A DNA stretch of 64,000 nucleotides from the NCBI GenBank assembly GCA_944323655.1, contig CALUTL010000002.1, forward strand, positions 62,001 through 126,000, given 5' to 3'. Each line of letters opens with the position of its first letter. Within the stretch, counting starts at the first letter, position 1. Source of the DNA: Candidatus Gastranaerophilales bacterium. GTDB lineage: Bacteria > Cyanobacteriota > Vampirovibrionia > Gastranaerophilales > Gastranaerophilaceae. Below the pieces are notes generated by a model. It was not told the DNA's origin, ran no database searches, and saw only the letters and a list, made by a program, of their open reading frames with translations. This document shows positions 1 through 64,000 of the stretch, one piece after another. The translations under genes were made by a program, and so were the position numbers.

Positions 1-2
1 TT

Positions 3-791
3 GAAACAAAATCAAGGGTTATAACAGTATTTTCCAACAAAGGCGGTATCGGTAAAACTTCTATTGCTTCAAATTTAGCTCTTGAACTTGCTAAAATTAC
101 TAAAGAAAATGTTGCACTCGTTGATTTGAATTTTCAGTTCGGGGATATTACGACATTTTTAGACTTGAAGCCTTCGTTTAATATTTCTTATGTGCTGGAA
201 AATTTGACCAGAATAAATTCTGAATTTTTGCTTAATACTCTTGAAAAGTACAAAAATACAAGTTTATATATTTTGGCGGATCCGCCTTGCTTTAAGCAGG
301 CAGAAAACGTCACTAAAGCACAGATTGCAAAACTTGTGGAATTATTAAAAAATACTTTTTCTTATATCGTAATTGATGCAGAATCTGGGTTTGAAGGCAA
401 GACGATTACTGCTTTAAATAATTCGGATCTGATATTTCTTGTGACTGTTGCAAGCCTTCCTGCTCTTAGAAATTGTCAGAGAATTTTAGATTTATTTCAA
501 AAGCTCGGTTATGACAATGATAAAACTCAAATTGTTATAAATCGTTATATGGAAAATGACGAAATTACCGTTGAAGATGTTGAAAAGGTTTTGGATAAAG
601 AAGTTTACTGGAAGATTCCGAACAATTACTTCACGCTTATGGCAGCGATAAATAAGGGGATTTCCGTTTCGGAGGCAAATCCTGATTCTAATGTCGCTAA
701 AAGTTATAAAGAGCTTGCAATGTCGGTTTCGGATATGGTTTACAGAAAGAAACTTATTAAAAAGTATGTTTCGCAAGAGGATTTGTTATAG
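3..791 (+). CDS. CpaE/TadZ-like pilus-assembly ATPase (5' end outside window)
   Basis: ParA/MinD-superfamily ATPase of the CpaE (TadZ) type, which localises Tad/Flp pilus machinery at the membrane in characterised systems. The reading frame is open from base 3, so the true start lies before the window. The deviant Walker A motif KGGIGKTS is encoded at about bases 45-68, upstream of the first in-window ATG (126). It is followed by the CpaE-typical VDLNFQFGDITTFLDLKP, then YIVIDAESGF (Walker B region) and a late IPNNYFTLMAAINKG segment. The downstream CpaF-like gene begins 9 bases after this stop, so the two are probably co-transcribed. Any N-terminal receiver-like domain would lie outside the window. 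Subfamily assignment rests on motif order and the CpaF neighbour. Confidence 0.85.
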   Translation, partial: ETKSRVITVFSNKGGIGKTSIASNLALELAKITKENVALVDLNFQFGDITTFLDLKPSFNISYVLENLTRINSEFLLNTLEKYKNTSLYILADPPCFKQAENVTKAQIAKLVELLKNTFSYIVIDAESGFEGKTITALNNSDLIFLVTVASLPALRNCQRILDLFQKLGYDNDKTQIVINRYMENDEITVEDVEKVLDKEVYWKIPNNYFTLMAAINKGISVSEANPDSNVAKSYKELAMSVSDMVYRKKLIKKYVSQEDLL

Positions 792-800
792 GGGATTGAT

Positions 801-2042
801 GTGGGAATAAGCGACAGATTGAAAAATATTAAAACTTCACCAAGTATCGTAGAAGAAATGCCCTTCAATGATTTTATTACAGAGGCTTTGACTAAGAAAA
901 TTTCTTCAATTCCTGTGTGGTACGATTATGACTATTCCAAACAGTTTGAACTTATTTTAAATTTTCTGGATAACAAGTTAAATACAGAATTTGAAGATCT
1001 TCATCTTTCGGAAATTGAAAAGAAAGAGATTGCAGAAGAATTTCTAAAAAATAACAGAGGGTTTGGAATATTAGACAAGGTTTTGGCAGATGATTATATT
1101 GAAGCTGTTATTGTAAATTCGTCAGGTTCTGTATTAATTTTGCAAAATGGGAAATATGTAAAGTCTGATTTAGTTTTAAATTCTCTCCAGTGTAAGGAAA
1201 TAATATCAAGGTTTAAGCCGGAGCAGCCTGTTACAGTGGTTTGTCAGGATGATTTGCAAATTACTTTAATTTCTCCGCCGGTTTCCGACAATATGATTAT
1301 AATAAAGAAAATAAAAGTCGTAACGGAGAATCTTTCGGATTTGACGGCTCAAGGCGACATTACACTTGAGATAGAAAATTATTTTAAACATTTGCTAAAA
1401 GCACGTAAGAATATTTTGATTACAGGCGAAGACGTTGATTTGCTGAGTGAATTTGCGCAAGTATTGATTAATTCGGTTGATTATTCTTCAAGAGTTGTTT
1501 TAATTGAGGATAATATGCCGATTAGAACTGCATTTGATAATGTTTCAGTGTTTTCGGTATCTTCGCTTGAGCAGAAGGAATTTGCTTCATTATTGAATAC
1601 TGTCAGAAATCTAAGGCCAGATAATTTAGTGACATCATTTTATGATGTGCAGAAGCTTGCGTTTTATTATTTGAATACGGATGAATTAGCAAAGGGTCTT
1701 GTAACAATTGTTCCGACAAAGGGTGTTAGTGAAGTTATTTCAAAGCTTACGGAAATTTCTTTGAAGTCATCAAAATGTACCGAAAAACAGGCAAAACTTA
1801 AATTGTCTTCAATTTACGACAATATTGTACACATAACCAAGTGTGATGATAAAAATTATTGTCTTTCATCGGTTATGGAGGTAAGTTCAAAGAAGACATC
1901 TTCGCTTGTGACGGATGAAGTTATCAGGTATCTTGACGGAGTTTATGTTCAGGATCTTGGGGGTGTTGGGGCTTTTGATGATGATGAAGCGAGTGTGAAT
2001 GAATTACATTCTGACACTTTCCTCGAGCGTTTGAGAAAATAG
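801..2042 (+). CDS. CpaF-like protein with degenerate ATPase motifs
   Basis: 413 aa, GTG start preceded by a GGGGAT ribosome-binding site. The overall layout follows CpaF/TadA secretion ATPases: an N-terminal helical domain, then a NILITGE segment (residues 204-210), LRPDNLV (271-277) and a C-terminal region ending FLERLRK. The catalytic motifs are missing. Where CpaF has GGTGSGKT there is GEDVDLLS (209-216), with neither the glycine loop nor the Lys/Thr. The Walker B acidic end is replaced by VTSF, and the TIHAN histidine box by TIVPT (302-306). Family knowledge says these residues bind and hydrolyse ATP, so I infer a pseudo-ATPase that may play a structural or regulatory role beside the CpaE-like protein. 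A second, intact CpaF would be expected elsewhere. The 3' end overlaps the convergent gene by 119 bases. Confidence 0.75.
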   Translation: MGISDRLKNIKTSPSIVEEMPFNDFITEALTKKISSIPVWYDYDYSKQFELILNFLDNKLNTEFEDLHLSEIEKKEIAEEFLKNNRGFGILDKVLADDYIEAVIVNSSGSVLILQNGKYVKSDLVLNSLQCKEIISRFKPEQPVTVVCQDDLQITLISPPVSDNMIIIKKIKVVTENLSDLTAQGDITLEIENYFKHLLKARKNILITGEDVDLLSEFAQVLINSVDYSSRVVLIEDNMPIRTAFDNVSVFSVSSLEQKEFASLLNTVRNLRPDNLVTSFYDVQKLAFYYLNTDELAKGLVTIVPTKGVSEVISKLTEISLKSSKCTEKQAKLKLSSIYDNIVHITKCDDKNYCLSSVMEVSSKKTSSLVTDEVIRYLDGVYVQDLGGVGAFDDDEASVNELHSDTFLERLRK

Positions 2043-3054
2043 ATTTCCTTGCTTCCGCATCCGAAACCTTTTTAAGGTGCATTTTAAGAAGGTTGCTGTC
2101 TTTAAAGGTGTCGTTTATAAGATTAATTCCTGGTGTTATGTATTGCGGCATCAGAATCTTATTTACAAGATAGCCGATGGGTTCCGTTAACATAAGGCAA
2201 GAGGCTAAACCGCCTAAAGTTTTTAATATTTTGTTTCTTACTATTAAATGTTTTTGGTAATTCTGAAGTGCGGTTTTTATTGCTTTCCCTGTTTTATCAT
2301 TGCCGTAAATTGTTTTTGCGGTATTAAGATCTGCTTTATATTTTTTTATAATGCTTTTAGGAATGTCTTTGTCAGGAATTCCTTTTTCCAGTTTTTCCTT
2401 AATTTCAAAAATCCTGTCTGCGTTTTTGGTGGAAAATGTTCGAATTTTAACAACATCTTCATCGGACAGAGCAAAGTAGCCTGTAAGGTATCTGTAGAAT
2501 TTTTTAAATATATTGTTTGATTTTCTTGTCTTTTTAAGATCATTTATATAATTTTCCAGCGAATTGTCAATGTATTTTCTAAAACTTTCTTTGTTTGCAA
2601 AATCGGCGTCAGTAGCTTGATCAAGTGCATTATTTGTGTGTCTGTAAATCCCGTCACGTGCATTTATTGAAATTTTGCCGCTTATAAATTTACCGATAGG
2701 AGAAGTCATTTTCTGTCCTACAATTGTTGCAGCAGAAGGCAGTATAAAAAAGGTAAGCGCTTGTCGGATTGATTCTTTAACCGCTCGTTTACTGCTTGGT
2801 GAATATTCGTCTTTGTCATTCTTGTATTTGTCGTAAATATCGGCACCAAGATACATAAATGACGGAACCCAAAAAGCAAAAGTTAACTTCGGAGCGATTT
2901 CGTTTATGGTCGCACCGATTTCACTTGAGTATGTAAGTGCGCTGATTGTGCGGCTGTTTAAAGGATCTTTATACTTTTTGTTATCCTCGGCATTATGTTT
3001 TGTGTTTGCTCTTGTCTGAGCAGAGGTAAAATTTATTGCCCTATTTATTGGCAT
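1924..3054 (-). CDS. Unknown membrane-associated protein, lineage-specific type
   Basis: 376 aa; no family recognised. The ATG is preceded by CGGGAGC at good spacing. The N-terminus is polar. Hydrophobic segments lie near residues 45-70 (EIAPKLTFAFWVPSFMYLGA), 98-112 (ALTFFILPSAATIVG) and about 278-300 (LGGLASCLMLTEPIGYLVNKI), separated by a long Lys-rich helical region. The last 39 codons lie antisense to the end of the CpaF-like gene and read as low-complexity His/Pro/Gln-rich sequence (HSLHHHQKPQHPQDPEHKL). This looks like read-through of a lost upstream stop rather than a folded domain. The main body is convincingly coding; the C-terminal tail is uncertain. Confidence 0.65.
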   Translation of the reverse strand: MPINRAINFTSAQTRANTKHNAEDNKKYKDPLNSRTISALTYSSEIGATINEIAPKLTFAFWVPSFMYLGADIYDKYKNDKDEYSPSSKRAVKESIRQALTFFILPSAATIVGQKMTSPIGKFISGKISINARDGIYRHTNNALDQATDADFANKESFRKYIDNSLENYINDLKKTRKSNNIFKKFYRYLTGYFALSDEDVVKIRTFSTKNADRIFEIKEKLEKGIPDKDIPKSIIKKYKADLNTAKTIYGNDKTGKAIKTALQNYQKHLIVRNKILKTLGGLASCLMLTEPIGYLVNKILMPQYITPGINLINDTFKDSNLLKMHLKKVSDAEARKSIFSNARGKCQNVIHSHSLHHHQKPQHPQDPEHKLRQDT

Positions 3055-3113
3055 GAATTTTGCTCCCGATATTTTTCATGTCATCCAATTATACAACATC
3101 CAAAAATAATATT

Positions 3114-3142
3114 TTTTGCTATGTTGAATTATTTGGGATAAT
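3114..3142 (+). promoter_or_regulatory. Probable uvrB promoter giving a near-leaderless mRNA
   Basis: GATAAT (3137-3142) lies 8 bases before the uvrB ATG at 3151. A weak TTTTGC (3114-3119) sits at 17-base spacing. No Shine-Dalgarno sequence lies between the -10 box and the ATG, so transcription would start at or a few bases before the start codon. Confidence 0.5.
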
Positions 3143-3150
3143 ATTTGATT

Positions 3151-5151
3151 ATGGAAGAAAGAAAATTCAAAATATGTTCTAAATATTCACCGGCAGGCGA
3201 TCAGCCAAAAGCCATTGAGGCTCTGACAAAAGGTATTATTGATGGGGATGATACCCAGACTTTACTCGGTATAACAGGTTCAGGTAAAACTTTTACGATT
3301 GCAAATGTTATTCAAAATATTCAAAAGCCGACACTTATTATTGCTCATAACAAGACACTTGCTGCTCAGCTTTATAATGAATTTAAAGAGTTGTTTCCTG
3401 ATAACGCCGTTGAGTATTTCATAAGTTATTACGATTATTATCAGCCGGAAGCGTATATTCCAAGAACCGATACTTATATTGAAAAGTCAGCTTCAATTAA
3501 TGACGAAATTGACAGGCTTCGGCATAATACTACAAGAAGCCTTTATGAAAGAAATGATGTAATAATTGTAGCATCTGTTAGCTGCATATATGGTTTAGGG
3601 CTTCCTGAAAATTACTTTAGAGGCTCTGTTGAACTTAAAGTCGGCGATAACATAGAAAGAGATGATTTGTTAAGGCATCTGGTTTCCGTTCAGTATAAGC
3701 GTAATGATCTTGTGCTTGAAAGAGCAACCTTTAGGGCAAGAGGCGATATTGTTGAAATTATGCCGTCTTATGAAAAAATAGTCACCAGAATTTACTTCTT
3801 TGGCGATGAAATTGAAAAAATTGTAAGAATTGATAATGTTTCAGGCGAAATTTTGGAAACTCCCGAAAGTGTTGTGATTTATCCTGCTGTTCATTATCTT
3901 TCTTATGATGAAAATACTGATGAAACTTTGGATTTAATAAGACAGGAGCTTGCTGTTAGAATTGCTGAGCTTGAATCAGAAAATAAGCTTGTCGAGGCTC
4001 AAAGGCTTTCTCAAAGAGTTAAATACGATATAGAAATGATTAAGGAGATGGGGTATTGTTCGGGAATTGAAAATTATTCAAGAATAATTGAGCGCCGTCC
4101 GCCCGGAAGCCCTCCTGCAACTTTATTGGATTATTTTCAGGGCGATTTTCTAACTGTCGTTGACGAATCCCATGTTACTTTGCCGCAAATTAAAGGCATG
4201 TCGCACGGAGATGCTGCAAGAAAAGATGTTCTTGTAGAATACGGCTTCAGGCTTCCTTGCGCTAAGGATAACAGACCTCTAACAAATGAAGAATTTTTTT
4301 CTAAAGTTCATCAAAAAATCTATATTTCAGCAACTCCTGGGGAATTTGAACGCCAAACCTCAGAGCAGCTTGTAGAACAAATTATCCGCCCGACAGGACT
4401 TGTGGATCCTAAAATCAGTGTTCGTCCTATTGATACTCAAATTAATGATCTTAAAGAAGAAATTAAAAAACGGGCAGAAAAGGATGAGCGTGTTTTAATT
4501 ACAACTTTGACAAAGAAAATGGCTGAAGATTTAACGGATTTCTTTTTGCAGGAAGGAATTCGTGTAAGATATTTGCATTCAGGGATTCAATCGTTAGAGA
4601 GAGTTGAAATTCTAAGAGATTTAAGGCTTGGTGAATTTGATGTTTTGATTGGAGTAAATTTGTTGAGAGAAGGCCTTGATATTCCAGAAGTTTCGCTTGT
4701 TGCAATAATGGATGCAGATAAAGAAGGGTTTTTGAGAAGTGAAACAAGCTTAATTCAAACAATTGGGCGTGCGGCAAGAAACGCTTGCGGCGAAGTTATT
4801 ATGTATGCAGATAATATGACCGAAAGCATGGAAAAAGCAATTACTGAAACTAACAGGCGCCGTGAAATTCAGATTGCACATAACAAAAAATACGGAATCA
4901 CTCCTCAAACCATTAAAAAGCCGATTGAAAATAATCTTTTATCGCTTGTTGCAAGTTACAGAGATCTTGAAGATATTGTTGCCGAGGAAATGGTTGATCT
5001 TGGTATTGATAAAAAAGACTTGCCGAAATTAATCGACAAGCTTGAAAAAGATATGCATAAAGCCGCTAAAATTCTTGATTTTGAACGTGCGGCCGAAATT
5101 CGCGACCAACTGAAAAAACTCAGAGAAATGGTTAATTCTAAGACTTCTTAA
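3151..5151 (+). CDS. uvrB: Excinuclease ABC subunit B (UvrB)
   Basis: DNA-damage recognition helicase of nucleotide excision repair; with UvrA and UvrC it verifies and incises bulky lesions. 666 aa from this ATG, normal for the family. Walker A GITGSGKT is near residue 43. The beta-hairpin region carries [12 protein letters not shown], and the helicase motifs include [20 protein letters not shown] and [17 protein letters not shown]. The UvrC-interacting UVR domain closes the protein ([17 protein letters not shown]). An in-frame TTG two codons upstream is possible, but ATG 3151 fits the promoter spacing better. It overlaps the convergent membrane-protein gene by 14 bases. No uvrA or uvrC lies in the window. 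Confidence 0.98.
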
Positions 5152-5896
5152 GCTGATTTAATTCTTCTTTCTCTTTTTTCTTTTTGATTTTTTCTTCCTC
5201 TTGGTGCAATGCTTCGTAATTCAGCTGACCTAAGTAGTTTCCGACTAATGCGGCATTGAATACCACTGTCATACACCATACAAAATACATAACTACGTTT
5301 TCTATTCCGATAAATAACCAGAAAAGATAAGTTAAACTGCCTGCGATAACAGCATCTATTATTGCAATTTGCACTACCATCCAAATCATCTGTATCATTA
5401 CATCAATACAGGAATCAGAAATTGCTTTCAGGTCAAAAACATTTGCAAAACTGAATTTTTTACAAAAAAGCATAAAAACAGTAAGCAAAATTGCACCACA
5501 CACTGCATAGGTAATATAAGTTACACCTTTTGCAACAGGTTCAACTGAAATCATAGGTACTAACTTGGTTATTACAAACCAAGCAATTCCCCCATTAACC
5601 GCTAATGCCGGAATCAATGCTATAATTGATCTTATTGCATCAAAAAACAGTGTAAAAACATTAAATGTAGGAAGCGTGTAATCTCTGTAATTCATAACAT
5701 TATTTGCACATCTTGCCATTGTTCCAAGAATTACAATAACGCTCAGAAATGCAAGAATGTAAAACCAAACACTGTTTTGCATTTTATTCATATAACAACA
5801 AAATGCCCCAAATACCGGAAGGGTAAATATAAAAAATTTCAATAAGGAATTAGGTTCATTTAACGATTCTTCCAGTGCGTCTTTTATAGATGCCAT
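5138..5896 (-). CDS. Multi-pass integral membrane protein of unknown function
   Basis: 252 aa with roughly six hydrophobic segments: [93 protein letters not shown] and [19 protein letters not shown]. It ends in a cytoplasmic-looking coiled tail rich in Lys/Glu ([19 protein letters not shown]). The general pattern resembles DUF4013-like membrane proteins, but I cannot assign it firmly. The ATG is preceded by AGAGGAGC. It is convergent with uvrB, sharing 14 bases, with no terminator visible between them. Confidence 0.7.
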
Positions 5897-5968
5897 ATTC
5901 TAAGCTCCTCTCTTATTTAATACTCCCATAATATACCATATTGTTTTCGGTCGGACAATACATTAATC

Positions 5969-7159
5969 CTATGATAATACAGGTAAAATTATAATAAATT
6001 CCGCCCCTTTATCTTTTTCACTGTTTAATTTGATTTTGCCGCCGTGTAGTTTTACAAGCTCTTTTGTTATTGTTAAGCCTAAGCCTGTCGAATTTTCTTT
6101 TGCTTCTATTTGCTCAAATTTTTTGAAGATTTTTCTCTGATCTTTTTTCTCTATCCCGCATCCGTTATCTTTTATTTTTATTATTAAATTTTTTTTGGTG
6201 GCTTTTGTGTTGATTTCAATTGCTCCGTTTATCGGGCTGTATTTTATTCCGTTGCTGATTATGTTAAATAAAATTTGCCTTATTTTTAGGTAATCCGCTT
6301 TTATAATTATATTTTCGCATTCAAGTATAATTTTAATTTGTCTTTTTTCGTATAAGGGTTTTAGAATATTCAGGGTTTCTGTTATTGCTTGGAAAATATC
6401 AAATTCTCTTAAATTTAGAGCAACTGTGCCTGACTCAATTTTAGTCATATCAAGAATTTCGTTTATCATTCCAAGAAGCTGAATACCTTCTGATTGTATA
6501 TCTTTTATAAATTCCTGCTGTTTTTTATTTAGAGTTCCCGTTTTGGGGTGCATTAAAAGCTCTGAAAATCCGATAATTGAATTCAGTGGAGTTCTGAGTT
6601 CATGTGAAATATTTGATAAAAATTCTGTTTTAATTTTGTCTGAGGCAATAATTTTTTTATTCTGTTTTTTTATTATTCTGTTTGCCCTCTCAACCTCTGT
6701 AATTCCTTTTTGTAAAGCCTCCGTCTGCATTTTCATGATTTTGCCGAGTTCTATTTCTTTTATTAAATTTGATATTATGCTTGTACAAAGTTCAAAAAGT
6801 TCTGACTCATAATTCGTTAGCTTATTTTTGGGTAAAATTGCCAAAATTCCGTATACTGTTTTATTTATTGTAAGTCGTGATATAACAAAATTTGAATTTA
6901 AATAGGCCGATATTTCATTTGTTAATGGAGTTTCTATTTTAAAAAGATTTCGGCTTGCTTCTTTTTTTAATGCAATATGATTTGGAGTATCTGAAATGTT
7001 ATAGGAATACTCCAAGCGTAAAAATTCGGGGCTTGCATAGTATATGCAGCCGCCGTTTATATTTATAACCTCATTCAGTGCTTTAAAAATATCTTCAGGT
7101 GTCCTTAGATTTTCACTGAAAAATATCTTTAATTGCCTTAAAATTTCTGTATTAGCCAA
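5969..7159 (-). CDS. Sensor histidine kinase with GAF-like input domain, soluble
   Basis: 396 aa, last gene of the minus-strand operon. The N-terminal ~140 residues look like a GAF-type sensor (no transmembrane segment), followed by a coiled linker. The HisKA domain has the phospho-acceptor box FLSNISHELRTPLNSIIGFS, and the HATPase domain shows the N box (NIISNGIKYSP), G1 (IKDNGCGI) and G2 (GLGLTITKELVKLHGG). The start is a TTG at 7159: it is coupled to hpt (the stop ends 2 bases upstream), has GGAG at proper spacing, and no Met occurs before about residue 140. No response regulator is present in the window, so this is an orphan kinase by position; its signal is unknown. Confidence 0.92.
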   Translation of the reverse strand: MANTEILRQLKIFFSENLRTPEDIFKALNEVININGGCIYYASPEFLRLEYSYNISDTPNHIALKKEASRNLFKIETPLTNEISAYLNSNFVISRLTINKTVYGILAILPKNKLTNYESELFELCTSIISNLIKEIELGKIMKMQTEALQKGITEVERANRIIKKQNKKIIASDKIKTEFLSNISHELRTPLNSIIGFSELLMHPKTGTLNKKQQEFIKDIQSEGIQLLGMINEILDMTKIESGTVALNLREFDIFQAITETLNILKPLYEKRQIKIILECENIIIKADYLKIRQILFNIISNGIKYSPINGAIEINTKATKKNLIIKIKDNGCGIEKKDQRKIFKKFEQIEAKENSTGLGLTITKELVKLHGGKIKLNSEKDKGAEFIIILPVLS

Positions 7160-7161
7160 TT

Positions 7162-7707
7162 TTACTCCAAAATTGATTTGTCAGCATAACCTATGTATTT
7201 TAAATTCCTGAAATACCCGTCGTAATCTAAGCCATAACCGATTAAAAACTGATCGTTAACGTCAAACCCATAGTAATCAGGTTCTACATCTACTATTCTC
7301 GTGCATTTTTTGTCTAAAAGCGAACAAAATTTGGTAGATTTTGTCTTGAAGTTGCATTCCATAAAGTCTAATAAAAACTTCGCTGTTAATCCCTTATCTA
7401 CTATATCTTCTATAATTAAAACGTTTTTATCGTTTAAATCAGGAAGTTTTATATCAACGGCGTTAACTTTTCCGCTTGATACCGTTCCGGAGCCGTAGCT
7501 TGAAAGTCTTATAAATTCCATCTTTAAAGGCATTTTTAATTGCTTTACAAGGTCTGTCGCAAACATTACGGCACCTTTTAATACGCATACGGCAATCACT
7601 TCTTCATCTCCGTAAAATTTGTTCATTTCTTCAGCTAATTCTTTTATCCTTTTTTGAATTTCTTCTTCTGTAAATAAAACTTTTAAATCACTTTCTTTTA
7701 TCTGCAT
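7162..7707 (-). CDS. hpt: Hypoxanthine phosphoribosyltransferase
   Basis: Purine salvage enzyme converting hypoxanthine or guanine plus PRPP to IMP or GMP. 181 aa, normal length. The PRPP-binding loop is VLIIEDIVDKGLT (residues 96-108). Most relatives have D-T/S-G where this protein has D-K-G at 104-106, a small oddity in an otherwise ordinary protein. VCVLKGAVMFA and the C-terminal DFDV-like region (YYGFDVNDQFLIGYGLDYD) are also typical. The ATG is preceded by GGAG. It follows tilS with a 2-base gap; the tilS-hpt pair is conserved widely in bacteria (in Bacillus with ftsH). Confidence 0.95.
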   Translation of the reverse strand: MQIKESDLKVLFTEEEIQKRIKELAEEMNKFYGDEEVIAVCVLKGAVMFATDLVKQLKMPLKMEFIRLSSYGSGTVSSGKVNAVDIKLPDLNDKNVLIIEDIVDKGLTAKFLLDFMECNFKTKSTKFCSLLDKKCTRIVDVEPDYYGFDVNDQFLIGYGLDYDGYFRNLKYIGYADKSILE

Positions 7708-7709
7708 AA

Positions 7710-9023
7710 TTATTTCTCCTCAATAACCAATTTTAACATGTGTGTGGGAAAAGTGACAACTTTTATATTATCGCTTATCCCAAGCCCGGGTGCCCATAGT
7801 ATCTCAGCTCCGCTTGCAAGAAATATCATATCCGACTTTTTGTGTGATGGAACTTTTTTTTCATTCAAATATTTCTTTAATTTTTGCGTTCCGTTAATTC
7901 CTAGTGGCTTTATTATATCTCCGTCCTGCCTTGTTCTTACAGTTAAGTTATCATATTTTGAAAGATTTACGTATGCCTTAAGCTCTGCATCTTCCGGAAA
8001 TTTGTCAGGTTGTTTATCGCATTTTTCTATATATAATTTCCCGTTCGGAGTTTTATATTCGCCTTCCTTTGTTATTTCTAATTTGAAATTTATGCGCTCT
8101 GTTTTTTTAATAAATTTTATCTCTTTTTCACTTACAAAAAGATAAAATTTTTCAGATACCGATAGTGTTTTTCCGCTTTTTGAATTTTTATTTTCTTCTA
8201 TAAAATTAATTGCTCTTTTAATTTTGTCTTTATCAATTTCCAGACCGTTTATATCAAAAAGTTTATAAATCAAATGTGTTTGAAGTGCGGTTGAATAGCT
8301 TGAAAAATTCTTTGTGTTATATGGTTTTTTAAGTGTTTTTAGGTATTCTTCTATAATCTCATAATCAATTTGTGCATTTTTTGATAAGGAATTAATCATA
8401 TCTATTGCAACGGGAGTTATCTTCTCCATTTGAGGAATAATATTTTTTCTGATTAAATTCCTTTTGTATTTTGTGTTCTCGTTTGAACTGTCATTATTTG
8501 GGTTAAGGTTATTTTGTGCGCAGTAATCCTCTATTTCATCTCTTTTTATATTTAATAAAGGCCGATAAAAAATCTCTCTGTTTTCAGCAATTCCGCATAA
8601 TCCTTTTAATCCTGTTCCTTTTGAAATACGATATATTAAAGTTTCAGCATTATCGTTGGCATTGTGCGCTGTTAAGATAATATTGCTTTTAAATTTTTCG
8701 GCACATCTTTCAAAAAAATAGTATCTTGCTTCTCTTGCTGCGGTTTCCGTTTTTTTTATGTCTTTGGAGAGCTTTTCGGAGTAGAATTTTATATTGTTTT
8801 TTTCACAGAATTCCCTGCAATTTAATTCTTCCTTGTCGCTTTCTTCTCCTCGCCAATTGTGATTAAGATGAATTGCGACGACATTATCGGTAAGCTTTCT
8901 TATAATATCAAGCAGGCACATTGAATCATATCCGCCCGAAAATGCCACTAAAACAGGTGCTGGGTTCTCTAAAATACCATATTGGTCTAAAAAAGTTCTT
9001 ACTTTTTCTTTTATCGTTTCCAT
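7710..9023 (-). CDS. tilS: tRNA(Ile)-lysidine synthetase
   Basis: Modifies C34 of the CAU-anticodon tRNA-Ile to lysidine so that AUA is read as Ile; essential in most bacteria. 437 aa. The PP-loop ATP pyrophosphatase motif is VAFSGGYDSMCLLD (residues 25-38), followed by AIHLNHNWRGEESDKE and LTAHNANDNAETLIYRI. The C-terminal TilS domain has VRTRQDGDIIKPLG and KYLNEKKVPSHKKSDM. The start has only a weak GGAAAA ribosome-binding site and lies 3 bases after the preceding stop, which suggests translational coupling. Confidence 0.96.
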   Translation of the reverse strand: METIKEKVRTFLDQYGILENPAPVLVAFSGGYDSMCLLDIIRKLTDNVVAIHLNHNWRGEESDKEELNCREFCEKNNIKFYSEKLSKDIKKTETAAREARYYFFERCAEKFKSNIILTAHNANDNAETLIYRISKGTGLKGLCGIAENREIFYRPLLNIKRDEIEDYCAQNNLNPNNDSSNENTKYKRNLIRKNIIPQMEKITPVAIDMINSLSKNAQIDYEIIEEYLKTLKKPYNTKNFSSYSTALQTHLIYKLFDINGLEIDKDKIKRAINFIEENKNSKSGKTLSVSEKFYLFVSEKEIKFIKKTERINFKLEITKEGEYKTPNGKLYIEKCDKQPDKFPEDAELKAYVNLSKYDNLTVRTRQDGDIIKPLGINGTQKLKKYLNEKKVPSHKKSDMIFLASGAEILWAPGLGISDNIKVVTFPTHMLKLVIEEK

Positions 9024-9026
9024 TTA

Positions 9027-10400
9027 TTAATTATTTTCCAAAGCAAGACGCTGTTGAATTTTTATGCCTTCCTTGATTTCAACGGCATCAACACCTAATT
9101 GTTCAAGTGCTTTCATTGCAAGGCAATTGGGTTCATAGGTTAGAGCAAGAAGCATGTGCTCGGAGCCGATTCTCTCTTTATTTTCAGCTTTTGCAAGCTC
9201 CCAGGCTTTCTCAAGAACCCTTTTGGCTCTTTTAGTGAACACAATTTCCGTATCAAAATACTCGTCTCCAAAACCTATAAGCTGCTCGATTTCTTTTCTT
9301 GCATCTTTTATGTTTATTTCAAGTTCATTCAAAACCTGCGCGCCAAGTCCGCTTGCTTCTCCGATTATGCCAAGCAAAAACATCTCTGTTCCGACAATAT
9401 TTCTGCCAAGCCTTCGGGCTTCTTCTTTTGCCAGCCTTAAAATCGTTAGAGTTTCAGGCATTTGCTTCTCTATCGGTTTTATAATCGAATGTGCAACGTC
9501 ATCATCATTTATTTTCATTTCTTTTAAAATTTCATACGCAAGCCCTTTTTTGGCTTTTAAAACCCCAAGTAAAATATGTGCCGGAGTTACGACGGACGAG
9601 CCTAATTCTTTTGCGGTTTGAAGCGCTAAATTCATTGTCCTGAATGCATTCGGTGTAAATATTATTTGTTTGTTTTCATATTCTGCTTGACGGGATTGAA
9701 TGTTTGAAAGTCTTTCTTCAAATTCTTCCGCTGTTACACCATATTGAGATAGAATCTTCGAAATTTCAGAATCTTTATCCTCCAAAATTGAAGATACAAT
9801 TTGTTCTGTCCCTAAAATTTCGTAGTTTGATGCCGAAAGCTTTGCCACTGCACGCTCAAATACTTCTGTTGATTCTTTGCTGTCAAAAATTGCATCTGTG
9901 GTTGACGAATTTATATCAGTATCCTTATTTTCGTCTATTTCAGGGTGATAAAGACGTTTGGTTTTCCTTTGAACCAGTTTTTCAAGTAAAATTTTTGATT
10001 TTACTATATCAAATCCTAGTTTTTCTAAAATTCTTACGTTGTTTGATTTTCTGTCGTTTATTACGGCTAAGAATAAATGCTCGTAAAGGATAGCCGGATT
10101 TCCTGACTTGTTTGCCAAATCAAGCGCATTTTTTAACAGCTCTTTTAAGTGTATGCTAAATATAGGTGCCTTATCTATGCTGATATTTTGAGCTAAATTA
10201 AGGCTTGCTTCCACTTCTTTGTATAAATCCTCATAATTTATATTGTAGGATTTAAACATCTTCTGAGGAAATCCCTTTGCCTCCAGATAAAGTCCCAGCA
10301 ATAAATGCTCGGAAACTATGTTTTCAGAGTGCATTTCATTTGCGCATTTTTGCGCAGTACTTACTACATTTACCGCTTTTTCCGTAAATTTCTCTAACAA
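9027..10400 (-). CDS. Stand-alone Clp-N (Clp R) repeat protein without AAA+ modules
   Basis: 457 aa made almost entirely of Clp N-terminal half-repeats. I count six: about residues 3-70, 81-150, 175-245, 247-312, 314-375 and 380-448, equal to three Clp R domains. Each carries the pattern ...A...A...G...I..EH(L/I)LL(G/A)....., for example SENIVSEHLLLGLY and KERIGSEHMLLALTY. ClpA/ClpC have one such domain followed by two ATPase modules; here no Walker motif is present. Clp R domains bind adaptors such as ClpS and MecA, so I infer a docking or decoy role in protein quality control. The start is TTG, directly abutting the DUF1292 stop, with GAGGAAG as ribosome-binding site; no ATG occurs before about residue 22. 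Confidence 0.85.
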   Translation of the reverse strand: MLEKFTEKAVNVVSTAQKCANEMHSENIVSEHLLLGLYLEAKGFPQKMFKSYNINYEDLYKEVEASLNLAQNISIDKAPIFSIHLKELLKNALDLANKSGNPAILYEHLFLAVINDRKSNNVRILEKLGFDIVKSKILLEKLVQRKTKRLYHPEIDENKDTDINSSTTDAIFDSKESTEVFERAVAKLSASNYEILGTEQIVSSILEDKDSEISKILSQYGVTAEEFEERLSNIQSRQAEYENKQIIFTPNAFRTMNLALQTAKELGSSVVTPAHILLGVLKAKKGLAYEILKEMKINDDDVAHSIIKPIEKQMPETLTILRLAKEEARRLGRNIVGTEMFLLGIIGEASGLGAQVLNELEINIKDARKEIEQLIGFGDEYFDTEIVFTKRAKRVLEKAWELAKAENKERIGSEHMLLALTYEPNCLAMKALEQLGVDAVEIKEGIKIQQRLALENN

Positions 10401-10679
10401 TTATTCTTCCTCGTCTTCTTCATCATCCATTGTTTTGATGTATTCTTCAACTTTGTTGAATTCTTCTTCGTCTTCAATTTTTTCAAAAAGATAATTTTCG
10501 CCTTCTTTAACCAAGCGCATTAAAAGAATTTCACTGTCTTCGCTGTCTTCATCGTCATCAGCAGGAAATATAAGTGCATATTCCTGATTATCCACTTCTA
10601 CTATGTCATAAAGTTCAAAGTTGATTACATTTCCTTCTTCATCAATTGTTTCAATTATTTGTTTTTCTTCGTTTTCCAT
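10401..10679 (-). CDS. DUF1292 family acidic protein
   Basis: 92 aa, strongly acidic, of the DUF1292 (YrzB-like) family: TIDEEGNVINFELYDIVEVDNQEYALIFP followed by a YLFEKIEDEEEFNKVEEYI core and a poly-Glu/Asp tail. Function is unknown. In Firmicutes the family member lies next to the RuvX homologue (yrrK-yrzB), and the same order occurs here, which supports the assignment. AAGGAG lies 6 bases before the ATG. Confidence 0.88.
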   Translation of the reverse strand: MENEEKQIIETIDEEGNVINFELYDIVEVDNQEYALIFPADDDEDSEDSEILLMRLVKEGENYLFEKIEDEEEFNKVEEYIKTMDDEEDEEE

Positions 10680-10696
10680 TATGTTCTCCTTATATT

Positions 10697-11104
10697 TTAA
10701 TTCACTTTTCTGCTAAGGTACTGTTCCAGTATAATACAAGCACTTTCAATATCAACCAGTCCTTTGTTTTTTCTGAAGTCTATCTTTTTTGCGCGAAGAT
10801 TTTCTTCTGCCTCTGATGAAGTCAAACGTTCATCTTCAAATATTATCTCATAACCTTTTATTTTTGAGGCGAAGGTTTTGCAGTCTTCCGCCTGAAATCC
10901 TTCCGTGCCGTCCATGTTTATCGGAACTCCGGCTATAATTTTTTCAACATGATTTTCTTTTGCTATTTTTAAAATCTCTTGAATGGCTTTTTCATCTGTC
11001 GTTCGCTCAATACAAGAATGACCGTTTGAAGTCACCAGCAAAAAATCACTTAATGCAACTCCTATTCTTTTTGTCCCTATATCAAGCGCCATTATCTTAT
11101 ACAT
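10697..11104 (-). CDS. ruvX: RuvX/YqgF putative Holliday junction resolvase-like nuclease
   Basis: 135 aa, typical length. RNase-H-fold protein with the N-terminal MALDIGTKRIGVALSD motif (first catalytic Asp), IIAGVPINMDG, the second acidic motif YEIIFEDERLTSSEAE and a final VDIESACIILEQYL. Family members act in 16S rRNA 5'-end maturation and have been proposed as Holliday junction resolvases. The start overlaps the end of the upstream 533-aa gene by 8 bases, consistent with coupled translation. Confidence 0.95.
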   Translation of the reverse strand: MYKIMALDIGTKRIGVALSDFLLVTSNGHSCIERTTDEKAIQEILKIAKENHVEKIIAGVPINMDGTEGFQAEDCKTFASKIKGYEIIFEDERLTSSEAEENLRAKKIDFRKNKGLVDIESACIILEQYLSRKVN

Positions 11105-12698
11105 TCTGCACCCACTTCGATTCTATGAGTTTGATTATGTAATCCAGTTCATTTAGGCTGAACTTGCCATCATTCAACTCTGTATTGTACTTCAAGCTGA
11201 AATAATATTCGTATATGCTTTTTCTTATAATATTTTTAAAGAATTCTTTTTTCAAGACTTCATCAAAATATAATCCGTAAATCTTTTCTGCAATTTCTTT
11301 TCGGTCTGTCAAAAGCTTTAAATATGCACTCATTAACAATCTTTCGCTCCAAATCCGATATTCTGTTGCGTCAAATATATTTTCAAAGTGTTCGTCTATT
11401 ATTTGATCAAAATCAATCTTGTAATCCTGCTTTAATAATTTTTTATTCAAATAATTGACTAATTCATCGTATTCATCACTATAACCGTAATCTAAAAACC
11501 AGTGCTTTGTAAATTCATCCCTCAAAAGCTCTTTTATATCATCCAAAGAAAGTTTTTGAGATGTAAGTTCTTTTTCTAAAATTTCTTTTATATCCGCATT
11601 TTCAGGCTCTATATCCGCCAAAAGATTCTTCCAGCAGATATATTCATAAGGGAATCTATCCGAAAGTTTCTCCGAATTGATAAGAATTGTCTTTAGCGCT
11701 TCCGGTGTAATGTTTAAAACCTCTTCATCCTGATAAAATCTTTCTATAATTTTTTCGCATTCAAATTTTGAAATGTCATTGAAGCCGAAACAATCCTTTA
11801 CACCTCTGTAATCATCTGTTACGACTGATGCAAATTGTATTCTGCCGTCCTCTTTTTCTCTTGTAAAAATAAGTGCCTGATTCCCTTGTCCGTCAGGGTA
11901 GGTTAGGCAAAATATATATGGTTTTGAAGTTGAAAGAAGCTTTTTATAAAAAACGTGAGTGTTATCTTCTCTTATTCCAGAAAGCTTTAATTTGGAAATG
12001 TTTTTCTTTATGTTTGGTTTTAGGTCTTCTTTTGCATACTTTATAGCTTCATTCAAAGCATGATATGCAAGCGGGGATTTGCATTCCCCAAGAATTTCCA
12101 GTGCTGTTTTGCTTTCTTCTGAGTTCAAATTCGACAAAAATACAGGTATAAGTATGTTTGCAAGCTCATCTTCCGTATAATCTTCCCCAAGCGATTTTAT
12201 TAAGGTTATTTTGTCTTTTGTGTTCAGAGAATTTAAAAAATCAAGAAAATCTATCTGAACTTCAGGATTAAATATGGCGTTCTTTAAAAGAAGCTTGGTG
12301 TCATGGTCGACAAGTTCTTCTTCATTGTCAATATATTTCCCGAATTCGTCGTATGAATAGCCTGTATCAATATCTCTCAGAAGATTTACAGCTACAATTT
12401 TAGTCTCATTTGAAACCAGCGGATTTTTAAGTAATGACCAAAGATGGGCGCTTAATTCATCTTTGGGCGCATATCTTTCTAATAATAACCTTAGGATGTA
12501 CTCATTTTTGGATGTTGCATTATTTAATTCTTTATACAAAATTTTTACAATCGTTTTTTTATCATTTTGGGCATCAAGAAGATCGACATTTAATGTTTTA
12601 AGCATGGAAAAATCGCTTATTCCTTCAAATTTTGAGATGATATTCAGAATAAGCGTCTTAACTTCAAACGGATTCAGCTGCTTGTAAAACTCCGTCAT
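11097..12698 (-). CDS. 533-aa helical-repeat (HEAT-like) protein, unknown
   Basis: No known family recognised. The N-terminal ~220 residues form short paired helices with HEAT-like spacing (LLKNPLVSNETKIVAVNLLRD, LSNLNSEESKTALEILGECK SPLAYHALNEAIKYA). A central domain has beta character (THVFYKKLLS, PYIFCLTYPDGQGNQALIFTRE, GRIQFASVVTDDYRGVKDCFGF), and the C-terminus is helical. It lies between the zinc-finger gene (ATGA overlap of stop and start) and ruvX (8-base overlap), so it is translated as part of the operon. Both overlaps and the codon use support a real gene. A cytoplasmic scaffold role is only a guess. Confidence 0.75.
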   Translation of the reverse strand: MTEFYKQLNPFEVKTLILNIISKFEGISDFSMLKTLNVDLLDAQNDKKTIVKILYKELNNATSKNEYILRLLLERYAPKDELSAHLWSLLKNPLVSNETKIVAVNLLRDIDTGYSYDEFGKYIDNEEELVDHDTKLLLKNAIFNPEVQIDFLDFLNSLNTKDKITLIKSLGEDYTEDELANILIPVFLSNLNSEESKTALEILGECKSPLAYHALNEAIKYAKEDLKPNIKKNISKLKLSGIREDNTHVFYKKLLSTSKPYIFCLTYPDGQGNQALIFTREKEDGRIQFASVVTDDYRGVKDCFGFNDISKFECEKIIERFYQDEEVLNITPEALKTILINSEKLSDRFPYEYICWKNLLADIEPENADIKEILEKELTSQKLSLDDIKELLRDEFTKHWFLDYGYSDEYDELVNYLNKKLLKQDYKIDFDQIIDEHFENIFDATEYRIWSERLLMSAYLKLLTDRKEIAEKIYGLYFDEVLKKEFFKNIIRKSIYEYYFSLKYNTELNDGKFSLNELDYIIKLIESKWVQNV

Positions 12699-12973
12699 CT
12701 TTTCGCTTTCCCCCAGAATGCGTCAAGAATTTTCTGCGCATCTGCTGACGGCATTCTATCGTTTAATATTAAGTACTGAACGGCAATCATTGCACATTCT
12801 GAACAAATATTCACACCGGGGCCTTTTACCATCTTCAGCACCTGCGTGTTCGGTCTGCCGCAAAAACTGCAATATATCGGCTCAAAATTGCTGTCTTCAT
12901 CCTTTGTGCCGCTCTCAGTCTTCGGCGCATGGTCACGTTTTTCACCCAGTTTGATAACTTTTTCTTCGGACAT
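12695..12973 (-). CDS. Stand-alone ClpX-type zinc-binding domain protein
   Basis: 92 aa. Residues ~34-70 match the C4 zinc-binding domain of ClpX: YCSFCGRPNTQVLKMVKGPG then VNICSECAMIAVQYL, giving CxxC...CxxC ligands. In ClpX this domain dimerises and binds adaptors (for example SspB) and substrates; here the AAA+ module is absent. It is the first gene of the eight-gene operon that also encodes the Clp-N repeat protein. The ATG has AGGAGA upstream, and the stop overlaps the next ATG (ATGA). I infer an adaptor or modulator of proteolysis. A truncated clpX remnant is less likely, since length and signals look intact. Confidence 0.88.
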   Translation of the reverse strand: MSEEKVIKLGEKRDHAPKTESGTKDEDSNFEPIYCSFCGRPNTQVLKMVKGPGVNICSECAMIAVQYLILNDRMPSADAQKILDAFWGKAKR

Positions 12974-13154
12974 TTCTATCTCCTGTTTTTGCCCATATTA
13001 CTATTTTGTTACAAAGTGTATTTCCTAAAAATAGTTTACATGGACGGTTATTTTTTTATATGTTAATTGTAACTTAAATTTATAAAATTTGCCAAATTTT
13101 TATGCTTATTTTATAATTCGTTTACAACAATTAATATAAGAGGATGATGAGTAT

Positions 13155-13742
13155 ATGAAAAAAGCACTTTTGCTTGTAAGTATATTATTTATATCGGTTG
13201 TTTCTACCGCTTGTATTAATAAATTTGCGGTTCAGGAGCTGAATAACAAGGCTAAGGGGTATATTGAACAAGGTGATTACGAAAATGCTATTGAGCGTTT
13301 GAAATCCAGCGCTGATTTGGATGATACGGTTTTCGAGACACATTATAACCTTGCTGTCGCTTATACTCAGGCTGAGGATTATAACAATGCAATTAATTCT
13401 TTCCGTAAAGCTATTGAGCTTAATCCTGATTTTGCCGATGCCTACTATTCTTTGGCTGTTGCAGAGGAAGACTTTTCGATTGATCTTGCTAAAGGTGCTT
13501 TGACTCTTGATGAAAACGGCGCTGTCGTTAAGGTTGACGATGAAACCCTTATGAAACAAGAGAAAATTACTCTTTCTGAGCCTGTTCAAAAAATGATTAA
13601 TGATTTGCTTGCAGATGCTGTCAGCAACTACAATCTTTATCTTTCTAAAGGAGTAAACCTTAATGATGAAGATGAAGTTAAACAAAAAATTCAGAAGCTT
13701 CTTGAAGAGCAGGAACAAAATCAAAATAATAACAAAGGTTAG
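13155..13742 (+). CDS. TPR-containing lipoprotein
   Basis: 195 aa. The lipoprotein signal peptide ends in the lipobox VSTAC (predicted lipidated Cys20). About three TPR units follow: ELNNKAKGYIEQGDYENAIERLK, TVFETHYNLAVAYTQAEDYNNAINSFRKA and ELNPDFADAYYSLAVAEE. The C-terminus is Glu/Gln/Asn-rich. It is probably anchored to the membrane facing the periplasm or cell exterior and binds partner proteins. The next gene, 3 bases downstream, is lgt, the enzyme that would lipidate it. The start has AGAGGATG upstream. It is divergent from the zinc-finger operon across a 181-base intergenic region. Confidence 0.88.
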   Translation: MKKALLLVSILFISVVSTACINKFAVQELNNKAKGYIEQGDYENAIERLKSSADLDDTVFETHYNLAVAYTQAEDYNNAINSFRKAIELNPDFADAYYSLAVAEEDFSIDLAKGALTLDENGAVVKVDDETLMKQEKITLSEPVQKMINDLLADAVSNYNLYLSKGVNLNDEDEVKQKIQKLLEEQEQNQNNNKG

Positions 13743-13745
13743 TCT

Positions 13746-14549
13746 ATGATTTTGCAGTCTCCGGGGGATGTGGCATTTCAAATATTAGGTTTTCCTGTGT
13801 ATTGGTATGGGATTATTCTTGCTGCTGCCTGTTTTGTGGCTGTATTTATCGCAAAGTTTGTTTATGCTTGGGTGTATAAAGATAATAAAAGTGACTTAAT
13901 TTGGGAGGTTGCACCTTTTGTCGTTATTCTGGGAATTATTGGTGCAAGGCTTTATTATTGCCTTGTTAATATTGATTATTACCTCTTTCATCCGATTGAA
14001 ATTTTTTACATTAGAGGCGGAGGACTTTCGATTCATGGCGGATTAATAGCCGGTATTTTAGGACTTTTCCTTGCCTCACGCAAATATAAGATCCATTTTT
14101 TAAGGCTTTTGGATGTGTTTTCGGTTGGAACGGTTTTGGCGCAAAGCTTTGGCAGATGGGGTAATTTTTTTAATAATGAGGCTTTCGGAGTTCCTTATGA
14201 CGGATTTGTAAAGCTTTATATTCCGCCTGCTCTTAGGCCTGAAGGATTCTTAACTTTAGAGTATTACCACCCGACTTTTTTGTATGAAAGTTTTTGCGAT
14301 TTTATTATATTTTTAGTTCTGCTCTTTATTATAAAGCGTTATGGTGTTAAATTTCAGGGACTTACTGTTTGTGTTTATTTGATGCTTTATTCTTGCGTTA
14401 GATATTTTATTGAAGGCATTCGCCTTGATAGCGCTTTGAATATCGGAGATTTCCATATCGCACAAATTATTTCGGCCTTAATCTTTGTTGTGGCTTTTGC
14501 ATGCTGCATATTCGTAATCGTGAAAGGAAAAAATTTAAAACAAGATTGA
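13746..14549 (+). CDS. lgt: Prolipoprotein diacylglyceryl transferase
   Basis: Transfers a diacylglyceryl group from phosphatidylglycerol to the lipobox Cys of prolipoproteins at the membrane. 267 aa, multi-pass. Family motifs are visible: RGGGLSIHGGLIAG (with the His-Gly-Gly), GRWGNFFNNEAFG (the Lgt signature with its Arg) and VRYFIEGIRLDS near the C-terminus. The start lies 3 bases after the TPR lipoprotein stop. Confidence 0.97.
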   Translation: MILQSPGDVAFQILGFPVYWYGIILAAACFVAVFIAKFVYAWVYKDNKSDLIWEVAPFVVILGIIGARLYYCLVNIDYYLFHPIEIFYIRGGGLSIHGGLIAGILGLFLASRKYKIHFLRLLDVFSVGTVLAQSFGRWGNFFNNEAFGVPYDGFVKLYIPPALRPEGFLTLEYYHPTFLYESFCDFIIFLVLLFIIKRYGVKFQGLTVCVYLMLYSCVRYFIEGIRLDSALNIGDFHIAQIISALIFVVAFACCIFVIVKGKNLKQD

Positions 14550-14580
14550 TTTTTTATCGTTTTTAGTTTTTCATTTTCTT

Positions 14581-15750
14581 ATGAGTAAATTTTATCCCAA
14601 ACATCCGATTTTATGGCTTAATCAAGCTCATCTTATAAATGATATTTATACGGGAATGCTTAATCCTATTATGCCTTTTATTGCAGTTAAATTAGGGATT
14701 ACTATGGCTTTTGCAACTGTCATTATGAGTTTATCTCATATTTTTTCTTCTCTTTTGCAGCCGTTATTCGGATTTTTTGCTGATAATATGGTTAAAAGAG
14801 TCTTTATTTTCTGGGGATTAATTTTTACTTCAATATTTATATCACTCGCTCCGGCATCACATGATACTTTGAGTCTGATTTTTTGCATAATCTTCGGAAG
14901 CCTCGGATCAAGTTTTTTCCATCCGCAGGCTTTGGGATTGGTCGTTAAGTTCGCCGAAAACGATAAAGCTAAAATCATGGGAATCTTTATTGCCATGGGT
15001 TCTATCGGCTTTTCGCTCGGCCCGGTAGTATCGGCTTATGTAACTCAGTTTTGGGGCTTAAGCAAAATGCCTTATCTTTGCATTTTAGGTATTACAACGG
15101 CTTTAATGATGTTTTTCTTTGTTCCTAAAATTTCTCCTGCCGTTTGTGTCAGTCCAAATCTTAAGTTTAATCAGGCTTTTTGTGATATCTTGCAAAATAA
15201 AAAGCTTCAAATCCTTATACTAATCGCTATTCTTAAAACATTAATAACGACTTCGTGTTCTATTTTACTGCCGTTTTTGTGGAAAAGCATGGGGTATGAG
15301 CCTTTTTATATCGGATGTATTTTATTTGGGTTCATATTTGCAGGCGGAATAGGTTCGGCTTTAAGCAGAACATTTGAACAAAAAGTCGGCACGGCAAATG
15401 TCTTTTATATATCTATGATTTCAACTTTTCCGTTGATGATTATGTTTGGTTTAACTTATAAAACTTTTTCGTCAATTTCAACTGCAATATTTATTTTAAT
15501 CGGATTTATAACCATGCTCGCACAACCAGTCACAATGGTTATGGCGCAAAGTGTTCTGCCTCAATATAAAAGCATTATCGGAGGCTTTATTAACGGATTT
15601 TCATGGGGAATTGTTGCAATATTTATGTCTGCTATAGGGTTTATTGCGCAGGCAAAAGGTATTATACCGGTGCTTCTTGCGGTATCTCTTGTACCCGTTA
15701 TCTTCTCCGGACTTGTTAAATTTCTCTTTATTACTCCGGTTGAGAAATAA
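14581..15750 (+). CDS. MFS transporter, fosmidomycin-resistance (Fsr) type
   Basis: 389 aa with twelve hydrophobic segments. The N-terminal HPILWLNQAHLINDIYTGMLNPIMPF and the cytoplasmic-loop motif LLQPLFGFFADNMVKRVF match the Fsr-like major facilitator group of drug exporters; SSFFHPQALGLV and GFINGFSWGIVAIFMSAIGFIAQ are also typical. The substrate is unknown; fosmidomycin resistance is known only for some relatives. It begins 31 bases after lgt and is probably in the same transcript. No clear terminator follows. Confidence 0.85.
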   Translation: MSKFYPKHPILWLNQAHLINDIYTGMLNPIMPFIAVKLGITMAFATVIMSLSHIFSSLLQPLFGFFADNMVKRVFIFWGLIFTSIFISLAPASHDTLSLIFCIIFGSLGSSFFHPQALGLVVKFAENDKAKIMGIFIAMGSIGFSLGPVVSAYVTQFWGLSKMPYLCILGITTALMMFFFVPKISPAVCVSPNLKFNQAFCDILQNKKLQILILIAILKTLITTSCSILLPFLWKSMGYEPFYIGCILFGFIFAGGIGSALSRTFEQKVGTANVFYISMISTFPLMIMFGLTYKTFSSISTAIFILIGFITMLAQPVTMVMAQSVLPQYKSIIGGFINGFSWGIVAIFMSAIGFIAQAKGIIPVLLAVSLVPVIFSGLVKFLFITPVEK

Positions 15751-15835
15751 ATAAGCACTAAAAGTTACACTAATGCCGCAAATTGCATTAATTCAACACA
15801 TTATAGAAACCAACCTGTTTTAAAATAGCAAAAAA

Positions 15836-16114
15836 CTACGCTAATATAGACAATCTGCCTTTTTCAATATCTTGAGCCTGATGCTTTTGCGCCATCTTTT
15901 CCTGCAAACTTGCAATTTTGTACAGAAGACTGTTGGATACAAGATCAAGACTTAGTTTTTTGTCCATTTCATGCAGCATTGTAAGGTCGTTTTCTCCCCC
16001 AAAAGTGTGATGCGATAACGCATTGTTCATTTGATTATATGTCTGCATAACTCCGAATGCAGCATTGTTCATGCTTTGTACAGCGTTAAATCTGACTATT
16101 GATGAAACTAACAT
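15836..16114 (-). CDS. Small unknown protein, lineage-specific
   Basis: 92 aa, mostly helical, no known family: VQSMNNAAFGVMQTYNQMNNALSHH then DLTMLHEMDKKLSLDLVSNSLLYKIASLQEKMAQKHQAQDIEKG. The Met/Gln/Asn-rich helical style resembles the 174-aa protein at 62.5 kb. The 5' leader holds an 8-bp stem-loop just upstream of the GAGGGTAA ribosome-binding region. Codon use and the ribosome-binding site support it as real. Confidence 0.6.
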   Translation of the reverse strand: MLVSSIVRFNAVQSMNNAAFGVMQTYNQMNNALSHHTFGGENDLTMLHEMDKKLSLDLVSNSLLYKIASLQEKMAQKHQAQDIEKGRLSILA

Positions 16115-16130
16115 TTACCCTCACTAACCT

Positions 16131-16155
16131 GATTTTGGAAAGACCACCCAAAATC
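16131..16155 (-). promoter_or_regulatory. Stem-loop in 5' leader of the 92-aa gene
   Basis: GATTTTGG (16131-16138) and CCAAAATC (16148-16155) form an 8-bp stem with a 9-base loop, ending 16 bases before the start codon at 16114 on the minus strand. It could affect translation or mRNA stability. No T-run follows, so it is not a terminator. Confidence 0.4.
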
Positions 16156-16271
16156 AAATTCCTTACTTTCTTATTCTAAAACATAAGTTTTATTTTTTCA
16201 AGTACATTTTTGTATAATTTTTATATTAACTTTTGTAACAATTTAAGCAAGTTGTGAAATTAGATAAAATC

Positions 16272-16289
16272 TATATACTTTATATATAT
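16272..16289 (+). promoter_or_regulatory. Shared AT element, copy 1 (TATATACTTTATATATAT)
   Basis: An 18-base element identical, on the opposite strand, to 35340-35357 upstream of the 311-aa gene, and within one base of 63006-63023 upstream of the 174-aa gene. In those cases it sits about 25 bases before a start codon and reads towards the gene. Here it reads rightwards into a stretch that has no ORF but ends in a terminator. I infer a promoter or operator element. Confidence 0.45.
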
Positions 16290-16457
16290 GTAACAAATAA
16301 CGAAAGAGAGCAGCTTAAATAAACACGAGCGATATTAAGAGACATATAAGTAAGAGAGATAAAGAAAAGAGATTATCCGTTAAATAAGACAAAAGAGAGA
16401 TGTTTATTCCTTCCTTCCTAAAAAAAAGTATAGCCCCTTAAAAGGGGCTTTTTCTTT
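16290..16457 (+). ncRNA. Candidate small RNA, unknown family
   Basis: This is the only gap over 300 bases in the window (16115-16479). It contains no ORF of note. About 140 bases of purine-rich sequence with repeated GAGAG/AGAGAT words (for example AGTAAGAGAGATAAAG and AAAAGAGAGATG) plus a pyrimidine patch TTCCTTCCTTCC lie between the shared AT element (16272-16289) and a strong hairpin with T-run (16432-16457). The layout is promoter-like element, spacer, terminator. The alternating purine and pyrimidine blocks could pair internally (GAGAG with CTTCC-type) or with Shine-Dalgarno-like targets. It does not look like 6S RNA, tmRNA, RNase P or SRP RNA. Confidence 0.35.
16432..16457. terminator. 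Bidirectional intrinsic terminator
   Basis: AGCCCC(TT)...(AA)GGGGCT stem followed by TTTTTCTTTT on the plus strand and, read leftwards, by ATAC plus eight T. It ends pyk on the minus strand and the putative small RNA on the plus strand. Confidence 0.85.
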
Positions 16458-16479
16458 TGTAAAATTTTTTATTAATTAT

Positions 16480-17919
16480 TTAGCCGGCAGAGCCGATTTT
16501 ATGAATTTTAATAAAGTTTGTCCCGCCAATTAAGATATCAGGAAGCGAGCCTGTAAATATTATCTTATCGCCGTTATTAAGTCCGATTCTTTTTGTCATA
16601 AATTTATCTGCCAATTGAAGCTCTTTACGGTCAATTTTACCTTCATAGCCAACAACCACCGGGAAAATTCCTCTATAAAGCTTTAGAGTTCTGCATATAT
16701 TAATTTTAGGGCAGCAGGCGTAGATGGGGACACTCAATCTGCCTTCAGATAAGAACTGTGCCGTAAAACCGCTTCCGGTAAGTGCTACTACCGCTTTTAT
16801 ATCCATTTTCTTCGACATATCTGCTATTGACATTCCGATTGCCATTGCCTGATTGTCTTTTTCTTCCTCTATCATTTTGCGGGGGAATTTGTTCTTACGC
16901 ATAAACGGAGAGTTTTCAACCTCATCCGAAATCTTTTTCATCATTTCTACTGCCTTTACAGGATAAGCTCCTGCTGCGGTTTCGCCTGATAGCATTATTG
17001 CATCCGTTCCGTCAAGAATTGCGTTTGCTACGTCACTGGTTTCAGCCCTTGTCGGAATCGGGTTTTCTATCATACTTTCAAGCATTTGCGTTGCGACTAT
17101 TACAACTTTGCGCTTTATATTCGCTTTTCTTATAATTGTCTTCTGTACAATCGGTACTTTTTCAGTCGAAATTTCTATTCCTAAGTCGCCTCTTGCGACC
17201 ATAATTCCGTCCGAAACTTCAATTATTTTATCTATGTTCTCGACAGCTTGAGGCTTTTCTATCTTAGAAATTATTTTTATATCCTCGTTGTGATGGCTCT
17301 TTAATAACTCTCTTAACTGAATTACATCATCTGCATTTCTCACAAATGAAAGACCGAGATAATCAATCTCATTTTCTGCAGCGAATTTGACGAATTTTAA
17401 ATCTCTTTCCGTTAAAACATCTATGCTGCCGGTTGAGCCGGGAATGTTTATACCTTTTCTTTGTTTCAAAAGCCCGTCAGTTAATGCTTTTGCATAAATT
17501 ATTTCATTTTCAACCTTCTGAACCTCAAATTGAATTTTGCCGTCATCTATAAGAATCATCTCACCTTCTTTTACGTCTGACGCAATCCCTTTGTAATCAA
17601 CTGGTATAATGTCGTCTGTCATTTCGTTTTGGTGTCTGAATTTTAAGGTTTCGCCCTTCTTTAGTTCAATAGGTTTTTCAAGGCAGCCTATTCTTATTTT
17701 CGGACCTTGAAGATCCAGAAGTACAGGTATTATTGTTTCTTCTTCCTTCTCAATTTCTCTTATGTAATCAAGATTACGCTTGTGAATTTCAACGTCTTCG
17801 TGCGACGAATTAAGTCTGAACATCGTTACGCCTGCTTTATATAGTGTGCGTATCATTTCTTTTGTGTTTGAAGCAGGGCCTAGTGTTGCCACAATTTTTG
17901 TCATGTTAAAGTTTTCCAT
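16480..17919 (-). CDS. pyk: Pyruvate kinase
   Basis: Converts phosphoenolpyruvate and ADP to pyruvate and ATP, the last step of glycolysis. 479 aa. MTKIVATLGPASNT at the N-terminus; the active-site signature IISKIEKPQAVENID with the catalytic Lys; MVARGDLGIEI; and QMLESMIENPIPTRAETSDVANAILDGTDAIMLSGETAAG. The C-terminal regulatory domain is present, but there is no extra PEP-utiliser domain as found in some Firmicutes. The start chosen has AGAGGAAAATT upstream. It is monocistronic, with the bidirectional terminator at 16432-16457. Confidence 0.98.
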   Translation of the reverse strand: MENFNMTKIVATLGPASNTKEMIRTLYKAGVTMFRLNSSHEDVEIHKRNLDYIREIEKEEETIIPVLLDLQGPKIRIGCLEKPIELKKGETLKFRHQNEMTDDIIPVDYKGIASDVKEGEMILIDDGKIQFEVQKVENEIIYAKALTDGLLKQRKGINIPGSTGSIDVLTERDLKFVKFAAENEIDYLGLSFVRNADDVIQLRELLKSHHNEDIKIISKIEKPQAVENIDKIIEVSDGIMVARGDLGIEISTEKVPIVQKTIIRKANIKRKVVIVATQMLESMIENPIPTRAETSDVANAILDGTDAIMLSGETAAGAYPVKAVEMMKKISDEVENSPFMRKNKFPRKMIEEEKDNQAMAIGMSIADMSKKMDIKAVVALTGSGFTAQFLSEGRLSVPIYACCPKINICRTLKLYRGIFPVVVGYEGKIDRKELQLADKFMTKRIGLNNGDKIIFTGSLPDILIGGTNFIKIHKIGSAG

Positions 17920-18073
17920 AATTTTCCTCTTGCGCGGGGTGCGCTATTTATATATTCTACCAAATGCTTTATTTTCAATACTTTTGCATCTCTTTACAAA
18001 AAAAAGAACTTTAATTATAATTTTTATATTATCATAAAAATCTTGTTGTAGTAAAGATGAGGAATTGAGATTT

Positions 18074-19345
18074 ATGAAAAATTTTCTAGCAACTATGATG
18101 GCTTTGTGCTTAATTGCATTTGCGGCCATTCCTGTGTTCGCTGCTACTCAAATTAATGATGTCAGCGAAGGCTACTGGGCTCAAAAAGAAATTCTTGATG
18201 TTGTTTCTAACGATATCATGACTCTTGATGAGGACAACAATTTTAATCCTGAAAAGGATGTTCCGAGAATTTGTTTTGTTAAGTCACTTTTGAAATTGTT
18301 ATCTAATGACAATTTGAATGTTTCTATCGCAAACTCATTCTCTGATGTTACAACTGCTGATAAAAATTATGATGATATTTTGCGTTCTCAGCAGTTAGGA
18401 CTTGTTTACGGATATCCCGACGGAACATTCAAGGCTTCTAAATTGATGTCAAGAGCTGAAACTCAGTCTGTAATCAGCCATATTACTCAAGACAAAGTTT
18501 CTGATACTTCCGCTCTTAATTCATTTGCCGATGCAAACAAAGTTCCTTGCTGGGCTAAACAGGTTTACGCTAAAACTCTTGAATACGGAATTTACGTAAA
18601 CTATCCGAACGAAAATGAGCTTCGCCCGAATGACAACCTTACAAGAGCTGAAGCTGCCGTTCTTCTTTCAAGACTTAAAGCTAAATTAGATCTTGTTAAA
18701 AAAGAATACAAAGGCGAAAATATCGAACATTTGAAGGTTAAGAGAAATGCTCCTAACAATGAAGTTTATGTTCTCGAAAATTCAAACTTGATTAAAGAAG
18801 GTAACGTTCTTGAAGTTTCATTCACTGACAAATTCAGATCTGAAGAAGCTTCAGCAGGCCAAGCAGTCTACTTCGTTAACGAAGAACCTATCTACACTGA
18901 AGAAGGTACTTTAATTGTTCCTGCAAATTCTAAATTTAACGGTACAGTTGTTGCAATCGAAAATGAAAAATGGTTTAACAAAAATGCAAGAGTTTACGTT
19001 CAGTTAACCGAAATCGTTACTCCTGACGGAAAATCTACTTCTTTAAATGCTAAGCCGTTCTACAAAAATTATGCACTAAAAGAAGGACCTTGGATGACAG
19101 CAGGTAAATTGTTACTTTATACAGCAGGCGGTGCTGCTATCGGTACTGGTGCAGGTGTTGGTTTCTCATTCATCCCGAACCCTGTTAAAGTTGGTACCGG
19201 TGTTGCTATCGGTACTCCTGTCGGTGCTGGTGTAGGTTTGGTTACAGGACTTGTTACTAAAGGACTTAAATACCACGCTAAAGCAGGTGAAGAAATTTAT
19301 ATTATCTTGCTTGACGATGCAGCTGTTGCTAAACAAGCTCTATAA
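18074..19345 (+). CDS. SLH-domain surface protein with glycine-zipper C-terminus
   Basis: 423 aa from ATG 18074. GAGGA lies 10 bases upstream, while the in-frame TTG at 18065 would overlap it. The signal peptide ends near VFAATQ. Three SLH repeats follow at about residues 27-72, 85-138 and 150-203, with GYPDGTF, MSRAE and LTRAEAAVLLSRL as typical words. A beta-rich middle follows (VLEVSFTDKFR...GTVVAIENEKWF), then a Gly-zipper stretch (AAIGTGAGVGFSFIP, GTPVGAGVGLVTGL). SLH domains bind pyruvylated cell-wall polysaccharide; the csaB gene at 41.5 kb would make that ligand. It is much shorter than cyanobacterial SLH porins and no barrel is obvious. Own promoter and terminator. Confidence 0.9.
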   Translation: MKNFLATMMALCLIAFAAIPVFAATQINDVSEGYWAQKEILDVVSNDIMTLDEDNNFNPEKDVPRICFVKSLLKLLSNDNLNVSIANSFSDVTTADKNYDDILRSQQLGLVYGYPDGTFKASKLMSRAETQSVISHITQDKVSDTSALNSFADANKVPCWAKQVYAKTLEYGIYVNYPNENELRPNDNLTRAEAAVLLSRLKAKLDLVKKEYKGENIEHLKVKRNAPNNEVYVLENSNLIKEGNVLEVSFTDKFRSEEASAGQAVYFVNEEPIYTEEGTLIVPANSKFNGTVVAIENEKWFNKNARVYVQLTEIVTPDGKSTSLNAKPFYKNYALKEGPWMTAGKLLLYTAGGAAIGTGAGVGFSFIPNPVKVGTGVAIGTPVGAGVGLVTGLVTKGLKYHAKAGEEIYIILLDDAAVAKQAL

Positions 19346-19365
19346 TTAAAAACCTTTTATGAAAA

Positions 19366-19394
19366 GGCCGGTTTATTTAAACCGGTCTTTTTTT
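19366..19394 (+). terminator. Intrinsic terminator after the SLH gene
   Basis: CCGGTTT-ATTT-AAACCGG stem followed by TCTTTTTTT, 20 bases after the stop codon. Confidence 0.9.
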
Positions 19395-19530
19395 GCACTT
19401 TAAAATACAAACTTTCAGATTAGTCGATTCGTCTATTTCTATTGCACTGTCAGGTATCGTATATTTCTTTAAAAAACTTAAAATAAGTATGTGGATGCGT
19501 TTATCTGCAAAATTATAAAGGAGAATATGT

Positions 19531-19827
19531 ATGAAAAGATTATTTATGACAATGGCATTATTCGGGGTGTTTTTAATCCCCGCTCAAAGTGCAAATGCGT
19601 GGGAAGTTAGTCAGTTGAATCCGCTTCCTTATGTCGGAATCGGACAAAATACAAGCACTTTTAGCTTGAATCCTTTTACGGGATTTAAAAATTGTAATCC
19701 TTGTAAAGTTAAGAAAGCCGATTGTGATCCGTGTCGGGCAAGAATGGTTATAAATCCTTGCAATAAGTGCGTTAAAGCATTTCCAAATGCACCGTGCGGA
19801 TGCAGGCAATTTATTTATGATTATTAA
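19531..19827 (+). CDS. Small secreted cysteine-rich protein
   Basis: 98 aa. The signal peptide is MKRLFMTMALFGVFLIPAQSANA; cleavage probably follows SANA. The mature part has eight Cys in four pairs: NCNPC, DCDPC, NPCNKC and PCGC, i.e. repeated CxPC or CxxC words, in a short Asn/Pro-rich chain ending FIYDY. It could be a disulfide-knotted or metal-binding envelope protein; no family recognised. AAAGGAG lies 7 bases before the ATG. It is monocistronic, about 185 bases after the SLH gene and ending at the terminator at 19851. Confidence 0.75.
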   Translation: MKRLFMTMALFGVFLIPAQSANAWEVSQLNPLPYVGIGQNTSTFSLNPFTGFKNCNPCKVKKADCDPCRARMVINPCNKCVKAFPNAPCGCRQFIYDY

Positions 19828-19850
19828 TTGAAATTAAGTCCTGTACAAAA

Positions 19851-19877
19851 AATCCCTCAATAAAGAGGGATTTTTTT
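19851..19877. terminator. Bidirectional intrinsic terminator
   Basis: AATCCCTC (19851-19858) pairs with GAGGGATT (19865-19872), with T-runs on both strands. It serves the Cys-rich protein gene (plus) and the kinase gene (minus). Confidence 0.88.
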
Positions 19878-19878
19878 A

Positions 19879-20715
19879 TTAGTAAACTATTTCTTCAAGA
19901 GTTTTAAAGATTTTATCCGTAATCTGCCTGATATATTCTTGGCTGACCATACCGTTTATAACGGCATCAGATATTTGATATGCAGGACGAATATATTCTT
20001 GAGCAGTTTTATTTACATCTGCAAATTGTAAATCTGCCGCTTTGCCTGTCTTGCCTCTTAATGCCGCACGCTTGTACCAGCGTTCTTTTATTACATCCAG
20101 CGGGGTGAATACGTAAACTTTTACGTCCATTATTTCTCTTAAACCTTCGTTTAAAACGTATAAGCCTTCTGTTAAAATTACTTTGGCCGGCTTTTTAAGA
20201 TCTCCGTCAGGGTTACTTTCGCAAGTAACAAAGTCGTAAAGAGGTGATTTTATTTCTTTACCTTGTTTAAGAGATATGAGATGTTTTTTCATTAATTCAA
20301 GATTTATTGCGTCAGGAGTGTCAAAGCTGAAGCCTGTTTTAAATAGTGCTTCATAACTGCCTGCTTCCTGAAGCTCTTTGGAGGTGTCTTTATAATAGTC
20401 GTCACATCGGATTACGGTATAAATCCCCTCTTTTTTCTCTTTGACGCAAGCTTTTATTGTATTATCAACAAAAACGGTTTTTCCTGAAGCACTTTCTCCT
20501 GTTATTCCTATCAAAAAAGTCTTTTTCTTCTCCTGCACAACCATTCTTGCTATATTTAATATCAAATTATCTGAAGTCTTCAAAAATAATGGCTGTGGTT
20601 GTGTTTTATCTTCTTCAAGAATCTTTTTTAATGCTTCCACAATTGTAGAAATCATTTCCATATCCCGTCGAGAAGAATAATAATCATAACTTGTCAACTG
20701 AAAATCCGTTTTCAT
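19879..20715 (-). CDS. Uridine kinase / phosphoribulokinase-family P-loop kinase
   Basis: 278 aa. Walker A GITGESASGKT (near residues 73-83) and the uridine-kinase-like segment VIRCDDYYKDTSKEL (substrate Asp); FDTPDAINLELMKKHL, KSPLYDFVT and ILTEGLYVL are hallmarks of the PRK/uridine kinase family. The N-terminal 65 residues are an extension relative to Udk (~210 aa). It probably phosphorylates uridine/cytidine or a related sugar substrate, but the exact substrate is not set by motifs alone. Monocistronic. Confidence 0.82.
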   Translation of the reverse strand: MKTDFQLTSYDYYSSRRDMEMISTIVEALKKILEEDKTQPQPLFLKTSDNLILNIARMVVQEKKKTFLIGITGESASGKTVFVDNTIKACVKEKKEGIYTVIRCDDYYKDTSKELQEAGSYEALFKTGFSFDTPDAINLELMKKHLISLKQGKEIKSPLYDFVTCESNPDGDLKKPAKVILTEGLYVLNEGLREIMDVKVYVFTPLDVIKERWYKRAALRGKTGKAADLQFADVNKTAQEYIRPAYQISDAVINGMVSQEYIRQITDKIFKTLEEIVY

Positions 20716-20875
20716 ATTTCCTTTAACCCTTTAAAAATCTTATTTTAATATTGTACTTTAAACTATTTTTAATTTCCGCTAATAATAAATTTTGTAACAA
20801 AAATATTTAAAAAATTAAAGAAACGGGCAGAATATCCGTAATGGACTAATGTAGAGATAATTGGAGTATGTAAAT

Positions 20876-21049
20876 ATGTACGAAGACGAAATTTTTGAAA
20901 ACGCATTACGTGAAAGCAGAGAGCAGAATTACGAACATTTGAAAACAGAAATTTCTTCAATGGAACTTGCTATTGAAAAATTTTTAAATAGCGTACTTGA
21001 GTGTACAGCTTCTGTATCTGAAAGAGACTTCAATGTTACGACACTATAG
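20876..21049 (+). CDS. Small acidic protein, unknown
   Basis: 57 aa: acidic, amphipathic-helical (EDEIFENALRESREQNYEHLKTEIS, then SMELAIEKFLNSVLECTAS). GGAG (20863-20866) lies 9 bases before the ATG at 20876. The stop codon is inside the stem of the terminator at 21041-21065, so the transcript is a compact single-gene unit. No family recognised. Confidence 0.6.
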   Translation: MYEDEIFENALRESREQNYEHLKTEISSMELAIEKFLNSVLECTASVSERDFNVTTL

Positions 21050-21070
21050 TTTTTGGCTATAGTGTCTTTT
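21041..21070 (+). terminator. Intrinsic terminator overlapping a stop codon
   Basis: ACACTATAG (21041-21049) pairs with CTATAGTGT (21057-21065), followed by CTTTT. The TAG stop of the 57-aa gene forms the top of the left arm. Confidence 0.8.
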
Positions 21071-21073
21071 ATA

Positions 21074-22858
21074 TTATGCGTACATTCCCCCGCTGTAAGG
21101 CATCATGAACGGGTTATTAAACATCATCGGATTTGAAAATCCACTGTTAAACCCGTACATTCCGTACATTCCGCCTGAACTTTGGTTATTCATTGAGCTT
21201 AGACAATTTAAGACATAATCAAGTTTTGCGATTGTTTCTTTATATTTTTCGCTGTTATCAGTTTTCGATTCCTCTTTTGAGTCTGACTCAGTTGTTGACT
21301 CTTGTTGTGTTTCGTCAGCGGTTGTATTGGTATCGGTTGATTGCGCTTCTTCAGCTGAAGTTGTTGACGTTGTACTTGATGCTGCCGGCTGCTGTGATTG
21401 TTGTGCTGTTTGCTGTTCTATTGGTTTTTCTAATTTTCTGGTTTCTGCAACACTTCCTATATCGCCGTTTTGGTATGCTGTTACAACATTTGTATAAGCT
21501 TTTTCAATGTCTTTGTTTTCTGTCGGATCTTGTTCGTATCTGTTCTTTGCCGCAATAAGAACTGCTTCTAAAACTTCATCATCTTGTTGCGCTTGCATTG
21601 CTAAGTCTTTAGCCGGTTGGTTTACGGTTCTGTCTTGCAATTGATCAAGCTCTGATTTACCAATAGCTTTTTCCATCGCTTTGCCCGCAAGCCAGCTAGA
21701 AAGAAGCCCGACTCCAAGTCCAACAACCGCTCCGATAGCCGTTCCGACACCTGGTGCTACTGAACCCAATGCTGCTCCTTTTGCTGCCCAAGCTGCTGCT
21801 ACTGCTGCGGTACCAATTTTGGCACCGATTGCGTATGCCGCAACCTGCGCTCCTGCGGTTGCTACTACTCGACCGGTCTGCTTCAAGGCTTTTTGAGTCC
21901 CTGTTCCCTCGCCAGGTCTTACAGGATCCCCGTTTTCATCGACTTGGTCAAATGTCTGTTTTGTGGCCATAATTTCAGGCACTGCTAACGCTAAATCTAT
22001 GCCTACTGCAGTCAAGGCATTTGCTTTCCCGAATTTTGCAACGGATCTTAATTTGGAAGATTTGGTTAATGCTGTGTTTACAGCACCTTTTGCTTTGTTA
22101 TATCCCGTTACCTTTTTTACTCCGTTCCAAAGTTTTCCGCGTTTTGTAAGCGGTTTTAAAGCTCCGCTTGTCTTTGCAACGTGCAGCTTTTGGTTAGCTT
22201 CTGCTATCGCTTTTTCTATTTCCTTCATTTTGTCTGCGTAAGCTTTACCTTTTAATGTTTTTGATTCATTTATTAATCGTCTTACATCATCGTAATATTG
22301 TGACTGATTGAACTCACTTAAAGCTTTTTGTGCGTTTTTAAGCTGTTTTGTAAGTTGTTTATCAGTGAGGTCAGTAACAAACTTTTTAGCTTCCGCTTTT
22401 GTCATACCTTGTGAAGTTTGAAAATCTTTAAAAGCATTTTGAAGTTCTTTTAATTTTTTTGTTTTTTCAGCACCTTTAAGAGTTTTAGCTTCTTTGGCCA
22501 GATTTCTTATATTTTCAGCTTTTTGTAATTTTTGAAGTTCACTTGTCGGATTTGAAACAGGGCGAAAGCGTTTTTCAAGATCTCTTATTTCTAAGTTTCT
22601 CTGAAAATTATCGTAAGATTCTCTAAAATTTGCTCCTTTAAGTGTCTGTTCTGTAGTCTTAAGCTCGTTCCAAGCTGCTTTCGGATTTTTAATATCGGGC
22701 GCAATACTGTTGAAGCCTCGCAATGTTTTTTCAATTCCTATGGTCAATGGAATTGTTGAGGAATCAATTATTGATATTCTCTGTTCCTCTGGAGTAAGTC
22801 CCCTTGCATATCTTGTCAGCATATAGACGTCATTGTTTACTTTAATACTGTCACCCAT
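21074..22858 (-). CDS. 594-aa helical/glycine-zipper protein, paralogue of next gene
   Basis: No known family. Residues 60-230 are Lys/Glu-rich helices with a repeated word TLKG[AK] at about 72, 127 and 201; the last two are preceded by [IV]R[NR]L..E.K. A core at 269-299 (SKLRSVAKFGKANALTAVGI then DLALAVPEIMAT) aligns with the neighbour at 23.0 kb. A hydrophobic Ala/Gly-zipper segment follows at 332-400 (GVGTAIGAVVGLGVGLLSSWL), then a Gln/Ser/Thr/Glu-rich linker and a Gly/Met/Tyr/Phe/Asn tail (GGMYGMYGFNSGFSNPMMF). Such zippers occur in membrane-inserting or toxin-delivery proteins, but no toxin domain is visible. The leader contains CTTTATATAAGTATA, which partly resembles the shared AT element. 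Confidence 0.75.
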   Translation of the reverse strand: MGDSIKVNNDVYMLTRYARGLTPEEQRISIIDSSTIPLTIGIEKTLRGFNSIAPDIKNPKAAWNELKTTEQTLKGANFRESYDNFQRNLEIRDLEKRFRPVSNPTSELQKLQKAENIRNLAKEAKTLKGAEKTKKLKELQNAFKDFQTSQGMTKAEAKKFVTDLTDKQLTKQLKNAQKALSEFNQSQYYDDVRRLINESKTLKGKAYADKMKEIEKAIAEANQKLHVAKTSGALKPLTKRGKLWNGVKKVTGYNKAKGAVNTALTKSSKLRSVAKFGKANALTAVGIDLALAVPEIMATKQTFDQVDENGDPVRPGEGTGTQKALKQTGRVVATAGAQVAAYAIGAKIGTAAVAAAWAAKGAALGSVAPGVGTAIGAVVGLGVGLLSSWLAGKAMEKAIGKSELDQLQDRTVNQPAKDLAMQAQQDDEVLEAVLIAAKNRYEQDPTENKDIEKAYTNVVTAYQNGDIGSVAETRKLEKPIEQQTAQQSQQPAASSTTSTTSAEEAQSTDTNTTADETQQESTTESDSKEESKTDNSEKYKETIAKLDYVLNCLSSMNNQSSGGMYGMYGFNSGFSNPMMFNNPFMMPYSGGMYA

Positions 22859-22936
22859 AATTTTTCCTCTGTAATTTTCCCCGTTTATACTTATATAAAG
22901 AATTTCTATTAATTAAAATTGCTTTATAAATGGAAA

Positions 22937-22968
22937 AAGTACTAAGTTTTGTTAAGAACTTAGTACTT
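22937..22968 (-). terminator. Intrinsic terminator between paralogues
   Basis: AAGTACTAAGTT (22937-22948) pairs perfectly with AACTTAGTACTT (22957-22968), a 12-bp stem with T5 on the minus strand after it. It ends the 296-aa gene, so its downstream paralogue is transcribed separately. A second weaker hairpin (AATCCC/GGGATT) lies just to its right. Confidence 0.75.
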
Positions 22969-23004
22969 TCAATCCCTAGGGTTGCAGGGGATTTGGAGTT
23001 AAAT

Positions 23005-23895
23005 CTATATCATTCTGTTAAAAGTTCCATAAGGGTTTGAGGCATTCGGAAACTGTGAATTGAAATTGTTTCCGCCTGCATATTGCATATACATTTGTTG
23101 GAGCTTCATAAATTCTTCATCGCTCATCCCGCTGCCTGCTCCTGCTGAAGCTGATGCTGCAAACGGGTTTGTGCCGCTGCTTCCGCCGTATGGAATTTGT
23201 GTCGGGTCAAATGAAAATTGAGTTGTTCCTGTATTATTTGCTGCTGCAAGTTTTTCTTCAGCTTTTTTCTCTGAATAACTTTTTCCTACAACAAATCTTC
23301 CAATCATATCACCTACTGCAAAGCCAAAAACTCCGCCTAATAAAGGAACCGGAATTAAAGTTTGAGCTAAAGCGCCGCAAAGTGTGCTAAATCCAAGCCT
23401 TACACCTGTCTTTGCGGTTTCGCCTGCACCAGTTAATAATCCGTCATTATATGTTGCTTTTACAATATTTGGTAGTTCAACTGCAAGTGTTATCACCGCA
23501 CCTATAAGCGGCATTCTTTTTCCAAAAACTTTGCCTATACTGCCAAGTCTTGCCCATAGTTTTGATTTATTCGCTGCTTTGGCTGTATCTCCTGCTACTT
23601 TCCAACCGTCCTTCAGTTCAGGCCAAATGCTTGTTATACTTTTCTTTGTTGCCTTCCAAAAAGAACCGTTATTTTCTGCCAGTAATCTGTCGTTATGCTT
23701 TATTGCTGCATTTGTTCCGGCATTGAATGCTCTGCTGAATTTCTTCTTGAATGGTAAATTATTTTTTTTACCAACTTTCCAGCTTGCGTTGAATCTGTTA
23801 GCAAATGTGTCATATCCAGTTCCAAATACAAAATCAGGATATAATTTCATATACTTCCAAGCACTATTTACTGCACTATCTACTGTAACAGTCAT
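23005..23895 (-). CDS. 296-aa glycine-zipper protein, paralogue of previous gene
   Basis: No known family. The N-terminal ~110 residues are basic and aromatic (WKYMKLYPDFVFGTGYDTFANRF, FKKKFSRAFNAGTNAAIKHNDR). A core at 111-147 (SKLWARLGSIGKVFGKRMPL then IGAVITLAVELPNIVKAT) aligns with the 594-aa neighbour: SKL...GK...L.AV...LA..P.I..AT. A hydrophobic Gly-rich segment lies at 165-203 (LIPVPLLGGVFGFAVGDMIG). The tail is Gly/Ser/Ala/Asn/Met-rich (SAGAGSGMSDEEF, MYMQYAGGNNFNSQF). The shared order of modules suggests duplication and divergence. It is probably membrane-associated or exported; no signal peptide is evident. Confidence 0.75.
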   Translation of the reverse strand: MTVTVDSAVNSAWKYMKLYPDFVFGTGYDTFANRFNASWKVGKKNNLPFKKKFSRAFNAGTNAAIKHNDRLLAENNGSFWKATKKSITSIWPELKDGWKVAGDTAKAANKSKLWARLGSIGKVFGKRMPLIGAVITLAVELPNIVKATYNDGLLTGAGETAKTGVRLGFSTLCGALAQTLIPVPLLGGVFGFAVGDMIGRFVVGKSYSEKKAEEKLAAANNTGTTQFSFDPTQIPYGGSSGTNPFAASASAGAGSGMSDEEFMKLQQMYMQYAGGNNFNSQFPNASNPYGTFNRMI

Positions 23896-24004
23896 TCTTA
23901 GCCTACCTGTTTTTTAACCTAACCTTATCTATATAAAAAAAATTATTTTTAAATAATTGCGCTTAATTTGATATTTGTAACGAATTGTTACAAGGAATCT
24001 TTTC

Positions 24005-24033
24005 TTTACAAACATCTTAAATAGCTGTATAAT
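24005..24033 (+). promoter_or_regulatory. Sigma70-type promoter giving a leaderless mRNA
   Basis: TTTACA (24005-24010), 17-base spacer, TATAAT (24028-24033). The ATG of the 67-aa gene begins 7 bases after the -10 box, where transcription normally starts. There is no room for a Shine-Dalgarno sequence. Confidence 0.75.
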
Positions 24034-24039
24034 TTGCTT

Positions 24040-24243
24040 ATGTACAGCCAAAATTCAAAAGTATTTATAGAAGATGACGATTTATGCATAACTTGTGAAA
24101 ATTATGTAAAAGAAATGGATTGTCCGCTTCTTGCTGCTCTGGCTTTGGGGGATGTGTATCTTGAGGATTCGCTGCAGGTTACAAATTGCGGATTTTATAA
24201 AGAATTTAAGCGTAACTTACGTATTGTAAAGGATGAGGAATAA
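24040..24243 (+). CDS. Small four-cysteine protein coupled to isocitrate dehydrogenase
   Basis: 67 aa. LCITCENYVKEMDCPLLAAL then VTNCGFYKEF gives CxxC-x8-CP...C, suggesting a bound metal or Fe-S centre. No family recognised with certainty. The stop TAA is immediately followed by the ATG of the dehydrogenase gene, so the two are translationally linked. Start chosen at ATG 24040; the upstream in-frame TTG would precede the expected transcription start. Probably leaderless. Confidence 0.7.
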   Translation: MYSQNSKVFIEDDDLCITCENYVKEMDCPLLAALALGDVYLEDSLQVTNCGFYKEFKRNLRIVKDEE

Positions 24244-25236
24244 ATGCACAATATAACTTTAATTAACGGTGACGGTATCGGGCCTGAAATTAGCGATGCT
24301 GTCGTGAAAATTATTGAGGCTTCTGGATTAGAAATTAACTGGGATTTGCAGACTGCGGGGGAGGATGTAATAAAAAAAGAAGGAGTTCCGCTTCCTGAAC
24401 GTGTGCTTAATTCTATCAGAAAAAACAAAATTGCCCTTAAAGCTCCTGTTACAACGCCTATTGGAAAAGGTTTCAGGTCTGTTAATGTCCAATTAAGAAA
24501 GGAGCTTGATTTATACGCAAATCTTCGCCCTTGCAAGAATTTACCAAATGTAAAAACAAGATTTGATAATGTTGATATTGTGGTTGTAAGAGAAAATACA
24601 GAAGATTTATATGCGGGAATTGAGCGTCAGGTTGACGAAAACTCCGCAGAAAGCATAAAAATTATAACTAAAAAAGCGACTGATAGGATTTGCAGGTTTG
24701 CATTTGATTATGCTCTGAAAAACGGCAGAAAAGAGGTTTGTGTAGTTACAAAAGCTAATATTATGAAGCTTTCGGACGGGTTATTTTTGAATACTTATCG
24801 AGAAGTCGCCAAAGATTACCCGCAAATTAAGCAGAGAGAAATTCTTGTTGATAATCTTTGTATGCAGCTTGTGCAAAAGCCTGAACAGTTTGATGTTTTA
24901 GTCTTGCCGAATTTATACGGAGATATTGTATCCGACCTTTGTGCAGGATTAATCGGAGGGCTTGGGGTTGCTCAGGGCGCAAATATAGGGCTTGATTGCG
25001 CTGTGTTTGAGCCTGTTCACGGGTCTGCACCGGATATTAAGGGGCAAAATAAGGCAAATCCGACGGCTCTTTTGTTGTCGGCTATTGAAATGCTTAAATA
25101 TATTAACGAATTTGATTACGCGCAAAAAATCGAAAAAGCATTGTTTAAGACATTAAATGAGAGTAAGTGCACTGTGGATCTTGGCGGAACCCTCGGTACA
25201 AAAGAGTTTGCAGATGAAATAATTAAAAATTTATAA
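24244..25236 (+). CDS. NAD-type isocitrate dehydrogenase family enzyme
   Basis: 330 aa, the short form of the isocitrate/isopropylmalate dehydrogenase family. GDGIGPEI at the N-terminus; the substrate loop SVNVQLRKELDLYANLRP matches the S-x-N-x-x-L-R pattern of isocitrate users, whereas 3-isopropylmalate dehydrogenases differ here. RENTEDLYAGIE and the C-terminal LPNLYGDIVSDLCAGLIGGLG, EPVHGSAPDI and NPTALLLSAIEML follow. Likely reaction: isocitrate to 2-oxoglutarate, feeding glutamate synthesis. Cofactor choice (NAD rather than NADP) is inferred from overall similarity to short NAD enzymes. No other TCA gene lies nearby. Confidence 0.88.
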   Translation: MHNITLINGDGIGPEISDAVVKIIEASGLEINWDLQTAGEDVIKKEGVPLPERVLNSIRKNKIALKAPVTTPIGKGFRSVNVQLRKELDLYANLRPCKNLPNVKTRFDNVDIVVVRENTEDLYAGIERQVDENSAESIKIITKKATDRICRFAFDYALKNGRKEVCVVTKANIMKLSDGLFLNTYREVAKDYPQIKQREILVDNLCMQLVQKPEQFDVLVLPNLYGDIVSDLCAGLIGGLGVAQGANIGLDCAVFEPVHGSAPDIKGQNKANPTALLLSAIEMLKYINEFDYAQKIEKALFKTLNESKCTVDLGGTLGTKEFADEIIKNL

Positions 25237-25321
25237 GATTGCATAAATTTTGCTTACATAAAATCAGATCAATTAAAACATATTACAGTGCTTTAATTAG
25301 ATTTAAAATGCTTAAGTTTTT

Positions 25322-25654
25322 TTATATCAGCCCTAGATCCCTTAAAAATTTTTCGTTATCAGCAAGCTCTGCAAGCTTTTCGTCTTCAAACGGATCGACA
25401 ATTTTGCCCTGCTTAATCATTTCTTGCGTCATCTCGATGTGAGAAGTATTTTCAGGATCAGAAAGAACTAATTTTGAAAAGTTTTTAATGTCGCATTTTT
25501 TCTCAAACATCTGAACCGCCTGCCTTGAAAGCTTGTCCAAAAATTCACTTTTGTTTTCATCAAAGTCGCAAGCAAGAGGATTTAGCATGCCCTGTATTGC
25601 TTTTTGCTTTCTTTGACTATTCATTTTAGAAACCAATTTCTTAAACATCTGCAT
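25322..25654 (-). CDS. Small unknown helical protein
   Basis: 110 aa from ATG 25654, chosen because AGGGAGA lies 6 bases upstream; the ATG at 25660 would abut it. Lys/Met-rich N-terminus (FKKLVSKMNSQRKQKAIQGM), then helical acidic sequence ending DEKLAELADNEKFLRDLGLI. No family recognised. Monocistronic, convergent with the dehydrogenase gene and divergent from serS. Confidence 0.6.
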   Translation of the reverse strand: MQMFKKLVSKMNSQRKQKAIQGMLNPLACDFDENKSEFLDKLSRQAVQMFEKKCDIKNFSKLVLSDPENTSHIEMTQEMIKQGKIVDPFEDEKLAELADNEKFLRDLGLI

Positions 25655-25789
25655 ACACATTCTCCCTATACTTATTATGCATTTTTTTGTCAAAAATGCA
25701 ATCAATCTTTAGATTTAAGGTTAGCGTGATTAAATCTTGATTATAATATATCTTTAAACTATAATATTTTTGCTAAAAAAATAAGATGA

Positions 25790-27067
<1,278 letters not shown>

Positions 27068-27090
27068 TTATTATAATTTTACTAAGTTAA

Positions 27091-27118
27091 AGACTCCTTA
27101 TTTCAAGGAGTCTTTTTT
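27091..27118 (+). terminator. Intrinsic terminator after serS
   Basis: AGACTCCTT (27091-27099) pairs with AAGGAGTCT (27105-27113), followed by a T-run. Confidence 0.9.
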
Positions 27119-27184
27119 ATTAAATAGGGTTTTTATTTGTAAATTATGTTATAATAATAGAAGAATAGTTTTTAAGGGTAAAAG

Positions 27185-29470
27185 ATGTACGAATTTCCAT
27201 TTGAACTGGACGAATTTCAAAAAGAAGCTTGTAATTTTATAGATAACGGAAAAAGTGTAGTTGTATGCGCGCCAACAGGTGCAGGTAAAACGGTAATAGC
27301 AGAACACGCAATTCATAGAGCTTTGGAAAACGGAACAAGAGTTTTTTATACAACCCCCTTAAAGGCTCTTTCAAATCAGAAATTTTATGATTTTGCCGCT
27401 AAATTCGGTCAGGATAAAGTTGGGCTTTTAACAGGCGACACTTCAATAAATCGTAATGCACAAATTGTGGTTATGACAACTGAAGTTTTCAGAAATATGC
27501 TTTATGGAACAAATTTTGGCGCTGTTGCTGACAATATGAAGGATGTCAGATACGTTGTATTGGACGAAGTTCACTATATGAATGATGAGCAAAGAGGGAC
27601 TGTTTGGGAGGAAAGTATAATTTACTGCCCGACAAATGTTCAAATAATTGCACTTTCAGCAACGGTCGCTAACGCAGATGAATTAACAGATTGGATTAAT
27701 ACGGTTCATTCTAAAACTGAGCTTATAAATACGGATTTTCGTCCTGTGCCTTTGAAGTTTTTTTATTTTGACAGTTCGCAGCCTTATAAACTTCTGCCGC
27801 TTCTTACACCCTCAGGCGCTTTGAATAACAAAATTAAGCCTGAGAAAAAGAAATTTGCTCACGGAAAGATGAAGCAAAAAACTTACGTAAAAGAAGTTGT
27901 GAGGAATTTACAACAGAATGATATGCTTCCTGCGATTTATTTTACTTTTTCTCGCAGAAAGTGTGATGAACAAATGGAAAAATGCGCGGGATTAGAGCTT
28001 GTAACAAATGCCGAAAGGGCGCAAATCAGACAATTTATTGATGAATATATAGCGGAAAACCCTTATCTATATAATAACAAACATATAGAATATCTTCTTT
28101 GCGGGGTAGCCTCTCATCACGCAGGGCTTTTGCCGTCCTGGAAATTATTAGTTGAAAAGTTATTTCAAAAAGGGCTTATTAAGGTAGTTTTTGCAACAGA
28201 AACCCTCGCAGCCGGCATAAATATGCCTGCTCGCTCAACTGTAATAAGTTCTACAAGCAAACGAACAGACAGCGGACACAGAATGCTGACTGCAAGTGAA
28301 TTTCTTCAGATGTCAGGAAGAGCCGGAAGACGCGGAATGGATGAAGTCGGCTACGTTACAATTGTCGGAAGCCCATTCCAAACACCTGAAGAAGTCGCAG
28401 AACTTGTTTTGAGTGACGCAAATCCGCTTGAAAGCAGATTTTCTCCAAGCTATTCTATGGTATTAAATCTTTTACAAAGATTCAGCCTTGATGAAGCTAA
28501 AGAATTAATATTAAAAAGCTTTGGATATTTTTCAACCGGCACAAGGCTTCATCCTATTTTAAAGCAAATTGAGCTTAACAAACGTGAAATACAGGAAAGA
28601 ACTTTTGCCTGTCCTTATAAGTATTCTGACGGTGACTTGATAGAATACGACAAAATACGAAATATCTACGTCCAAAATCGCCAAACTTACAAAAAAATAT
28701 GCAAACAGGAAAAAGCTAAAAACAGACCGCTTTCACCTGAAGCAATTCAATTTGGGCGAGAAACCAAAGCAATGCTTGCAAAAATGCACGAATTTCACTG
28801 CGATATCTGCAAAATGTATAAAAAACATTCTAAAAACATCGAAGTTATAGGGCGATTAAATTTAAAACAAAAGAAGCTTGAAAAAGAAGTCGAAAAACAG
28901 CGTGATATTTTCTGGAATAAATTTTTATCCCATAGAAGTGTCTTAGCGGATTTTGGCTATCTTGAAAACGATTATCCGACCGCAAAAGGTATAACAACAT
29001 CCCAAATTCGTTCTGAAAACGAACTTTATCTTGCAGAAATTATTTTTTCAGGCGTTTTGGAAAGCCTGACTCCATCGCAACTGTCAGCAGTAATTTGCGC
29101 AGTTGTGACAGAAGATTTGAGAATTGAAATCCCTTATATTCCGTTCTCAGAGCCTGTCAGAAAAACACTTAATCTCATACGCAACATCCGCCGCAAAATT
29201 GAAAAAGTTCAAAATAACCGTGATGTAGATGCTCCTTTGTACATAAATCCTTATTTCTCATCTCTTATTGAACTCTGGGTTGAAGGAGCGGAATGGGAGT
29301 CAATCTGCGGACAGATTGATATCGGCGAAGGCGATATTGTCAGAGCTTTCAAACGAGTAGTCGATGTTTTAAGGCAATTCACTACAATAGAAAATGTCCC
29401 TGAAGCTCTTGTTTTTACGGCAAGAGAAGCTATTGATAAAATATTAAGAGAACCTGTCGATCTTGATTAA
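27185..29470 (+). CDS. SKI2-like DEVH-box helicase with DSHCT-type C-terminus
   Basis: 761 aa. Q-motif-like FPFELDEFQKEA, Walker A APTGAGKT (near residue 31), TTPLKALSNQK (Ia), DEVHYM (DExH box), LSATVAN (III), FATETLAAGINMPARS (V) and QMSGRAGRRGMDEVG (VI). The second half is long and helical, ending in the DSHCT-like region (LSAVICAVV...GDIVRAFKRVVDVLRQ). This architecture is shared with Ski2/Mtr4 RNA helicases and with cyanobacterial/actinobacterial homologues, so a role in RNA turnover or folding is likely. The start has AAGGGTAAAAG upstream. Confidence 0.92.
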   Translation: MYEFPFELDEFQKEACNFIDNGKSVVVCAPTGAGKTVIAEHAIHRALENGTRVFYTTPLKALSNQKFYDFAAKFGQDKVGLLTGDTSINRNAQIVVMTTEVFRNMLYGTNFGAVADNMKDVRYVVLDEVHYMNDEQRGTVWEESIIYCPTNVQIIALSATVANADELTDWINTVHSKTELINTDFRPVPLKFFYFDSSQPYKLLPLLTPSGALNNKIKPEKKKFAHGKMKQKTYVKEVVRNLQQNDMLPAIYFTFSRRKCDEQMEKCAGLELVTNAERAQIRQFIDEYIAENPYLYNNKHIEYLLCGVASHHAGLLPSWKLLVEKLFQKGLIKVVFATETLAAGINMPARSTVISSTSKRTDSGHRMLTASEFLQMSGRAGRRGMDEVGYVTIVGSPFQTPEEVAELVLSDANPLESRFSPSYSMVLNLLQRFSLDEAKELILKSFGYFSTGTRLHPILKQIELNKREIQERTFACPYKYSDGDLIEYDKIRNIYVQNRQTYKKICKQEKAKNRPLSPEAIQFGRETKAMLAKMHEFHCDICKMYKKHSKNIEVIGRLNLKQKKLEKEVEKQRDIFWNKFLSHRSVLADFGYLENDYPTAKGITTSQIRSENELYLAEIIFSGVLESLTPSQLSAVICAVVTEDLRIEIPYIPFSEPVRKTLNLIRNIRRKIEKVQNNRDVDAPLYINPYFSSLIELWVEGAEWESICGQIDIGEGDIVRAFKRVVDVLRQFTTIENVPEALVFTAREAIDKILREPVDLD

Positions 29471-29553
29471 TAATAGGTTGAAAGACAGAAATAAGTGTAA
29501 TTTTGCCTCTATTTAGTTTTGTAAAAACTTTGTTGCTTTTGCAACAAAGAATA

Positions 29554-29582
29554 TTGAGAAATATGTAAATTTATGTTACAAT
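29554..29582 (+). promoter_or_regulatory. Sigma70-type promoter of the phosphodiester glycosidase gene
   Basis: TTGAGA (29554-29559), 17-base spacer, TACAAT (29577-29582). The predicted start near 29590 coincides with the first base of the first leader hairpin. Confidence 0.65.
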
Positions 29583-29589
29583 GATAGTA

Positions 29590-29704
29590 GAGGGGCGTTA
29601 AATGCCCTCAAAGTGGTTTTTTATACACCCCTTGATGAGTGTTATTCCCCACACCACTCTTAAATAAAAAAGGTATCCGATACTTCAACCCGAGAGGTCG
29701 ACCT
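29590..29704 (+). promoter_or_regulatory. Structured 5' leader with possible start-codon sequestration
   Basis: 115-base leader with three potential stems: GAGGGGC/GCCCTC (29590-29609); AGTGGT/ACCACT (29612-29617 with 29653-29658), which competes with GAGTG/CACTC; and GTATCC (29673-29678) with GGATAC (29707-29712). The third encloses the ribosome-binding site GAGAGG (29692-29697), which also lies next to the self-complementary AGGTCGACCT, and it pairs over the G of the ATG. It matches no riboswitch class I recognise. The mutually exclusive pairings suggest regulated translation. Confidence 0.5.
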
Positions 29705-31021
29705 ATGGATACTATTTTGTCTTGCAAAAATTTGGTTATGTCAAACTTAATTGAAAAAGCATTTTGCTTTTCGGTTATTCTAGGGGTGGTATGTCTTCAG
29801 GCAATGGTTTTGCCGCAAAAAATTATGGCTGACGATGTAATCGTTGCTCATAATGCTGTACAGACAATTGATGTTAAAAATTTGAAGGAAAAAATTCTCA
29901 TTGAACTTTCTCCAGAAGTCAGAAAGAAAAAATTTGATGAATACATTAAAGAAAAATACCCAAAAGCCATAATTACAGATGTTCAAGACGGCATCAAACA
30001 TATTAAACTTACAAATTACTACAACGGCAGACCTGTAAAAATTAATATTATTGAAGCTGACTTGAAAATAGCTGATAATATAGAATTAACACCGGTTTTA
30101 TCGACATCAGACAAGCTTCAAAGCAGGCGGACAATTACTACAATCGCCAAATCAAAAAATGCTATTGCAGCAGTTAACGGAACGTATTTTAAATTCCAAT
30201 CAGGAGTTCCGCTCGGCACATTGATGATTAATGAAAAAGTTTACACAGGCCCTGTTTATGACAGAGTTGCATTAGGAATTTTTGATAACGGATTTGATGT
30301 TGCACGAGTGCAGCTTAACGCAAACATCAAAGGAAGCGGAGTCAAAGTTAAAGTAGACAACATAAACCAACCCAGAATGCTTTCAACACACGTACTTGTA
30401 TATACTCCGGAATGGGGTAAAACTTCTCCCTATGCTCCGAAGTATGGCATGAGTTTGAGGGTAGCGGACGGCAAAATTACAAAAGCCTCCGCTAACCCGC
30501 TCGATATCCCGCAAAACGGCTATGTAATCTCCGGCCCTAAAAAGCTTCTTCAACCGCTTTTAAAAGATAAAGACGTAGATTTGACTATTAAAACAATTCC
30601 GGAGTGGAATAATGTTAAGCATATAATAAGCGGCGGCCCTTATCTTGTTAAAAACGGCGAAGTCTTTGTTGATATGACAGCCCAAAAACTCGGTGCAATA
30701 GGCGGCAGAAACCCCAGAACCGCTGTCGGCTACACATCTGATAATAACCTGATATTACTCACTGCGGACGGACGTGAGGGAAGTTCTATCGGAATGACAT
30801 TAATGGAGCTTGCAAGATTTATGCAATCCCTCGGCTGTATCGGCGCTATTAACCTCGATGGAGGCGGTTCTACCGTTATGTATGTCAACGGCTCTGTCGT
30901 TAATAAACCTCAAATGAAAGGCGGAATTCCGCTTTCTAACGCTCTGGTTTTATCAGTTAAAGAGCCTGATAACAATGAAAATGACACTGAAATTACACAA
31001 AAAGAAGAAAATAATTCTTAA
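29705..31021 (+). CDS. Exported phosphodiester glycosidase-domain (NAGPA) protein
   Basis: 438 aa from ATG 29705, which has GAGAGG 7 bases upstream; an in-frame GTG at 29639 would lie within the leader. N-terminal hydrophobic signal/anchor (KAFCFSVILGVVCLQAMVL). The C-terminal NAGPA (DUF2233-type) domain carries AIAAVNGTYFKFQSGVPLG, GGPYLVKNGEVF, GGRNPRTAVGYTSDNNL and the signature INLDGGGSTVMYVNG. Family members hydrolyse phosphodiester-linked sugars; bacterial ones are thought to act on envelope glycans. Likely periplasmic or at the cell surface. Confidence 0.88.
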   Translation: MDTILSCKNLVMSNLIEKAFCFSVILGVVCLQAMVLPQKIMADDVIVAHNAVQTIDVKNLKEKILIELSPEVRKKKFDEYIKEKYPKAIITDVQDGIKHIKLTNYYNGRPVKINIIEADLKIADNIELTPVLSTSDKLQSRRTITTIAKSKNAIAAVNGTYFKFQSGVPLGTLMINEKVYTGPVYDRVALGIFDNGFDVARVQLNANIKGSGVKVKVDNINQPRMLSTHVLVYTPEWGKTSPYAPKYGMSLRVADGKITKASANPLDIPQNGYVISGPKKLLQPLLKDKDVDLTIKTIPEWNNVKHIISGGPYLVKNGEVFVDMTAQKLGAIGGRNPRTAVGYTSDNNLILLTADGREGSSIGMTLMELARFMQSLGCIGAINLDGGGSTVMYVNGSVVNKPQMKGGIPLSNALVLSVKEPDNNENDTEITQKEENNS

Positions 31022-31072
31022 TTCTCATACCTTTTGTTCATATAAGTTACATTCTTACTCAATTAGCACCTT

Positions 31073-31104
31073 CCCTGCGCCAATACCCCGCAGGGATTTC
31101 TTTT
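31073..31104 (+). terminator. Intrinsic terminator after the glycosidase gene
   Basis: CCCTGCG (31073-31079) pairs with CGCAGGG (31089-31095), followed by ATTTCTTTT. Confidence 0.75.
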
Positions 31105-31106
31105 GA

Positions 31107-31511
31107 TTACTGCACATTCTGGTCAATTATATCTGAGATAATCGGAATCCTGCCATATAATCCCATAAAAGCTGTAATTGCTAAATAAAAAAGTAAAATA
31201 TAAATAACCGTTTGAATTATCGAATAACCAAAAATCATCGGCATATTAAATAACAATGCAATCTGTGCTGCAATTATGTTAATTATCGGAATTAAACTTA
31301 GGATATTTAATACAAATCCCAAAATTAAACACAATAATACATATCCGATTGAAATAAATATTGATTGAAATATATGAAACTGTAAGAACTTAGTTAAATT
31401 AGTACGTCTTATAAGACCGATTATAAGCCATATAAACCCGACTAATCCCATAGTTAAATAGCTTAAGCCAGCCACAATGCGCTCTATCATAAATGGTTTT
31501 TCATGATACAT
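31107..31511 (-). CDS. Tic20-like small membrane protein
   Basis: 134 aa with four hydrophobic segments. IERIVAGLSYLTMGLVGFIWLI, the aromatic signature FLQFHIFQSIFISIGYVLL and the C-terminal IIQTVIYILLFYLAITAFMGLYGRIPIISD fit the Tic20/Ycf60-like family of cyanobacteria and plastids; in plastids Tic20 is part of the inner-membrane protein translocon. The bacterial role is unknown. It starts 2 bases after the TPR gene stop, so the two are co-transcribed. The lineage signal agrees with a cyanobacterial relative. Confidence 0.72.
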   Translation of the reverse strand: MYHEKPFMIERIVAGLSYLTMGLVGFIWLIIGLIRRTNLTKFLQFHIFQSIFISIGYVLLCLILGFVLNILSLIPIINIIAAQIALLFNMPMIFGYSIIQTVIYILLFYLAITAFMGLYGRIPIISDIIDQNVQ

Positions 31512-31513
31512 AA

Positions 31514-32599
31514 CTATGCACTTTCTTCAATTTCACCATTTCTTTTTTTATCAATATATTCATCCAACACCTGGATATAAATAAGTTTATGTTCGTCATT
31601 GTCAGGCTCAATCTTAATAGCTGCTCTGTACGCTGCAATTGCTTTTTCAATTTCACCCTTCAGATAATGACAGGTTCCCATAAACATATATGCTGAAGCA
31701 CTGTTTGGCGAAAATTTCAAAACATCTTTATACAACTCCATTGCATCATCAAGTCTGTTAAGGTTTGTACAAAGGTTTGCCAACAATAAATATGCATTTT
31801 CTTTTTTAGGCTCAAGCGCAATGGCTTTTTTGTACATTTCTATAGCAATATCATATTCTCTGAATTCGGAAAGTGCTATTGAATAACAAATATAAGCTTT
31901 ATAATTGTCGCCCTCCATCTGAAGCGCTTTTTCAAAGTAATTATAAGCCTTTTCTCTTTCACGCATTAAGGTAAGTGTATTTCCGATGCAAACAGCGACA
32001 ATTTTGTTGTCAGGATTAAGCGCAAAAACTCTTTTGTAAAGCTCAAGTGCTTTCGGATAATCAAAAAGTTTAAAGCAAACATTCCCCATATCAACCAGCG
32101 CTGTTATGTTCTCAGGATCAAGCGAAAGTGCTTTTTCATAATAAGCTCTGGATTCAACATACTCTTCAAAATCCTGATATAAAAGCGCTATTGCATTGTA
32201 AATTTCAGGGTTTGAAGAACAAAGATCAATTGCCCTGTTATAGTAAAATAACGCTTTTGAAAAGTTTTTCCATTCCGCAAAAACATTACCGATGTTATAG
32301 TAAATCAAATAGTTTTTAGGGTTTATCTCAAGAGCCCTGTTATAATACGAAAGCGATTTTCTGAAATCTCTTTCATAAAACCACATTGTACCCATTCCGA
32401 TTAGCGCTTCAACATCATTCGGCGATATCGTCAGCAAACTTTCAAGAACTGACATAACTTTGTCATAATCCTGAAGTTCTAAATACAACTTTGATAAAGT
32501 ATGATAATTCGCAATATTTTGCGGGTCTTTGGCCATCGCAAGAATGGCTTCTTCTATTTGTTTATTTAAATCCTGTTTTTTAATATCTGTATTTTCCAT
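31514..32599 (-). CDS. TPR repeat protein
   Basis: 361 aa built from about nine consecutive TPR units of 34 residues, for example NYHTLSKLYLELQDYDKVMSVLESLLTISP, YYNIGNVFAEWKNFSKALFYYNRAIDL and AYMFMGTCHYLKGEIEKAIAAYRAAIKIEPD. No signal peptide or other domain, so probably a cytoplasmic scaffold. It lies between rsfS (upstream) and the Tic20-like gene. Confidence 0.93.
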   Translation of the reverse strand: MENTDIKKQDLNKQIEEAILAMAKDPQNIANYHTLSKLYLELQDYDKVMSVLESLLTISPNDVEALIGMGTMWFYERDFRKSLSYYNRALEINPKNYLIYYNIGNVFAEWKNFSKALFYYNRAIDLCSSNPEIYNAIALLYQDFEEYVESRAYYEKALSLDPENITALVDMGNVCFKLFDYPKALELYKRVFALNPDNKIVAVCIGNTLTLMREREKAYNYFEKALQMEGDNYKAYICYSIALSEFREYDIAIEMYKKAIALEPKKENAYLLLANLCTNLNRLDDAMELYKDVLKFSPNSASAYMFMGTCHYLKGEIEKAIAAYRAAIKIEPDNDEHKLIYIQVLDEYIDKKRNGEIEESA

Positions 32600-32650
32600 G
32601 TCTACATTCTAACCTATATGTCCCAATTTGTAAATCTATTGCGAAATGTA

Positions 32651-32673
32651 ACGGGTATGATATTCATACCCGT
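32651..32673. other. Intergenic hairpin
   Basis: ACGGGTATGA (32651-32660) pairs with TCATACCCGT (32664-32673), a 10-bp perfect stem with a 3-base loop, between rsfS and the TPR gene. No good T-run follows on either strand, so it may stabilise or process the mRNA rather than terminate it. Confidence 0.5.
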
Positions 32674-32678
32674 TTAAC

Positions 32679-33074
32679 TTATGTATTGTATTTGCTGAAG
32701 CCTTTTGAACTCTCTCGCCACTCTTCTTCCGGAATACTAAAAGCATTACTCCAGAATTTTTCTATTGCATAAGTTTCTCTTTCATCTTTATGCAAAATAT
32801 GAACTACTACGTCCCCAAAATCAAGTAAATTCCACCTGTTTTTAGCGTCATTTTCCATTCTTAAGGGTGCTCTATTTAGTTCTTTCTTTGTACGCTCTTT
32901 AACTGTTTCCATTAAAGCTTTTACGTGCGGCGTAGAGTCGCCTGTTACAATTACAAAATAATCCGCTAATGATGAAACGTGGCTAATGTTTAAAATCGAA
33001 ATATCTTTGCCAAGTTTATCATCCAGTATTGCTGCTATTATACAGGCAAGTTTATGAGAATTAATTTCTTCCAA
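32679..33074 (-). CDS. rsfS: Ribosome silencing factor RsfS
   Basis: 131 aa of the RsfS/Iojap family, which binds ribosomal protein L14 (uL14) and blocks subunit joining during starvation. Typical motifs: DISILNISHVSSLADYFVIVTG, HVKALMETVKE, and WNLLDFGDVVVHILHKDERETYAIEKFW. It follows rpiB with a 12-base gap, probably one transcript. Confidence 0.95.
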   Translation of the reverse strand: MEEINSHKLACIIAAILDDKLGKDISILNISHVSSLADYFVIVTGDSTPHVKALMETVKERTKKELNRAPLRMENDAKNRWNLLDFGDVVVHILHKDERETYAIEKFWSNAFSIPEEEWRESSKGFSKYNT

Positions 33075-33086
33075 AATCTTCCGTCC

Positions 33087-33521
33087 TTACTCGATCAAAT
33101 CTACTCTGCGTTTATGTCTTCCGCCTTCAAAACCTGTCTTAAGCCAAATATCAACTACATCAAGTGCAAGGTGTTCTCCGATTACACGCTGTCCAAGGCA
33201 AAGCACGTTTGCGTTGTTGTGGGCTCTTGAAACTCTTGCTGAATATGTATCGCCGCATAAGGCTGCTCTTATTCCTTTTACTTTATTTGCTGAAATTGAC
33301 ATTCCGATTCCGGTTCCGCAAATTAAAATCCCGCGGTTTGATTTGCCGGATATTACTCTTTCACAAACTGCTCGTGCTATTTCAGGATAATCACAAGCTT
33401 CCGGTGTATGCGTTCCTAAATCAACATAAGGAATATTTCTTGCTTTTAAGTAATCTATTATCTTTTCTTTATACTGAAATCCGCCGTGATCTGAGCCGAT
33501 TGCTACTTTCAAATCTTCCAT
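33087..33521 (-). CDS. rpiB: Ribose-5-phosphate isomerase B
   Basis: Interconverts ribose-5-phosphate and ribulose-5-phosphate in the pentose phosphate pathway. 144 aa from ATG 33521, preceded by AGAGGTG; longer upstream starts would exceed the family length (about 145-150). KVAIGSDHGGFQYKEKI, PYVDLGTHTPEACDYP, ILICGTGIGMSISANKVKGIRAALC (with the catalytic Cys of the RpiB group) and SRAHNNANVLCLGQRVIG. Confidence 0.96.
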   Translation of the reverse strand: MEDLKVAIGSDHGGFQYKEKIIDYLKARNIPYVDLGTHTPEACDYPEIARAVCERVISGKSNRGILICGTGIGMSISANKVKGIRAALCGDTYSARVSRAHNNANVLCLGQRVIGEHLALDVVDIWLKTGFEGGRHKRRVDLIE

Positions 33522-33644
33522 ATAAACACCTCTTTTCATTCTAAATAAGAACACTTGTTCTTATCTTTTCTATATTCTAATTATAATGTCTTTTTAATTT
33601 CTTGCAAATATTATCCCTTAGTTTTGTTACAAATATTTTACGCA

Positions 33645-33670
33645 CTAAAAAGCCCTTATTTAAAGGGCTT
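33645..33670 (-). terminator. Intrinsic terminator after the NNFGGG gene pair
   Basis: AAGCCCTT (33650-33657) pairs with AAGGGCTT (33663-33670); read leftwards it is followed by a T-run. It ends the 219-aa gene transcript. Confidence 0.85.
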
Positions 33671-33694
33671 TAAACTTTTTTATTTATTTATCCT

Positions 33695-34354
33695 TTATTC
33701 TTCTTTTAATTTAGCTTCGTGTTCTTTTTTTAATTCTCTTACTTCTTCCGGTGTTTCTCCTTTCAGTTCAATTTCTTTACCATCTTTATCTTTTACTTTT
33801 GCTATATAAGAGCCGTCACTGGTTTTTGTTATACCTTCTTGGTATAATTTCGATTGTTCTTTTAATTCCTGTACTTCATCTAATCTTTTTTTATTTACTT
33901 CTTGTAATTTTTTTACTTGTTCAACTAATTCTTGTATCTCAGAAGAATCTGATTCTTTTGTAGATTTTGATTCGGATTTTTTGGCATTTATTATCTCACC
34001 GGTCACTCCTGCCAGCTGCCCTAAAGTATTTAAAACGCCTCCTACTATGGCCGTGGTTGTTCCGGCTCCGCCGCCGTAAAAATCTCCATACAATCCCATA
34101 CCCATCATGCCCATTGAATTGTACATACCCATAGAATTATACATTCCCATGCCCATAGGATTGTACATACCCATACCAATCATGCCCATGTTCATCGGAT
34201 TATACATGTCCATACCCATCATACCCATGCTCATTCCGCCACCAAAATTATTTATAGTGGATTTTTCAAAATGAACATTCAGGTTCTGCCTTGAACCTAA
34301 TTGTAATCTTCCTGTTGGTACTGTGCAATGGTTACGACCTATCATCCATGCCAT
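33695..34354 (-). CDS. 219-aa NNFGGG protein with Met/Gly/Tyr repeats
   Basis: No known family. Order of parts: a short basic N-terminus; the module TGRL..NLNVHFEKSTINNFGGG (residues 14-40), shared with the next gene; a Met/Gly/Tyr/Asn tandem-repeat zone (41-90; words GMYNPMG, GMYNSMG); a small hydrophobic zipper (TTTAIVGGVLNTLGQLAGVTG); a Glu/Lys/Gln coiled coil (EIQELVEQVKKLQEVNKKRL); and a short beta-like end (SDGSYIAKVKDKDGKEIELKG). No signal peptide is evident. The gene starts 24 bases after the 311-aa paralogue, likely one transcript. Possible structural or surface role (inference). Confidence 0.75.
   Translation of the reverse strand: MAWMIGRNHCTVPTGRLQLGSRQNLNVHFEKSTINNFGGGMSMGMMGMDMYNPMNMGMIGMGMYNPMGMGMYNSMGMYNSMGMMGMGLYGDFYGGGAGTTTAIVGGVLNTLGQLAGVTGEIINAKKSESKSTKESDSSEIQELVEQVKKLQEVNKKRLDEVQELKEQSKLYQEGITKTSDGSYIAKVKDKDGKEIELKGETPEEVRELKKEHEAKLKEE
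34085..34234 (-). repeat. Degenerate tandem repeat coding for Met/Gly/Tyr-rich zone
   Basis: Imperfect repeats of about 15-30 bases built on the words CCCATACC and TTGTACAT (plus strand), encoding MGMYNPMG, MGMYNSMG and MGMMGMG units. The frame is kept across all units, so copy number could change without disrupting the protein. Confidence 0.7.
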
Positions 34355-34378
34355 TTTTATACATCTCCTAAGTTTGGG

Positions 34379-35314
34379 TTATTTGTTTTCTTCTTTTTCT
34401 TTGTTGGCAATTTCTTCTTCTGCGGCTTTTACGGCTTCTTCTCTTGTTTCATATAGAGTTGAGCCTACGCGTTTTCCGTCTACTGTCGGCGCATATTTGC
34501 TGCCTACTGCGACTGCACTGCTCTTATAGGTTTCATGTTTTTTAAGAGCATATTCTGATGGTTTGACATCTGAGTCAGGTACCTTTTTGTCATAGGTATA
34601 TTTCTTTCCGTTTACTTCTACTTCCATCGGTAACTGAATCTTGCCTGTTGGTAGGGCTTTACCTTTGAATATATCATTGCAGATTGCCATTATCTCTCCG
34701 TGAGTAAGCGGCGTTCCGTCTTCTGCTTTGTATTTTGCTGCAACTATGTTATAGCCTGTATAGCCTCTGTATAAGTTATCACCTATCTTTTGAGCCGTTA
34801 CGTTAAATTCTGCATATTTCGCTTCTTGCTTTACTTCTTCTGCATCGGCTACGTGTTTATTACCATCATCAGTTTTGACAGGTGTTTCTGTCTTTGCTGG
34901 TTCCTCGACCGGCTTGTTATCTTTTAGTTCTTTTATTGTATCGTCCAATTTCTTGTTATCTTCTGTCAGCTGCTTTATTTGCGCATTTAAATCATCTATT
35001 ACTGAATTATCTGTTTTTTCAACGCCGCCTTTTCCGTCTTTTTTAGCTCCGAAAATTGCGCCTAATATTGCTCCTAGACCGCCAAAAATAGTTGATACGG
35101 CTAAACCCCATTTTTCTGCTTTTGTAAGACTCGGAGGGTTGTAATATCCATAATCCATCATAAAACCACCACCGAAATTGTTTACGGTTGTTTCTTTGTG
35201 GTAGATATTTATACTTGATGGCGGTCTTCTTACACCATGAAGCCCTGCTCTTAATTGACCAGTATTATATTTTAAAGGTTTATAAACAGGTATTTGGTTT
35301 GGATAGTCGCCCAT
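34379..35314 (-). CDS. 311-aa NNFGGG protein with coiled coil
   Basis: No known family. The N-terminal module TGQLRAGLHG...INIYHKETTVNNFGGG (residues 18-50) is clearly related to the adjacent gene. Then a short Met/Tyr patch (FMMDYGYYNPP), a hydrophobic glycine zipper (GLAVSTIFGGLGAILGAIFGAK, ~69-90), a coiled coil (VIDDLNAQIKQLTEDNKKLDDTIKEL) and a Thr/Lys/Glu linker. The C-terminal half is globular (NVTAQKIGDNLYRGYTGYNIVAAKY, LPMEVEVNGKKYTYDKKVP). GGAG lies upstream of the ATG, and the shared AT element lies at 35340-35357. First gene of a two-gene unit. Confidence 0.77.
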   Translation of the reverse strand: MGDYPNQIPVYKPLKYNTGQLRAGLHGVRRPPSSINIYHKETTVNNFGGGFMMDYGYYNPPSLTKAEKWGLAVSTIFGGLGAILGAIFGAKKDGKGGVEKTDNSVIDDLNAQIKQLTEDNKKLDDTIKELKDNKPVEEPAKTETPVKTDDGNKHVADAEEVKQEAKYAEFNVTAQKIGDNLYRGYTGYNIVAAKYKAEDGTPLTHGEIMAICNDIFKGKALPTGKIQLPMEVEVNGKKYTYDKKVPDSDVKPSEYALKKHETYKSSAVAVGSKYAPTVDGKRVGSTLYETREEAVKAAEEEIANKEKEENK

Positions 35315-35339
35315 CTTAAGCTCCTTTTTATTTCTTCTT

Positions 35340-35357
35340 ATATATATAAAGTATATA
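35340..35357 (-). promoter_or_regulatory. Shared AT element, copy 2
   Basis: On the minus strand this reads TATATACTTTATATATAT, identical over 18 bases to 16272-16289. It ends 25 bases before the 311-aa start codon, leaving room for a -10 box overlap, a short leader and the GGAG site. Confidence 0.5.
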
Positions 35358-35472
35358 TTGTTTTATATATTGCTATTTTTTTTGCTTAAATTTACAATAC
35401 TTAACATATAAAGAAGATATATAAGATACATATACCCTAAAAACCTTGTTTTTTCACACTATATAAGTAGGG

Positions 35473-37860
35473 TTAAATATCCAATCCTGTAAAAAGTTGG
35501 AGATTTGAAGCATTATCAAGTGCAGGATAATCATTTATGTCATAGTTATTTATAAAATTAATTGCTTCGTAGCGTGCTTTTTCTAATATTTCGGCATCAC
35601 GAACTATATCGGAAATTATCAAATCCGGAAGCCCGGATTGTCTTGTTCCCAAAAATTCTCCGGGGCCTCTGAGCTGCAAGTCTTTTTCCGCAATTACAAA
35701 GCCGTCATTGGTTTGTGTCATAATTCCGAGCCGCTCTCTTGTTTCCTGCGAGCGTGAAGAGGAAACAAGAACACAATAAGATTGTAAACTGCTTCTGCCG
35801 ACTCTTCCTCTTAACTGATGAAGCTGGCTAAGACCAAATCTTTCAGCGTTTTCAATTACCATAACAGTTGCGTTTGGAACATCTACGCCTACTTCTACTA
35901 CCGTTGTTGAAACTAAAATGTTGTATTTACCATCTTTGAAATCTGCCATGACTTGCTCTTTTTCATCGTTTTTAAGTTTTCCGTGTAGAAGCCCTATTTT
36001 CATCTCCGGAAAAACTTCAGATTGAAGTCTTTCAGCCTCTTTTGTGGCGGCTTTGGCTGATAAGGTTTCACTTTCATCAATCAGCGGGTATACAACATAA
36101 GCTTGACGACCGGCTTCAACTTCTCTTTTTATAAGCTCATAGACGCTTTTGTGAGATGAAGTAAGAGATGTTTTAATCGGTAGTCTGCCTTTCGGCAATT
36201 CGTCTATTATTGTTAAATCCAAATCACCATGAACTGTTAAAGCTAAAGTTCTGGGGATCGGCGTTGCGGTCATTGTAAGCATTTGCGGGTTTTGAGATTT
36301 CTTCTTTAAGACGTTGCGCTGTTTTACACCGAATCTGTGCTGCTCATCGACGACAATTGCACCTAAATTATTAAAATCCGTTGAATCTTGAATCAGAGCA
36401 TGCGTTCCGACAGCAATATTTGTTTGACCGTTTCTTAAATCAGTTTGGAATTTTTCCCTGACTTTTTTCCCTTGACTTCCTAAGAAAAGCCCGACACTAA
36501 GCCCGAGCGGAGTAAGCCAGTTTACAAGATTGTTATAATGCTGCTGGGCAAGAATTTCTGTTGGTGCCATAATCGCTCCCTGATATCCGTTTTCAACACC
36601 TGCCAAAAGCATTATACAAGCAACTACGGTTTTTCCGCTTCCGACATCTCCTTGAAGCAGTCTTGCCATTGGCTTTTCCGAATGCAAATCATTTAAAATT
36701 TCATTTACTGCGCGCTTTTGCCCTCCTGTAAGTTCAAAGGGCAGACTGTCTATGAATTTTTGAACTAATCCGTCACGCTTTATTTCCAGTGAAACCGCCG
36801 AATGTTTATTGTTTTCGTTTCTTAGGCGAACCATTTTTAATTGAACAATAAACAATTCTTCAAAAATCAGACTGAATCTCGCTTTTTCTAACAATTCCTG
36901 ATTTTCGGGAAAGTGAATTTGCTCTATCGCTGTTTTTTTGTCCAGTAAATCGTATTTTTCTCTTAAATATTCAGGCAAAATATCTTTTATAGAATCCTTG
37001 TAAAGCTGAATCGCATTATAAATCGCTTTTCTTAATGTTTTAACGCTAAGATTTTCGCAAACTGTATAAATCGGAACAATCCTTGCCATATTAAGATTTG
37101 AAGCGCCATTTTCAAGGAATTCGCCGGTCATAATTGAGTATGAAGGCTTGTCAAAGGTCAGACGGTGATCGTAATTGTTCATTTTTACAGTTCCTGAAAC
37201 CATTATTCCGGCATTTACTGGAAATTGCGCTTTTGTCCGCTCTAGCGTATATCTGTTACCTTTTGCCTGAAAAAAGCCTAGCTCAATAGTGCCTGATTCA
37301 TCGGATATTTTAACTTTTACAACAGATAAATTGTTTTTTGAATTAAATGCAGAAACGGACTTTACATAACCGAAAATCGTTGTCGATTGGCCTTCCTGAA
37401 GATTTCGAATAAGGGTTCTGCTTGAATAGTCGATGTGTTTTCTCGGAAGATAAAAAATTAAATCCTGTGCTGTGTAAATTCCAAGTTTATTAAGAGAATA
37501 AGCAACTTTGGGGCCAACCCCTTTTACATAGGTTACATCAGTTTCTGAGGGGCTTTTAAGCGGAGTTAATGAAGAATTCTCTGACTTATTTTCCGGCTTC
37601 GATTGAGCTATTTCAGAACGTATAACTTTTACCAGATGTTCGATAGAGCGTCTTCTTTCAGGCACCGAAGCTATCGGATAATGTGCAAAGGTTTCTGCAA
37701 TAACCGCCCATTTAGGGTTCTTTTTGGAAAGCTTATAATATTTATTCGCCTCTGAAACTATAAACTTTGAAAAACACTTTGTTTTCCCGTGAATATCAAT
37801 GTAGCGGTGCTTAACCTCAACATCTATCGCAAGTTTAAGTTTTTCCAAGTCCTCAATCAT
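35473..37860 (-). CDS. recG: ATP-dependent DNA helicase RecG
   Basis: Branch-migrating helicase that remodels stalled replication forks and Holliday junctions. 795 aa, with an N-terminal extension of about 100 residues before the typical start of homology (VTYVKGVGPKVAYSLNKLGI, an HhH-like wedge entry). Helicase motifs: LLQGDVGSGKTVVA (Walker A), PTEILAQQHYNN, VVDEQHRFGVKQR (DEQH), MTATPIPRTLA, VSTTVVEVGVDVPNAT and QLHQLRGRVGRSS. The C-terminal LRGPGEFLGTRQSGLPDL is diagnostic. N-terminal extensions like this are usual in cyanobacterial RecG. Confidence 0.97.
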   Translation of the reverse strand: MIEDLEKLKLAIDVEVKHRYIDIHGKTKCFSKFIVSEANKYYKLSKKNPKWAVIAETFAHYPIASVPERRRSIEHLVKVIRSEIAQSKPENKSENSSLTPLKSPSETDVTYVKGVGPKVAYSLNKLGIYTAQDLIFYLPRKHIDYSSRTLIRNLQEGQSTTIFGYVKSVSAFNSKNNLSVVKVKISDESGTIELGFFQAKGNRYTLERTKAQFPVNAGIMVSGTVKMNNYDHRLTFDKPSYSIMTGEFLENGASNLNMARIVPIYTVCENLSVKTLRKAIYNAIQLYKDSIKDILPEYLREKYDLLDKKTAIEQIHFPENQELLEKARFSLIFEELFIVQLKMVRLRNENNKHSAVSLEIKRDGLVQKFIDSLPFELTGGQKRAVNEILNDLHSEKPMARLLQGDVGSGKTVVACIMLLAGVENGYQGAIMAPTEILAQQHYNNLVNWLTPLGLSVGLFLGSQGKKVREKFQTDLRNGQTNIAVGTHALIQDSTDFNNLGAIVVDEQHRFGVKQRNVLKKKSQNPQMLTMTATPIPRTLALTVHGDLDLTIIDELPKGRLPIKTSLTSSHKSVYELIKREVEAGRQAYVVYPLIDESETLSAKAATKEAERLQSEVFPEMKIGLLHGKLKNDEKEQVMADFKDGKYNILVSTTVVEVGVDVPNATVMVIENAERFGLSQLHQLRGRVGRSSLQSYCVLVSSSRSQETRERLGIMTQTNDGFVIAEKDLQLRGPGEFLGTRQSGLPDLIISDIVRDAEILEKARYEAINFINNYDINDYPALDNASNLQLFTGLDI

Positions 37861-37885
37861 ATTTTAATTTTATCATAATTATTTT

Positions 37886-39850
37886 TTACGGCTCAGTCTG
37901 GCTTATGCGTAAAACTTCGTAAATATCCATTTTTTTAGCTTTACCGCGAATCGTTACTTCACTTATCTTTATTACATCCGCAATATTACTTACGTATGAG
38001 TACGTTGAACTGCTTATCAAAAAGTTTGTGCGATAAACCTTATTATAACTCTCAATTCTGCTTGCAAGGTTTACTGTGTCACCGATTACGGTGTATTCCA
38101 GACGCTTCTCGGAACCGATATTGCCGACAAATGCATCTCCTGTATTAATCCCGACTCCGATTTCAATTTTCGGTTTTCCTTCAAACAGCCACTTGTCACG
38201 AAGTTCATCAACCTTTTTTAACATTTCATAAGCGCATTTTACGGCATTTACAGGATGGTTTAAATCCTGTATAGGCTCTCCAAAAATAGCCATTACTGCA
38301 TCTCCGATAAACTTATTGATAACTCCGTTATATTTAGTGATTATCGGCTCAATCTCCGTAAAATATTCATTCAATATTTTGGAAACTTCCTCTGCCGTCA
38401 TCTTTTCGCTCATGCTGGTAAATCCTCTGATATCAGCAAAAAGCACGGTTACATTCGCTCTTTTTCCACCAAGCTTTATATCATCTATGTTTTTTACAAC
38501 ACTTTTCATTATATCCTGCGAAAGATATTTGCCCATTGCCTGTTTAATTTTTTCTTTGTTTTTACCCTCTACTATGAAACGATAGGAATATGCAAATATC
38601 ATCGTTACAAGCTGAATGCCTAAAGGGGTTACTACATTTACCGCAAAATTATGCCTGTAACAAAATACCGCAAATATTAAATAACAAAATGAGGTTAAAA
38701 TTAGTAATAATAAGGACTTGAATACTGAAAAACGGCTTATTATTATAAATGTTAATATACTCAAAAGCAATATTACACAAAAATCAAACTTCAAAGAACT
38801 AATCTTCATTATATCTTTGTTTATAAAATTGCTTAAATTAATAGCCTGAATATCAACCCCCGGATGCTCATGAAGCATAGGTGTCGGCTGAGCATCTATT
38901 ACTTTTATGGCTGAAGCTTTTGCATTTGCACCGACAAATACAATTTTCCCGCTAAATTCCGATGGATTAATAACCGGAGGTTTGCCGTTTTTGATATTTT
39001 CAAGTGAGTCAATAAGATCTACAGCCGAATACTTTTTGAATGAATAAGATGTTCTGTCTAATATTTTGTAAAATTTTATGTAATTGTGAAGCCCGTTATA
39101 GCTTACGGTAGTCGGAATTTTTAATCCGGTCTTTTCAATTTGGACAAAATCGTCATACATAGTTACTTTGTCCGCACCGCTTAAAAGCATGTACATCCTT
39201 AACGAAAGTGAAGGATAATATTTTTGATTTAGCGAGACTATTAAGTCATTGAAAACCATATAACCGTTTGAGGGCAATCTGGTTGAATTAACTGAACCTG
39301 CATATTTTACAGAATCAAAATAAGCTTTAGGATACTTCGAAAAACTTCCGTATTTTGAAGGAAAACGATATTTAACTCTCTTATCTTCTATGTTCACACC
39401 GAATTTATCGTAAAATTTTTGTTCATATAATTCCGATTGCTCTTTATCGGCAGGCTTTTCGTCTATCAGGCTGAAACCTACCACAAGATTCTTAATTTGC
39501 TTTACGGTATTAAATAACTCTTTATCGGCCTGCGGGGCTTCCTGATCTAAACTTGTAAATATAGCATCAAAACCTATTAATTCAGTGTTACAGTATTTGC
39601 TTAAATATTCGAAAACTTTTGCATACAAATCCCGCTTCCAAGGCCAGCGGTATCTGGAAGTGGATTTATCATCAATTACAACCATCACAATTCTGTCAGA
39701 GGCATTTTGAATCGCCGAAAAATTCTTGACCATAAAGTTGTATGCGTTAGGTTCAAGAATCTGCCATGAAATTAACAACAGCACAAATGTTAGCGCTACA
39801 TAAAATATAAACGAATATATAAAAAACAGTTTAGATTTTAAGTTCTTCAT
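37886..39850 (-). CDS. CHASE2-domain adenylate/guanylate cyclase
   Basis: 654 aa. N-terminal membrane segment (FFIYSFIFYVALTFVLLLISW), then an extracytoplasmic CHASE2 sensor domain (IVMVVIDDKSTSRYRWPWKRDLYAKVFEYL, ELIGFDAIFTS, KIVFVGANAKASAIKV). Three closely spaced transmembrane segments follow at about 350-425, then a class III cyclase domain: VLFADIRGFTSMSEKMTAEEV (metal-binding Asp), NKFIGDAVMAIFGEP (second Asp), and GVGINTGDAFVGNIGSEKRLEYTVIGDTVNLASRIE. Likely makes cAMP in response to an unknown external signal. It is divergent from eda across only 48 bases. Confidence 0.95.
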   Translation of the reverse strand: MKNLKSKLFFIYSFIFYVALTFVLLLISWQILEPNAYNFMVKNFSAIQNASDRIVMVVIDDKSTSRYRWPWKRDLYAKVFEYLSKYCNTELIGFDAIFTSLDQEAPQADKELFNTVKQIKNLVVGFSLIDEKPADKEQSELYEQKFYDKFGVNIEDKRVKYRFPSKYGSFSKYPKAYFDSVKYAGSVNSTRLPSNGYMVFNDLIVSLNQKYYPSLSLRMYMLLSGADKVTMYDDFVQIEKTGLKIPTTVSYNGLHNYIKFYKILDRTSYSFKKYSAVDLIDSLENIKNGKPPVINPSEFSGKIVFVGANAKASAIKVIDAQPTPMLHEHPGVDIQAINLSNFINKDIMKISSLKFDFCVILLLSILTFIIISRFSVFKSLLLLILTSFCYLIFAVFCYRHNFAVNVVTPLGIQLVTMIFAYSYRFIVEGKNKEKIKQAMGKYLSQDIMKSVVKNIDDIKLGGKRANVTVLFADIRGFTSMSEKMTAEEVSKILNEYFTEIEPIITKYNGVINKFIGDAVMAIFGEPIQDLNHPVNAVKCAYEMLKKVDELRDKWLFEGKPKIEIGVGINTGDAFVGNIGSEKRLEYTVIGDTVNLASRIESYNKVYRTNFLISSSTYSYVSNIADVIKISEVTIRGKAKKMDIYEVLRISQTEP

Positions 39851-39898
39851 ACCCCTCCTTATTTTATGATATAATAAATTTTAAAAAAAGGATAGATT

Positions 39899-40507
39899 AT
39901 GAACGAAAATTTAGTAAAATTATTATCAGAACAAAAACTTTTACCTATTTTAAGAAGCAGAGATCCGGAAAAAGTCAGAAATACTGCTTTAGCACTAATT
40001 GATGGCGGAATTAAGTTTATGGAAATAAACGTCGTCAACCCTGAAATTTATTACGTAATTGACGAAATCTCAAAGCATGCAACCGTATGCGCCGGCGGAA
40101 TAATAACATCACTTCAAGCCCAGACGGCTGTCGACGCTGGTGCAAAAGTATTGTCTTCACCGATATTTCAAATGAATCTTGTCAAATTTTCCAAAGACAG
40201 ACAAGTTCCTTTTATTGCCGGTGCGTCAACTGCAAACGAAGCTTATTCGGCGTGGAAAGCAAGAGTTAAATTAATTAAAATATTTCCGATAACAGCTCTT
40301 GGCGGGGTTTCTTATTTGGAAAACCTGTTAAGACCTATGCCGTTTTTAAATATTGTTCCTATGGGGGCGGCAAAACTTTCTGAAATTAAAGATTATATTA
40401 ATGCCGGAGCTGTCGCCGTCGGTGTCGGAAGAGATTTGTTAAGCGGATATTCATATTCCGAAATTACAAACAGAGTTAAAACTGCTCTTGAAGAATTAAA
40501 GGATTAG
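39899..40507 (+). CDS. eda: KDPG/KHG aldolase
   Basis: Cleaves 2-keto-3-deoxy-6-phosphogluconate to pyruvate and glyceraldehyde-3-phosphate. 202 aa class I aldolase: LLPILRSRDPEKV with the early Arg, MEINVVNPE, AGGIITSLQAQTAVDAGAKVLSSP, and VKLIKIFPITALGG holding the Schiff-base Lys. The start has AAAAAGGAT upstream, and a TATAAT box lies about 20 bases before that. It is followed 1 base later by kdgK, the previous step of the pathway. Confidence 0.93.
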   Translation: MNENLVKLLSEQKLLPILRSRDPEKVRNTALALIDGGIKFMEINVVNPEIYYVIDEISKHATVCAGGIITSLQAQTAVDAGAKVLSSPIFQMNLVKFSKDRQVPFIAGASTANEAYSAWKARVKLIKIFPITALGGVSYLENLLRPMPFLNIVPMGAAKLSEIKDYINAGAVAVGVGRDLLSGYSYSEITNRVKTALEELKD

Positions 40508-40508
40508 T

Positions 40509-41459
40509 ATGGAAGAAAAACTCGATATTATTACGATAGGTGAAAGCCTTATTGAGTTATCAAGCGATACTCATTTAAATGAGGCTGAGTGCCTTAAAAA
40601 GTATTATGGCGGAGATGCCCTTGCAACAGCAGTTGCTGCCTCAAGAGCCGGTTCTAAAGTCGGTTTTATTACAAGAGTCGGTGAGGATGTCTTTAAAGAT
40701 TACCTCTTGGAAAGCTGGAAAAATGAGGGGCTTGATATCTCTAAAGTTAAAACCGCACCTGAGCCAAATGGGCTATATTTTATTGCTCGCCCGACAGGAT
40801 GCCGAAAAGAGTTTGCTTATTACAGAAAACGTATTGCCCCTGCTAAACTTTCTATTGAGGATATTACCGAAGATTACATTGCAAATTCTAAAGTTGTATA
40901 TGCTTCAGGTGTCACGCAGTCCCTTTCTATGTCCGCAAAGGAATCCGTTGCCACTGCTTTTAAATATGCAAAAGATAATGATGTTACAACGGCTTATGAT
41001 CCTAATTTTTCTTTGCTGATTACAACTCCTGAAAATGCCAGAGAAGACTTTAACAGTATAATTGGAAATGTTGATATCCTTTTCATGAGCGCAAAATACG
41101 ATACTGTAAATATTCTTGAAATTGATTCTCTTGAAAATATTATGAAGAATATTTGGGATATGGGCGTTGGTATAATCGTTATTAAAGATTCAAATTCAGG
41201 CGGATATTACACCGGTTACAACGGAAATATAATTTTTTCAGAATTTTATGCACATGATGTAGTCGACACAACTTGCTCTGGCGATGCTTTTAACGGCGGC
41301 TTTTTGCATGCCGTAACTCATGGGTTAACTCCGTTTGAAGCAACTCGTTTTGCCTCTATTGTTGCAGGGCTTCAGGCCAAAGGTATCGGTGCTATTAAAT
41401 CTATTCCTTATAAAGAAGAAATCTATTCAATCTTCGAAAAAGGAGGGCTTGATGCCTAA
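40509..41459 (+). CDS. kdgK: PfkB-family sugar kinase, probable 2-keto-3-deoxygluconate kinase
   Basis: 316 aa ribokinase-fold enzyme. IITIGESLIELSSD at the start, GGDALATAVAASRAGSKVGFITRVGEDVF (PfkB signature 1), NPEN-type AYDPNFS, and the anion-hole/catalytic motif VDTTCSGDAFNGGFLHAV (GxGD variant CSGD with catalytic Asp). Position directly after eda supports 2-keto-3-deoxygluconate as substrate; sequence alone cannot exclude fructose or another sugar. Together they form a short Entner-Doudoroff-type or uronate-degradation unit. Confidence 0.88.
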   Translation: MEEKLDIITIGESLIELSSDTHLNEAECLKKYYGGDALATAVAASRAGSKVGFITRVGEDVFKDYLLESWKNEGLDISKVKTAPEPNGLYFIARPTGCRKEFAYYRKRIAPAKLSIEDITEDYIANSKVVYASGVTQSLSMSAKESVATAFKYAKDNDVTTAYDPNFSLLITTPENAREDFNSIIGNVDILFMSAKYDTVNILEIDSLENIMKNIWDMGVGIIVIKDSNSGGYYTGYNGNIIFSEFYAHDVVDTTCSGDAFNGGFLHAVTHGLTPFEATRFASIVAGLQAKGIGAIKSIPYKEEIYSIFEKGGLDA

Positions 41460-42474
41460 AAAAGTTGTTGTTTCCGGATATTATGGTTTTGACAACTTTG
41501 GCGACGATGCCATACTTTCGGTTTTGTGTGATAAATTAAAAACTCTAAATGCCGATGTTACCGTTATTTCTTCAAACCCTTCAAAAACTTCTTCCGATTA
41601 TTGTGTTAAGTCCGTAAAAAATTTCGATATCAAAAATGTTATAAAAACAATTCAGAATTCGGATATCCTTATCTCAGGCGGCGGAAGCCTTTTGCAGGAT
41701 GTAACCAGTTTGAAAAGCCTTTTGTATTATGCGTTTGTTATTTCCTATGCCTTATTTTGCAAAAAAGATGTTGTTATTTTTGCCCAAGGTATCGGCCCTC
41801 TAAATCGCAAAATATCGCAAAAAATAGTTAGAAATCTTGTTTCTAAAGCTAAATATGTTTCGGTTAGAGATAAAAAAAGTCTTGAATTGCTTCAAAGTTG
41901 GGGAATAAATGCTGAGCTTGTAAATGATCCGGTTTTTAATATTAAAATTAAAGATATACCTAAAAATTACGCAGTTGGCATTCAGCTAAGAGAGTTCCCC
42001 TCACTTAATGAAGATTTTTTAAATAGTCTTGCCGACAAAGTTTTAGAACAATTTGAAGGACGCAAAGTTGAGCTTTTTGTATTCCAAAAAGCCCTTGACG
42101 AAAAAGTTTGCAAATACTTTGCTGAGATATTAAAATCTAAAAATCCTAATGTCGATATCAAAATTGTCTATTACAAAAACAGGAAAGAAACCTTTAAAAG
42201 AATTTCGCAGCTTAATTATATGATTGCAATGCGTTTTCACGCAGTAATTGCGGCTCTAAAAGCCGGAGTAAAGGTCGCAGGTATAAATTATGACGTTAAA
42301 GTCGAAAAGCTTGCTGATGAAGCTTCTATCCCGCTGATTTCACTTGAAAATAAAACAAACAGTTGGTGTAAAATCTTTGAACAATTAAAATCACTTAAAC
42401 CTTCCGATTTAAGTGATTTTGCATCCTCTAAACACCTTGACTGGTCCGGTATTGAAAAATTATTCACTGTATAA
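41452..42474 (+). CDS. csaB: Polysaccharide pyruvyl transferase CsaB
   Basis: 340 aa from ATG 41452, which has AGGAGGG upstream and overlaps the kdgK stop by 8 bases; the longer in-frame extension lies inside kdgK and is spurious. VVVSGYYGFDNFGDDAILSVL, ISGGGSLLQDVTSLKSLLYY, VIFAQGIGPL, and AMRFHAVIAALKAGVKVAGINYD are CsaB signatures. The enzyme adds ketal pyruvate to cell-wall polysaccharide so that SLH proteins can bind. The SLH protein at 18.1 kb is a likely beneficiary. The 3' end overlaps the convergent EF-hand gene by 15 bases. Confidence 0.94.
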   Translation: MPKKVVVSGYYGFDNFGDDAILSVLCDKLKTLNADVTVISSNPSKTSSDYCVKSVKNFDIKNVIKTIQNSDILISGGGSLLQDVTSLKSLLYYAFVISYALFCKKDVVIFAQGIGPLNRKISQKIVRNLVSKAKYVSVRDKKSLELLQSWGINAELVNDPVFNIKIKDIPKNYAVGIQLREFPSLNEDFLNSLADKVLEQFEGRKVELFVFQKALDEKVCKYFAEILKSKNPNVDIKIVYYKNRKETFKRISQLNYMIAMRFHAVIAALKAGVKVAGINYDVKVEKLADEASIPLISLENKTNSWCKIFEQLKSLKPSDLSDFASSKHLDWSGIEKLFTV

Positions 42475-43335
42475 ATCAACATGAATACTTTGAAGTTTTG
42501 GCTTTATATTCTCGTCAGTCGTAAAACTTCTTAGTGCCGCATCAAAACCTGAGGCTGTGATTTTACCATCTTTTTTATCGTCTTCAACAGTGTCAACATA
42601 TTGAATAAATGCGCTAAGTTCATCTATACTTATTTTTCCATCATCATTTAAGTTCAATTTATTAAATATCTCTGAAAGTAACTCTTTTTGATCTGGGCTT
42701 AATTGCTCAGCACTTTCAATACAAAAGTATGACATCATATAATCAGTGAATTCGTCTTTGCTTAAGCTTCTGTCAGCATTACCATGTTCCGTATCAATGT
42801 AATTCATATAAGATTCTCCAGCAGTTTTTACAGAAACTTTATATGCTGAATTTAGATGTTCTTTTTCTGAATCGGTTTTGTTTTCTTTTTGGAACAGTGA
42901 TGAATACAGAGAAGTTGTTATAGAATATTGGCCATTTTCTTTGTTTATTGCTGAATTGATTTCTTTCCCAATTTGGGTTGCTGTATTAATATCAGTTTCT
43001 GTTGGTGGGAATTGAGGTCCAAATTGCTGCTCTTGCTTTTTATAATATTCGTACGCTTGATCAAAAATTTGTTTTGCTTGGGCTGTTGCAAAATCATTAC
43101 CCTGCTGAATTAAATAAGGATTTGTTGTATTATCAGCATACATCGGATGCCAGATATTCAATGGAGGTGTGCATCCCCATGGCATAAAGGTTCCGCATCC
43201 CCATATGCTCCCGCCGTACATGCCGCCTCGATGAATCATGCGAGTCGTGTTCATTAAAATTCCACCTTGCATTAAGCCTTGTCCTAGGCCTTGCAAACAT
43301 TTACCAAATATTTCCAAATTAAATTTTAATGTCAT
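42460..43335 (-). CDS. EF-hand-containing protein, lineage-specific N-terminus
   Basis: 291 aa. The N-terminus is Gly/Met/Trp-rich with Cys (GGMYGGSIWGCGTFMPWGCTPP, residues 37-58); the middle is helical. The C-terminal half has EF-hand-like calcium loops: DTEHGNADRSLSKDEF (181-196, irregular), NLNDDGKISIDE (228-239, near canonical) and DDKKDGKITASG (252-263, lacking the final Glu). No signal peptide is evident. Upstream is a variant of the shared AT element (43357-43376). Calcium binding is inferred from the loops. It shares the Met/Gly/Tyr style of the other lineage-specific proteins. Confidence 0.75.
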   Translation of the reverse strand: MTLKFNLEIFGKCLQGLGQGLMQGGILMNTTRMIHRGGMYGGSIWGCGTFMPWGCTPPLNIWHPMYADNTTNPYLIQQGNDFATAQAKQIFDQAYEYYKKQEQQFGPQFPPTETDINTATQIGKEINSAINKENGQYSITTSLYSSLFQKENKTDSEKEHLNSAYKVSVKTAGESYMNYIDTEHGNADRSLSKDEFTDYMMSYFCIESAEQLSPDQKELLSEIFNKLNLNDDGKISIDELSAFIQYVDTVEDDKKDGKITASGFDAALRSFTTDENIKPKLQSIHVDLYSE

Positions 43336-43356
43336 TTTATACTCTCATTGTATACT

Positions 43357-43376
43357 ATATATATAATAAGTATATA
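43357..43376 (-). promoter_or_regulatory. Shared AT element, variant copy 3
   Basis: Minus strand TATATACTTATTATATATAT: the same sequence as the other copies with two extra bases (TA) inserted in the middle. It ends 21 bases before the EF-hand gene start. Confidence 0.35.
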
Positions 43377-43433
43377 AATTATTTAAAATTGCACATTTTT
43401 TTGATTTTTTAATAATTTCTTTACAAATTGTAA

Positions 43434-43463
43434 TAAAAAAGACTTCCTTAAAAGGAAGTCTTT
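43434..43463 (-). terminator. Intrinsic terminator after tRNA-Leu
   Basis: AGACTTCCTT/AAGGAAGTCT stem (43440-43461) with T6 after it on the minus strand, 5 bases downstream of the tRNA. Confidence 0.88.
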
Positions 43464-43467
43464 AGAT

Positions 43468-43554
43468 TGCCCTAAGCCAGACTTGAACTGGCACTGAGTT
43501 ATTCACCCAATTGGATTTTAAGTCCAACGCGTCTACCGATTCCGCCATTAGGGC
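43468..43554 (-). tRNA. tRNA-Leu (UAA anticodon)
   Basis: 87 bases. Acceptor stem GCCCTAA/TTAGGGC; D arm with GGCGGAATCGGTAGACGC; anticodon stem TTGGA/TCCAA with loop CTTAAAA giving anticodon UAA; a long variable arm (TGGGTGAATAACTCA) as expected for a class II tRNA; T arm GCCAG-TTCAAGT-CTGGC. Discriminator A, typical for Leu. The CCA end is not encoded, so CCA-adding enzyme is needed. Confidence 0.96.
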
Positions 43555-43608
43555 TTATGTCCACTAAATAATAGTAATTTAAAAAAGATATATTGTCAAT
43601 AAAAATTT

Positions 43609-44826
43609 CTATACCGAACAAGTTTGCTTATATTTCTCTAAATATTCCGATAACTCTGAGGTTTTCAGGCTTAAAGATTTAATAGCAAAATCTAATTTAT
43701 CAGATACAGCTTCCGCTTTATTCAAAGTTGTTTTGCCGAATAATGCCGGGTAATCTATGTTTTTATAAAAATATTTTTGAAATTCAGAAATATTTTTGAA
43801 AATTTTTAACTCAATTACTTCCTTATAATCGCACAAATCTATAAATAGCTCTGCCGTTAAGGATTTAGCTTTTTGAATATTCATGCGCTTTAAATGCTTT
43901 TGAATTTTTATCAGTTTATCTTGAATATCCTGATAAATCTCTAATAGATTTTCTTTTTTTACAGGCAAATGCTTATTAAAATATTCGATTGTTTGCGAAT
44001 AACCGATTTGCATTAAGTCTTTACGCTTATCTTCCGGCATGTTAAAATCAACGATATTAGTTTCGCCGGTATTTATTACTATGTAATCAAACATATCTTT
44101 TTTGCCGTAAATATCAATTATAAAGTTAGTCGCCATTGAAGTCGTAAATGCATAAAGAGAATTTACGTATTCAATCATGTTTTTGTCATTGCCTTCAAAA
44201 TCACCTTCTAGTCTGAACTCAAGTATTCTGGATTCAATAGGTTCAAGGTGTTTGGACAATTTCCACATAGGCCAGCTCTTCTGCAAATCACCGTCTACCA
44301 GAATTCTGTTATTATATTCAACAGGCCGCATAAGCCCGGGCATTCCGCAGGATATTCTTATTGCTGACGCTATCTCAAAATCAGGGGTTTCCCATCTTGA
44401 AAATTCTTTACATTCAAAGCTTGATAAATCCGTTGTTATAATAACAAGATTTTTACTTATATCTTTAAAGGTTACAGCCTTATGAGAACCCTTTTTATAC
44501 TTAGCTCCGTAATATTTTTGCTCTATTAAATCTCTTATCCACTCCAAAAATAATTCACCTTTACTTAAGGCAAATTTAGCACCAAGCGAAAGCTGAACAT
44601 CTCTAAATACTTCAAAATTTATCTTTAAAAAGATGTCCTCAATTTCCGTGGCAGTGTAACCTACAGCAAGCAGTCCGGCTATCACAGAGCCAACAGATGA
44701 GCCGGCAAGAGTTTTGGGATTTATGCCAAGTTCCTCCATTGCCTTTGCTGTTCCAGCGTAAGCCGCACCTCTTATGGCACCGCCGCCAAATAAGCATGTA
44801 TATTCAAGTGATTTTTGGTTTTCCAT
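43609..44826 (-). CDS. Patatin-like phospholipase
   Basis: 405 aa. N-terminal patatin domain: oxyanion motif FGGGAIRGAAYAGTAKAME (residues 13-31), nucleophile elbow GSSVG with Ser44, and the dyad Asp in VDGD (178-180), where most relatives have DGG or DGA. The C-terminal ~200 residues are helical, unlike the minimal patatin fold, and unassigned. Likely a cytoplasmic or membrane-peripheral lipid acyl hydrolase; the substrate is unknown. Monocistronic between the tRNA and a terminator. Confidence 0.9.
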   Translation of the reverse strand: MENQKSLEYTCLFGGGAIRGAAYAGTAKAMEELGINPKTLAGSSVGSVIAGLLAVGYTATEIEDIFLKINFEVFRDVQLSLGAKFALSKGELFLEWIRDLIEQKYYGAKYKKGSHKAVTFKDISKNLVIITTDLSSFECKEFSRWETPDFEIASAIRISCGMPGLMRPVEYNNRILVDGDLQKSWPMWKLSKHLEPIESRILEFRLEGDFEGNDKNMIEYVNSLYAFTTSMATNFIIDIYGKKDMFDYIVINTGETNIVDFNMPEDKRKDLMQIGYSQTIEYFNKHLPVKKENLLEIYQDIQDKLIKIQKHLKRMNIQKAKSLTAELFIDLCDYKEVIELKIFKNISEFQKYFYKNIDYPALFGKTTLNKAEAVSDKLDFAIKSLSLKTSELSEYLEKYKQTCSV

Positions 44827-44871
44827 AAAACAATTATATCACTAATTCTTAATTATGTCTTGATTAAATAC

Positions 44872-44907
44872 AAAAACACAGCCAACTTTATATTTGACTG
44901 TGTTTTT
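44872..44907. terminator. Bidirectional-looking terminator
   Basis: AAAAACACAG (44872-44881) pairs with CTGTGTTTTT (44898-44907). It lies just after the small HEAT-like gene on the minus strand and 45 bases upstream of the patatin start. Confidence 0.65.
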
Positions 44908-44930
44908 AAACCTTTTTATTATCTTATAAG

Positions 44931-45215
44931 TTATGCTGCAATTTCACCTTTGATTTCACGAATCAAGTATTCTGCTACCCATTCAAAATCTTTATTTTGT
45001 TTTGCTGCATTTTCAAGATATTTAATTGAAGCATCACCTAAGCGGATTAGTGTCATAGCTACAACCCCTCTTTTAATTCCTCTTACAACCTGAAGCTGGT
45101 CTACAAGCTGAGGAAGTGCTGAGGTTCCGCATTTTACCAACATATTTTCTACTTCGTTTTTAACTGTATTATCTGCATTTTCTAACTTTGTAAGAATTTC
45201 TTTTACTGATTCCAT
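44931..45215 (-). CDS. Small HEAT-like repeat protein
   Basis: 94 aa from ATG 45215 (GGAG 6 bases upstream; the in-frame TTG further up overlaps that site). Two or three HEAT-like helical pairs: VENMLVKCGTSALPQLVDQLQVV, GIKRGVVAMTLIRLGDASIKYLENAAK. No catalytic motif. Possibly an adaptor or scaffold; no specific family. Confidence 0.65.
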   Translation of the reverse strand: MESVKEILTKLENADNTVKNEVENMLVKCGTSALPQLVDQLQVVRGIKRGVVAMTLIRLGDASIKYLENAAKQNKDFEWVAEYLIREIKGEIAA

Positions 45216-45340
45216 GATAATCTCCAATTTCTTTTCTTAACTATATTATTATTATAGTCGAAAATTGAGCTTATCCGGATTTCCTTACATAATCTTTATA
45301 TCTTTATATAAAATATTAAGATTTATCTAAAACACTTGGT

Positions 45341-47317
45341 TTAGCTGAAGTATTTAAAATGTCTTTCTACGTTCTTATCCAAAGCTGATTTTATTGAATC
45401 ATATTCGGTTTGAAGGGCTTCATGTTCTGTATCTATATCCTTCAATTCTAAGTCATACAATTTATCTTTTGCTTGAATTTTGTTTGTTTCACGGGTATAT
45501 TCTGCTTCAGCCTGGGTAATTAGCAAATCTATTGTATCTTCTGTTATATCACTACAATTTGAATACATTGTAGATACCCATTGAGATTCATCATCTACCT
45601 GAATCATGCTTAATAAGCCGCTTTCAAACGCATACTGAATCCAATCGGCACTTTTTGCAAGTTCTGCTGATATTTCTTGATATCCGTCTTCATTCATTTT
45701 ATTAAAGATATTTGTATACCATTGAGCCTTTGCTTCTGCGTTTTCATCCGGATTGTTTTTGTCAATCCATGTATATTTTGGTGCTCCAAATTGATCTATC
45801 ATTTGTTCTATCAAATATACATCAAGAACCGCTTCAAAGTTTGTTTGATACTCAACAGGTTGAGTAACTTCGCCAATAACCTGCTCAATTGTTACAGTGG
45901 TTGTACTGTCAAGATTTGTTGTCGGAATACCGCTTTCGTTTATAATCCAGTACATATCGTCAAGGTTATCGTAATTTTCTGGCCCGATATCCTTACCAAA
46001 AATGAACATTGATAACTGTTTTGCTGCTGTTTCATAAGCTGCTTTTTCTGTTGGCGCTAAGGCTGAGAATTTGTCTCTATCCATTTGCGAAAGAATGTTT
46101 TGATTAAAATATTTGTATATATATTTAACTTGTTCGGCAACTTTTTCTTTTGACGCATTTTCTTGAATTTCAGCAGTTTTATTATCCAAATTGAATGTAC
46201 AAGTACCGCTTCCTGTTGATGTTGTACCGTCACCATTATCTTCGGTATAAGTATATGTGAAAGTATAGGTAGAACCCGAACCGGTTACTGCGCCACAAGA
46301 ATAGGTTATACCCTCTTCAGATGGCCCGGTAGCTGTATATGCACCGGTATTCTCATCTTTTGTAATTGTGAAAATTCCGTCTATACTGTATGGCCCAGGA
46401 TCTGTTCCTGTGATACCAACTTGGTTTGTTATTACAGCACCGCTTCCGTTAAATGATATTGAGTCATTTAGTAAATAGTCCATGTTTTCATAGAATATTG
46501 ATGGTTCAACTGTCCCGTCTGGTTTTTTTATTTGCGTATCAATATATTTATTTGACACTAATTCGCCAAACATTGTTTTGAGGTAATTCAAAGCCTCTTG
46601 AGAGCCTGATATCTGGTCTGTCTTGGTTCCGCCAACGACATCATTATACATGTCTTCGTATGGTGTTGTGAAACCTTGTGGTTTGTAGCCATATAGATAA
46701 TTTTTCATCTCTTTGACTACGGCACTTGTATATGCTTCATCTGCCTTTGTATAATCACTGAGCAATCTTTCATAAACACCTATTTCTGTAGATGTTTTTG
46801 ACATTTCATATCCGTAATGATAACCGCTAATTCTGTCTCCGTTTTCATCATATTCTATATCACCTTCATATCTGGCTCTCATATCTTCACTAAGCCCGTT
46901 TGTATCCCAATATGAAGTGTCATCTTTTTCCAAACCATAAAGTTTTAAAAATTCTGTTAACGCATCAGTATCTTCATTAGCTTCTGCTGCTGCTAGTGCT
47001 TGTTCGTATTTTGCAGCTTCTAGCTCTGTCACAACCATTTCTCCTGATTTATTTATCAATCCGTATTGGTTGTTATAAGAGCTGTATGCTGTCAAACTGT
47101 TATAAGTTAATTGCTGATAAAGATCATTTCCTTGGAAATCTTTATTTGACATCATTAATTGTGTCTGATTTAAGGCATTAATATATTTTTCGCTTGCCTT
47201 TGACGAATCTTCGGTAAGACGTATTTTAGCATTGTTAATCAACTGCGCCCGTAATTCGTTATCCGACATACGGGAGGTTATTGATAATAATCTGGCTTGT
47301 GATGCTGCCATTCCCAT
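45341..47317 (-). CDS. 658-aa helical-ended protein with beta-rich centre, unknown
   Basis: No known family. N-terminus MGMAASQARLLSITSRMSDN, then helices; a helical region to about 270; a central Thr/Gly/Ser-rich beta region at ~295-385 (FTITKDENTGAYTATGP, GSTYTFTYTYTEDNGDGTT); helices again; and a C-terminal coiled coil (ETNKIQAKDKLYDLELKDID, ALQTEYDSIKSALDKNVERH). The layout of paired N- and C-terminal helices around a variable centre resembles filament-forming proteins such as flagellins, but their sequence motifs are absent. The N-terminal LL..T.RM pattern recurs in the 174-aa protein at 62.5 kb. Export by a leaderless route is possible (inference). Confidence 0.72.
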   Translation of the reverse strand: MGMAASQARLLSITSRMSDNELRAQLINNAKIRLTEDSSKASEKYINALNQTQLMMSNKDFQGNDLYQQLTYNSLTAYSSYNNQYGLINKSGEMVVTELEAAKYEQALAAAEANEDTDALTEFLKLYGLEKDDTSYWDTNGLSEDMRARYEGDIEYDENGDRISGYHYGYEMSKTSTEIGVYERLLSDYTKADEAYTSAVVKEMKNYLYGYKPQGFTTPYEDMYNDVVGGTKTDQISGSQEALNYLKTMFGELVSNKYIDTQIKKPDGTVEPSIFYENMDYLLNDSISFNGSGAVITNQVGITGTDPGPYSIDGIFTITKDENTGAYTATGPSEEGITYSCGAVTGSGSTYTFTYTYTEDNGDGTTSTGSGTCTFNLDNKTAEIQENASKEKVAEQVKYIYKYFNQNILSQMDRDKFSALAPTEKAAYETAAKQLSMFIFGKDIGPENYDNLDDMYWIINESGIPTTNLDSTTTVTIEQVIGEVTQPVEYQTNFEAVLDVYLIEQMIDQFGAPKYTWIDKNNPDENAEAKAQWYTNIFNKMNEDGYQEISAELAKSADWIQYAFESGLLSMIQVDDESQWVSTMYSNCSDITEDTIDLLITQAEAEYTRETNKIQAKDKLYDLELKDIDTEHEALQTEYDSIKSALDKNVERHFKYFS

Positions 47318-47418
47318 AGTTTTACGCCTTTTCCTTTCGAGTTAGTACTATTCTTATCTTAGGTATCGGCTCTATTTGGCAGTTTCTTTAATAATTATAA
47401 ACTTTTTATTACAATTTG

Positions 47419-48456
47419 TTACAATTTTAATAATGCACTTTTTAGTCTGTTCAGTTTTTTTATATCAGTACCTATTCCGCATAGTAAAAGTGACGAAATT
47501 GTATTATTTCGCTCATCTTCTATACCGTATTTTTCATACAAAATTGACGAAAGTTCTTCACCTGAATATTTTTCTGACTTTATTAAAAGTTTGGTTATAT
47601 CATCTCCGCCAAAAGTTATATTTTTGCATGCGCTTTTCAAATCTTCAATTTGGTTTATTAATTCAGTTAATTTCCGTTTTCCCTGTCGGCTGTTAAGATA
47701 ATTTATATTTGCTTCTATTGTTGCTAACAAGGGATATGATGGAGATGTTGTATTTATCATCTTTAAGGCTTTTTCAGGATTTATTTCACAGTTTGAATGC
47801 AAAAGTGCAGTAGGGTTAAGTCCTCCTGCGGTTTTGTGCAATGATTGAACCGTAAAATCCGATATTTTTACTGCGCTTTGAGGAAGTTTATCCGAAAACG
47901 GGTATAATGCGCCATGTGCTTCATCAACAATCAACTTTGCTCCATATTTATGACAAACATCCGTAATCTCGGCAATATCAGAAGCATACCCTTCATAAGT
48001 CGGAGAAGTTATTATAACGGCTCTGATTTTATATTTTTTTAAATACGGCTCAAGATTTTCTGCTGAATTTCTGCCATATACTCCATACTCATCTATTATT
48101 GGAAGTTTATAAAATATCGGATTGCAGCCTGCAAGTTTCACAGCATTAGCATGACTCGGATGGGCGTCTTCATGCAATAAAACATTTTCGCCTCTGTTTG
48201 TCGCGGCAATTACAGACGCTATTACTCCGCTTGAGGAGCCGTTCGTCAAAAATAAGGTATAATTTACGTCATATATCTTAGCTGCTTGCTCTTGGGCTTT
48301 TATTAGGGCATCTTCAGGATTATGCGTATCGGTTTCTGAAATATCAAATTTGTAAAATTGCCTGAACTTATTAACTATAAAAAATTTCTGCCCGTGCGAC
48401 GGAGTCGTAAATAAAGCGTTTCTTGTTTTTTTTCGAAATAATGACAATAAACTCAA
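47419..48456 (-). CDS. Short Orn/Lys/Arg decarboxylase-like PLP enzyme
   Basis: 345 aa. FLTNGSSSGVIASVIAATNRGENVLLHEDAHPSH, VIITSPTYEGYASDIAEI, KLIVDEAHGALYPF (PLP ring Asp and His) and VQSLHKTAGGLNPTALLH (Schiff-base Lys) match the fold-type I Orn/Lys/Arg decarboxylase group. It ends soon after the large domain and lacks most of the C-terminal domain of YaaO/SpeA-like members (about 480 aa), so it may be a trimmed or altered enzyme. Arginine decarboxylase in polyamine synthesis is the usual assignment for this group; the substrate here is unproven. Confidence 0.8.
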   Translation of the reverse strand: MSLLSLFRKKTRNALFTTPSHGQKFFIVNKFRQFYKFDISETDTHNPEDALIKAQEQAAKIYDVNYTLFLTNGSSSGVIASVIAATNRGENVLLHEDAHPSHANAVKLAGCNPIFYKLPIIDEYGVYGRNSAENLEPYLKKYKIRAVIITSPTYEGYASDIAEITDVCHKYGAKLIVDEAHGALYPFSDKLPQSAVKISDFTVQSLHKTAGGLNPTALLHSNCEINPEKALKMINTTSPSYPLLATIEANINYLNSRQGKRKLTELINQIEDLKSACKNITFGGDDITKLLIKSEKYSGEELSSILYEKYGIEDERNNTISSLLLCGIGTDIKKLNRLKSALLKL

Positions 48457-48467
48457 GAAATTAGCCT

Positions 48468-49067
48468 CTATTTATTTGCAATTTCCAAGCTGCGCTTTGA
48501 ACAATACTGTATTATAGTAAGCTTTATCTTATTATCAGTGAACTTGAATTCACCTGAAAGAGTGTAGGCACTGTCTTCGCCATTTAAGTTTTTTTCTATT
48601 CTTATCGGTGAAAAAATACAATCCACACTTATCTCGTCTGACAATGGCAGCGTAATATTGTATTCTTTGTCTATATCAATGCTGCTGTTTGTTACAAACT
48701 TCATACCGCCTGCTGAAATATCAAGGGTTGAAATATCGTAAGAAGTTTCGCCGCAAGTTAGTTTTAAATCATGCATATATTTAATACGCGTAAAACGTCT
48801 TCTTTGAAGAAATTTATGCTTTGCAGGGCTTGCAATGGTAACTCTTTTGCCATCTATATCCTTTGCATAAGAATCAAAATATAAAATCCCGTTTGATGTT
48901 TGCGTATAAAACTCGCAATAGTTGCTTTTTAAAACACCTTTCGGATCATAGTCAAGCTCTATTGTAAAATTATCAGGCTGCACATCAACGATAGTTCCCT
49001 TATTTGCATTTCTAAAGTCATAAGTAACCATTGTTATACGTTGATTGTTCTCTATTAATTCTCTCAT
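48468..49067 (-). CDS. PilZ-domain protein (putative c-di-GMP receptor)
   Basis: 199 aa. The N-terminal ~85 residues resemble the YcgR-like flagellar-brake domain. The PilZ domain begins with the arginine motif RRRFTR (89-94) and carries DISAGG (116-121, matching D/N-x-S-x-x-G), the two halves of the c-di-GMP site. No GGDEF or EAL protein is in the window. It has its own promoter and lies 11 bases upstream of the PLP enzyme gene, with which it is probably co-transcribed. The Tad-type genes at the left edge are possible targets. Confidence 0.88.
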   Translation of the reverse strand: MRELIENNQRITMVTYDFRNANKGTIVDVQPDNFTIELDYDPKGVLKSNYCEFYTQTSNGILYFDSYAKDIDGKRVTIASPAKHKFLQRRRFTRIKYMHDLKLTCGETSYDISTLDISAGGMKFVTNSSIDIDKEYNITLPLSDEISVDCIFSPIRIEKNLNGEDSAYTLSGEFKFTDNKIKLTIIQYCSKRSLEIANK

Positions 49068-49100
49068 TTATTTACCCTTTCAAAGCTATTATCTAAAGCA

Positions 49101-49129
49101 ATAATACTCTATTTCCTTAAAAATTGCAA
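49101..49129 (-). promoter_or_regulatory. Sigma70-type promoter of the PilZ gene
   Basis: On the minus strand: TTGCAA (49129-49124), 17-base spacer, TATTAT (49106-49101), placing the transcription start about 26 bases before the ATG. Confidence 0.6.
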
Positions 49130-49152
49130 AAATATTAACAATTTGTAAAAGA

Positions 49153-49172
49153 AAAGCCCCTGTTAAGGGGCA
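49153..49172 (-). terminator. Second terminator downstream of secY
   Basis: GCCCCT (49157-49162) pairs with AGGGGC (49167-49172); read leftwards it is followed by TTTTCTTTT. It lies about 95 bases beyond the first secY terminator, implying either a backup or the end of a separate short transcript. Confidence 0.75.
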
Positions 49173-49266
49173 TAAACTGAGCAATCAGAAGAGTTGAGGA
49201 TTTACATAATTATCATACATTTTTTTTAACCGGTATTCATTGCAGAAATCTGCTATTTTTAACATA

Positions 49267-49300
49267 AAAAAATAGCCCCAAAGTTTATGAGGCTATTTTC
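49267..49300 (-). terminator. Intrinsic terminator after secY
   Basis: AAAATAGCC/GGCTATTTT stem with a T-run on the minus strand, about 25 bases after the secY stop. Confidence 0.85.
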
Positions 49301-49322
49301 TTAGTTAAAATTTAAATATACA

Positions 49323-50660
49323 TTACTCCTTCAGGAATGACTCGTAATTTCTTGCCAGAAGATGAGTATTAACCTGATTGATAAGGTCAAGCGCAACACC
49401 TACCATGATTATTAAAGACGTCGCACCGATACCTTGAAGAGTTTTGATATTTGTAACGTAACTTGCAAATGATGGAACCAAAGCTATTACACCAAGTCCG
49501 ATTGCACCGATAAAAGTTGTTTTTGATAAAATCTTATCTAATGCATCTGCTGTCGGTTTGCCTGGTTTTACACCCGGAATTGATGAACCGTATTTTTTAA
49601 GATTGTTTGCAATATCTTTAGGCTGCATATTCGGCATAATCGAAGCATAAAAGAAGGTTAATGCGACGATTAATGCAAAATACAAACCGTAATATACAAT
49701 TCCGTCCGGGCTCATTATGGTCGTTAATTTAACCACAAAGTTCTTTACTGCCACTGAATTAAAGTTAGCTTGTCCGACTAAACTTAAAACAGTTGACGGG
49801 AACAATAATATTGCAATCGCAAAGATTATCGGCATAACGCCGCCCGGATTGAGTTTAAACGGAATATATGAATTCATTCCGCCGTAAACTTTGTTTCCTA
49901 CCTGTCGTTTCGGGTTGACAATTATGACTTTTCTTACAGCTTCCTGCATTATAACTATGAAAATCATTGTTATAAAGAAAATTATCAATAATCCTATCAA
50001 GCCCATCAACATCGGTGTACTTTTTTGAACCATCTCAAATGTCCTTGAGGCATATACCGGAATCCCCGATAAAATACCCACAAAGATTATTAATGAACCT
50101 CCGTTACCGATTCCTTTTTCGGTTATCAGCTCGGAAATCCACATTATAAGTACAGAACCCGCTGTAAGTACGGTTATTGAACTGATATAAAACATTAAAT
50201 GGTTTACATCCGGCGCAATTGCTCCCGGCAGATGCCTCATAAATAACATAAATATTATTGATTGAAACACTGCTAAAACTACCGTAAATACTCGGGTATA
50301 CTGTGATAATTTACGTCTGCCTGCTTCACCTTCTTCTTTCTGAAGTTTTTCCAATGAAGGAATTACAACAGAAACAAGCTGCATGATGATTGATGCCGTA
50401 ATGAAAGGGCCGATACCAAGCGCAAATATTGATACTTTTCCTAAAGCTCCGCCGGAAAATAAATCTAAAAATCCGATAATATTATTCCCCTGCGCAATAT
50501 TTGAAAACACTTGGTTATTAATACCATATAAAGGCATTTGAACACCAAATCTGAATGCGGCTATCATTAAAAATGTAAAAATGATTTTCTGCTTCAAGCC
50601 TGAAGCCTGCCACATTGACATCAAATCTTCGGTAGAAGGCATTTTCATTCCTTGTGCCAT
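49323..50660 (-). CDS. secY: Protein translocase subunit SecY
   Basis: Channel subunit of the Sec translocon. 445 aa with ten hydrophobic segments: FRFGVQMPLYGINNQVF, FSGGALGKVSIFALGIGPFITASIIMQL, EGEAGRRKLSQYTR, ISELITEKGIGNGGSLIIFVGIL, YGGMNSYIPFKLNPGGVMPIIFA and ASIMPNMQPKDIANNLKKYGSSIPG. The start codon overlaps the rplO stop by one base (TAATG). It is the last gene of this ribosomal cluster; adk, map and infA, which often follow, are absent here. Confidence 0.98.
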   Translation of the reverse strand: MAQGMKMPSTEDLMSMWQASGLKQKIIFTFLMIAAFRFGVQMPLYGINNQVFSNIAQGNNIIGFLDLFSGGALGKVSIFALGIGPFITASIIMQLVSVVIPSLEKLQKEEGEAGRRKLSQYTRVFTVVLAVFQSIIFMLFMRHLPGAIAPDVNHLMFYISSITVLTAGSVLIMWISELITEKGIGNGGSLIIFVGILSGIPVYASRTFEMVQKSTPMLMGLIGLLIIFFITMIFIVIMQEAVRKVIIVNPKRQVGNKVYGGMNSYIPFKLNPGGVMPIIFAIAILLFPSTVLSLVGQANFNSVAVKNFVVKLTTIMSPDGIVYYGLYFALIVALTFFYASIMPNMQPKDIANNLKKYGSSIPGVKPGKPTADALDKILSKTTFIGAIGLGVIALVPSFASYVTNIKTLQGIGATSLIIMVGVALDLINQVNTHLLARNYESFLKE

Positions 50661-51112
50661 TATACTAACTCAACCTTTCCGCCTGCTTTTTCTATTTTTT
50701 CTTTTGCTGATGGTGTTACGTAATTTGCTTTTACCGTAATAGCTGCACTAATTTCGCCATTACCTAATATTCTCAACAAATCTGCTGACGGATGTGCTTT
50801 TCCTGCTTCTTTTAATGCTGCAAGAGTAACTTCTTTAAGACCGAGTTGAGCTAATCTGCCAACGTTAATTTCTGCTGAAACCGGCTTTTTGTATACTTGG
50901 AAGCCTTTTAATTTAGGCAATCTTCTGTATGATGGCATCTGTCCGCCTTCAAATCCTCTTTTAGATGAGCTTCCTGATCTCTGGCCTTCTCCGTTATGAC
51001 CGCGGCATGATGTTTTTCCTCTGCCTGATGAACGGCCTCTGCCTACTCTTTTAATTTTGTGGGTTGAACCTTCTGCAGGTTGTAAATTTTCTAATGTTAT
51101 TGTATCTGTCAT
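50660..51112 (-). CDS. rplO: Ribosomal protein L15 (uL15)
   Basis: 150 aa. ITLENLQPAEGSTHKIKRVGRGRSSGRGKTSCRGHNGEGQRSG is the usual basic, Gly-rich N-terminal tail; FEGGQMPSYRRLPKLKGF and the C-terminal globular part (LGLKEVTLAALKEAG, ITVKANYVTPSAKEKIEKAGG) complete the protein. Assembles late into the 50S subunit. Confidence 0.98.
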   Translation of the reverse strand: MTDTITLENLQPAEGSTHKIKRVGRGRSSGRGKTSCRGHNGEGQRSGSSSKRGFEGGQMPSYRRLPKLKGFQVYKKPVSAEINVGRLAQLGLKEVTLAALKEAGKAHPSADLLRILGNGEISAAITVKANYVTPSAKEKIEKAGGKVELV

Positions 51113-51167
51113 TTTTCTTTTCCTTTATTTTATTTGTGTACCGCTCGCGTGAACTTACGCAGTATTG

Positions 51168-51350
51168 TTATTCCGCTACTTCCAATAAATGCGGAACTTT
51201 GTTTACCATTCCTCTGATTGTTGCGCTGTCTAAGTGTTCAACAACCTGGTCTTTTTTCGTAATGCCTAAACCTCTTACTACTTTTTTCTGTGCTTCTGAT
51301 GCACCGATTAGGCTTTTTACTAATTTAATTTTAATTTTTTTATCTGCCAT
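51168..51350 (-). CDS. rpmD: Ribosomal protein L30 (uL30)
   Basis: 60 aa: KKIKIKLVKSLIGASEAQKKVVRGLGI then VVEHLDSATIRGMVNKVPHLLEV. Full length for bacterial L30. It sits in the usual spot between rpsE and rplO. The ATG is preceded by AAAAGGAATA. Confidence 0.96.
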   Translation of the reverse strand: MADKKIKIKLVKSLIGASEAQKKVVRGLGITKKDQVVEHLDSATIRGMVNKVPHLLEVAE

Positions 51351-51412
51351 TTTGATTATTCCTTTTATCTTTATAATTATTACTAAAATTCTTTTAACAA
51401 TTAACCGTCAGG

Positions 51413-52051
51413 TTAGTTTAAAAGTTCAGCCATTGTTAAACCACGTTTTTTAGCAACATCACTGAACGGTGTTAAAGCTTTTAACGCTGCTATTGTTGCA
51501 TTTGCTGCGTTTAGAGGTGATTTTGAACCGAGTGATTTTGAAAGTATGTTTTCAATACCAGCAAGTTCTAATACTGAACGAACTGCACCGCCTGCAATAA
51601 TACCTGTACCTTGTGATGCAGGTCTTAACATTACTGCACCTGCTCCTGAACGTCCTGTTATCGGATGAGGAATTGTTGTTTTAAAGATTGGTACTGTTAT
51701 TAGGTTCTTGCGGCCGTCTGCTATTGCTTTTTGTATTGCAATAATTACTTCTGCAGCTTTTGCACAACCTACACCTACCTGACCTTTTTGGTTGCCGACA
51801 ATTACTATTGCACGGAAGCTTAATTTCTTACCGCCTTTTACAACCTTGGTTACACGGCTGATTTGAACTACTCTTTCCGTCCATTCGCTTTGCGGTTTTT
51901 CTTCCACTGTTTCTATTTTCTGTTTTCTGCCGCGGCCTTTTCTGCCTCTTGCCGGTTTTTCTTCTTCAACTGTTTCTTCTGTCTCAACTGCTTCTTCCGT
52001 AATTTCTTCAATTACTTCTGAAGAAAGTTCTTCTTTGTTTTCTAAATCCAT
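51413..52051 (-). CDS. rpsE: Ribosomal protein S5 (uS5) with N-terminal extension
   Basis: 212 aa; the S5 core starts near residue 55 ([44 protein letters not shown]) and ends [17 protein letters not shown]. The first ~52 residues are an extension: an acidic stretch ([22 protein letters not shown]) and then a basic patch ([14 protein letters not shown]). Bacterial S5 is usually about 165-175 aa, so this is notable. It heads the operon after a structured leader; the usual upstream neighbours rplR, rplF and rpsH are missing. Confidence 0.97.
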
Positions 52052-52100
52052 TGATTTTTACCTTTCGTTTTCTTTAATAAACAAATTTTTGATATTTTTT

Positions 52101-52148
52101 CGAATATGCCAAAATAAAGCCTTTTAAAGCTATTGGAATTCATATTCG
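52101..52148 (-). promoter_or_regulatory. Compound stem-loop in the rpsE operon leader
   Basis: CGAATATG (52101-52108) pairs with CATATTCG (52141-52148). Inside, CCAA (52109-52112) pairs with TTGG (52133-52136) and AGC with GCT around an A/T-rich loop. It lies about 50 bases before the rpsE start on the minus strand. It may be an autoregulatory ribosomal-protein leader; no T-run follows, so it is not a terminator. Confidence 0.4.
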
Positions 52149-52206
52149 TGAGTAACTTTTCTGACAAATTGATTCTAACATTAAAAAAAAATTAAATCAA
52201 GTGTTT

Positions 52207-52797
52207 TTACTCTTTATTTAAGCATCCTGTTACAGTGCGAACGCATCTTACACCAAGAAGTTTTATACTATCAGCATAAGCATTCGTCATACCGTTTATA
52301 AAATTAGCGCTATAGTGGCCGTTTCGGTCATAGCGGTCTTTCAGCCAGTAATTCCCATATCTGAAAACCTTTTCATCCAAAAATAAAAGATCACTGTTTG
52401 CATTGCAAAAGTAATTTACTTGCTTTGAGGGTAAAAGACAATTTTCTTCTAAATTATGGCAGGATTTAATAAAAGTAGTTTTATCTTTAATTATGTGATT
52501 ATTTAAAACCATTGCAATCTTGCAGTTTGCAGAGGCTCTCCACATCTCCCAGGCTTGCTCACGGGTCGGCAGCTCCATTCCGCGCGAATTACAATAGTAT
52601 TCGGCTGACTCAAAATCCATCGGACCTGCATTAGTGTCATCAACATAAAAACTGTCATTCAAAAGGGTCATACCGGATCCATTTGTATTTTTAAAACTGT
52701 CTATGGGCTCAAACTCTCCTGTTGTTGAAAACATCAACAATATTAAGGCTAAACTAAGCAAGCCGATGATTAAAGTATTTTTTTCGCTATCTTTCAT
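52207..52797 (-). CDS. Membrane-anchored DUF1566-like protein
   Basis: 196 aa. A single N-terminal membrane anchor (NTLIIGLLSLALILLMF) precedes an exported domain. FESAEYYCNSRGMELPTREQAWEMW and, near the end, YWLKDRYDRNGHYSANFINGMTN...LLGVRCVR fit the DUF1566 (Lcl C-terminal/FGE-like) pattern of YC...LPT...YW...VRCVR. Several Cys suggest disulfides. Surface or pilus-associated proteins often carry this domain; the exact role is unknown. It lies 4 bases after the phosphohexomutase gene. Confidence 0.65.
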   Translation of the reverse strand: MKDSEKNTLIIGLLSLALILLMFSTTGEFEPIDSFKNTNGSGMTLLNDSFYVDDTNAGPMDFESAEYYCNSRGMELPTREQAWEMWRASANCKIAMVLNNHIIKDKTTFIKSCHNLEENCLLPSKQVNYFCNANSDLLFLDEKVFRYGNYWLKDRYDRNGHYSANFINGMTNAYADSIKLLGVRCVRTVTGCLNKE

Positions 52798-52801
52798 AAT
52801 C

Positions 52802-54259
52802 TTATTTTAGTACACTTTCAAGAGTTTCAATCATACAATTTTTGTATCTTTCGCAAGCTTCTTTTGTCTTTCCTTCAAATCTCAACGTAAACACAGGTTC
52901 GGTATTACTTTGTCTTATAAGTGCAAAACCGCCGTCAAAGACTATCCGCATTCCGTCAAGTGTTATTATGTCTTTAATGGGGCTGCCAAAAAGATTTGAG
53001 TTATTTTCTACACAATGTTTAAATTTTTCAAGTGTTTCTTTTTTCTTATCGTTCGGGCAGGGAAATCTTACTTCGTCTGATGAACAAACAGCATCAAAGG
53101 GTTTTAGCATATCTTGAAGCTTAAATTCAGCATTTTTCTTTTTATTTTTTGAAATAATTTCGATAATTCTGCATCCGGCATAAATTGCGTCGTCAAACCC
53201 GTAATAGCGGTCTTTAAAGAATGTATGCCCGCTCATCTCACCTGCCAGAAGCGCATTTGTTTCTTTCATTTTGTCTTTAATATACCCGTGGCCGGTTTTG
53301 CACATAACAGCATGCCCGCCTTCGTTATTTATGGTATCAAAGAGAACTTGAGAACACTTAACTTCACTTACAACAGTAAGTTTACTCCTGTCATCAATAG
53401 TATTTAGCAAATCTTGTGCGTAAATCAGCAGAAGCTTGTCGCCTGTCAAAGGTTCTCCTTCATTTGTAATAACGCCAATTCTGTCACTGTCACCGTCATA
53501 GGCAATTCCGACATCGGCTTTATTTTCAACGACTGTTTCTTCTATAACTTTTAAAGTTTTCAAATCACTGGGATTCGGGTGATGGTTCGGGAAATTTCCG
53601 TCGGGAGCGGAGAAAAGCTCAATAACTTCACATCCTAATTCTTTATATAATTGAGGCCCGACAACTCCGCCAGTTGCATTTGCGCTGTCTACAACAACCT
53701 TTACCCCCTCGCCGATTTTGCCGAAGCGTTCTTTCATATCTTTTATGTAATTCGGGATTATATTATATTCAACAACTTTTCCTGATTTTTTAACCGGTGA
53801 TTTATTTTCTAGCTCTTTAAAGGCATATTCTTTAACTTCTCTAATTTGAGCTTCATTCAAAGTTCTGCCGCCAAAAGTCATTTTTAAACCGTTGTATTCT
53901 TTTGGATTATGGCTTGCTGTAATTATCATTGCCGAAAAAACTTTTTTCCCTTCTGTAATTTCAGAAGGAATACCGACAACTTCACTGTAATATCCGATTG
54001 GAGTCGGTGCAAGGCCTAAATCAACAACATTTGCGCCGGTCGAAATTACACCGTCTGTCAAGGCTTTAGCAAGTACAGGCGAATGGGTTCTTGCATCTCT
54101 TGTTACGGTAACCCAAATTTCTTCTTCTTTTTTGGATGTAAGATTTTTTAAATATTCAACAAAGCCGCGCCCTGTTGCATAAAATATTTCTTCCGTTATA
54201 TCCTCGCCGTAAATCCCTCTTATATCGTTCTTGCCAAAGGCATGTTCATATTTTTTCAT
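52802..54259 (-). CDS. Phosphomannomutase / phosphoglucomutase
   Basis: 485 aa alpha-D-phosphohexomutase. KNDIRGIYGEDITEEIFYATGRG, active-site phosphoserine loop ITASHNPKEYNGLKM, metal-binding DGDSDRIGV, sugar-binding GEMSGHTFFKDRYYGFDDAIYAG, and the phosphate-binding end RQSNTEPVFTLRFEGKT. Supplies sugar-1-phosphates for envelope polysaccharides and glycogen. The length and the GEMSGH form fit the ManB/AlgC (PMM/PGM) branch. It is divergent from the ABC permease gene across 42 bases. Confidence 0.93.
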   Translation of the reverse strand: MKKYEHAFGKNDIRGIYGEDITEEIFYATGRGFVEYLKNLTSKKEEEIWVTVTRDARTHSPVLAKALTDGVISTGANVVDLGLAPTPIGYYSEVVGIPSEITEGKKVFSAMIITASHNPKEYNGLKMTFGGRTLNEAQIREVKEYAFKELENKSPVKKSGKVVEYNIIPNYIKDMKERFGKIGEGVKVVVDSANATGGVVGPQLYKELGCEVIELFSAPDGNFPNHHPNPSDLKTLKVIEETVVENKADVGIAYDGDSDRIGVITNEGEPLTGDKLLLIYAQDLLNTIDDRSKLTVVSEVKCSQVLFDTINNEGGHAVMCKTGHGYIKDKMKETNALLAGEMSGHTFFKDRYYGFDDAIYAGCRIIEIISKNKKKNAEFKLQDMLKPFDAVCSSDEVRFPCPNDKKKETLEKFKHCVENNSNLFGSPIKDIITLDGMRIVFDGGFALIRQSNTEPVFTLRFEGKTKEACERYKNCMIETLESVLK

Positions 54260-54286
54260 AATATTTTTCTCCCCGAATATTTAAAC

Positions 54287-54292
54287 TATAAT
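54287..54292 (+). promoter_or_regulatory. -10 box of the ABC permease gene; short or no leader
   Basis: TATAAT ends 9 bases before the ATG at 54302, with no Shine-Dalgarno sequence between. The -35 region is weak (TTTTTC at 17-base spacing). Confidence 0.5.
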
Positions 54293-54301
54293 AAATATAA
54301 C

Positions 54302-55192
54302 ATGGACATAAAGAATTTTATCACTGAATCGCTTAATAACCAAAAATTTGCGGGTTGGATTTTCGTTCTGCCGGCTTTGGTCGGAATTTTGATTTTTATT
54401 ATTATTCCCGTAATCTGCTCTTTCGGCTTAAGCTTCACAAAATGGGATTTGATTAACCCGATAACTTTTGCGGGATTTAACAATTACCGAGAAATTTTTA
54501 CCGAACCTTTGTTCTTTAAGATTTTGGTTAATACGTTTGTCTTTGCTATCTCTACATCAGTATTAGGCGTTATTATACCTTTAATTCTTGCGTGTATTCT
54601 TAATTCTAAAATCAGGGGTTCAGAGTTTTTTAAAACAGCATACTTCTTGCCCTTTATTACTCCTATGATTGTTATAGGTATTGTTTGGCAGTGGATTTTT
54701 GATCCTAATATCGGACTTTTGGCAAATGTCCTAAATTTACACATTAACTGGCTTTATGATACAAATTTTGCTATGCCTGCACTTATTATTGTAACGGTTT
54801 GGAAGCTTATCGGATACAATATGATTATATTTCTCTCCTCCCTAAGCGGAATCTCCAACAGTATGTTTGAAGCTGCTAAAATCGACGGAGCAAATTCTGT
54901 ACAAACTTTCATTAATGTAACTGTCCCTCTTATGGCTCCTTCTATATTTTTTGTCGTGATTATAACTGCAATAAGTTCTTTTCAGGTATTTGACCTCATA
55001 TACCTTATGACACAGGGCGGGCCTTTAGACAGCACTAATGTTCTTGTTTATGCTATTTACAAAAACGCTTTTGAATACTTTAACGTCGGAAAAGCAAGCG
55101 CCATTGCGTATGTTTTGTTCTTTATAATACTTGTCCTTACGCTTGTTCAGTGGAGTTTGCGCAAAAAAATTGTCTATAACGAAATTGATTAA
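54302..55192 (+). CDS. Sugar ABC transporter permease (MalF/UgpA type), orphan
   Basis: 296 aa from ATG 54302. Six hydrophobic segments: GWIFVLPALVGILIFIIIPVICSFGLSFTKWD is typical of the first membrane span of the CUT1 family, and the EAA loop reads MFEAAKIDGANSVQTFINVTVPLM. FQVFDLIYLMTQGGP is also characteristic. Normally such a permease works with a second permease, a binding protein and an ATPase; none is adjacent. The gene is convergent (4-base overlap) with the 115-aa gene. Partners must be encoded elsewhere. Confidence 0.93.
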   Translation: MDIKNFITESLNNQKFAGWIFVLPALVGILIFIIIPVICSFGLSFTKWDLINPITFAGFNNYREIFTEPLFFKILVNTFVFAISTSVLGVIIPLILACILNSKIRGSEFFKTAYFLPFITPMIVIGIVWQWIFDPNIGLLANVLNLHINWLYDTNFAMPALIIVTVWKLIGYNMIIFLSSLSGISNSMFEAAKIDGANSVQTFINVTVPLMAPSIFFVVIITAISSFQVFDLIYLMTQGGPLDSTNVLVYAIYKNAFEYFNVGKASAIAYVLFFIILVLTLVQWSLRKKIVYNEID

Positions 55193-55536
55193 CCGAACAA
55201 CTTTTTATATAAAACACTTGATTTGTCCTGCAAACTATTTAAAAGATTCATTGTAAATTCAACAGGATTCTTTGTTTTTGATGAGGTTTCTGTAATTATA
55301 TATTTAATCCCGTTCTTTTCATACTTAATCTCTGTTTTTACAACATCAAGAGCTTTGCTGTAAAGATGTTTTATGTTGAATTTATAGTTTCCTACAGCTT
55401 TTACGGAATTATTAACCTGATCCATAAAGTTGCTGATACCATTTTCTTGCGCAAATTTGTTTACTTCAGCCGTCGCTTTTGAACTCATAAACCTTGATGT
55501 AAAGACGGGAGAGTTAAAATTATTGCCGATATCCAT
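55189..55536 (-). CDS. Small unknown protein
   Basis: 115 aa, no family recognised. Polar N-terminus (MDIGNNFNSPVFTSRFMSSK), helix, then a beta-like centre (KTEIKYEKNGIKYIITETSS) and a helical end (VEFTMNLLNSLQDKSSVLYKKLF). AAGGAGGCATCC precedes the ATG, a very strong ribosome-binding site. Monocistronic. Confidence 0.65.
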   Translation of the reverse strand: MDIGNNFNSPVFTSRFMSSKATAEVNKFAQENGISNFMDQVNNSVKAVGNYKFNIKHLYSKALDVVKTEIKYEKNGIKYIITETSSKTKNPVEFTMNLLNSLQDKSSVLYKKLFG

Positions 55537-55683
55537 GGATGCCTCCTTGCTATTTCTTAAATCGCCTGAAAATTTATTTTTGCGTTTCTGAAGTAAATTT
55601 TTGTAAAAATTGAATTATTTTTTCTCAAGTATTTATGACTTTCTGCCGAAATACATTTTATTAGTTATGAGAGGGTTATGTAT

Positions 55684-55827
55684 ATGGATTTTGAAAACTT
55701 AAAAAACGAAAACATTATTATTGAAATAAGAGCTTTAATTGATCAAAGTATCGAAGATTTGGACGATATTGACAGCTATTGCGAATTTATGAGAGAAATG
55801 ATTTTAAACACATCAGGATTAAACTAG
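55684..55827 (+). CDS. 47-aa acidic peptide
   Basis: 47 aa: MDFENLKNENIIIEIRALID then QSIEDLDDIDSYCEFMREM. GAGAGGG lies 8 bases before the ATG at 55684; the earlier in-frame ATG at 55678 is too close to it. The strong ribosome-binding site makes it a credible small gene. Predicted helical, strongly acidic; function unknown. Confidence 0.55.
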   Translation: MDFENLKNENIIIEIRALIDQSIEDLDDIDSYCEFMREMILNTSGLN

Positions 55828-55838
55828 CCTGTCAGGGA

Positions 55839-55867
55839 TTGCGATAAAAATAAAAAAAGCTTAGTAT
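55839..55867 (+). promoter_or_regulatory. Promoter of flavoprotein gene; near-leaderless
   Basis: TTGCGA (55839-55844), 17-base spacer, TAGTAT (55862-55867), then 9 bases to the ATG at 55877 without a Shine-Dalgarno sequence. Confidence 0.55.
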
Positions 55868-55876
55868 GGCAATATT

Positions 55877-57244
55877 ATGAAAATTGTTATACTTGGCGGA
55901 GTTGCGGCAGGCGCAAAGGCGGCTGCAAAAGCTAAGCGGCTTTTACCTGATGCAGAGATTAATTTATACACCGACGACACACACGTTTCTTATTCTGCGT
56001 GCGGGCTGCCTTATTTTATTGAGGGCAATTTTGAAGATTTCAGAATGCTTTTGGTAAGACTGCCCGAAGAATTTGAGAAAGACGGCATTCATATTCACCT
56101 GAAACATCGTGCGGCAAAGATTCTGCCTGCCTCAAAACAGGTTTTAATTGAGATTATGGGCGAAAATAGGGCATTTTTAACTGATTATGACAAGCTTATA
56201 ATTGCAATCGGCGCATGTCCGATAATCCCTAAAATTAAAAATGTCGAACTGAAAAACGTTTTTACCGTAAGAAAAGTTGAAGACGGGATTGCGATTAAAG
56301 AAAAAGCGGAAAATTCTGAAAAAGCAGTTATTATAGGCGGCGGCTACATCGGAATAGAAATGCTTGAAGCGCTTGTTAAGCAAAATGTGCACACAACACT
56401 GATTGAATATGCACCGACGATTATGCAGAACTTTGATGACGATATGTCAGAACTTATCCTTAAGCAATTAAGAGAAATCTCATCTGACAGGTTTGAAATC
56501 CTAACATCAGAAATGGCGACTGAATTTTCTGGCGACAACAACGGTGTTAAACTTGTAAGAACAGGTTCCGGAAAAGAAATTGAGGCTGATTTTGTTGTAA
56601 TTTGTGCAGGAGTAAAGCCTAATATTGAAATAGCAAAAGATGCAGGGATAATCTTAGGTGAAACAGGCGCAATAAAAGTTAATGAGAAAATGGAAACCAA
56701 TATAAAAGACATTTATGCCTGCGGGGATTGCGTTGAAGAAAATTTGCTTATCACAAACACAAAAATCTGGATGCCATTAGGCACTAATGCAAACAAAGAA
56801 GGGAGAACAGCCGCAGTCAATGCTTGCGGCGGAAACGACAGGTTTGCGGGAGTTTTAGGTTCGGCCGTAACAAGATGTTTTTCGCTCAGTATGTCGATGA
56901 CGGGGCTTACGGAAAAAAAGGCTTGCTCACTCGGTATTGAAACGATTTCCGCAACCGTAACAAAAAATGACAAAGTCGGTTATATGCCTGATGTAAATAA
57001 TATAACTCTCAAGCTTATTGCAGAAAAAAATACAGGCAAGCTTCTCGGATGTCAGGCAATCGGCTCAGGCGATGCAGATAAGCGTGTTAATGCTGTAACC
57101 TCAGCTCTTCTTGCAGGATTAACAGCTGAAGAATTTTTACAAAATGATCTGACCTACGCTCCGCCGTTTTCGCCGACAATAGATCCGCTTCTTAATGCCG
57201 CACAAATTCTTGCTGAAAAAATTTACTCCTCAAAAGAATTATGA
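55877..57244 (+). CDS. CoA-disulfide reductase / NADH oxidase-type flavoprotein
   Basis: 455 aa pyridine nucleotide-disulfide oxidoreductase with a single active-site Cys. FAD-binding IVILGGVAAGAKAAAKAKRLL, redox Cys in VSYSACGLPYFIEG (about residue 43), NAD-binding AVIIGGGYIGIEMLEAL, IYACGDCVEENLLI, and a dimerisation domain with ATVTKNDKVGYMPDVNNITLKL. Family members reduce CoA disulfide or oxygen (Nox), protecting anaerobes from oxidative stress; which activity applies is not decided by these motifs. The 3' end overlaps the convergent flavoprotein gene by 22 bases. Confidence 0.9.
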   Translation: MKIVILGGVAAGAKAAAKAKRLLPDAEINLYTDDTHVSYSACGLPYFIEGNFEDFRMLLVRLPEEFEKDGIHIHLKHRAAKILPASKQVLIEIMGENRAFLTDYDKLIIAIGACPIIPKIKNVELKNVFTVRKVEDGIAIKEKAENSEKAVIIGGGYIGIEMLEALVKQNVHTTLIEYAPTIMQNFDDDMSELILKQLREISSDRFEILTSEMATEFSGDNNGVKLVRTGSGKEIEADFVVICAGVKPNIEIAKDAGIILGETGAIKVNEKMETNIKDIYACGDCVEENLLITNTKIWMPLGTNANKEGRTAAVNACGGNDRFAGVLGSAVTRCFSLSMSMTGLTEKKACSLGIETISATVTKNDKVGYMPDVNNITLKLIAEKNTGKLLGCQAIGSGDADKRVNAVTSALLAGLTAEEFLQNDLTYAPPFSPTIDPLLNAAQILAEKIYSSKEL

Positions 57245-58542
57245 TGTTTTTCAAGTTCAGCCAAATATTTTCCAAGCCCTACCCCCATTGCAAAACAGCT
57301 TGCTTGAACTCTGATTGCCCCTTGCGCCATAAAATCAGTCGAAATACAACGCCCTGCAACGTACAAATTATCAACATCTGTAGACATTAAGGATTCCAAC
57401 GGAAGCTCATAATCTTTAACTACCCTTAGAGTAGACTTGTCCTTTTTATTGCTGTGAACATCAATCGGGTAATTGGAAACAACAACAGGATGCTCAAATT
57501 TCTTACCCGAAACTATGTCCTCAACACCATAAACATATTTTCCCTTAATTCGCCTTGAAACCCTCACCCCAAGGATATCCGCAATGTTTGATACATAAGC
57601 ATTTTCAAATCCCGGAAAATAAGTCTTGCAAAATTCCGCAAGTCTTAATATACTCTGACGCCCGTCCTGCAAGGCTTTTGAAACATTTTTTACATTACTT
57701 GTATCTGTATGATCTATAATTCTCGGGCAGTTAAACGCAACAGCAGAAGGCATTCCAGCCACCGTAAATACTTGAAAATAGTTCCAATCTTGACTTTCTA
57801 TAACACCTTTACGCTCAGCCTCTCTAAACAAAGGCGCTAAAGCCCATTTTGTACCTTTATCCCACGTGCAAGCAGTCGAAAGATGGACTTCACCGTCTAT
57901 CTCCTCTACTGTTGTGACGTTTCGATCCTTATCATAACTTTTAAGCCACTCACCAAAGCGCTTTACATCAACTCCGCCCATTATAAACCTTAAACTTACA
58001 GGCTGCTGTTCCTCTTTTTTTTCTAAAAATTCGCAATTACAAAGTTTTCCAATTTCGCAATTTCCAGTCGCATCTACATAATACTTCGCCCCGATAGATA
58101 CCGATAACTTTTTATCTTTATTTTCTAACTTATCGTTATATACAGATAACATTTCGTTTGATATTAGTAAAGCCTTAATCTGTTTGTCTTTAAGTATTAC
58201 ATCCTGTATATGAACGCTAAACAGCGCTTCCACAGAGGCTTTTCGCATAAGATTGTCAAGCGCAATCTTGGTAAGCTCAGGATTGAACCACCCTTGATTA
58301 CCTAAATACGTCACCTGCCCGCCAAGTAACTTTAATTCAGCAGTCAAAGCATCGTAAAATTCTGTATTAATCTGATTTTCACCGCAATTCATAACCGGAA
58401 CCACAAGCCCTGAGGTAATCGCACCACCAAGATGAATACTTTTTTCAAGAAGTAATACCTTTAAACCTGCCATCCCTGCCGAATAAGCCGCTGCACATCC
58501 TGCAGTTCCGCCACCAATTACTATTACATCATAGCTGCCCAT
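57223..58542 (-). CDS. FAD-dependent oxidoreductase (FAD_oxidored type)
   Basis: 439 aa. N-terminal dinucleotide-binding VIVIGGGTAGCAAAYSAGMAGLKVLLLEKS, then LGGAITSGLVVPVMN, YYVDATGNCEIGKLCNCEF, RVSRRIKGKYVYGVEDIVSG and a final FAD contact LYVAGRCISTDFMAQGAIRVQ. Matches the FAD-dependent oxidoreductase family of PF12831 type, found in anaerobes; substrate unknown. Start ATG 58542. Transcribed alone or from the prepilin gene 54 bases upstream. Confidence 0.87.
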   Translation of the reverse strand: MGSYDVIVIGGGTAGCAAAYSAGMAGLKVLLLEKSIHLGGAITSGLVVPVMNCGENQINTEFYDALTAELKLLGGQVTYLGNQGWFNPELTKIALDNLMRKASVEALFSVHIQDVILKDKQIKALLISNEMLSVYNDKLENKDKKLSVSIGAKYYVDATGNCEIGKLCNCEFLEKKEEQQPVSLRFIMGGVDVKRFGEWLKSYDKDRNVTTVEEIDGEVHLSTACTWDKGTKWALAPLFREAERKGVIESQDWNYFQVFTVAGMPSAVAFNCPRIIDHTDTSNVKNVSKALQDGRQSILRLAEFCKTYFPGFENAYVSNIADILGVRVSRRIKGKYVYGVEDIVSGKKFEHPVVVSNYPIDVHSNKKDKSTLRVVKDYELPLESLMSTDVDNLYVAGRCISTDFMAQGAIRVQASCFAMGVGLGKYLAELEKHHNSFEE

Positions 58543-58596
58543 ATCAGTATTATAGAATTTTCTATATTTGATTGTAAAATATTTAATAATTTTTAA

Positions 58597-59256
58597 CTAT
58601 TTTAAAAGCCAAGATTGATAATAGCAAGGAGGGTGTTTACAAAAAGGACTTTGCGTTAATAGATCTCTATTATAATAAGGAACAACTTTTTTATAATTAC
58701 TAAAATTGTTTACTCTATTATTATTTATATCAGCAAATGTAAAAATCCATCTGTCACGCCCAAATCTGTTCGGATTTGAATGACCATTTGTATCCACTAA
58801 AAATATATTTTCGGAATAATAATATGTACACCAACTTTGACCACTACCATCAATAAAACAGTAAGCTTGCCCCTCTCTAGGAGCACCGTTATCCATATCT
58901 ATACCGTCTGAAGAATTCCCCGAAGTACATGCCCCCCCGCATATAGTATCACCTTTCTTCCAACAACGCTCTATATCTTCCTTTCCACAATCAAGCAGTA
59001 GCTTAAATTTGGACTTTAATATATTAAACTCTTCTGTTGTAGCATTTATTGAAAATTGTTCTGTTCTTGTAAATTCTTGATTTAATAATGCCTCTTGAAA
59101 TACTTGTGATATTTCAGAATATACTTTTTTATATGCAGTTTTAAACTGTCTTTCCTGATAATTATTGATTAAACCCGGTAAAGTCATTGCTGCAACGATT
59201 CCAATTATCCCAATCGTTATCAAAACTTCAGCCATCGTAAACGCCTTTATTCTCAT
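58597..59256 (-). CDS. Type IV prepilin-like (pseudopilin) protein
   Basis: 219 aa. Prepilin leader MRIKA|FTMAEVLITIGIIGIVAAM: cleavage is expected before Phe6, with Ala rather than Gly at -1, and the conserved Glu5 of the mature protein is present. The hydrophobic N-terminal helix is followed by an amphipathic region (YQERQFKTAYKKVYSEISQVFQEALL) and a Cys-rich globular head (DCGKEDIERCWKKGDTICGGACTS) ending FCKHPPCYYQSWLL. Strong ribosome-binding site GGGAGGAAAT. This class is multicopy in Gastranaerophilales and related groups; it may be a minor pilin or a type II secretion pseudopilin. Confidence 0.9.
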   Translation of the reverse strand: MRIKAFTMAEVLITIGIIGIVAAMTLPGLINNYQERQFKTAYKKVYSEISQVFQEALLNQEFTRTEQFSINATTEEFNILKSKFKLLLDCGKEDIERCWKKGDTICGGACTSGNSSDGIDMDNGAPREGQAYCFIDGSGQSWCTYYYSENIFLVDTNGHSNPNRFGRDRWIFTFADINNNRVNNFSNYKKVVPYYNRDLLTQSPFCKHPPCYYQSWLLK

Positions 59257-59397
59257 ATTTCCTCCCGTTTTTTAAGTTATATTAATAAAAAATAGATTTA
59301 TACATCTATTTATTGATAAATACATCTATTATTATAATACTCAACCTAATAATCGTCAATACAATCAATAATTTGTAAAATTTAGCAAGGAGCAATT

Positions 59398-59616
59398 ATG
59401 ACAGCCAGAGAATACGTTAAAATTTTACTTGCTAAAGAAGGGATAACGCTTAAAGAACCTGCAAGACTTGCAACAGAAAACAGCAACAAAAAGTATACAC
59501 TTGATGGAGTTTCTCACAAAATGCGGCTTGGCACTTTAAGATTTGAAGATTTTGAATTGTTTGCAAAAATTTTAGGATATTCGATTGAATTGAAAAAAAA
59601 TGATGATGCTGTATAG
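59398..59616 (+). CDS. Small putative HTH-type DNA-binding protein
   Basis: 72 aa: EYVKILLAKEGITLKEPARLAT, then YTLDGVSHKMRLGTLRFEDFELFAKILGYSIEL. The spacing of two short helices, a GxSxKMRxGTLR segment and a C-terminal LGY resembles small XRE-like regulators, but the match is not firm. AAGGAG lies 6 bases upstream of the ATG. It is divergent from the prepilin gene, which it could regulate (inference). Confidence 0.6.
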   Translation: MTAREYVKILLAKEGITLKEPARLATENSNKKYTLDGVSHKMRLGTLRFEDFELFAKILGYSIELKKNDDAV

Positions 59617-59652
59617 ACATATAACTACTAGTTATATACCAATAAAATTTGC

Positions 59653-61068
59653 TTAAAACTTAGTTTTATAATCTTTTATAAATTTTGAACTTGATATTTT
59701 ATCACTGTTTTTAACTTCAATTTCGTGAGAAGCGATAATCGCCTCATTAGAGCGGTTTAAATTTTCATCACGATAAAATATACCTGCACGAGAATTTATA
59801 AGCCCTAAATCGTATTCTGAAAGCTCATATTTTATAAGCGATTTATTTTTAGCAGCAACCGTCCCTGTGTATTTATCAATTTTGGGATTATAAATTTTAC
59901 CGACGTAAAATCCTGCGTTTATCATGGCATTTCTGACTGCAGCGGAATTTGAATAAGTTAAAATCATTCCATCGTTATCCAAATGCTCAAAAAGCAGCTT
60001 AAAAAATTCCAACGACCAAAGCGCAGGACATTTAGCAGGCGTAAAAGCATCCAAAAATATCAAATTATAGATGTTTTTATCATTAATAAGAGAAATCCTT
60101 GCATCCTCGACTTCGGGTTCAAAAATAAAATCGTCTAAACACAAGGCGTTTAGTGCCTTTTTATAACGATTTGAAATATACCTATAATATATATTATGTA
60201 AGAACGCTTTTACTCTTGTTAACAAGCCATATTTACCCCGATTATTTTTAAAAAGCTTAAAAAGGGCTATAAATTTCTTATCGAAAAACGCCGAATATCT
60301 TTTTGAGGTTAAAATTTGCTCAAATTCAATGTCTTCGAATATTTCAGACATTTTCGCTATGATATTTTTAAAAATAAATAAATTTACATCATTTTTTAAC
60401 TTGTATTTTTGCTCAAAATTGCCTTGTAAAAGTTTATTTATTTTTTCATAATTAAAATCTATACTATTGTATTTTTTATCCTCTTCCAAACCTTGTCTGA
60501 AAAACGGAGAAAAATAAAATAATTTTGCATCTGTATCAATCGCTTTTAAAAAAATTTTATTATTTTGAGCTTTGCTTGTAGAATTTTCTTTAGAAATATT
60601 ATTTGAATATAACGCACCGTTATTTATTGCATCTTCATGAGTATTTTGCATCCGAAATTCTTCAGAAATATTATTGCCATATATCTTGTCGGTATAATTT
60701 GTGTTATTTGAATGTATCTCGCCGTTATATTGGTTATTTTCAATATTATCGGTATGTATCGGAACGTTATTTTGTTTTATTAAATTATTTTTTTTAATTT
60801 TTTTTAAATTTTTATTTTTAAAATTTATAATATTTTTTTCTAATAAAAAATTTAAAAAACTTTTTGTGTTGTATCCGATTCCGTAGCAAATATCGAGAAC
60901 TTTAATTTGCGAATTATTTTGAAAATATTTCTCAAGCTCTGCGGGTATTACAAACTTTTCATAGGCTTCCGCTAAGGCGCCGTATGTAGAGTGGTAGATA
61001 TCGTCAGCTTCAGGGCTAAAGAGTCCGACTGACCCGTCGTTGGTAAAATATGGGTGTATTTCATACAT
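59653..61068 (-). CDS. MnmC-like methyltransferase with Asn-rich insert
   Basis: 471 aa. MnmC methyltransferase (Methyltransf_30) features: KVLDICYGIGYNTKSFLNFL (SAM motif I, residues 57-73), NLIFLDAFTPAKCPALWSLEFFKLLFEHLDNDG and MILTYSNSAAVRNAMINAGF. In other bacteria this domain makes mnm5s2U at the wobble position of tRNAs; the FAD-dependent half of bifunctional MnmC is absent. Between motif I and the next strand (FLKAIDTD, 173-180) lies an insert of about 95 residues rich in Asn, Ile, Lys and Ser, with a degenerate peptide repeat. The protein is therefore much longer than single-domain relatives. Confidence 0.83.
   Translation of the reverse strand: MYEIHPYFTNDGSVGLFSPEADDIYHSTYGALAEAYEKFVIPAELEKYFQNNSQIKVLDICYGIGYNTKSFLNFLLEKNIINFKNKNLKKIKKNNLIKQNNVPIHTDNIENNQYNGEIHSNNTNYTDKIYGNNISEEFRMQNTHEDAINNGALYSNNISKENSTSKAQNNKIFLKAIDTDAKLFYFSPFFRQGLEEDKKYNSIDFNYEKINKLLQGNFEQKYKLKNDVNLFIFKNIIAKMSEIFEDIEFEQILTSKRYSAFFDKKFIALFKLFKNNRGKYGLLTRVKAFLHNIYYRYISNRYKKALNALCLDDFIFEPEVEDARISLINDKNIYNLIFLDAFTPAKCPALWSLEFFKLLFEHLDNDGMILTYSNSAAVRNAMINAGFYVGKIYNPKIDKYTGTVAAKNKSLIKYELSEYDLGLINSRAGIFYRDENLNRSNEAIIASHEIEVKNSDKISSSKFIKDYKTKF
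60553..60837 (-). repeat. Low-complexity, degenerate-repeat insert in the MnmC-like gene
   Basis: Encodes residues 78-172. Repeated peptide words include NNVPIHTDN, YNGEIHSNN and NNGALYSNN, plus SNNISKEN and GNNISEEF. The DNA shows partly matching units near 60604, 60710 and 60752 built on CCGTTAT or ACGTTAT. Very AT-rich; the frame is intact. Confidence 0.6.
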
Positions 61069-61191
61069 AAATCAATTATACAGCGCATTTAAGGGGGTTC
61101 AAGTTCTTCAAAAAACGCAATAATTGGTTGCTTTAATTGTTCAAAATTTCTCTTTGTGATAAGATTATTTTGGAAAATCTAAAGAGGAAAT

Positions 61192-62136
61192 ATGAAAGTA
61201 AGTGTGAAAGTGCCCGCAACAACGGCGAATTTAGGCCCGGGCTTTGATTGTATGGGAATGGCGCTTCCTATATATAATACGGTAACTATTGAGGAAACTG
61301 TTCTTCCCGGTACCGGAATAGAGATTAATGTAATATCAGAAGATGACAAAGCTGATGAGCTTTCGCTTGAGCATATACCGATGGACGAAAACAGTATAAT
61401 ATACAAAGCAGTAGAGCTTTTATACAACTCAATCGGGCAGACGCCAAGCGAATTAAAGATAACAATTCATACACAAATACCCGTAGCAAGAGGATTAGGC
61501 AGCAGTGCTTCAGTAATCGTCGGCGGACTTTTGGCAGCTAACGAGCTTCTCGGGCATCCTGCCGATGAAGCAGCTTTACTGTCAATAGCAACGGAAGTTG
61601 AAGGTCATCCGGATAACGTTACTCCTGCTATTGTCGGCGGACTTGTTATTACCTCAAGCGAAGAAGACGGAAGTATCGCTTACAGAAAACTTGAATGGCC
61701 TAAAGAATGGTCAATTACTGTTTGTATTCCTGAGTATGAGCTTGCAACGGACATATCTCGTTCTGTTTTGCCCAAAGAAGTCCCTATGCAGGACGCTGTG
61801 TTTAATGTTAAAAGAATGGGAATGTTTGTTCACGCAATTCATACTAAGGATTCTGCATTAATGAAACTTGCCCTGAAAGATAAGCTTCATCAGCCTTATA
61901 GAATGAAACTCGTGCCGGGACTTGAAAAAATTGCAGCTAACCTGAAACACGAAGAAAATGTTCTAGGCTGTGTTTTAAGCGGCGCAGGCCCTGCAATACT
62001 TGTTATCAGCGAAAAGAACAATCTCGATAAAATTAAATCAATCGTAAGAGATACTTGGAACGATTTAAATATAAAAGCAGAAATTATAACACTTCCGGTT
62101 GAAGAAAACGGCGCTGAAATAATTAAAATCGACTAA
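61192..62136 (+). CDS. thrB: Homoserine kinase
   Basis: GHMP kinase phosphorylating homoserine in threonine synthesis. 314 aa: VKVPATTANLGPGFDCMGMALPIYNTV at the N-terminus, ATP-binding IPVARGLGSSASVIVGGL, EGHPDNVTPAIVGGLV and C-terminal GCVLSGAGPAILVIS. AGAGGAAAT precedes the ATG. No thrC or hom is adjacent. Confidence 0.96.
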   Translation: MKVSVKVPATTANLGPGFDCMGMALPIYNTVTIEETVLPGTGIEINVISEDDKADELSLEHIPMDENSIIYKAVELLYNSIGQTPSELKITIHTQIPVARGLGSSASVIVGGLLAANELLGHPADEAALLSIATEVEGHPDNVTPAIVGGLVITSSEEDGSIAYRKLEWPKEWSITVCIPEYELATDISRSVLPKEVPMQDAVFNVKRMGMFVHAIHTKDSALMKLALKDKLHQPYRMKLVPGLEKIAANLKHEENVLGCVLSGAGPAILVISEKNNLDKIKSIVRDTWNDLNIKAEIITLPVEENGAEIIKID

Positions 62137-62200
62137 TAACAAAAGAGAATGAAATTCCTGCCAAATAAGTAAATACTTATATAATAAAGGGAAAGTTTTT

Positions 62201-62386
62201 ATGCATATAAGTATTTCTGATAACTGCACCGGATGCGGGGTGTGTTCCACAATAAATCCTGAAGTATTTGAAATTCGTAAAGCATTTGCAGTTCCAGACC
62301 ACACAAAGGTAAGCGGAAACGAAGAAAGCTGTATGGATGCGGTTTTTAACTGCCCAGTCGGTGCAATTCATATTGATGAGTTTTAG
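62201..62386 (+). CDS. Small 4Fe-4S ferredoxin
   Basis: 61 aa. DNCTGCGVCSTINPEVFEI and FNCPVGAIHIDEF give C-x2-C-x2-C...CP, ligands for one cubane cluster; an extra Cys (SCMDAV) may form a disulfide, as in monocluster ferredoxins of the Thermotoga/Desulfovibrio type. Low-potential electron carrier in an anaerobe. AAAGGG precedes the ATG, and TATAAT lies about 20 bases upstream, so it has its own promoter. Confidence 0.92.
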   Translation: MHISISDNCTGCGVCSTINPEVFEIRKAFAVPDHTKVSGNEESCMDAVFNCPVGAIHIDEF

Positions 62387-62418
62387 CGGGTCATCAAATG
62401 AAGTTTAAAGATTAAAAA

Positions 62419-62446
62419 AGCCCCCTTGCCCTTAGGCAAGGGGGCT
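62419..62446 (-). terminator. Strong intrinsic terminator after the 174-aa gene
   Basis: AGCCCCCTTGCC (62419-62430) pairs with GGCAAGGGGGCT (62435-62446), a 12-bp GC-rich stem, with TTTTTT on the minus strand. It may also stop the ferredoxin transcript from the other side. Confidence 0.9.
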
Positions 62447-62454
62447 AAAATTTA

Positions 62455-62979
62455 TTAACCTTGTCCCGAATACTGCGGGGTGAAGTCTTGTTGTGAAGAT
62501 TTCGTCATGCTTTCTGCAGCTTTTTCTTGCTGTTCGATAAGCTGTATTCTCGATTCGATATTGGTTTTTCTGATTGTTAAGCTTTCTTCCAAACTCTTGA
62601 GCGGTTCCATTTTAGCTTCTTTATAGTTTTCAAAGTAATCAGCCCATACAGATTGAGCTTGTGCGTATCTGTATTGTGCCTGCTGCTGAGTATAACTAAA
62701 CGCTTGCATTCCAGCTGAATCCATCCCTGTTAAAGTTGCAGGATTGTTCGGATCAACACCCGGATACTTATCTTGTAGAGTACTCCAAATACTATACTGT
62801 GTTTGCTGGCGCAAAGCAAGGTCTGCGCTTCTCTGCTGAGAAGTCAACATTTTTTCCATCTGGCCCATCTGTTTGGTAACCCGATTTAATTGCGACATAA
62901 TGGAGGTCAACTGATGTTGCAGTTGAATTCGCATTCGCGCTGTTTGCATTTTTAGGTATGTACCAGTTAGGAAACCCAT
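62455..62979 (-). CDS. 174-aa helical protein, lineage-specific
   Basis: No known family. MGFLTGTYLKMQTARMRIQL and following sequence form a long Gln/Met-rich helix (SIMSQLNRVTKQMGQMEKMLTSQQRS), with a middle part DKYPGVDPNNPATLTGMDSAG and a C-terminal coiled coil (AKMEPLKSLEESLTIRKTNI). The N-terminal L...T[SA]RM pattern and leading MG are shared with the 658-aa protein. The shared AT element lies 26 bases upstream of the start, and the gene ends at a strong terminator, so it looks independently and perhaps highly expressed. Confidence 0.72.
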   Translation of the reverse strand: MGFLTGTYLKMQTARMRIQLQHQLTSIMSQLNRVTKQMGQMEKMLTSQQRSADLALRQQTQYSIWSTLQDKYPGVDPNNPATLTGMDSAGMQAFSYTQQQAQYRYAQAQSVWADYFENYKEAKMEPLKSLEESLTIRKTNIESRIQLIEQQEKAAESMTKSSQQDFTPQYSGQG

Positions 62980-63005
62980 GTTTAACCTCGATTTTAGTCC
63001 TCGTT

Positions 63006-63023
63006 AAATATATAAAGTATATA
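63006..63023 (-). promoter_or_regulatory. Shared AT element, copy 4
   Basis: Minus strand TATATACTTTATATATTT: 17 of 18 bases match the copies at 16272 and 35340. It ends 26 bases before the start codon of the 174-aa gene. Confidence 0.5.
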
Positions 63024-63165
63024 TTTATAGTAAAATTGACTTTATTACTAAATTAATTTACAAAACTTAATAAATTTGTTACATTTGCTATTAAATTTGT
63101 TTACAATTGAAAAAAAATTATTTTATTGATAAACTTTTAAAGTAAAAATTTTTGAGAGGGATAAT

Positions 63166-64000
63166 ATGATACCAAGATTTTTTTCAGTAAAAAATATAGC
63201 TTTTATCGCAGGAATTGTAGTGTTACTTTTAATTTTGCCCAAAATTTCGGGTATTGTACTACTGTTTTTTGCGGCTTACGTTCTTGCCTGCGCTATGGAT
63301 CCTTTTGTTGTGAAATTGCAGTGTAAGCTTAAAAATAACCGGATTCTTGCTTCAGTTATAACTGTTTTTGGCGGTATTCTTGCTTTGTTTGCTCTGTTTG
63401 CACCGATTATTGCAATCGCTTATAAAGAAATAAAAACATTTATTAAAGTTTTTCCGGACAAAATTATGGATGCGGCGAATTATGTGACAACCTTAAAGAT
63501 TTACGGACACAAAATTGCCGACCTTGTGAATTTTACATCAATTTTTGACACAAATCCTGACTTTGCCCAGAACCTGTTCAGCCAGTCATGGAATATTACA
63601 ATAGGCGTTTTTCAGTTTTTTGTAGTGACAGTTGCTATAGGAATGATTATCTTCTACCTGCTTGTGGATAAAGAATATCTGGTGGAAAAATTTCTGGAAC
63701 TTTTCCCGCAAAATCTTAAAGAACGTGCGGATTTTATATTTAATACAATTAGCAGCAAGGTCGGCGGATACGTAAGAGCGCAAATTCTTTCAATGCTGGC
63801 GATAGGTATTTTGCAGATGCTTGTACTTATGATGCTCGGTGTGGATTATGCACTTTTATTAGGCTTGATAACAGGTATTATGGATATTGTGCCGGTTTTG
63901 GGGCCTACAATCGCTCTTGTAGTAATCCTTCTGGTGGCTTATCCTGTAGGAATTGTAAAGTTTATCTTAATTCTTGTGACCTTCTTCCTGATTCAACAGG
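63166..64000 (+). CDS. AI-2E family (YdiK/PerM-like) membrane transporter, 3' end outside window
   Basis: First 278 residues of an open frame that runs off the window. GAGAGGG precedes the ATG at 63166. Hydrophobic segments: FIAGIVVLLLILPKISGIVLLFFAAYVLACAMDP, ILASVITVFGGILALFALFAPIIAIA, ITIGVFQFFVVTVAIGMIIFYLLVDKEY, GYVRAQILSMLAIGILQMLVLMMLGV, and the family signature GLITGIMDIVPVLGPTIALV. Members include putative autoinducer-2 exporters and Na+/H+ antiporters; the substrate here is unknown. Confidence 0.9.
   Translation, partial: MIPRFFSVKNIAFIAGIVVLLLILPKISGIVLLFFAAYVLACAMDPFVVKLQCKLKNNRILASVITVFGGILALFALFAPIIAIAYKEIKTFIKVFPDKIMDAANYVTTLKIYGHKIADLVNFTSIFDTNPDFAQNLFSQSWNITIGVFQFFVVTVAIGMIIFYLLVDKEYLVEKFLELFPQNLKERADFIFNTISSKVGGYVRAQILSMLAIGILQMLVLMMLGVDYALLLGLITGIMDIVPVLGPTIALVVILLVAYPVGIVKFILILVTFFLIQQ

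Follow-up and report, generated by a model that had tools for sequence, protein, structure and literature searches.

The analysed window, a DNA stretch of 64,000 nucleotides (nt), corresponds to positions 62001-126000 of contig C2 in the genome G000. It contains a gap of 365 bases (16115-16479) between a minus-strand open reading frame (ORF) of 92 amino acids (15836-16114), for which no Pfam match was obtained, and pyk (16480-17919, minus strand), which encodes a pyruvate kinase with the Pfam domains PK and PK_C. The closest relatives of this pyk stem from bins named Candidatus Gastranaerophilales, placing the genome near that group. An earlier note on this DNA had proposed a small RNA gene in the gap, made up of an AT element, purine words, a CU patch and a terminator, and all of these parts are indeed present where it had placed them. 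The AT promoter element TATATACTTTATATATAT is located at 16272-16289 on the plus strand, represents a promoter type shared with other genes, and is identical in 13 of the 14 copies from the genus and shortened in the remaining one. Upstream of it lies a TTAACTTTTGTAAC box (16226-16239, plus strand), which recurs before this unit across the genus as well as before several of the genes sharing the promoter. Transcription probably starts just downstream of the AT element, and the resulting predicted small RNA, which will be referred to as RNA-A, would extend from ~16290 to 16457 on the plus strand. Its 5′ half carries the predicted main docking site for a second RNA described below, RNA-B, with whose core it forms the best predicted duplex (16314-16362, plus strand; CTTAAATAAACACGAGCGATATTAAGAGA with GAGAGAT beyond it), followed by the GATTATCCGTTAAATAA block and a second purine word (16371-16399, plus strand), which are conserved in the genus alignment and partially repeat the docking site. 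Besides further purine words, GAGAG is found at 16306, 16354 and 16395. The CU patch TTCCTTCCTTCCT (16407-16419, plus strand), a candidate seed, is exactly conserved in all 14 genus copies and is kept in a varied form in other genera of the family. The unit ends with an intrinsic terminator (16432-16457, plus strand) consisting of a hairpin at 16432-16449 with seven pairs, five of them G-C, and a T run to ~16457; the hairpin is terminator-like on the minus strand, too.

No ORF of at least 40 amino acids was detected on the plus strand within 16290-16457, and insertions and deletions of any size occur between the conserved blocks, which argues against a conserved ORF and for a non-coding unit. 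Beyond the terminator, the predicted fold is not exceptional (z = -0.03), thus structure adds no support. Several of the single parts were compared with chance. The AT element occurred five times in the window with up to three mismatches compared to 0.31 expected, two of the five overlapping each other. The CU patch was present once exactly and five times with up to two mismatches, a number that is scarcely exceptional (2.16 expected; 7 of 100 shuffles reached five). Three GAGAG words are unremarkable in so purine-rich a stretch, as 86 of 1,000 shuffles reached that number. Between 15300 and 17400, a simple promoter scan showed no excess (5 versus 7.2 expected), and a terminator scan did (7 versus 1.5 expected). 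It is the conservation in 14 of 14 genus genomes that places the RNA-A unit far above chance.

A DNA search yielded RNA-A matches in all 14 genomes of the genus, in each of which the full unit could be read out and both pyk and the 92-aa ORF adjoin it; conservation, for which the earlier note had proposed a scan, thus reaches well beyond the terminator. An alignment of the 14 genus copies and two near ones showed the promoter, ACGAG, GATATTAA, ATCCGTTAAATAA and the CU patch as conserved blocks separated by variable lengths. The covariance model matched 115 of the 192 genomes of the order in 21 of 45 genera, 114 of the matches falling in the same family and one weak match outside it (E = 8e-4). 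Using a diverged copy as query, a DNA search detected further copies in genera missed by the model, and several genomes possess two. These family counts are probably low, as searches over more than 40 genomes used stricter filters. The sequence of the terminator stem differs between genera with the hairpin and T run kept; a crude tally gave 75 tails with 40 different arm strings, including register variants and a few misfolds. Among 30 further family loci of ~1.1 to 2.9 kb each, pyk was present in nine and the 92-aa ORF in nine. Taken together, a real small RNA gene equipped with a promoter and a terminator of its own, recurring across this family of gut bacteria, is strongly supported at the sequence level. 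Two peculiarities were noticed among the copies. At one contig end (L022), RNA-A is preceded by the reverse complement of the RNA-B terminator, which may be a misassembly at a shared repeat. In the genus g27, three loci (L298 in G126, L366 in G110 and L368 in G127) contain RNA-A-like units of greater length, in which the same promoter is followed by GATATTAAGAGAG and the 3′ part differs.

The AT element was found 22 times in the genome with at most one mismatch, compared to a single match for the reversed pattern. At 19 of the 22 sites an ORF of at least 45 amino acids follows within 90 bases, two sites belong to RNA-A and RNA-B, and one leader (L383) could not be parsed. Within the window, a 311-aa ORF is preceded by an exact copy (35340-35357, minus strand) and a 174-aa ORF by a copy with one mismatch (63006-63023, minus strand), confirming the proposal of the earlier note that lineage-specific protein genes have this upstream element in common. 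The promoter type consists of a TTGTAAC box followed by GCAATT or TGAAATT and by TATACTTTATATATAT, and stands before short leaders of lineage-specific proteins.

A weak RNA-A match on the minus strand of its locus (G000:C15:31093-31119) revealed a second conserved unit. This predicted small RNA, RNA-B (G000:C15, ~30995-31149, plus strand), has its own promoter, AATACTTTATATAAATGTAAGGG, which resembles that of RNA-A, and its own terminator (GTTGCC..GGCAAC with T8). All 14 genus genomes contain it, their alignment showing an uninterrupted run of 40 invariant columns, and a model of its 3′ part matched 163 of the 192 genomes of the order in 28 of 45 genera, all matches listed being members of the family. 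The core is nearly invariant and the most conserved piece; in far genera it still reads ACUCUCUCUUAAUAUCCUCGUGUUUAUUUAAUG apart from minor differences, most of which lie close to the terminator. RNA-B carries CUCUCUC and UCCUCGUG motifs, and its fold alone is not exceptional (z = -0.78).

Read in reverse complement, the RNA-B core largely corresponds to the purine half of RNA-A, with complementarity spanning up to ~37 nt. The predicted duplex between RNA-A and the core reaches -40.1 kcal/mol versus -16.4 ± 3.0 kcal/mol for dinucleotide shuffles of RNA-A, none of 200 reaching the observed value, and uses the purine half of RNA-A without the CU patch. Long complementarity thus links two distinct RNA genes, as expected for a small RNA and its sponge. 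For each of the 17 RNA-A copies belonging to the genus or close to it, the real value outperformed all 200 shuffles, one of them (L022, -51.9) being doubtful because its contig stops at this point and may have been joined wrongly. In the rest of the family, all 100 shuffles were outperformed by 40 of 54 pairs, and 46 had z below -2. The 14 pairs short of a full win derive from G027, G130, G062, G085, G112, G140, G141 and G184, and the rest are among the copies of G092, G116, G136, G172 (both) and G177. Eight of the 54 were weak (z above -2), including first or second RNA-A copies in g10, g18, g23, g30 and g32. The duplex tables leave out G049, G096, G101, G158 and G183, for which RNA-B was not fetched or the RNA-A transcript could not be parsed. 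The earlier note had suggested that the purine repeats or the CU patch could pair with ribosome-binding sites. Both the repeats and such sites are purine-rich, and the fitting partner of the repeats is the CUCUCUC-bearing RNA-B; their role as Shine-Dalgarno mimics or decoys was rejected, since they are complementary to RNA-B instead. For the CU patch, the mean pairing energy with the start regions of 52 genes, called crudely in the window, was -5.88 kcal/mol, compared to -6.41 kcal/mol for shuffled patches and -3.95 kcal/mol inside genes; the patch thus fits start regions no better than its shuffled versions and shows no specificity for them.

Where RNA-B varies near its 3′ end, RNA-A often shows a matching change. 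In G092, RNA-B reads UUUGAUG and one RNA-A copy CAUCAAGUAAACAC, which pairs at -18.5 with its own RNA-B versus -12.1 with the consensus form. Its genus-mate G116 combines UUUAAUG in RNA-B with CAUUAAAUAAACAC in RNA-A, G172 UUUUAUG with CAUAAAAUAA (twice in one RNA-A copy) and G155 UUAAAUG with CAUUUAAUAAACACG, and in the genus g29 inserted bases in RNA-B are accompanied by altered bases in RNA-A. Among 17 RNA-A copies from such variant lineages, the own RNA-B was better than the consensus in 12 (by as little as 0.1), equal in two and worse in three. A permutation test over 45 genomes, which ignores relatedness, gave a cognate advantage of -1.06 that none of 20,000 label permutations reached (permuted, 0.00 ± 0.17); in three g27 genomes the sign was inverted (+1.3 to +1.8). 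Even among 37 RNA-A copies from consensus lineages, 34 pair better with UUUGAUG than with the consensus form, and each of the other eight RNA-B forms is the weaker partner for 29 to 34 of them.

A third predicted small RNA, RNA-C (L126; G000:C12:18611-18739, minus strand), has the docking motif UUAAAUAAACACGAG in common with RNA-A and possesses its own terminator, the stem of which shows paired base changes. It is very strongly conserved in all 14 genus genomes and was detected in 153 of the order's 192 genomes (one match weak and outside the family), using a model built on 12 of the 14 genus copies, as two are cut by contig ends. Pairing of RNA-C with RNA-B was predicted at -20.4 versus about -10 for shuffles in the three copies tested of 12. 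In the genus g24, CACGAGAAUC(A/G)AG is found in 11 of the 12 C-type copies, opposite the CUUGAUAUCCUCGUG that RNA-B shows in seven g24 genomes, a suggestive case of a matching change. Eleven of the 12 g24 copies pair better with the g24 form of RNA-B, by 0.1 to 6.0 kcal/mol, and so do 11 of the 12 genus RNA-C copies; hence these energies do not discriminate. RNA-C is also complementary over ~30 nt to a stretch lying immediately downstream of the stop codon in a gene of the sigma-70 type, whose Pfam regions 1.2, 2 and 4 scored above and region 3 just below the cut-off. For this stretch in G000 (L146, C1 near 74780), G012 (L140) and G013 (L144), predicted energies were -35.6, -34.9 and -40.1 kcal/mol, with 2, 0 and 0 of 200 shuffles doing as well, respectively, the sigma 3′ end of G012 being paired with RNA-C of a different genus member. 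The 5′ leader of the sigma gene in G000 did not outperform shuffles in its predicted pairing with RNA-C (106 of 200 reached its value).

The RNA-B gene may have a further role. The sequence TTAATATCCTCGTGTTTA was found in nine IMG/VR contigs. Five of them (L394, L396, L397, L398 and L401) carry the 3′ half of RNA-B with an RNA-B-like terminator and lack the promoter and the CUCUCU part, and in all four of these five that were examined a Phage_integrase (tyrosine recombinase) gene is located 140 to 185 bases away. Three contigs (L395, L399 and L402) contain the CUCUCU part with a promoter-like element upstream, and L400 is seemingly unrelated. Among the loci scanned, 102 distinct cores possess the CUCUCU part and six do not, all six in viral contigs. 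A search of the viral contigs for RNA-A docking DNA with one exact pattern found none. With a phage copy lying beside an integrase gene, this pattern resembles a prophage attachment site within the 3′ half of RNA-B, which would be restored on insertion, as is likewise the case for tRNA genes. The attL and attR borders around a host prophage we infer only from contig ends at RNA-B. If true, this use of RNA-B would explain one class of prophage borders in these genomes.

We favour, with moderate confidence, an explanation in which RNA-A acts as a regulatory RNA rich in C and U and is under the control of RNA-B, its antisense sponge. The basis is the presence and conservation of all three genes, the complementarity between RNA-A and RNA-B and the matching changes in several lineages; from these we infer transcription, pairing in the cell, the direction of control, the mRNA targets and the fate of the duplex. 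RNA-A would be made as a stand-alone RNA from a promoter type common to lineage-specific protein genes and two other small RNA genes. The CU patch before the terminator would be its probable seed against purine-rich ribosome-binding sites, and the purine-rich 5′ half the docking site for RNA-B, which by pairing along up to ~37 nt would block or destabilise RNA-A. RNA-B would thereby act as a sponge (anti-sRNA) of RNA-A and, given the same docking motif, probably of RNA-C as well. The RNA chaperone family Hfq (PF17209) was not found in any of 21 genomes (13 of the genus and 8 from other families of the order), the same search yielding matches in 5 of 14 control genomes; pairing would consequently be spontaneous or helped by another protein. 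Spontaneous pairing would be possible, as RNA-A is nearly unstructured outside its terminator.

The direction of control might be reversed, RNA-B being the active RNA that pairs via CUCUCUC and UCCUCGUG with GAGAG-type mRNA leaders, and RNA-A and RNA-C its decoys. Although we regard this as unlikely, it is the main rival, because conservation is highest in the RNA-B core and a few of the leaders are a good match for it. Among 18 leaders compared with the core, that of a 94-aa ORF (L388; G000:C8:63249, minus strand) outperformed all 200 shuffles, and three others (L386, L376 and L381) were reached by only 2 to 4 of 200. The L388-type leader of G002 (L103) fits RNA-B as well (4 of 200), making the L388-type mRNA a candidate target of RNA-B. 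However, 14 of the 18 leaders were unremarkable, including L380, which carries GAGAGUAU (64 of 200), and RNA-A retains its CU patch and terminator in G027, G130, G062 and G085 despite a poor docking site, features that a pure decoy would not need. The L388 leader itself is similar to the docking site of RNA-A and contains the ribosome-binding region.

Improbable in our opinion is a pairing that serves another purpose, the two RNAs being targets of one RNA-binding protein or forming a signal for RNase III without any regulatory seed. Such a reading would accommodate a CU patch that has no demonstrated target and a purine stretch that could bind a protein, but a protein alone leaves the ~37-nt complementarity that tracks RNA-B changes unexplained. 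Besides, Hfq was not found in the 21 genomes, and RNA-A contains no GGA in 16290-16404, hence no CsrA-type motif, and is in this respect no decoy of the CsrB/RsmZ type, which is characterised by repeated GGA motifs. Very improbable, finally, is an untranscribed locus, in which promoter-like DNA is conserved and the hairpin is the reverse terminator of pyk or due to chance. The hairpin is terminator-like in that orientation and no Rfam match supports an RNA; nevertheless, throughout the family the promoter is followed in the same succession by the docking site, the CU patch and the plus-strand terminator with T run, and the unit persists without pyk in the fetched stretch at 21 of the 30 family loci.

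Building on the sponge reading, one may envisage a family-wide circuit operating without Hfq, a possible but rather doubtful extension. RNA-B would be the hub antagonising CU-rich RNAs (RNA-A, RNA-C and lineage copies) and some lineage-specific mRNAs, mostly under one promoter type, and the sigma mRNA, with a B-like stretch complementary to RNA-C in its 3′ end, would act as a second sponge. Prophages would enter the hub gene, lysogeny exchanging its 3′ half for the phage copy. If real, these units would represent a regulatory RNA network in common, hardly studied gut bacteria, and small RNA pairing kept across dozens of genera without detected Hfq. As exact sequences are given, stool metatranscriptomes could test this directly. 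In one open-access library, judged by titles and the starts of abstracts, no paper on small RNAs in Melainabacteria, Gastranaerophilales, Vampirovibrio or Vampirovibrionia was found.

By sequence, RNA-A has the attributes of a trans-encoded small RNA, i.e., its own promoter and intrinsic terminator, a short unit and no conserved reading frame. Searches against Rfam 15 at gathering and permissive thresholds returned only sub-threshold hits for RNA-A, the best centred on the 3′ end and terminator, and at the RNA-B and RNA-C loci nothing except a tRNA beside RNA-B. Known systems offer functional parallels. The anti-sRNAs of pathogenic E. coli are reported to be phage genes found bound to Hfq (PMC4104026). 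They resemble RNA-B in the antisense control of a small RNA, which for RNA-B is predicted, and in the link to phages, whereas RNA-B is a family-wide host gene and seemingly a phage landing site, in genomes in which no Hfq was found. RsaI of Staphylococcus aureus interacts with several C-rich small RNAs, as described in the RosA study, and combines G-rich regions with a C-rich region of its own for mRNA targets, compared to CUCUCUC and UCCUCGUG in RNA-B (PMC8216469). RosA of Bacillus subtilis is, according to the same study, a stand-alone sponge of RoxS and FsrA, the G-rich regions of which pair with C-rich regions of the RNAs it controls (PMC8216469). RNA-B is likewise a stand-alone RNA that would pair with at least two small RNAs bearing C-rich regions. 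Unlike RosA, which places G-rich sponge regions on a C-rich seed, RNA-B is predicted to pair with the purine half of RNA-A and not with its CU patch, and no shared sequence family is claimed. By its logic, RosA appears to be the closest known system, and RNA-A and RNA-B would work like a sponge pair of this kind without being filed in the RosA family.

Follow-up and report, generated by a model that had tools for sequence, protein, structure and literature searches.

A shared N-terminal module joined to unrelated C-terminal parts in a tandem gene pair of Gastranaerophilales

Two adjacent genes in the 64-kb stretch of DNA analysed here (the window, G000:C2:62001-126000, part of a nearly complete 1.95-Mb genome) encode proteins, probably membrane proteins, that share an N-terminal module of roughly 90 residues (within the first 70–100) and carry unrelated C-terminal parts, or cargos. 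In relatives the module sits mostly at one locus that is conserved across genera, one of the cargos contains a LysM-like sequence, and charge is unevenly distributed about the hydrophobic helix of the module. No earlier description of the module was found in the literature, nor was its string NNFGGG, and as far as this search went the module is previously undescribed. The Gastranaerophilales, to which the genome belongs, are common gut bacteria and non-photosynthetic relatives of cyanobacteria, and their envelope proteins are hardly known.

Gene 1 (P0002, 311 amino acids, 34379-35314) and gene 2 (P0001, 219 amino acids, 33695-34354) both lie on the minus strand, 24 nt apart, and each open reading frame has an ATG start and an AGGAG-type Shine-Dalgarno site. 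The pair is flanked by genes that we take to be recG (35473-37860) and rpiB (33087-33554); these and the other gene names used here come from a reading of the sequences without a database search. Downstream of gene 2 is a terminator-like hairpin (33649-33671), a consensus match only, which the scan lists on the plus strand alone and whose stem is palindromic. No structured RNA matching Rfam was found.

Each protein is a chain of recognizable parts, all of them given here as minus-strand positions. Gene 1 begins with a leader and motif (residues 1-50, 35165-35314) that ends in TTVNNFGGG and is 90–92% identical to the same region of two close relatives. A glycine-rich hydrophobic helix (residues 65-90, 35045-35122, hydropathy 1.93), a predicted coiled coil (residues 103-133, 34916-35008), a divergent LysM-like domain (residues 167-230, 34625-34816, pLDDT ~90) and C-terminal strands with a helix (residues 258-310, 34385-34543, from the alignment of relatives and the AlphaFold model) follow. 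The leader and motif of gene 2 (residues 1-40, 34235-34354) are followed by a Met/Tyr patch (residues 41-97, 34064-34234), a weakly hydrophobic helix (residues 98-127, 33974-34063, hydropathy only 1.11), a predicted coiled coil (residues 136-172, 33839-33949) and a C-terminal unit of three strands and a helix (residues 173-218, 33701-33838), after which most relatives in the genus have a second, similar unit. The hydrophobic stretch and coiled coil that the preliminary description assigned to each protein are both present as AlphaFold helices, at residues 65-88 and 103-133 of gene 1 and residues 100-127 (low pLDDT) and 136-172 of gene 2. It also had the C-terminal parts differ, which they do, the two ends being unrelated, but the end of the 219-residue protein consists of β-strands plus a helix and is not only a short β end. 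An AP2- or integrase-arm-type strand-helix fold was considered for this end and set aside, its Z score of 5–6 in the fold search being too weak.

The homology of the two N-termini is clear from their sequences. The best local alignment joins residues 14-40 of gene 2 to residues 18-50 of gene 1, exactly where a shared motif had been proposed, with a BLOSUM62 score of 64 against a maximum of 44 in 5000 double shuffles. Profiles of the two sets of orthologues (13 each, from 13 two-gene sets of the genus taken in full) align in hhalign with a probability of 96% and an E-value of 4e-9. The remainder of the proteins also aligns, over the hydrophobic helix and the coiled coil (114 against a maximum of 68 in 1000 shuffles). 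The module is larger than NNFGGG alone and consists of several parts: an Arg-rich, acid-poor leader, the motif T-T-x-[IV]-x-N-N-[FY]-G (across module proteins also written TTxIxNNFxGG), a patch rich in Gly, Tyr and Met or in Cys and His, and the glycine-rich hydrophobic helix. In the AlphaFold models, which rest on shallow alignments (13 and 23 sequences), both proteins are disordered up to the helix and continue through the coiled coil into a more confident C-terminal part; the N-termini, unstructured and of low confidence, are neither related nor separated by these models. A general FxG-type N-terminal export motif was also considered and dropped, as only 6 of the 579 proteins in the DNA examined have one.

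The region in front of the helix is unusual in composition. The leader contains 9.7% Arg and 1.2% Asp plus Glu, and the patch 20.5% Gly, 10% Asn, 9.5% Tyr and 9.2% Met, often with Cys or His beside the helix. A Met/Tyr patch had been described for both proteins; it is large in the 219-residue protein but not in the 311-residue one. In gene 2 it is an in-frame tandem repeat with a unit of 39 nt, or 13 residues, that differs between close relatives while the frame is kept (39 nt × 3.2 in the window, 42 nt × 4.0 and 39 nt × 3.1 in two relatives). Such an Arg leader with a Gly/Tyr/Asn/Met patch might form a self-assembling scaffold, a condensate or β-zipper that lies on the cytoplasmic side and is tethered by the helix, and the unstructured AlphaFold region and the variable repeat are in keeping with this. 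The argument is one from composition, and few parts of the two proteins are kept as well as the leader and motif, which goes beyond what a pure low-complexity tract would need; we regard a scaffold as improbable. Cys, His and Met together make up 14.9% of the patch, compared to 4.9% in the neighbouring genes, and Cys or His occurs in 62 of 72 patches where 58% would be expected, which might point to the binding of copper or another soft metal at the membrane. However, neither ligand type nor spacing is conserved, the patch of gene 1 in the window has no Cys, and in some rows the patch as bounded here includes some of the leader; metal binding is very improbable.

A single, moderately hydrophobic segment is present in each protein (median Kyte-Doolittle value 1.6). 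The median charge is +3 on the N-terminal side of this segment and −4 on the C-terminal side, and the N-terminal side is the more positive in 68 of 69 rows, a count that includes two duplicates. Asp and Glu account for 16% of the C-terminal part. From this layout we infer insertion into the membrane with the N-terminus inside and the C-terminus outside. With a helix of such marginal hydrophobicity, insertion is open to doubt, and most of all in gene 2.

The same layout might be that of exported surface or periplasmic proteins in which the module serves as an unusually long signal sequence, made of a long N-region and a glycine-rich core, and the cargos evolve fast through exposure to phages or the host. 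At a fixed locus, dN is 0.13–0.16 for the gene pair and 0.015–0.055 for its neighbours, and protein-level change is about 2–10 times faster. Yet the two genes are under purifying selection, with dN/dS well below 1 (0.14–0.21 versus 0.01–0.04 in the neighbours), the N-region is strongly conserved and, on visual inspection, the helix is not followed by a consistent cleavage site of the Ala-x-Ala-like kind. Export of this kind appears improbable too. Within the pair, the first 40–50 residues and the LysM-like region are well conserved; the linker and the coiled coil are loosely conserved.

The preliminary description regarded the N-terminus as a module attached to variable cargo, and profile searches bear this out by finding further members in many genera. 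Gene 2 is matched in all 14 genomes of the window's genus. Within the family, a module profile of 20 rows had matches in 43 of the 146 genomes searched, and in 18 of the 41 genera, at E≤0.1, a cut-off at which the weakest matches are at chance level and some lie outside the locus. With a second profile of 29 rows, 37 genomes from 11 genera were matched at E≤0.01 in a sample that covered the whole class with 146 genomes from 65 genera, and in which the module was not found outside the window's family. Judging from stretches of 10–14 kb, the order cyclase-recG-[1-3 genes]-rpiB-rsfS is kept, with local rearrangements, in eight genera (g1, g7, g11, g17, g22, g27, g35 and g38, as we number them). 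In genus g14 the module gene lies away from the recG-rpiB interval, in g2 a module gene lacking a cargo directly follows recG in one genome and others lie at a different locus, and in the remaining genera sampled no module-type genes were found beside rpiB.

When 72 of these proteins were cut at the hydrophobic helix, 70 of the N-halves fell into one linked component and the C-halves into nine unlinked groups, the largest of which contains 23 proteins from g1, g11, g14, g17 and g38, gene 1 of the window among them. As shared low complexity may have inflated the links between N-halves, a held-out test matters here: a profile built from g1 and g11 only was run against 35 proteins from other genera and recovered 20 of them, representing six genera, at E<1e-3, against a best E-value of 0.05 in 1750 shuffles. 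Of the four N-termini that scored best in the supposed background of this test, one belongs to a truncated copy of a member already known and the other three to g7 proteins that resemble further relatives. Proteins of g38 were missed by the held-out profile and those of g17 matched weakly, not at E<1e-3; both are tied to the family by their locus and layout, and those of the gene 1 type by their cargo as well.

Several other proteins were noted during these searches. Genus g7 has a second module locus with conserved neighbours, which encodes proteins of 479–594 residues with long coiled coils (L156:2002-3585 (-), L161:3144-4583 (+) and L162:2391-4175 (-)). The cargo-less g2 protein (L164:3646-3984 (+), 112 residues) ends at the hydrophobic helix, which is preceded by a run of seven His. 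Two proteins of 429 residues (L158:3202-4491 (+) and L160:2548-3837 (-)) have a helix that starts in a similar way ('GLSNGQKWGIGLG') and, in the C-terminal part, an HExxH motif (HESGH or HETGH); they may be metallopeptidases. The window's own genome encodes a protein of 185 residues that has a similar helix start and matches the module profile weakly (E 0.0016; L155:1680-2237 (-), on contig C13), as well as a probable bactofilin, a protein that is rare in the family (G000:C20:25065-25250 (-), a frame of 124 residues, 36.4 bits with a neighbouring match).

When the central region of gene 1 is compared in hhalign with genuine LysM repeats from the same bacterial family, the alignment covers all 44 columns (1-44) and scores 31.7, against 14.1 for the best of 150 column-shuffled controls. 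The order of strands and helices in its AlphaFold model fits the β-α-α-β arrangement of LysM, but no LysM chain was among the matches listed in a PDB fold search with the whole gene 1 model. Compared to proteins of the LysM family (PF01476), gene 1 and its relatives align over the full profile, but their domain is below the gathering cut-off of 20.9 bits in all relatives tested (the window protein was not among the matches listed, and the best relative gave 13.6 bits, E 0.07) and has an insertion, Y-K-x-x-D-G-x-x-L-T. Because the score is below the Pfam threshold, we call the domain LysM-like. By its sequence, the domain is a candidate for binding peptidoglycan. A cytidine deaminase match (E 3e-4, below cut-off) overlaps the linker and the LysM-like region, occurs in only 3 of 23 relatives and was rejected. 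The same LysM-like domain is found in proteins of about 550–568 residues that are kept across the genus (L002:1297-2991 (-), on contig C13 of the window's own genome, and relatives L029-L033); these have two hydrophobic stretches and often an Asp-rich linker.

In two genomes of genus g11, G010 and G122, the modules of the adjacent genes match each other. Their N-halves are 86% and 80% identical, respectively, above any other N-half, and pair in the tree with support of 90/95 and 96/97. The C-halves of the same genes are unrelated (27–28% identity) and instead resemble their slot orthologues; among G010, G122 and G141, C-halves of the same slot are 45–75% identical, compared to 19–30% between the two slots of g11 in a forced alignment. 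Four-fold silent sites of the matched modules differ at 15/34 and 15/30, similar to the level between genomes, so the match is not a very recent copy. These two genomes could be explained either by selection for matching modules or by gene conversion on which selection then acted. Matching was not seen in the other three of the five g11 genomes. In the window's genus a permutation test for matched modules was positive, yet we discount it: the within-genome pair is the best module match in only 2 of 14 cases, and the test result reflects clades. That the modules form a lineage-specific assembly code of the envelope, in which matching cytoplasmic-plus-membrane modules co-evolve in each species, assembly is limited to cognate partners and new cargos can be fitted, is an idea that we hold to be unlikely.

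Matching neighbours would also be expected if each module bound one shared host partner, cytoskeletal or scaffolding, without the two paralogues touching. Such recruitment would resemble that of LmdC, whose tail binds bactofilin (PMC10945521). Bactofilin, however, exceeded the threshold in only 4 of 45 genomes and escaped detection in most module-carrying genera, for which reason it was rejected as a general partner, and no other partner was found. We rate recruitment without mutual assembly as rather unlikely.

The reading that we prefer, because it is the simplest one to cover these facts, has slightly less than an even chance in our estimate. Both proteins would span the inner membrane once, with a cytoplasmic N-terminus and a periplasmic C-terminus, and the shared first 70–100 residues would act in the membrane as a module for assembly and recruitment, joining the paralogues to each other or to a partner that both share. 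The coiled coils would extend the contact into the periplasm, and the C-terminal parts would be exchangeable working ends: a LysM-like domain binding peptidoglycan in gene 1, small strand-helix units in gene 2 and other domains in other genera. The 'sorting or assembly' role proposed in the preliminary description is plausible in light of (i) the Arg-rich tail, (ii) the single glycine-rich helix, (iii) the charge bias, and (iv) the matching partner modules of two genomes; assembly and localisation are inferences. A module that stays at one locus while its cargo changes across genera gives a direct handle on how these cells build or diversify their envelopes. It also offers a case, small enough to be tested, in which domains are exchanged and partner modules match.

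No family of Pfam, NCBIfam, PHROG or PDB sequences was reached by either protein, the only matches being weak coiled-coil or chance ones, and fold searches with both AlphaFold models gave nothing convincing. A phage origin was set aside, there being no match in the phage collection. Two known systems have a comparable layout. LmdC, an M23 peptidase that bactofilin recruits, is bitopic (PMC10945521): the recruitment signal lies in a short N-terminal tail in the cytoplasm, and the protein further has one helix, a periplasmic coiled coil and a C-terminal domain acting on the wall. The proteins described here appear similar in layout and differ in their tail motif and cargo, which is LysM-like or of another kind with no M23 peptidase match in Pfam; bactofilin, moreover, is missing from most module-carrying genomes. 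FtsL and FtsB (DivIC) of the divisome are two single-pass proteins with a cytoplasmic N-terminus, a helix and a periplasmic coiled coil that form a hetero-complex (PMC8749076). A comparable single-pass plan with helix and coiled coil is predicted here. Gene 1 matches Pfam DivIC over the coiled coil only (E 7e-4, 19.8 bits against a cut-off of 28.9), and NCBIfam FtsL was not reached (12 against 42.45). Unlike FtsL and FtsB, the present proteins have a long conserved N-terminal module, large C-terminal domains and tandem paralogy. By analogy, and with no claim of membership in either family, LmdC and FtsL/FtsB show that a plan such as the one proposed here works in bacteria.
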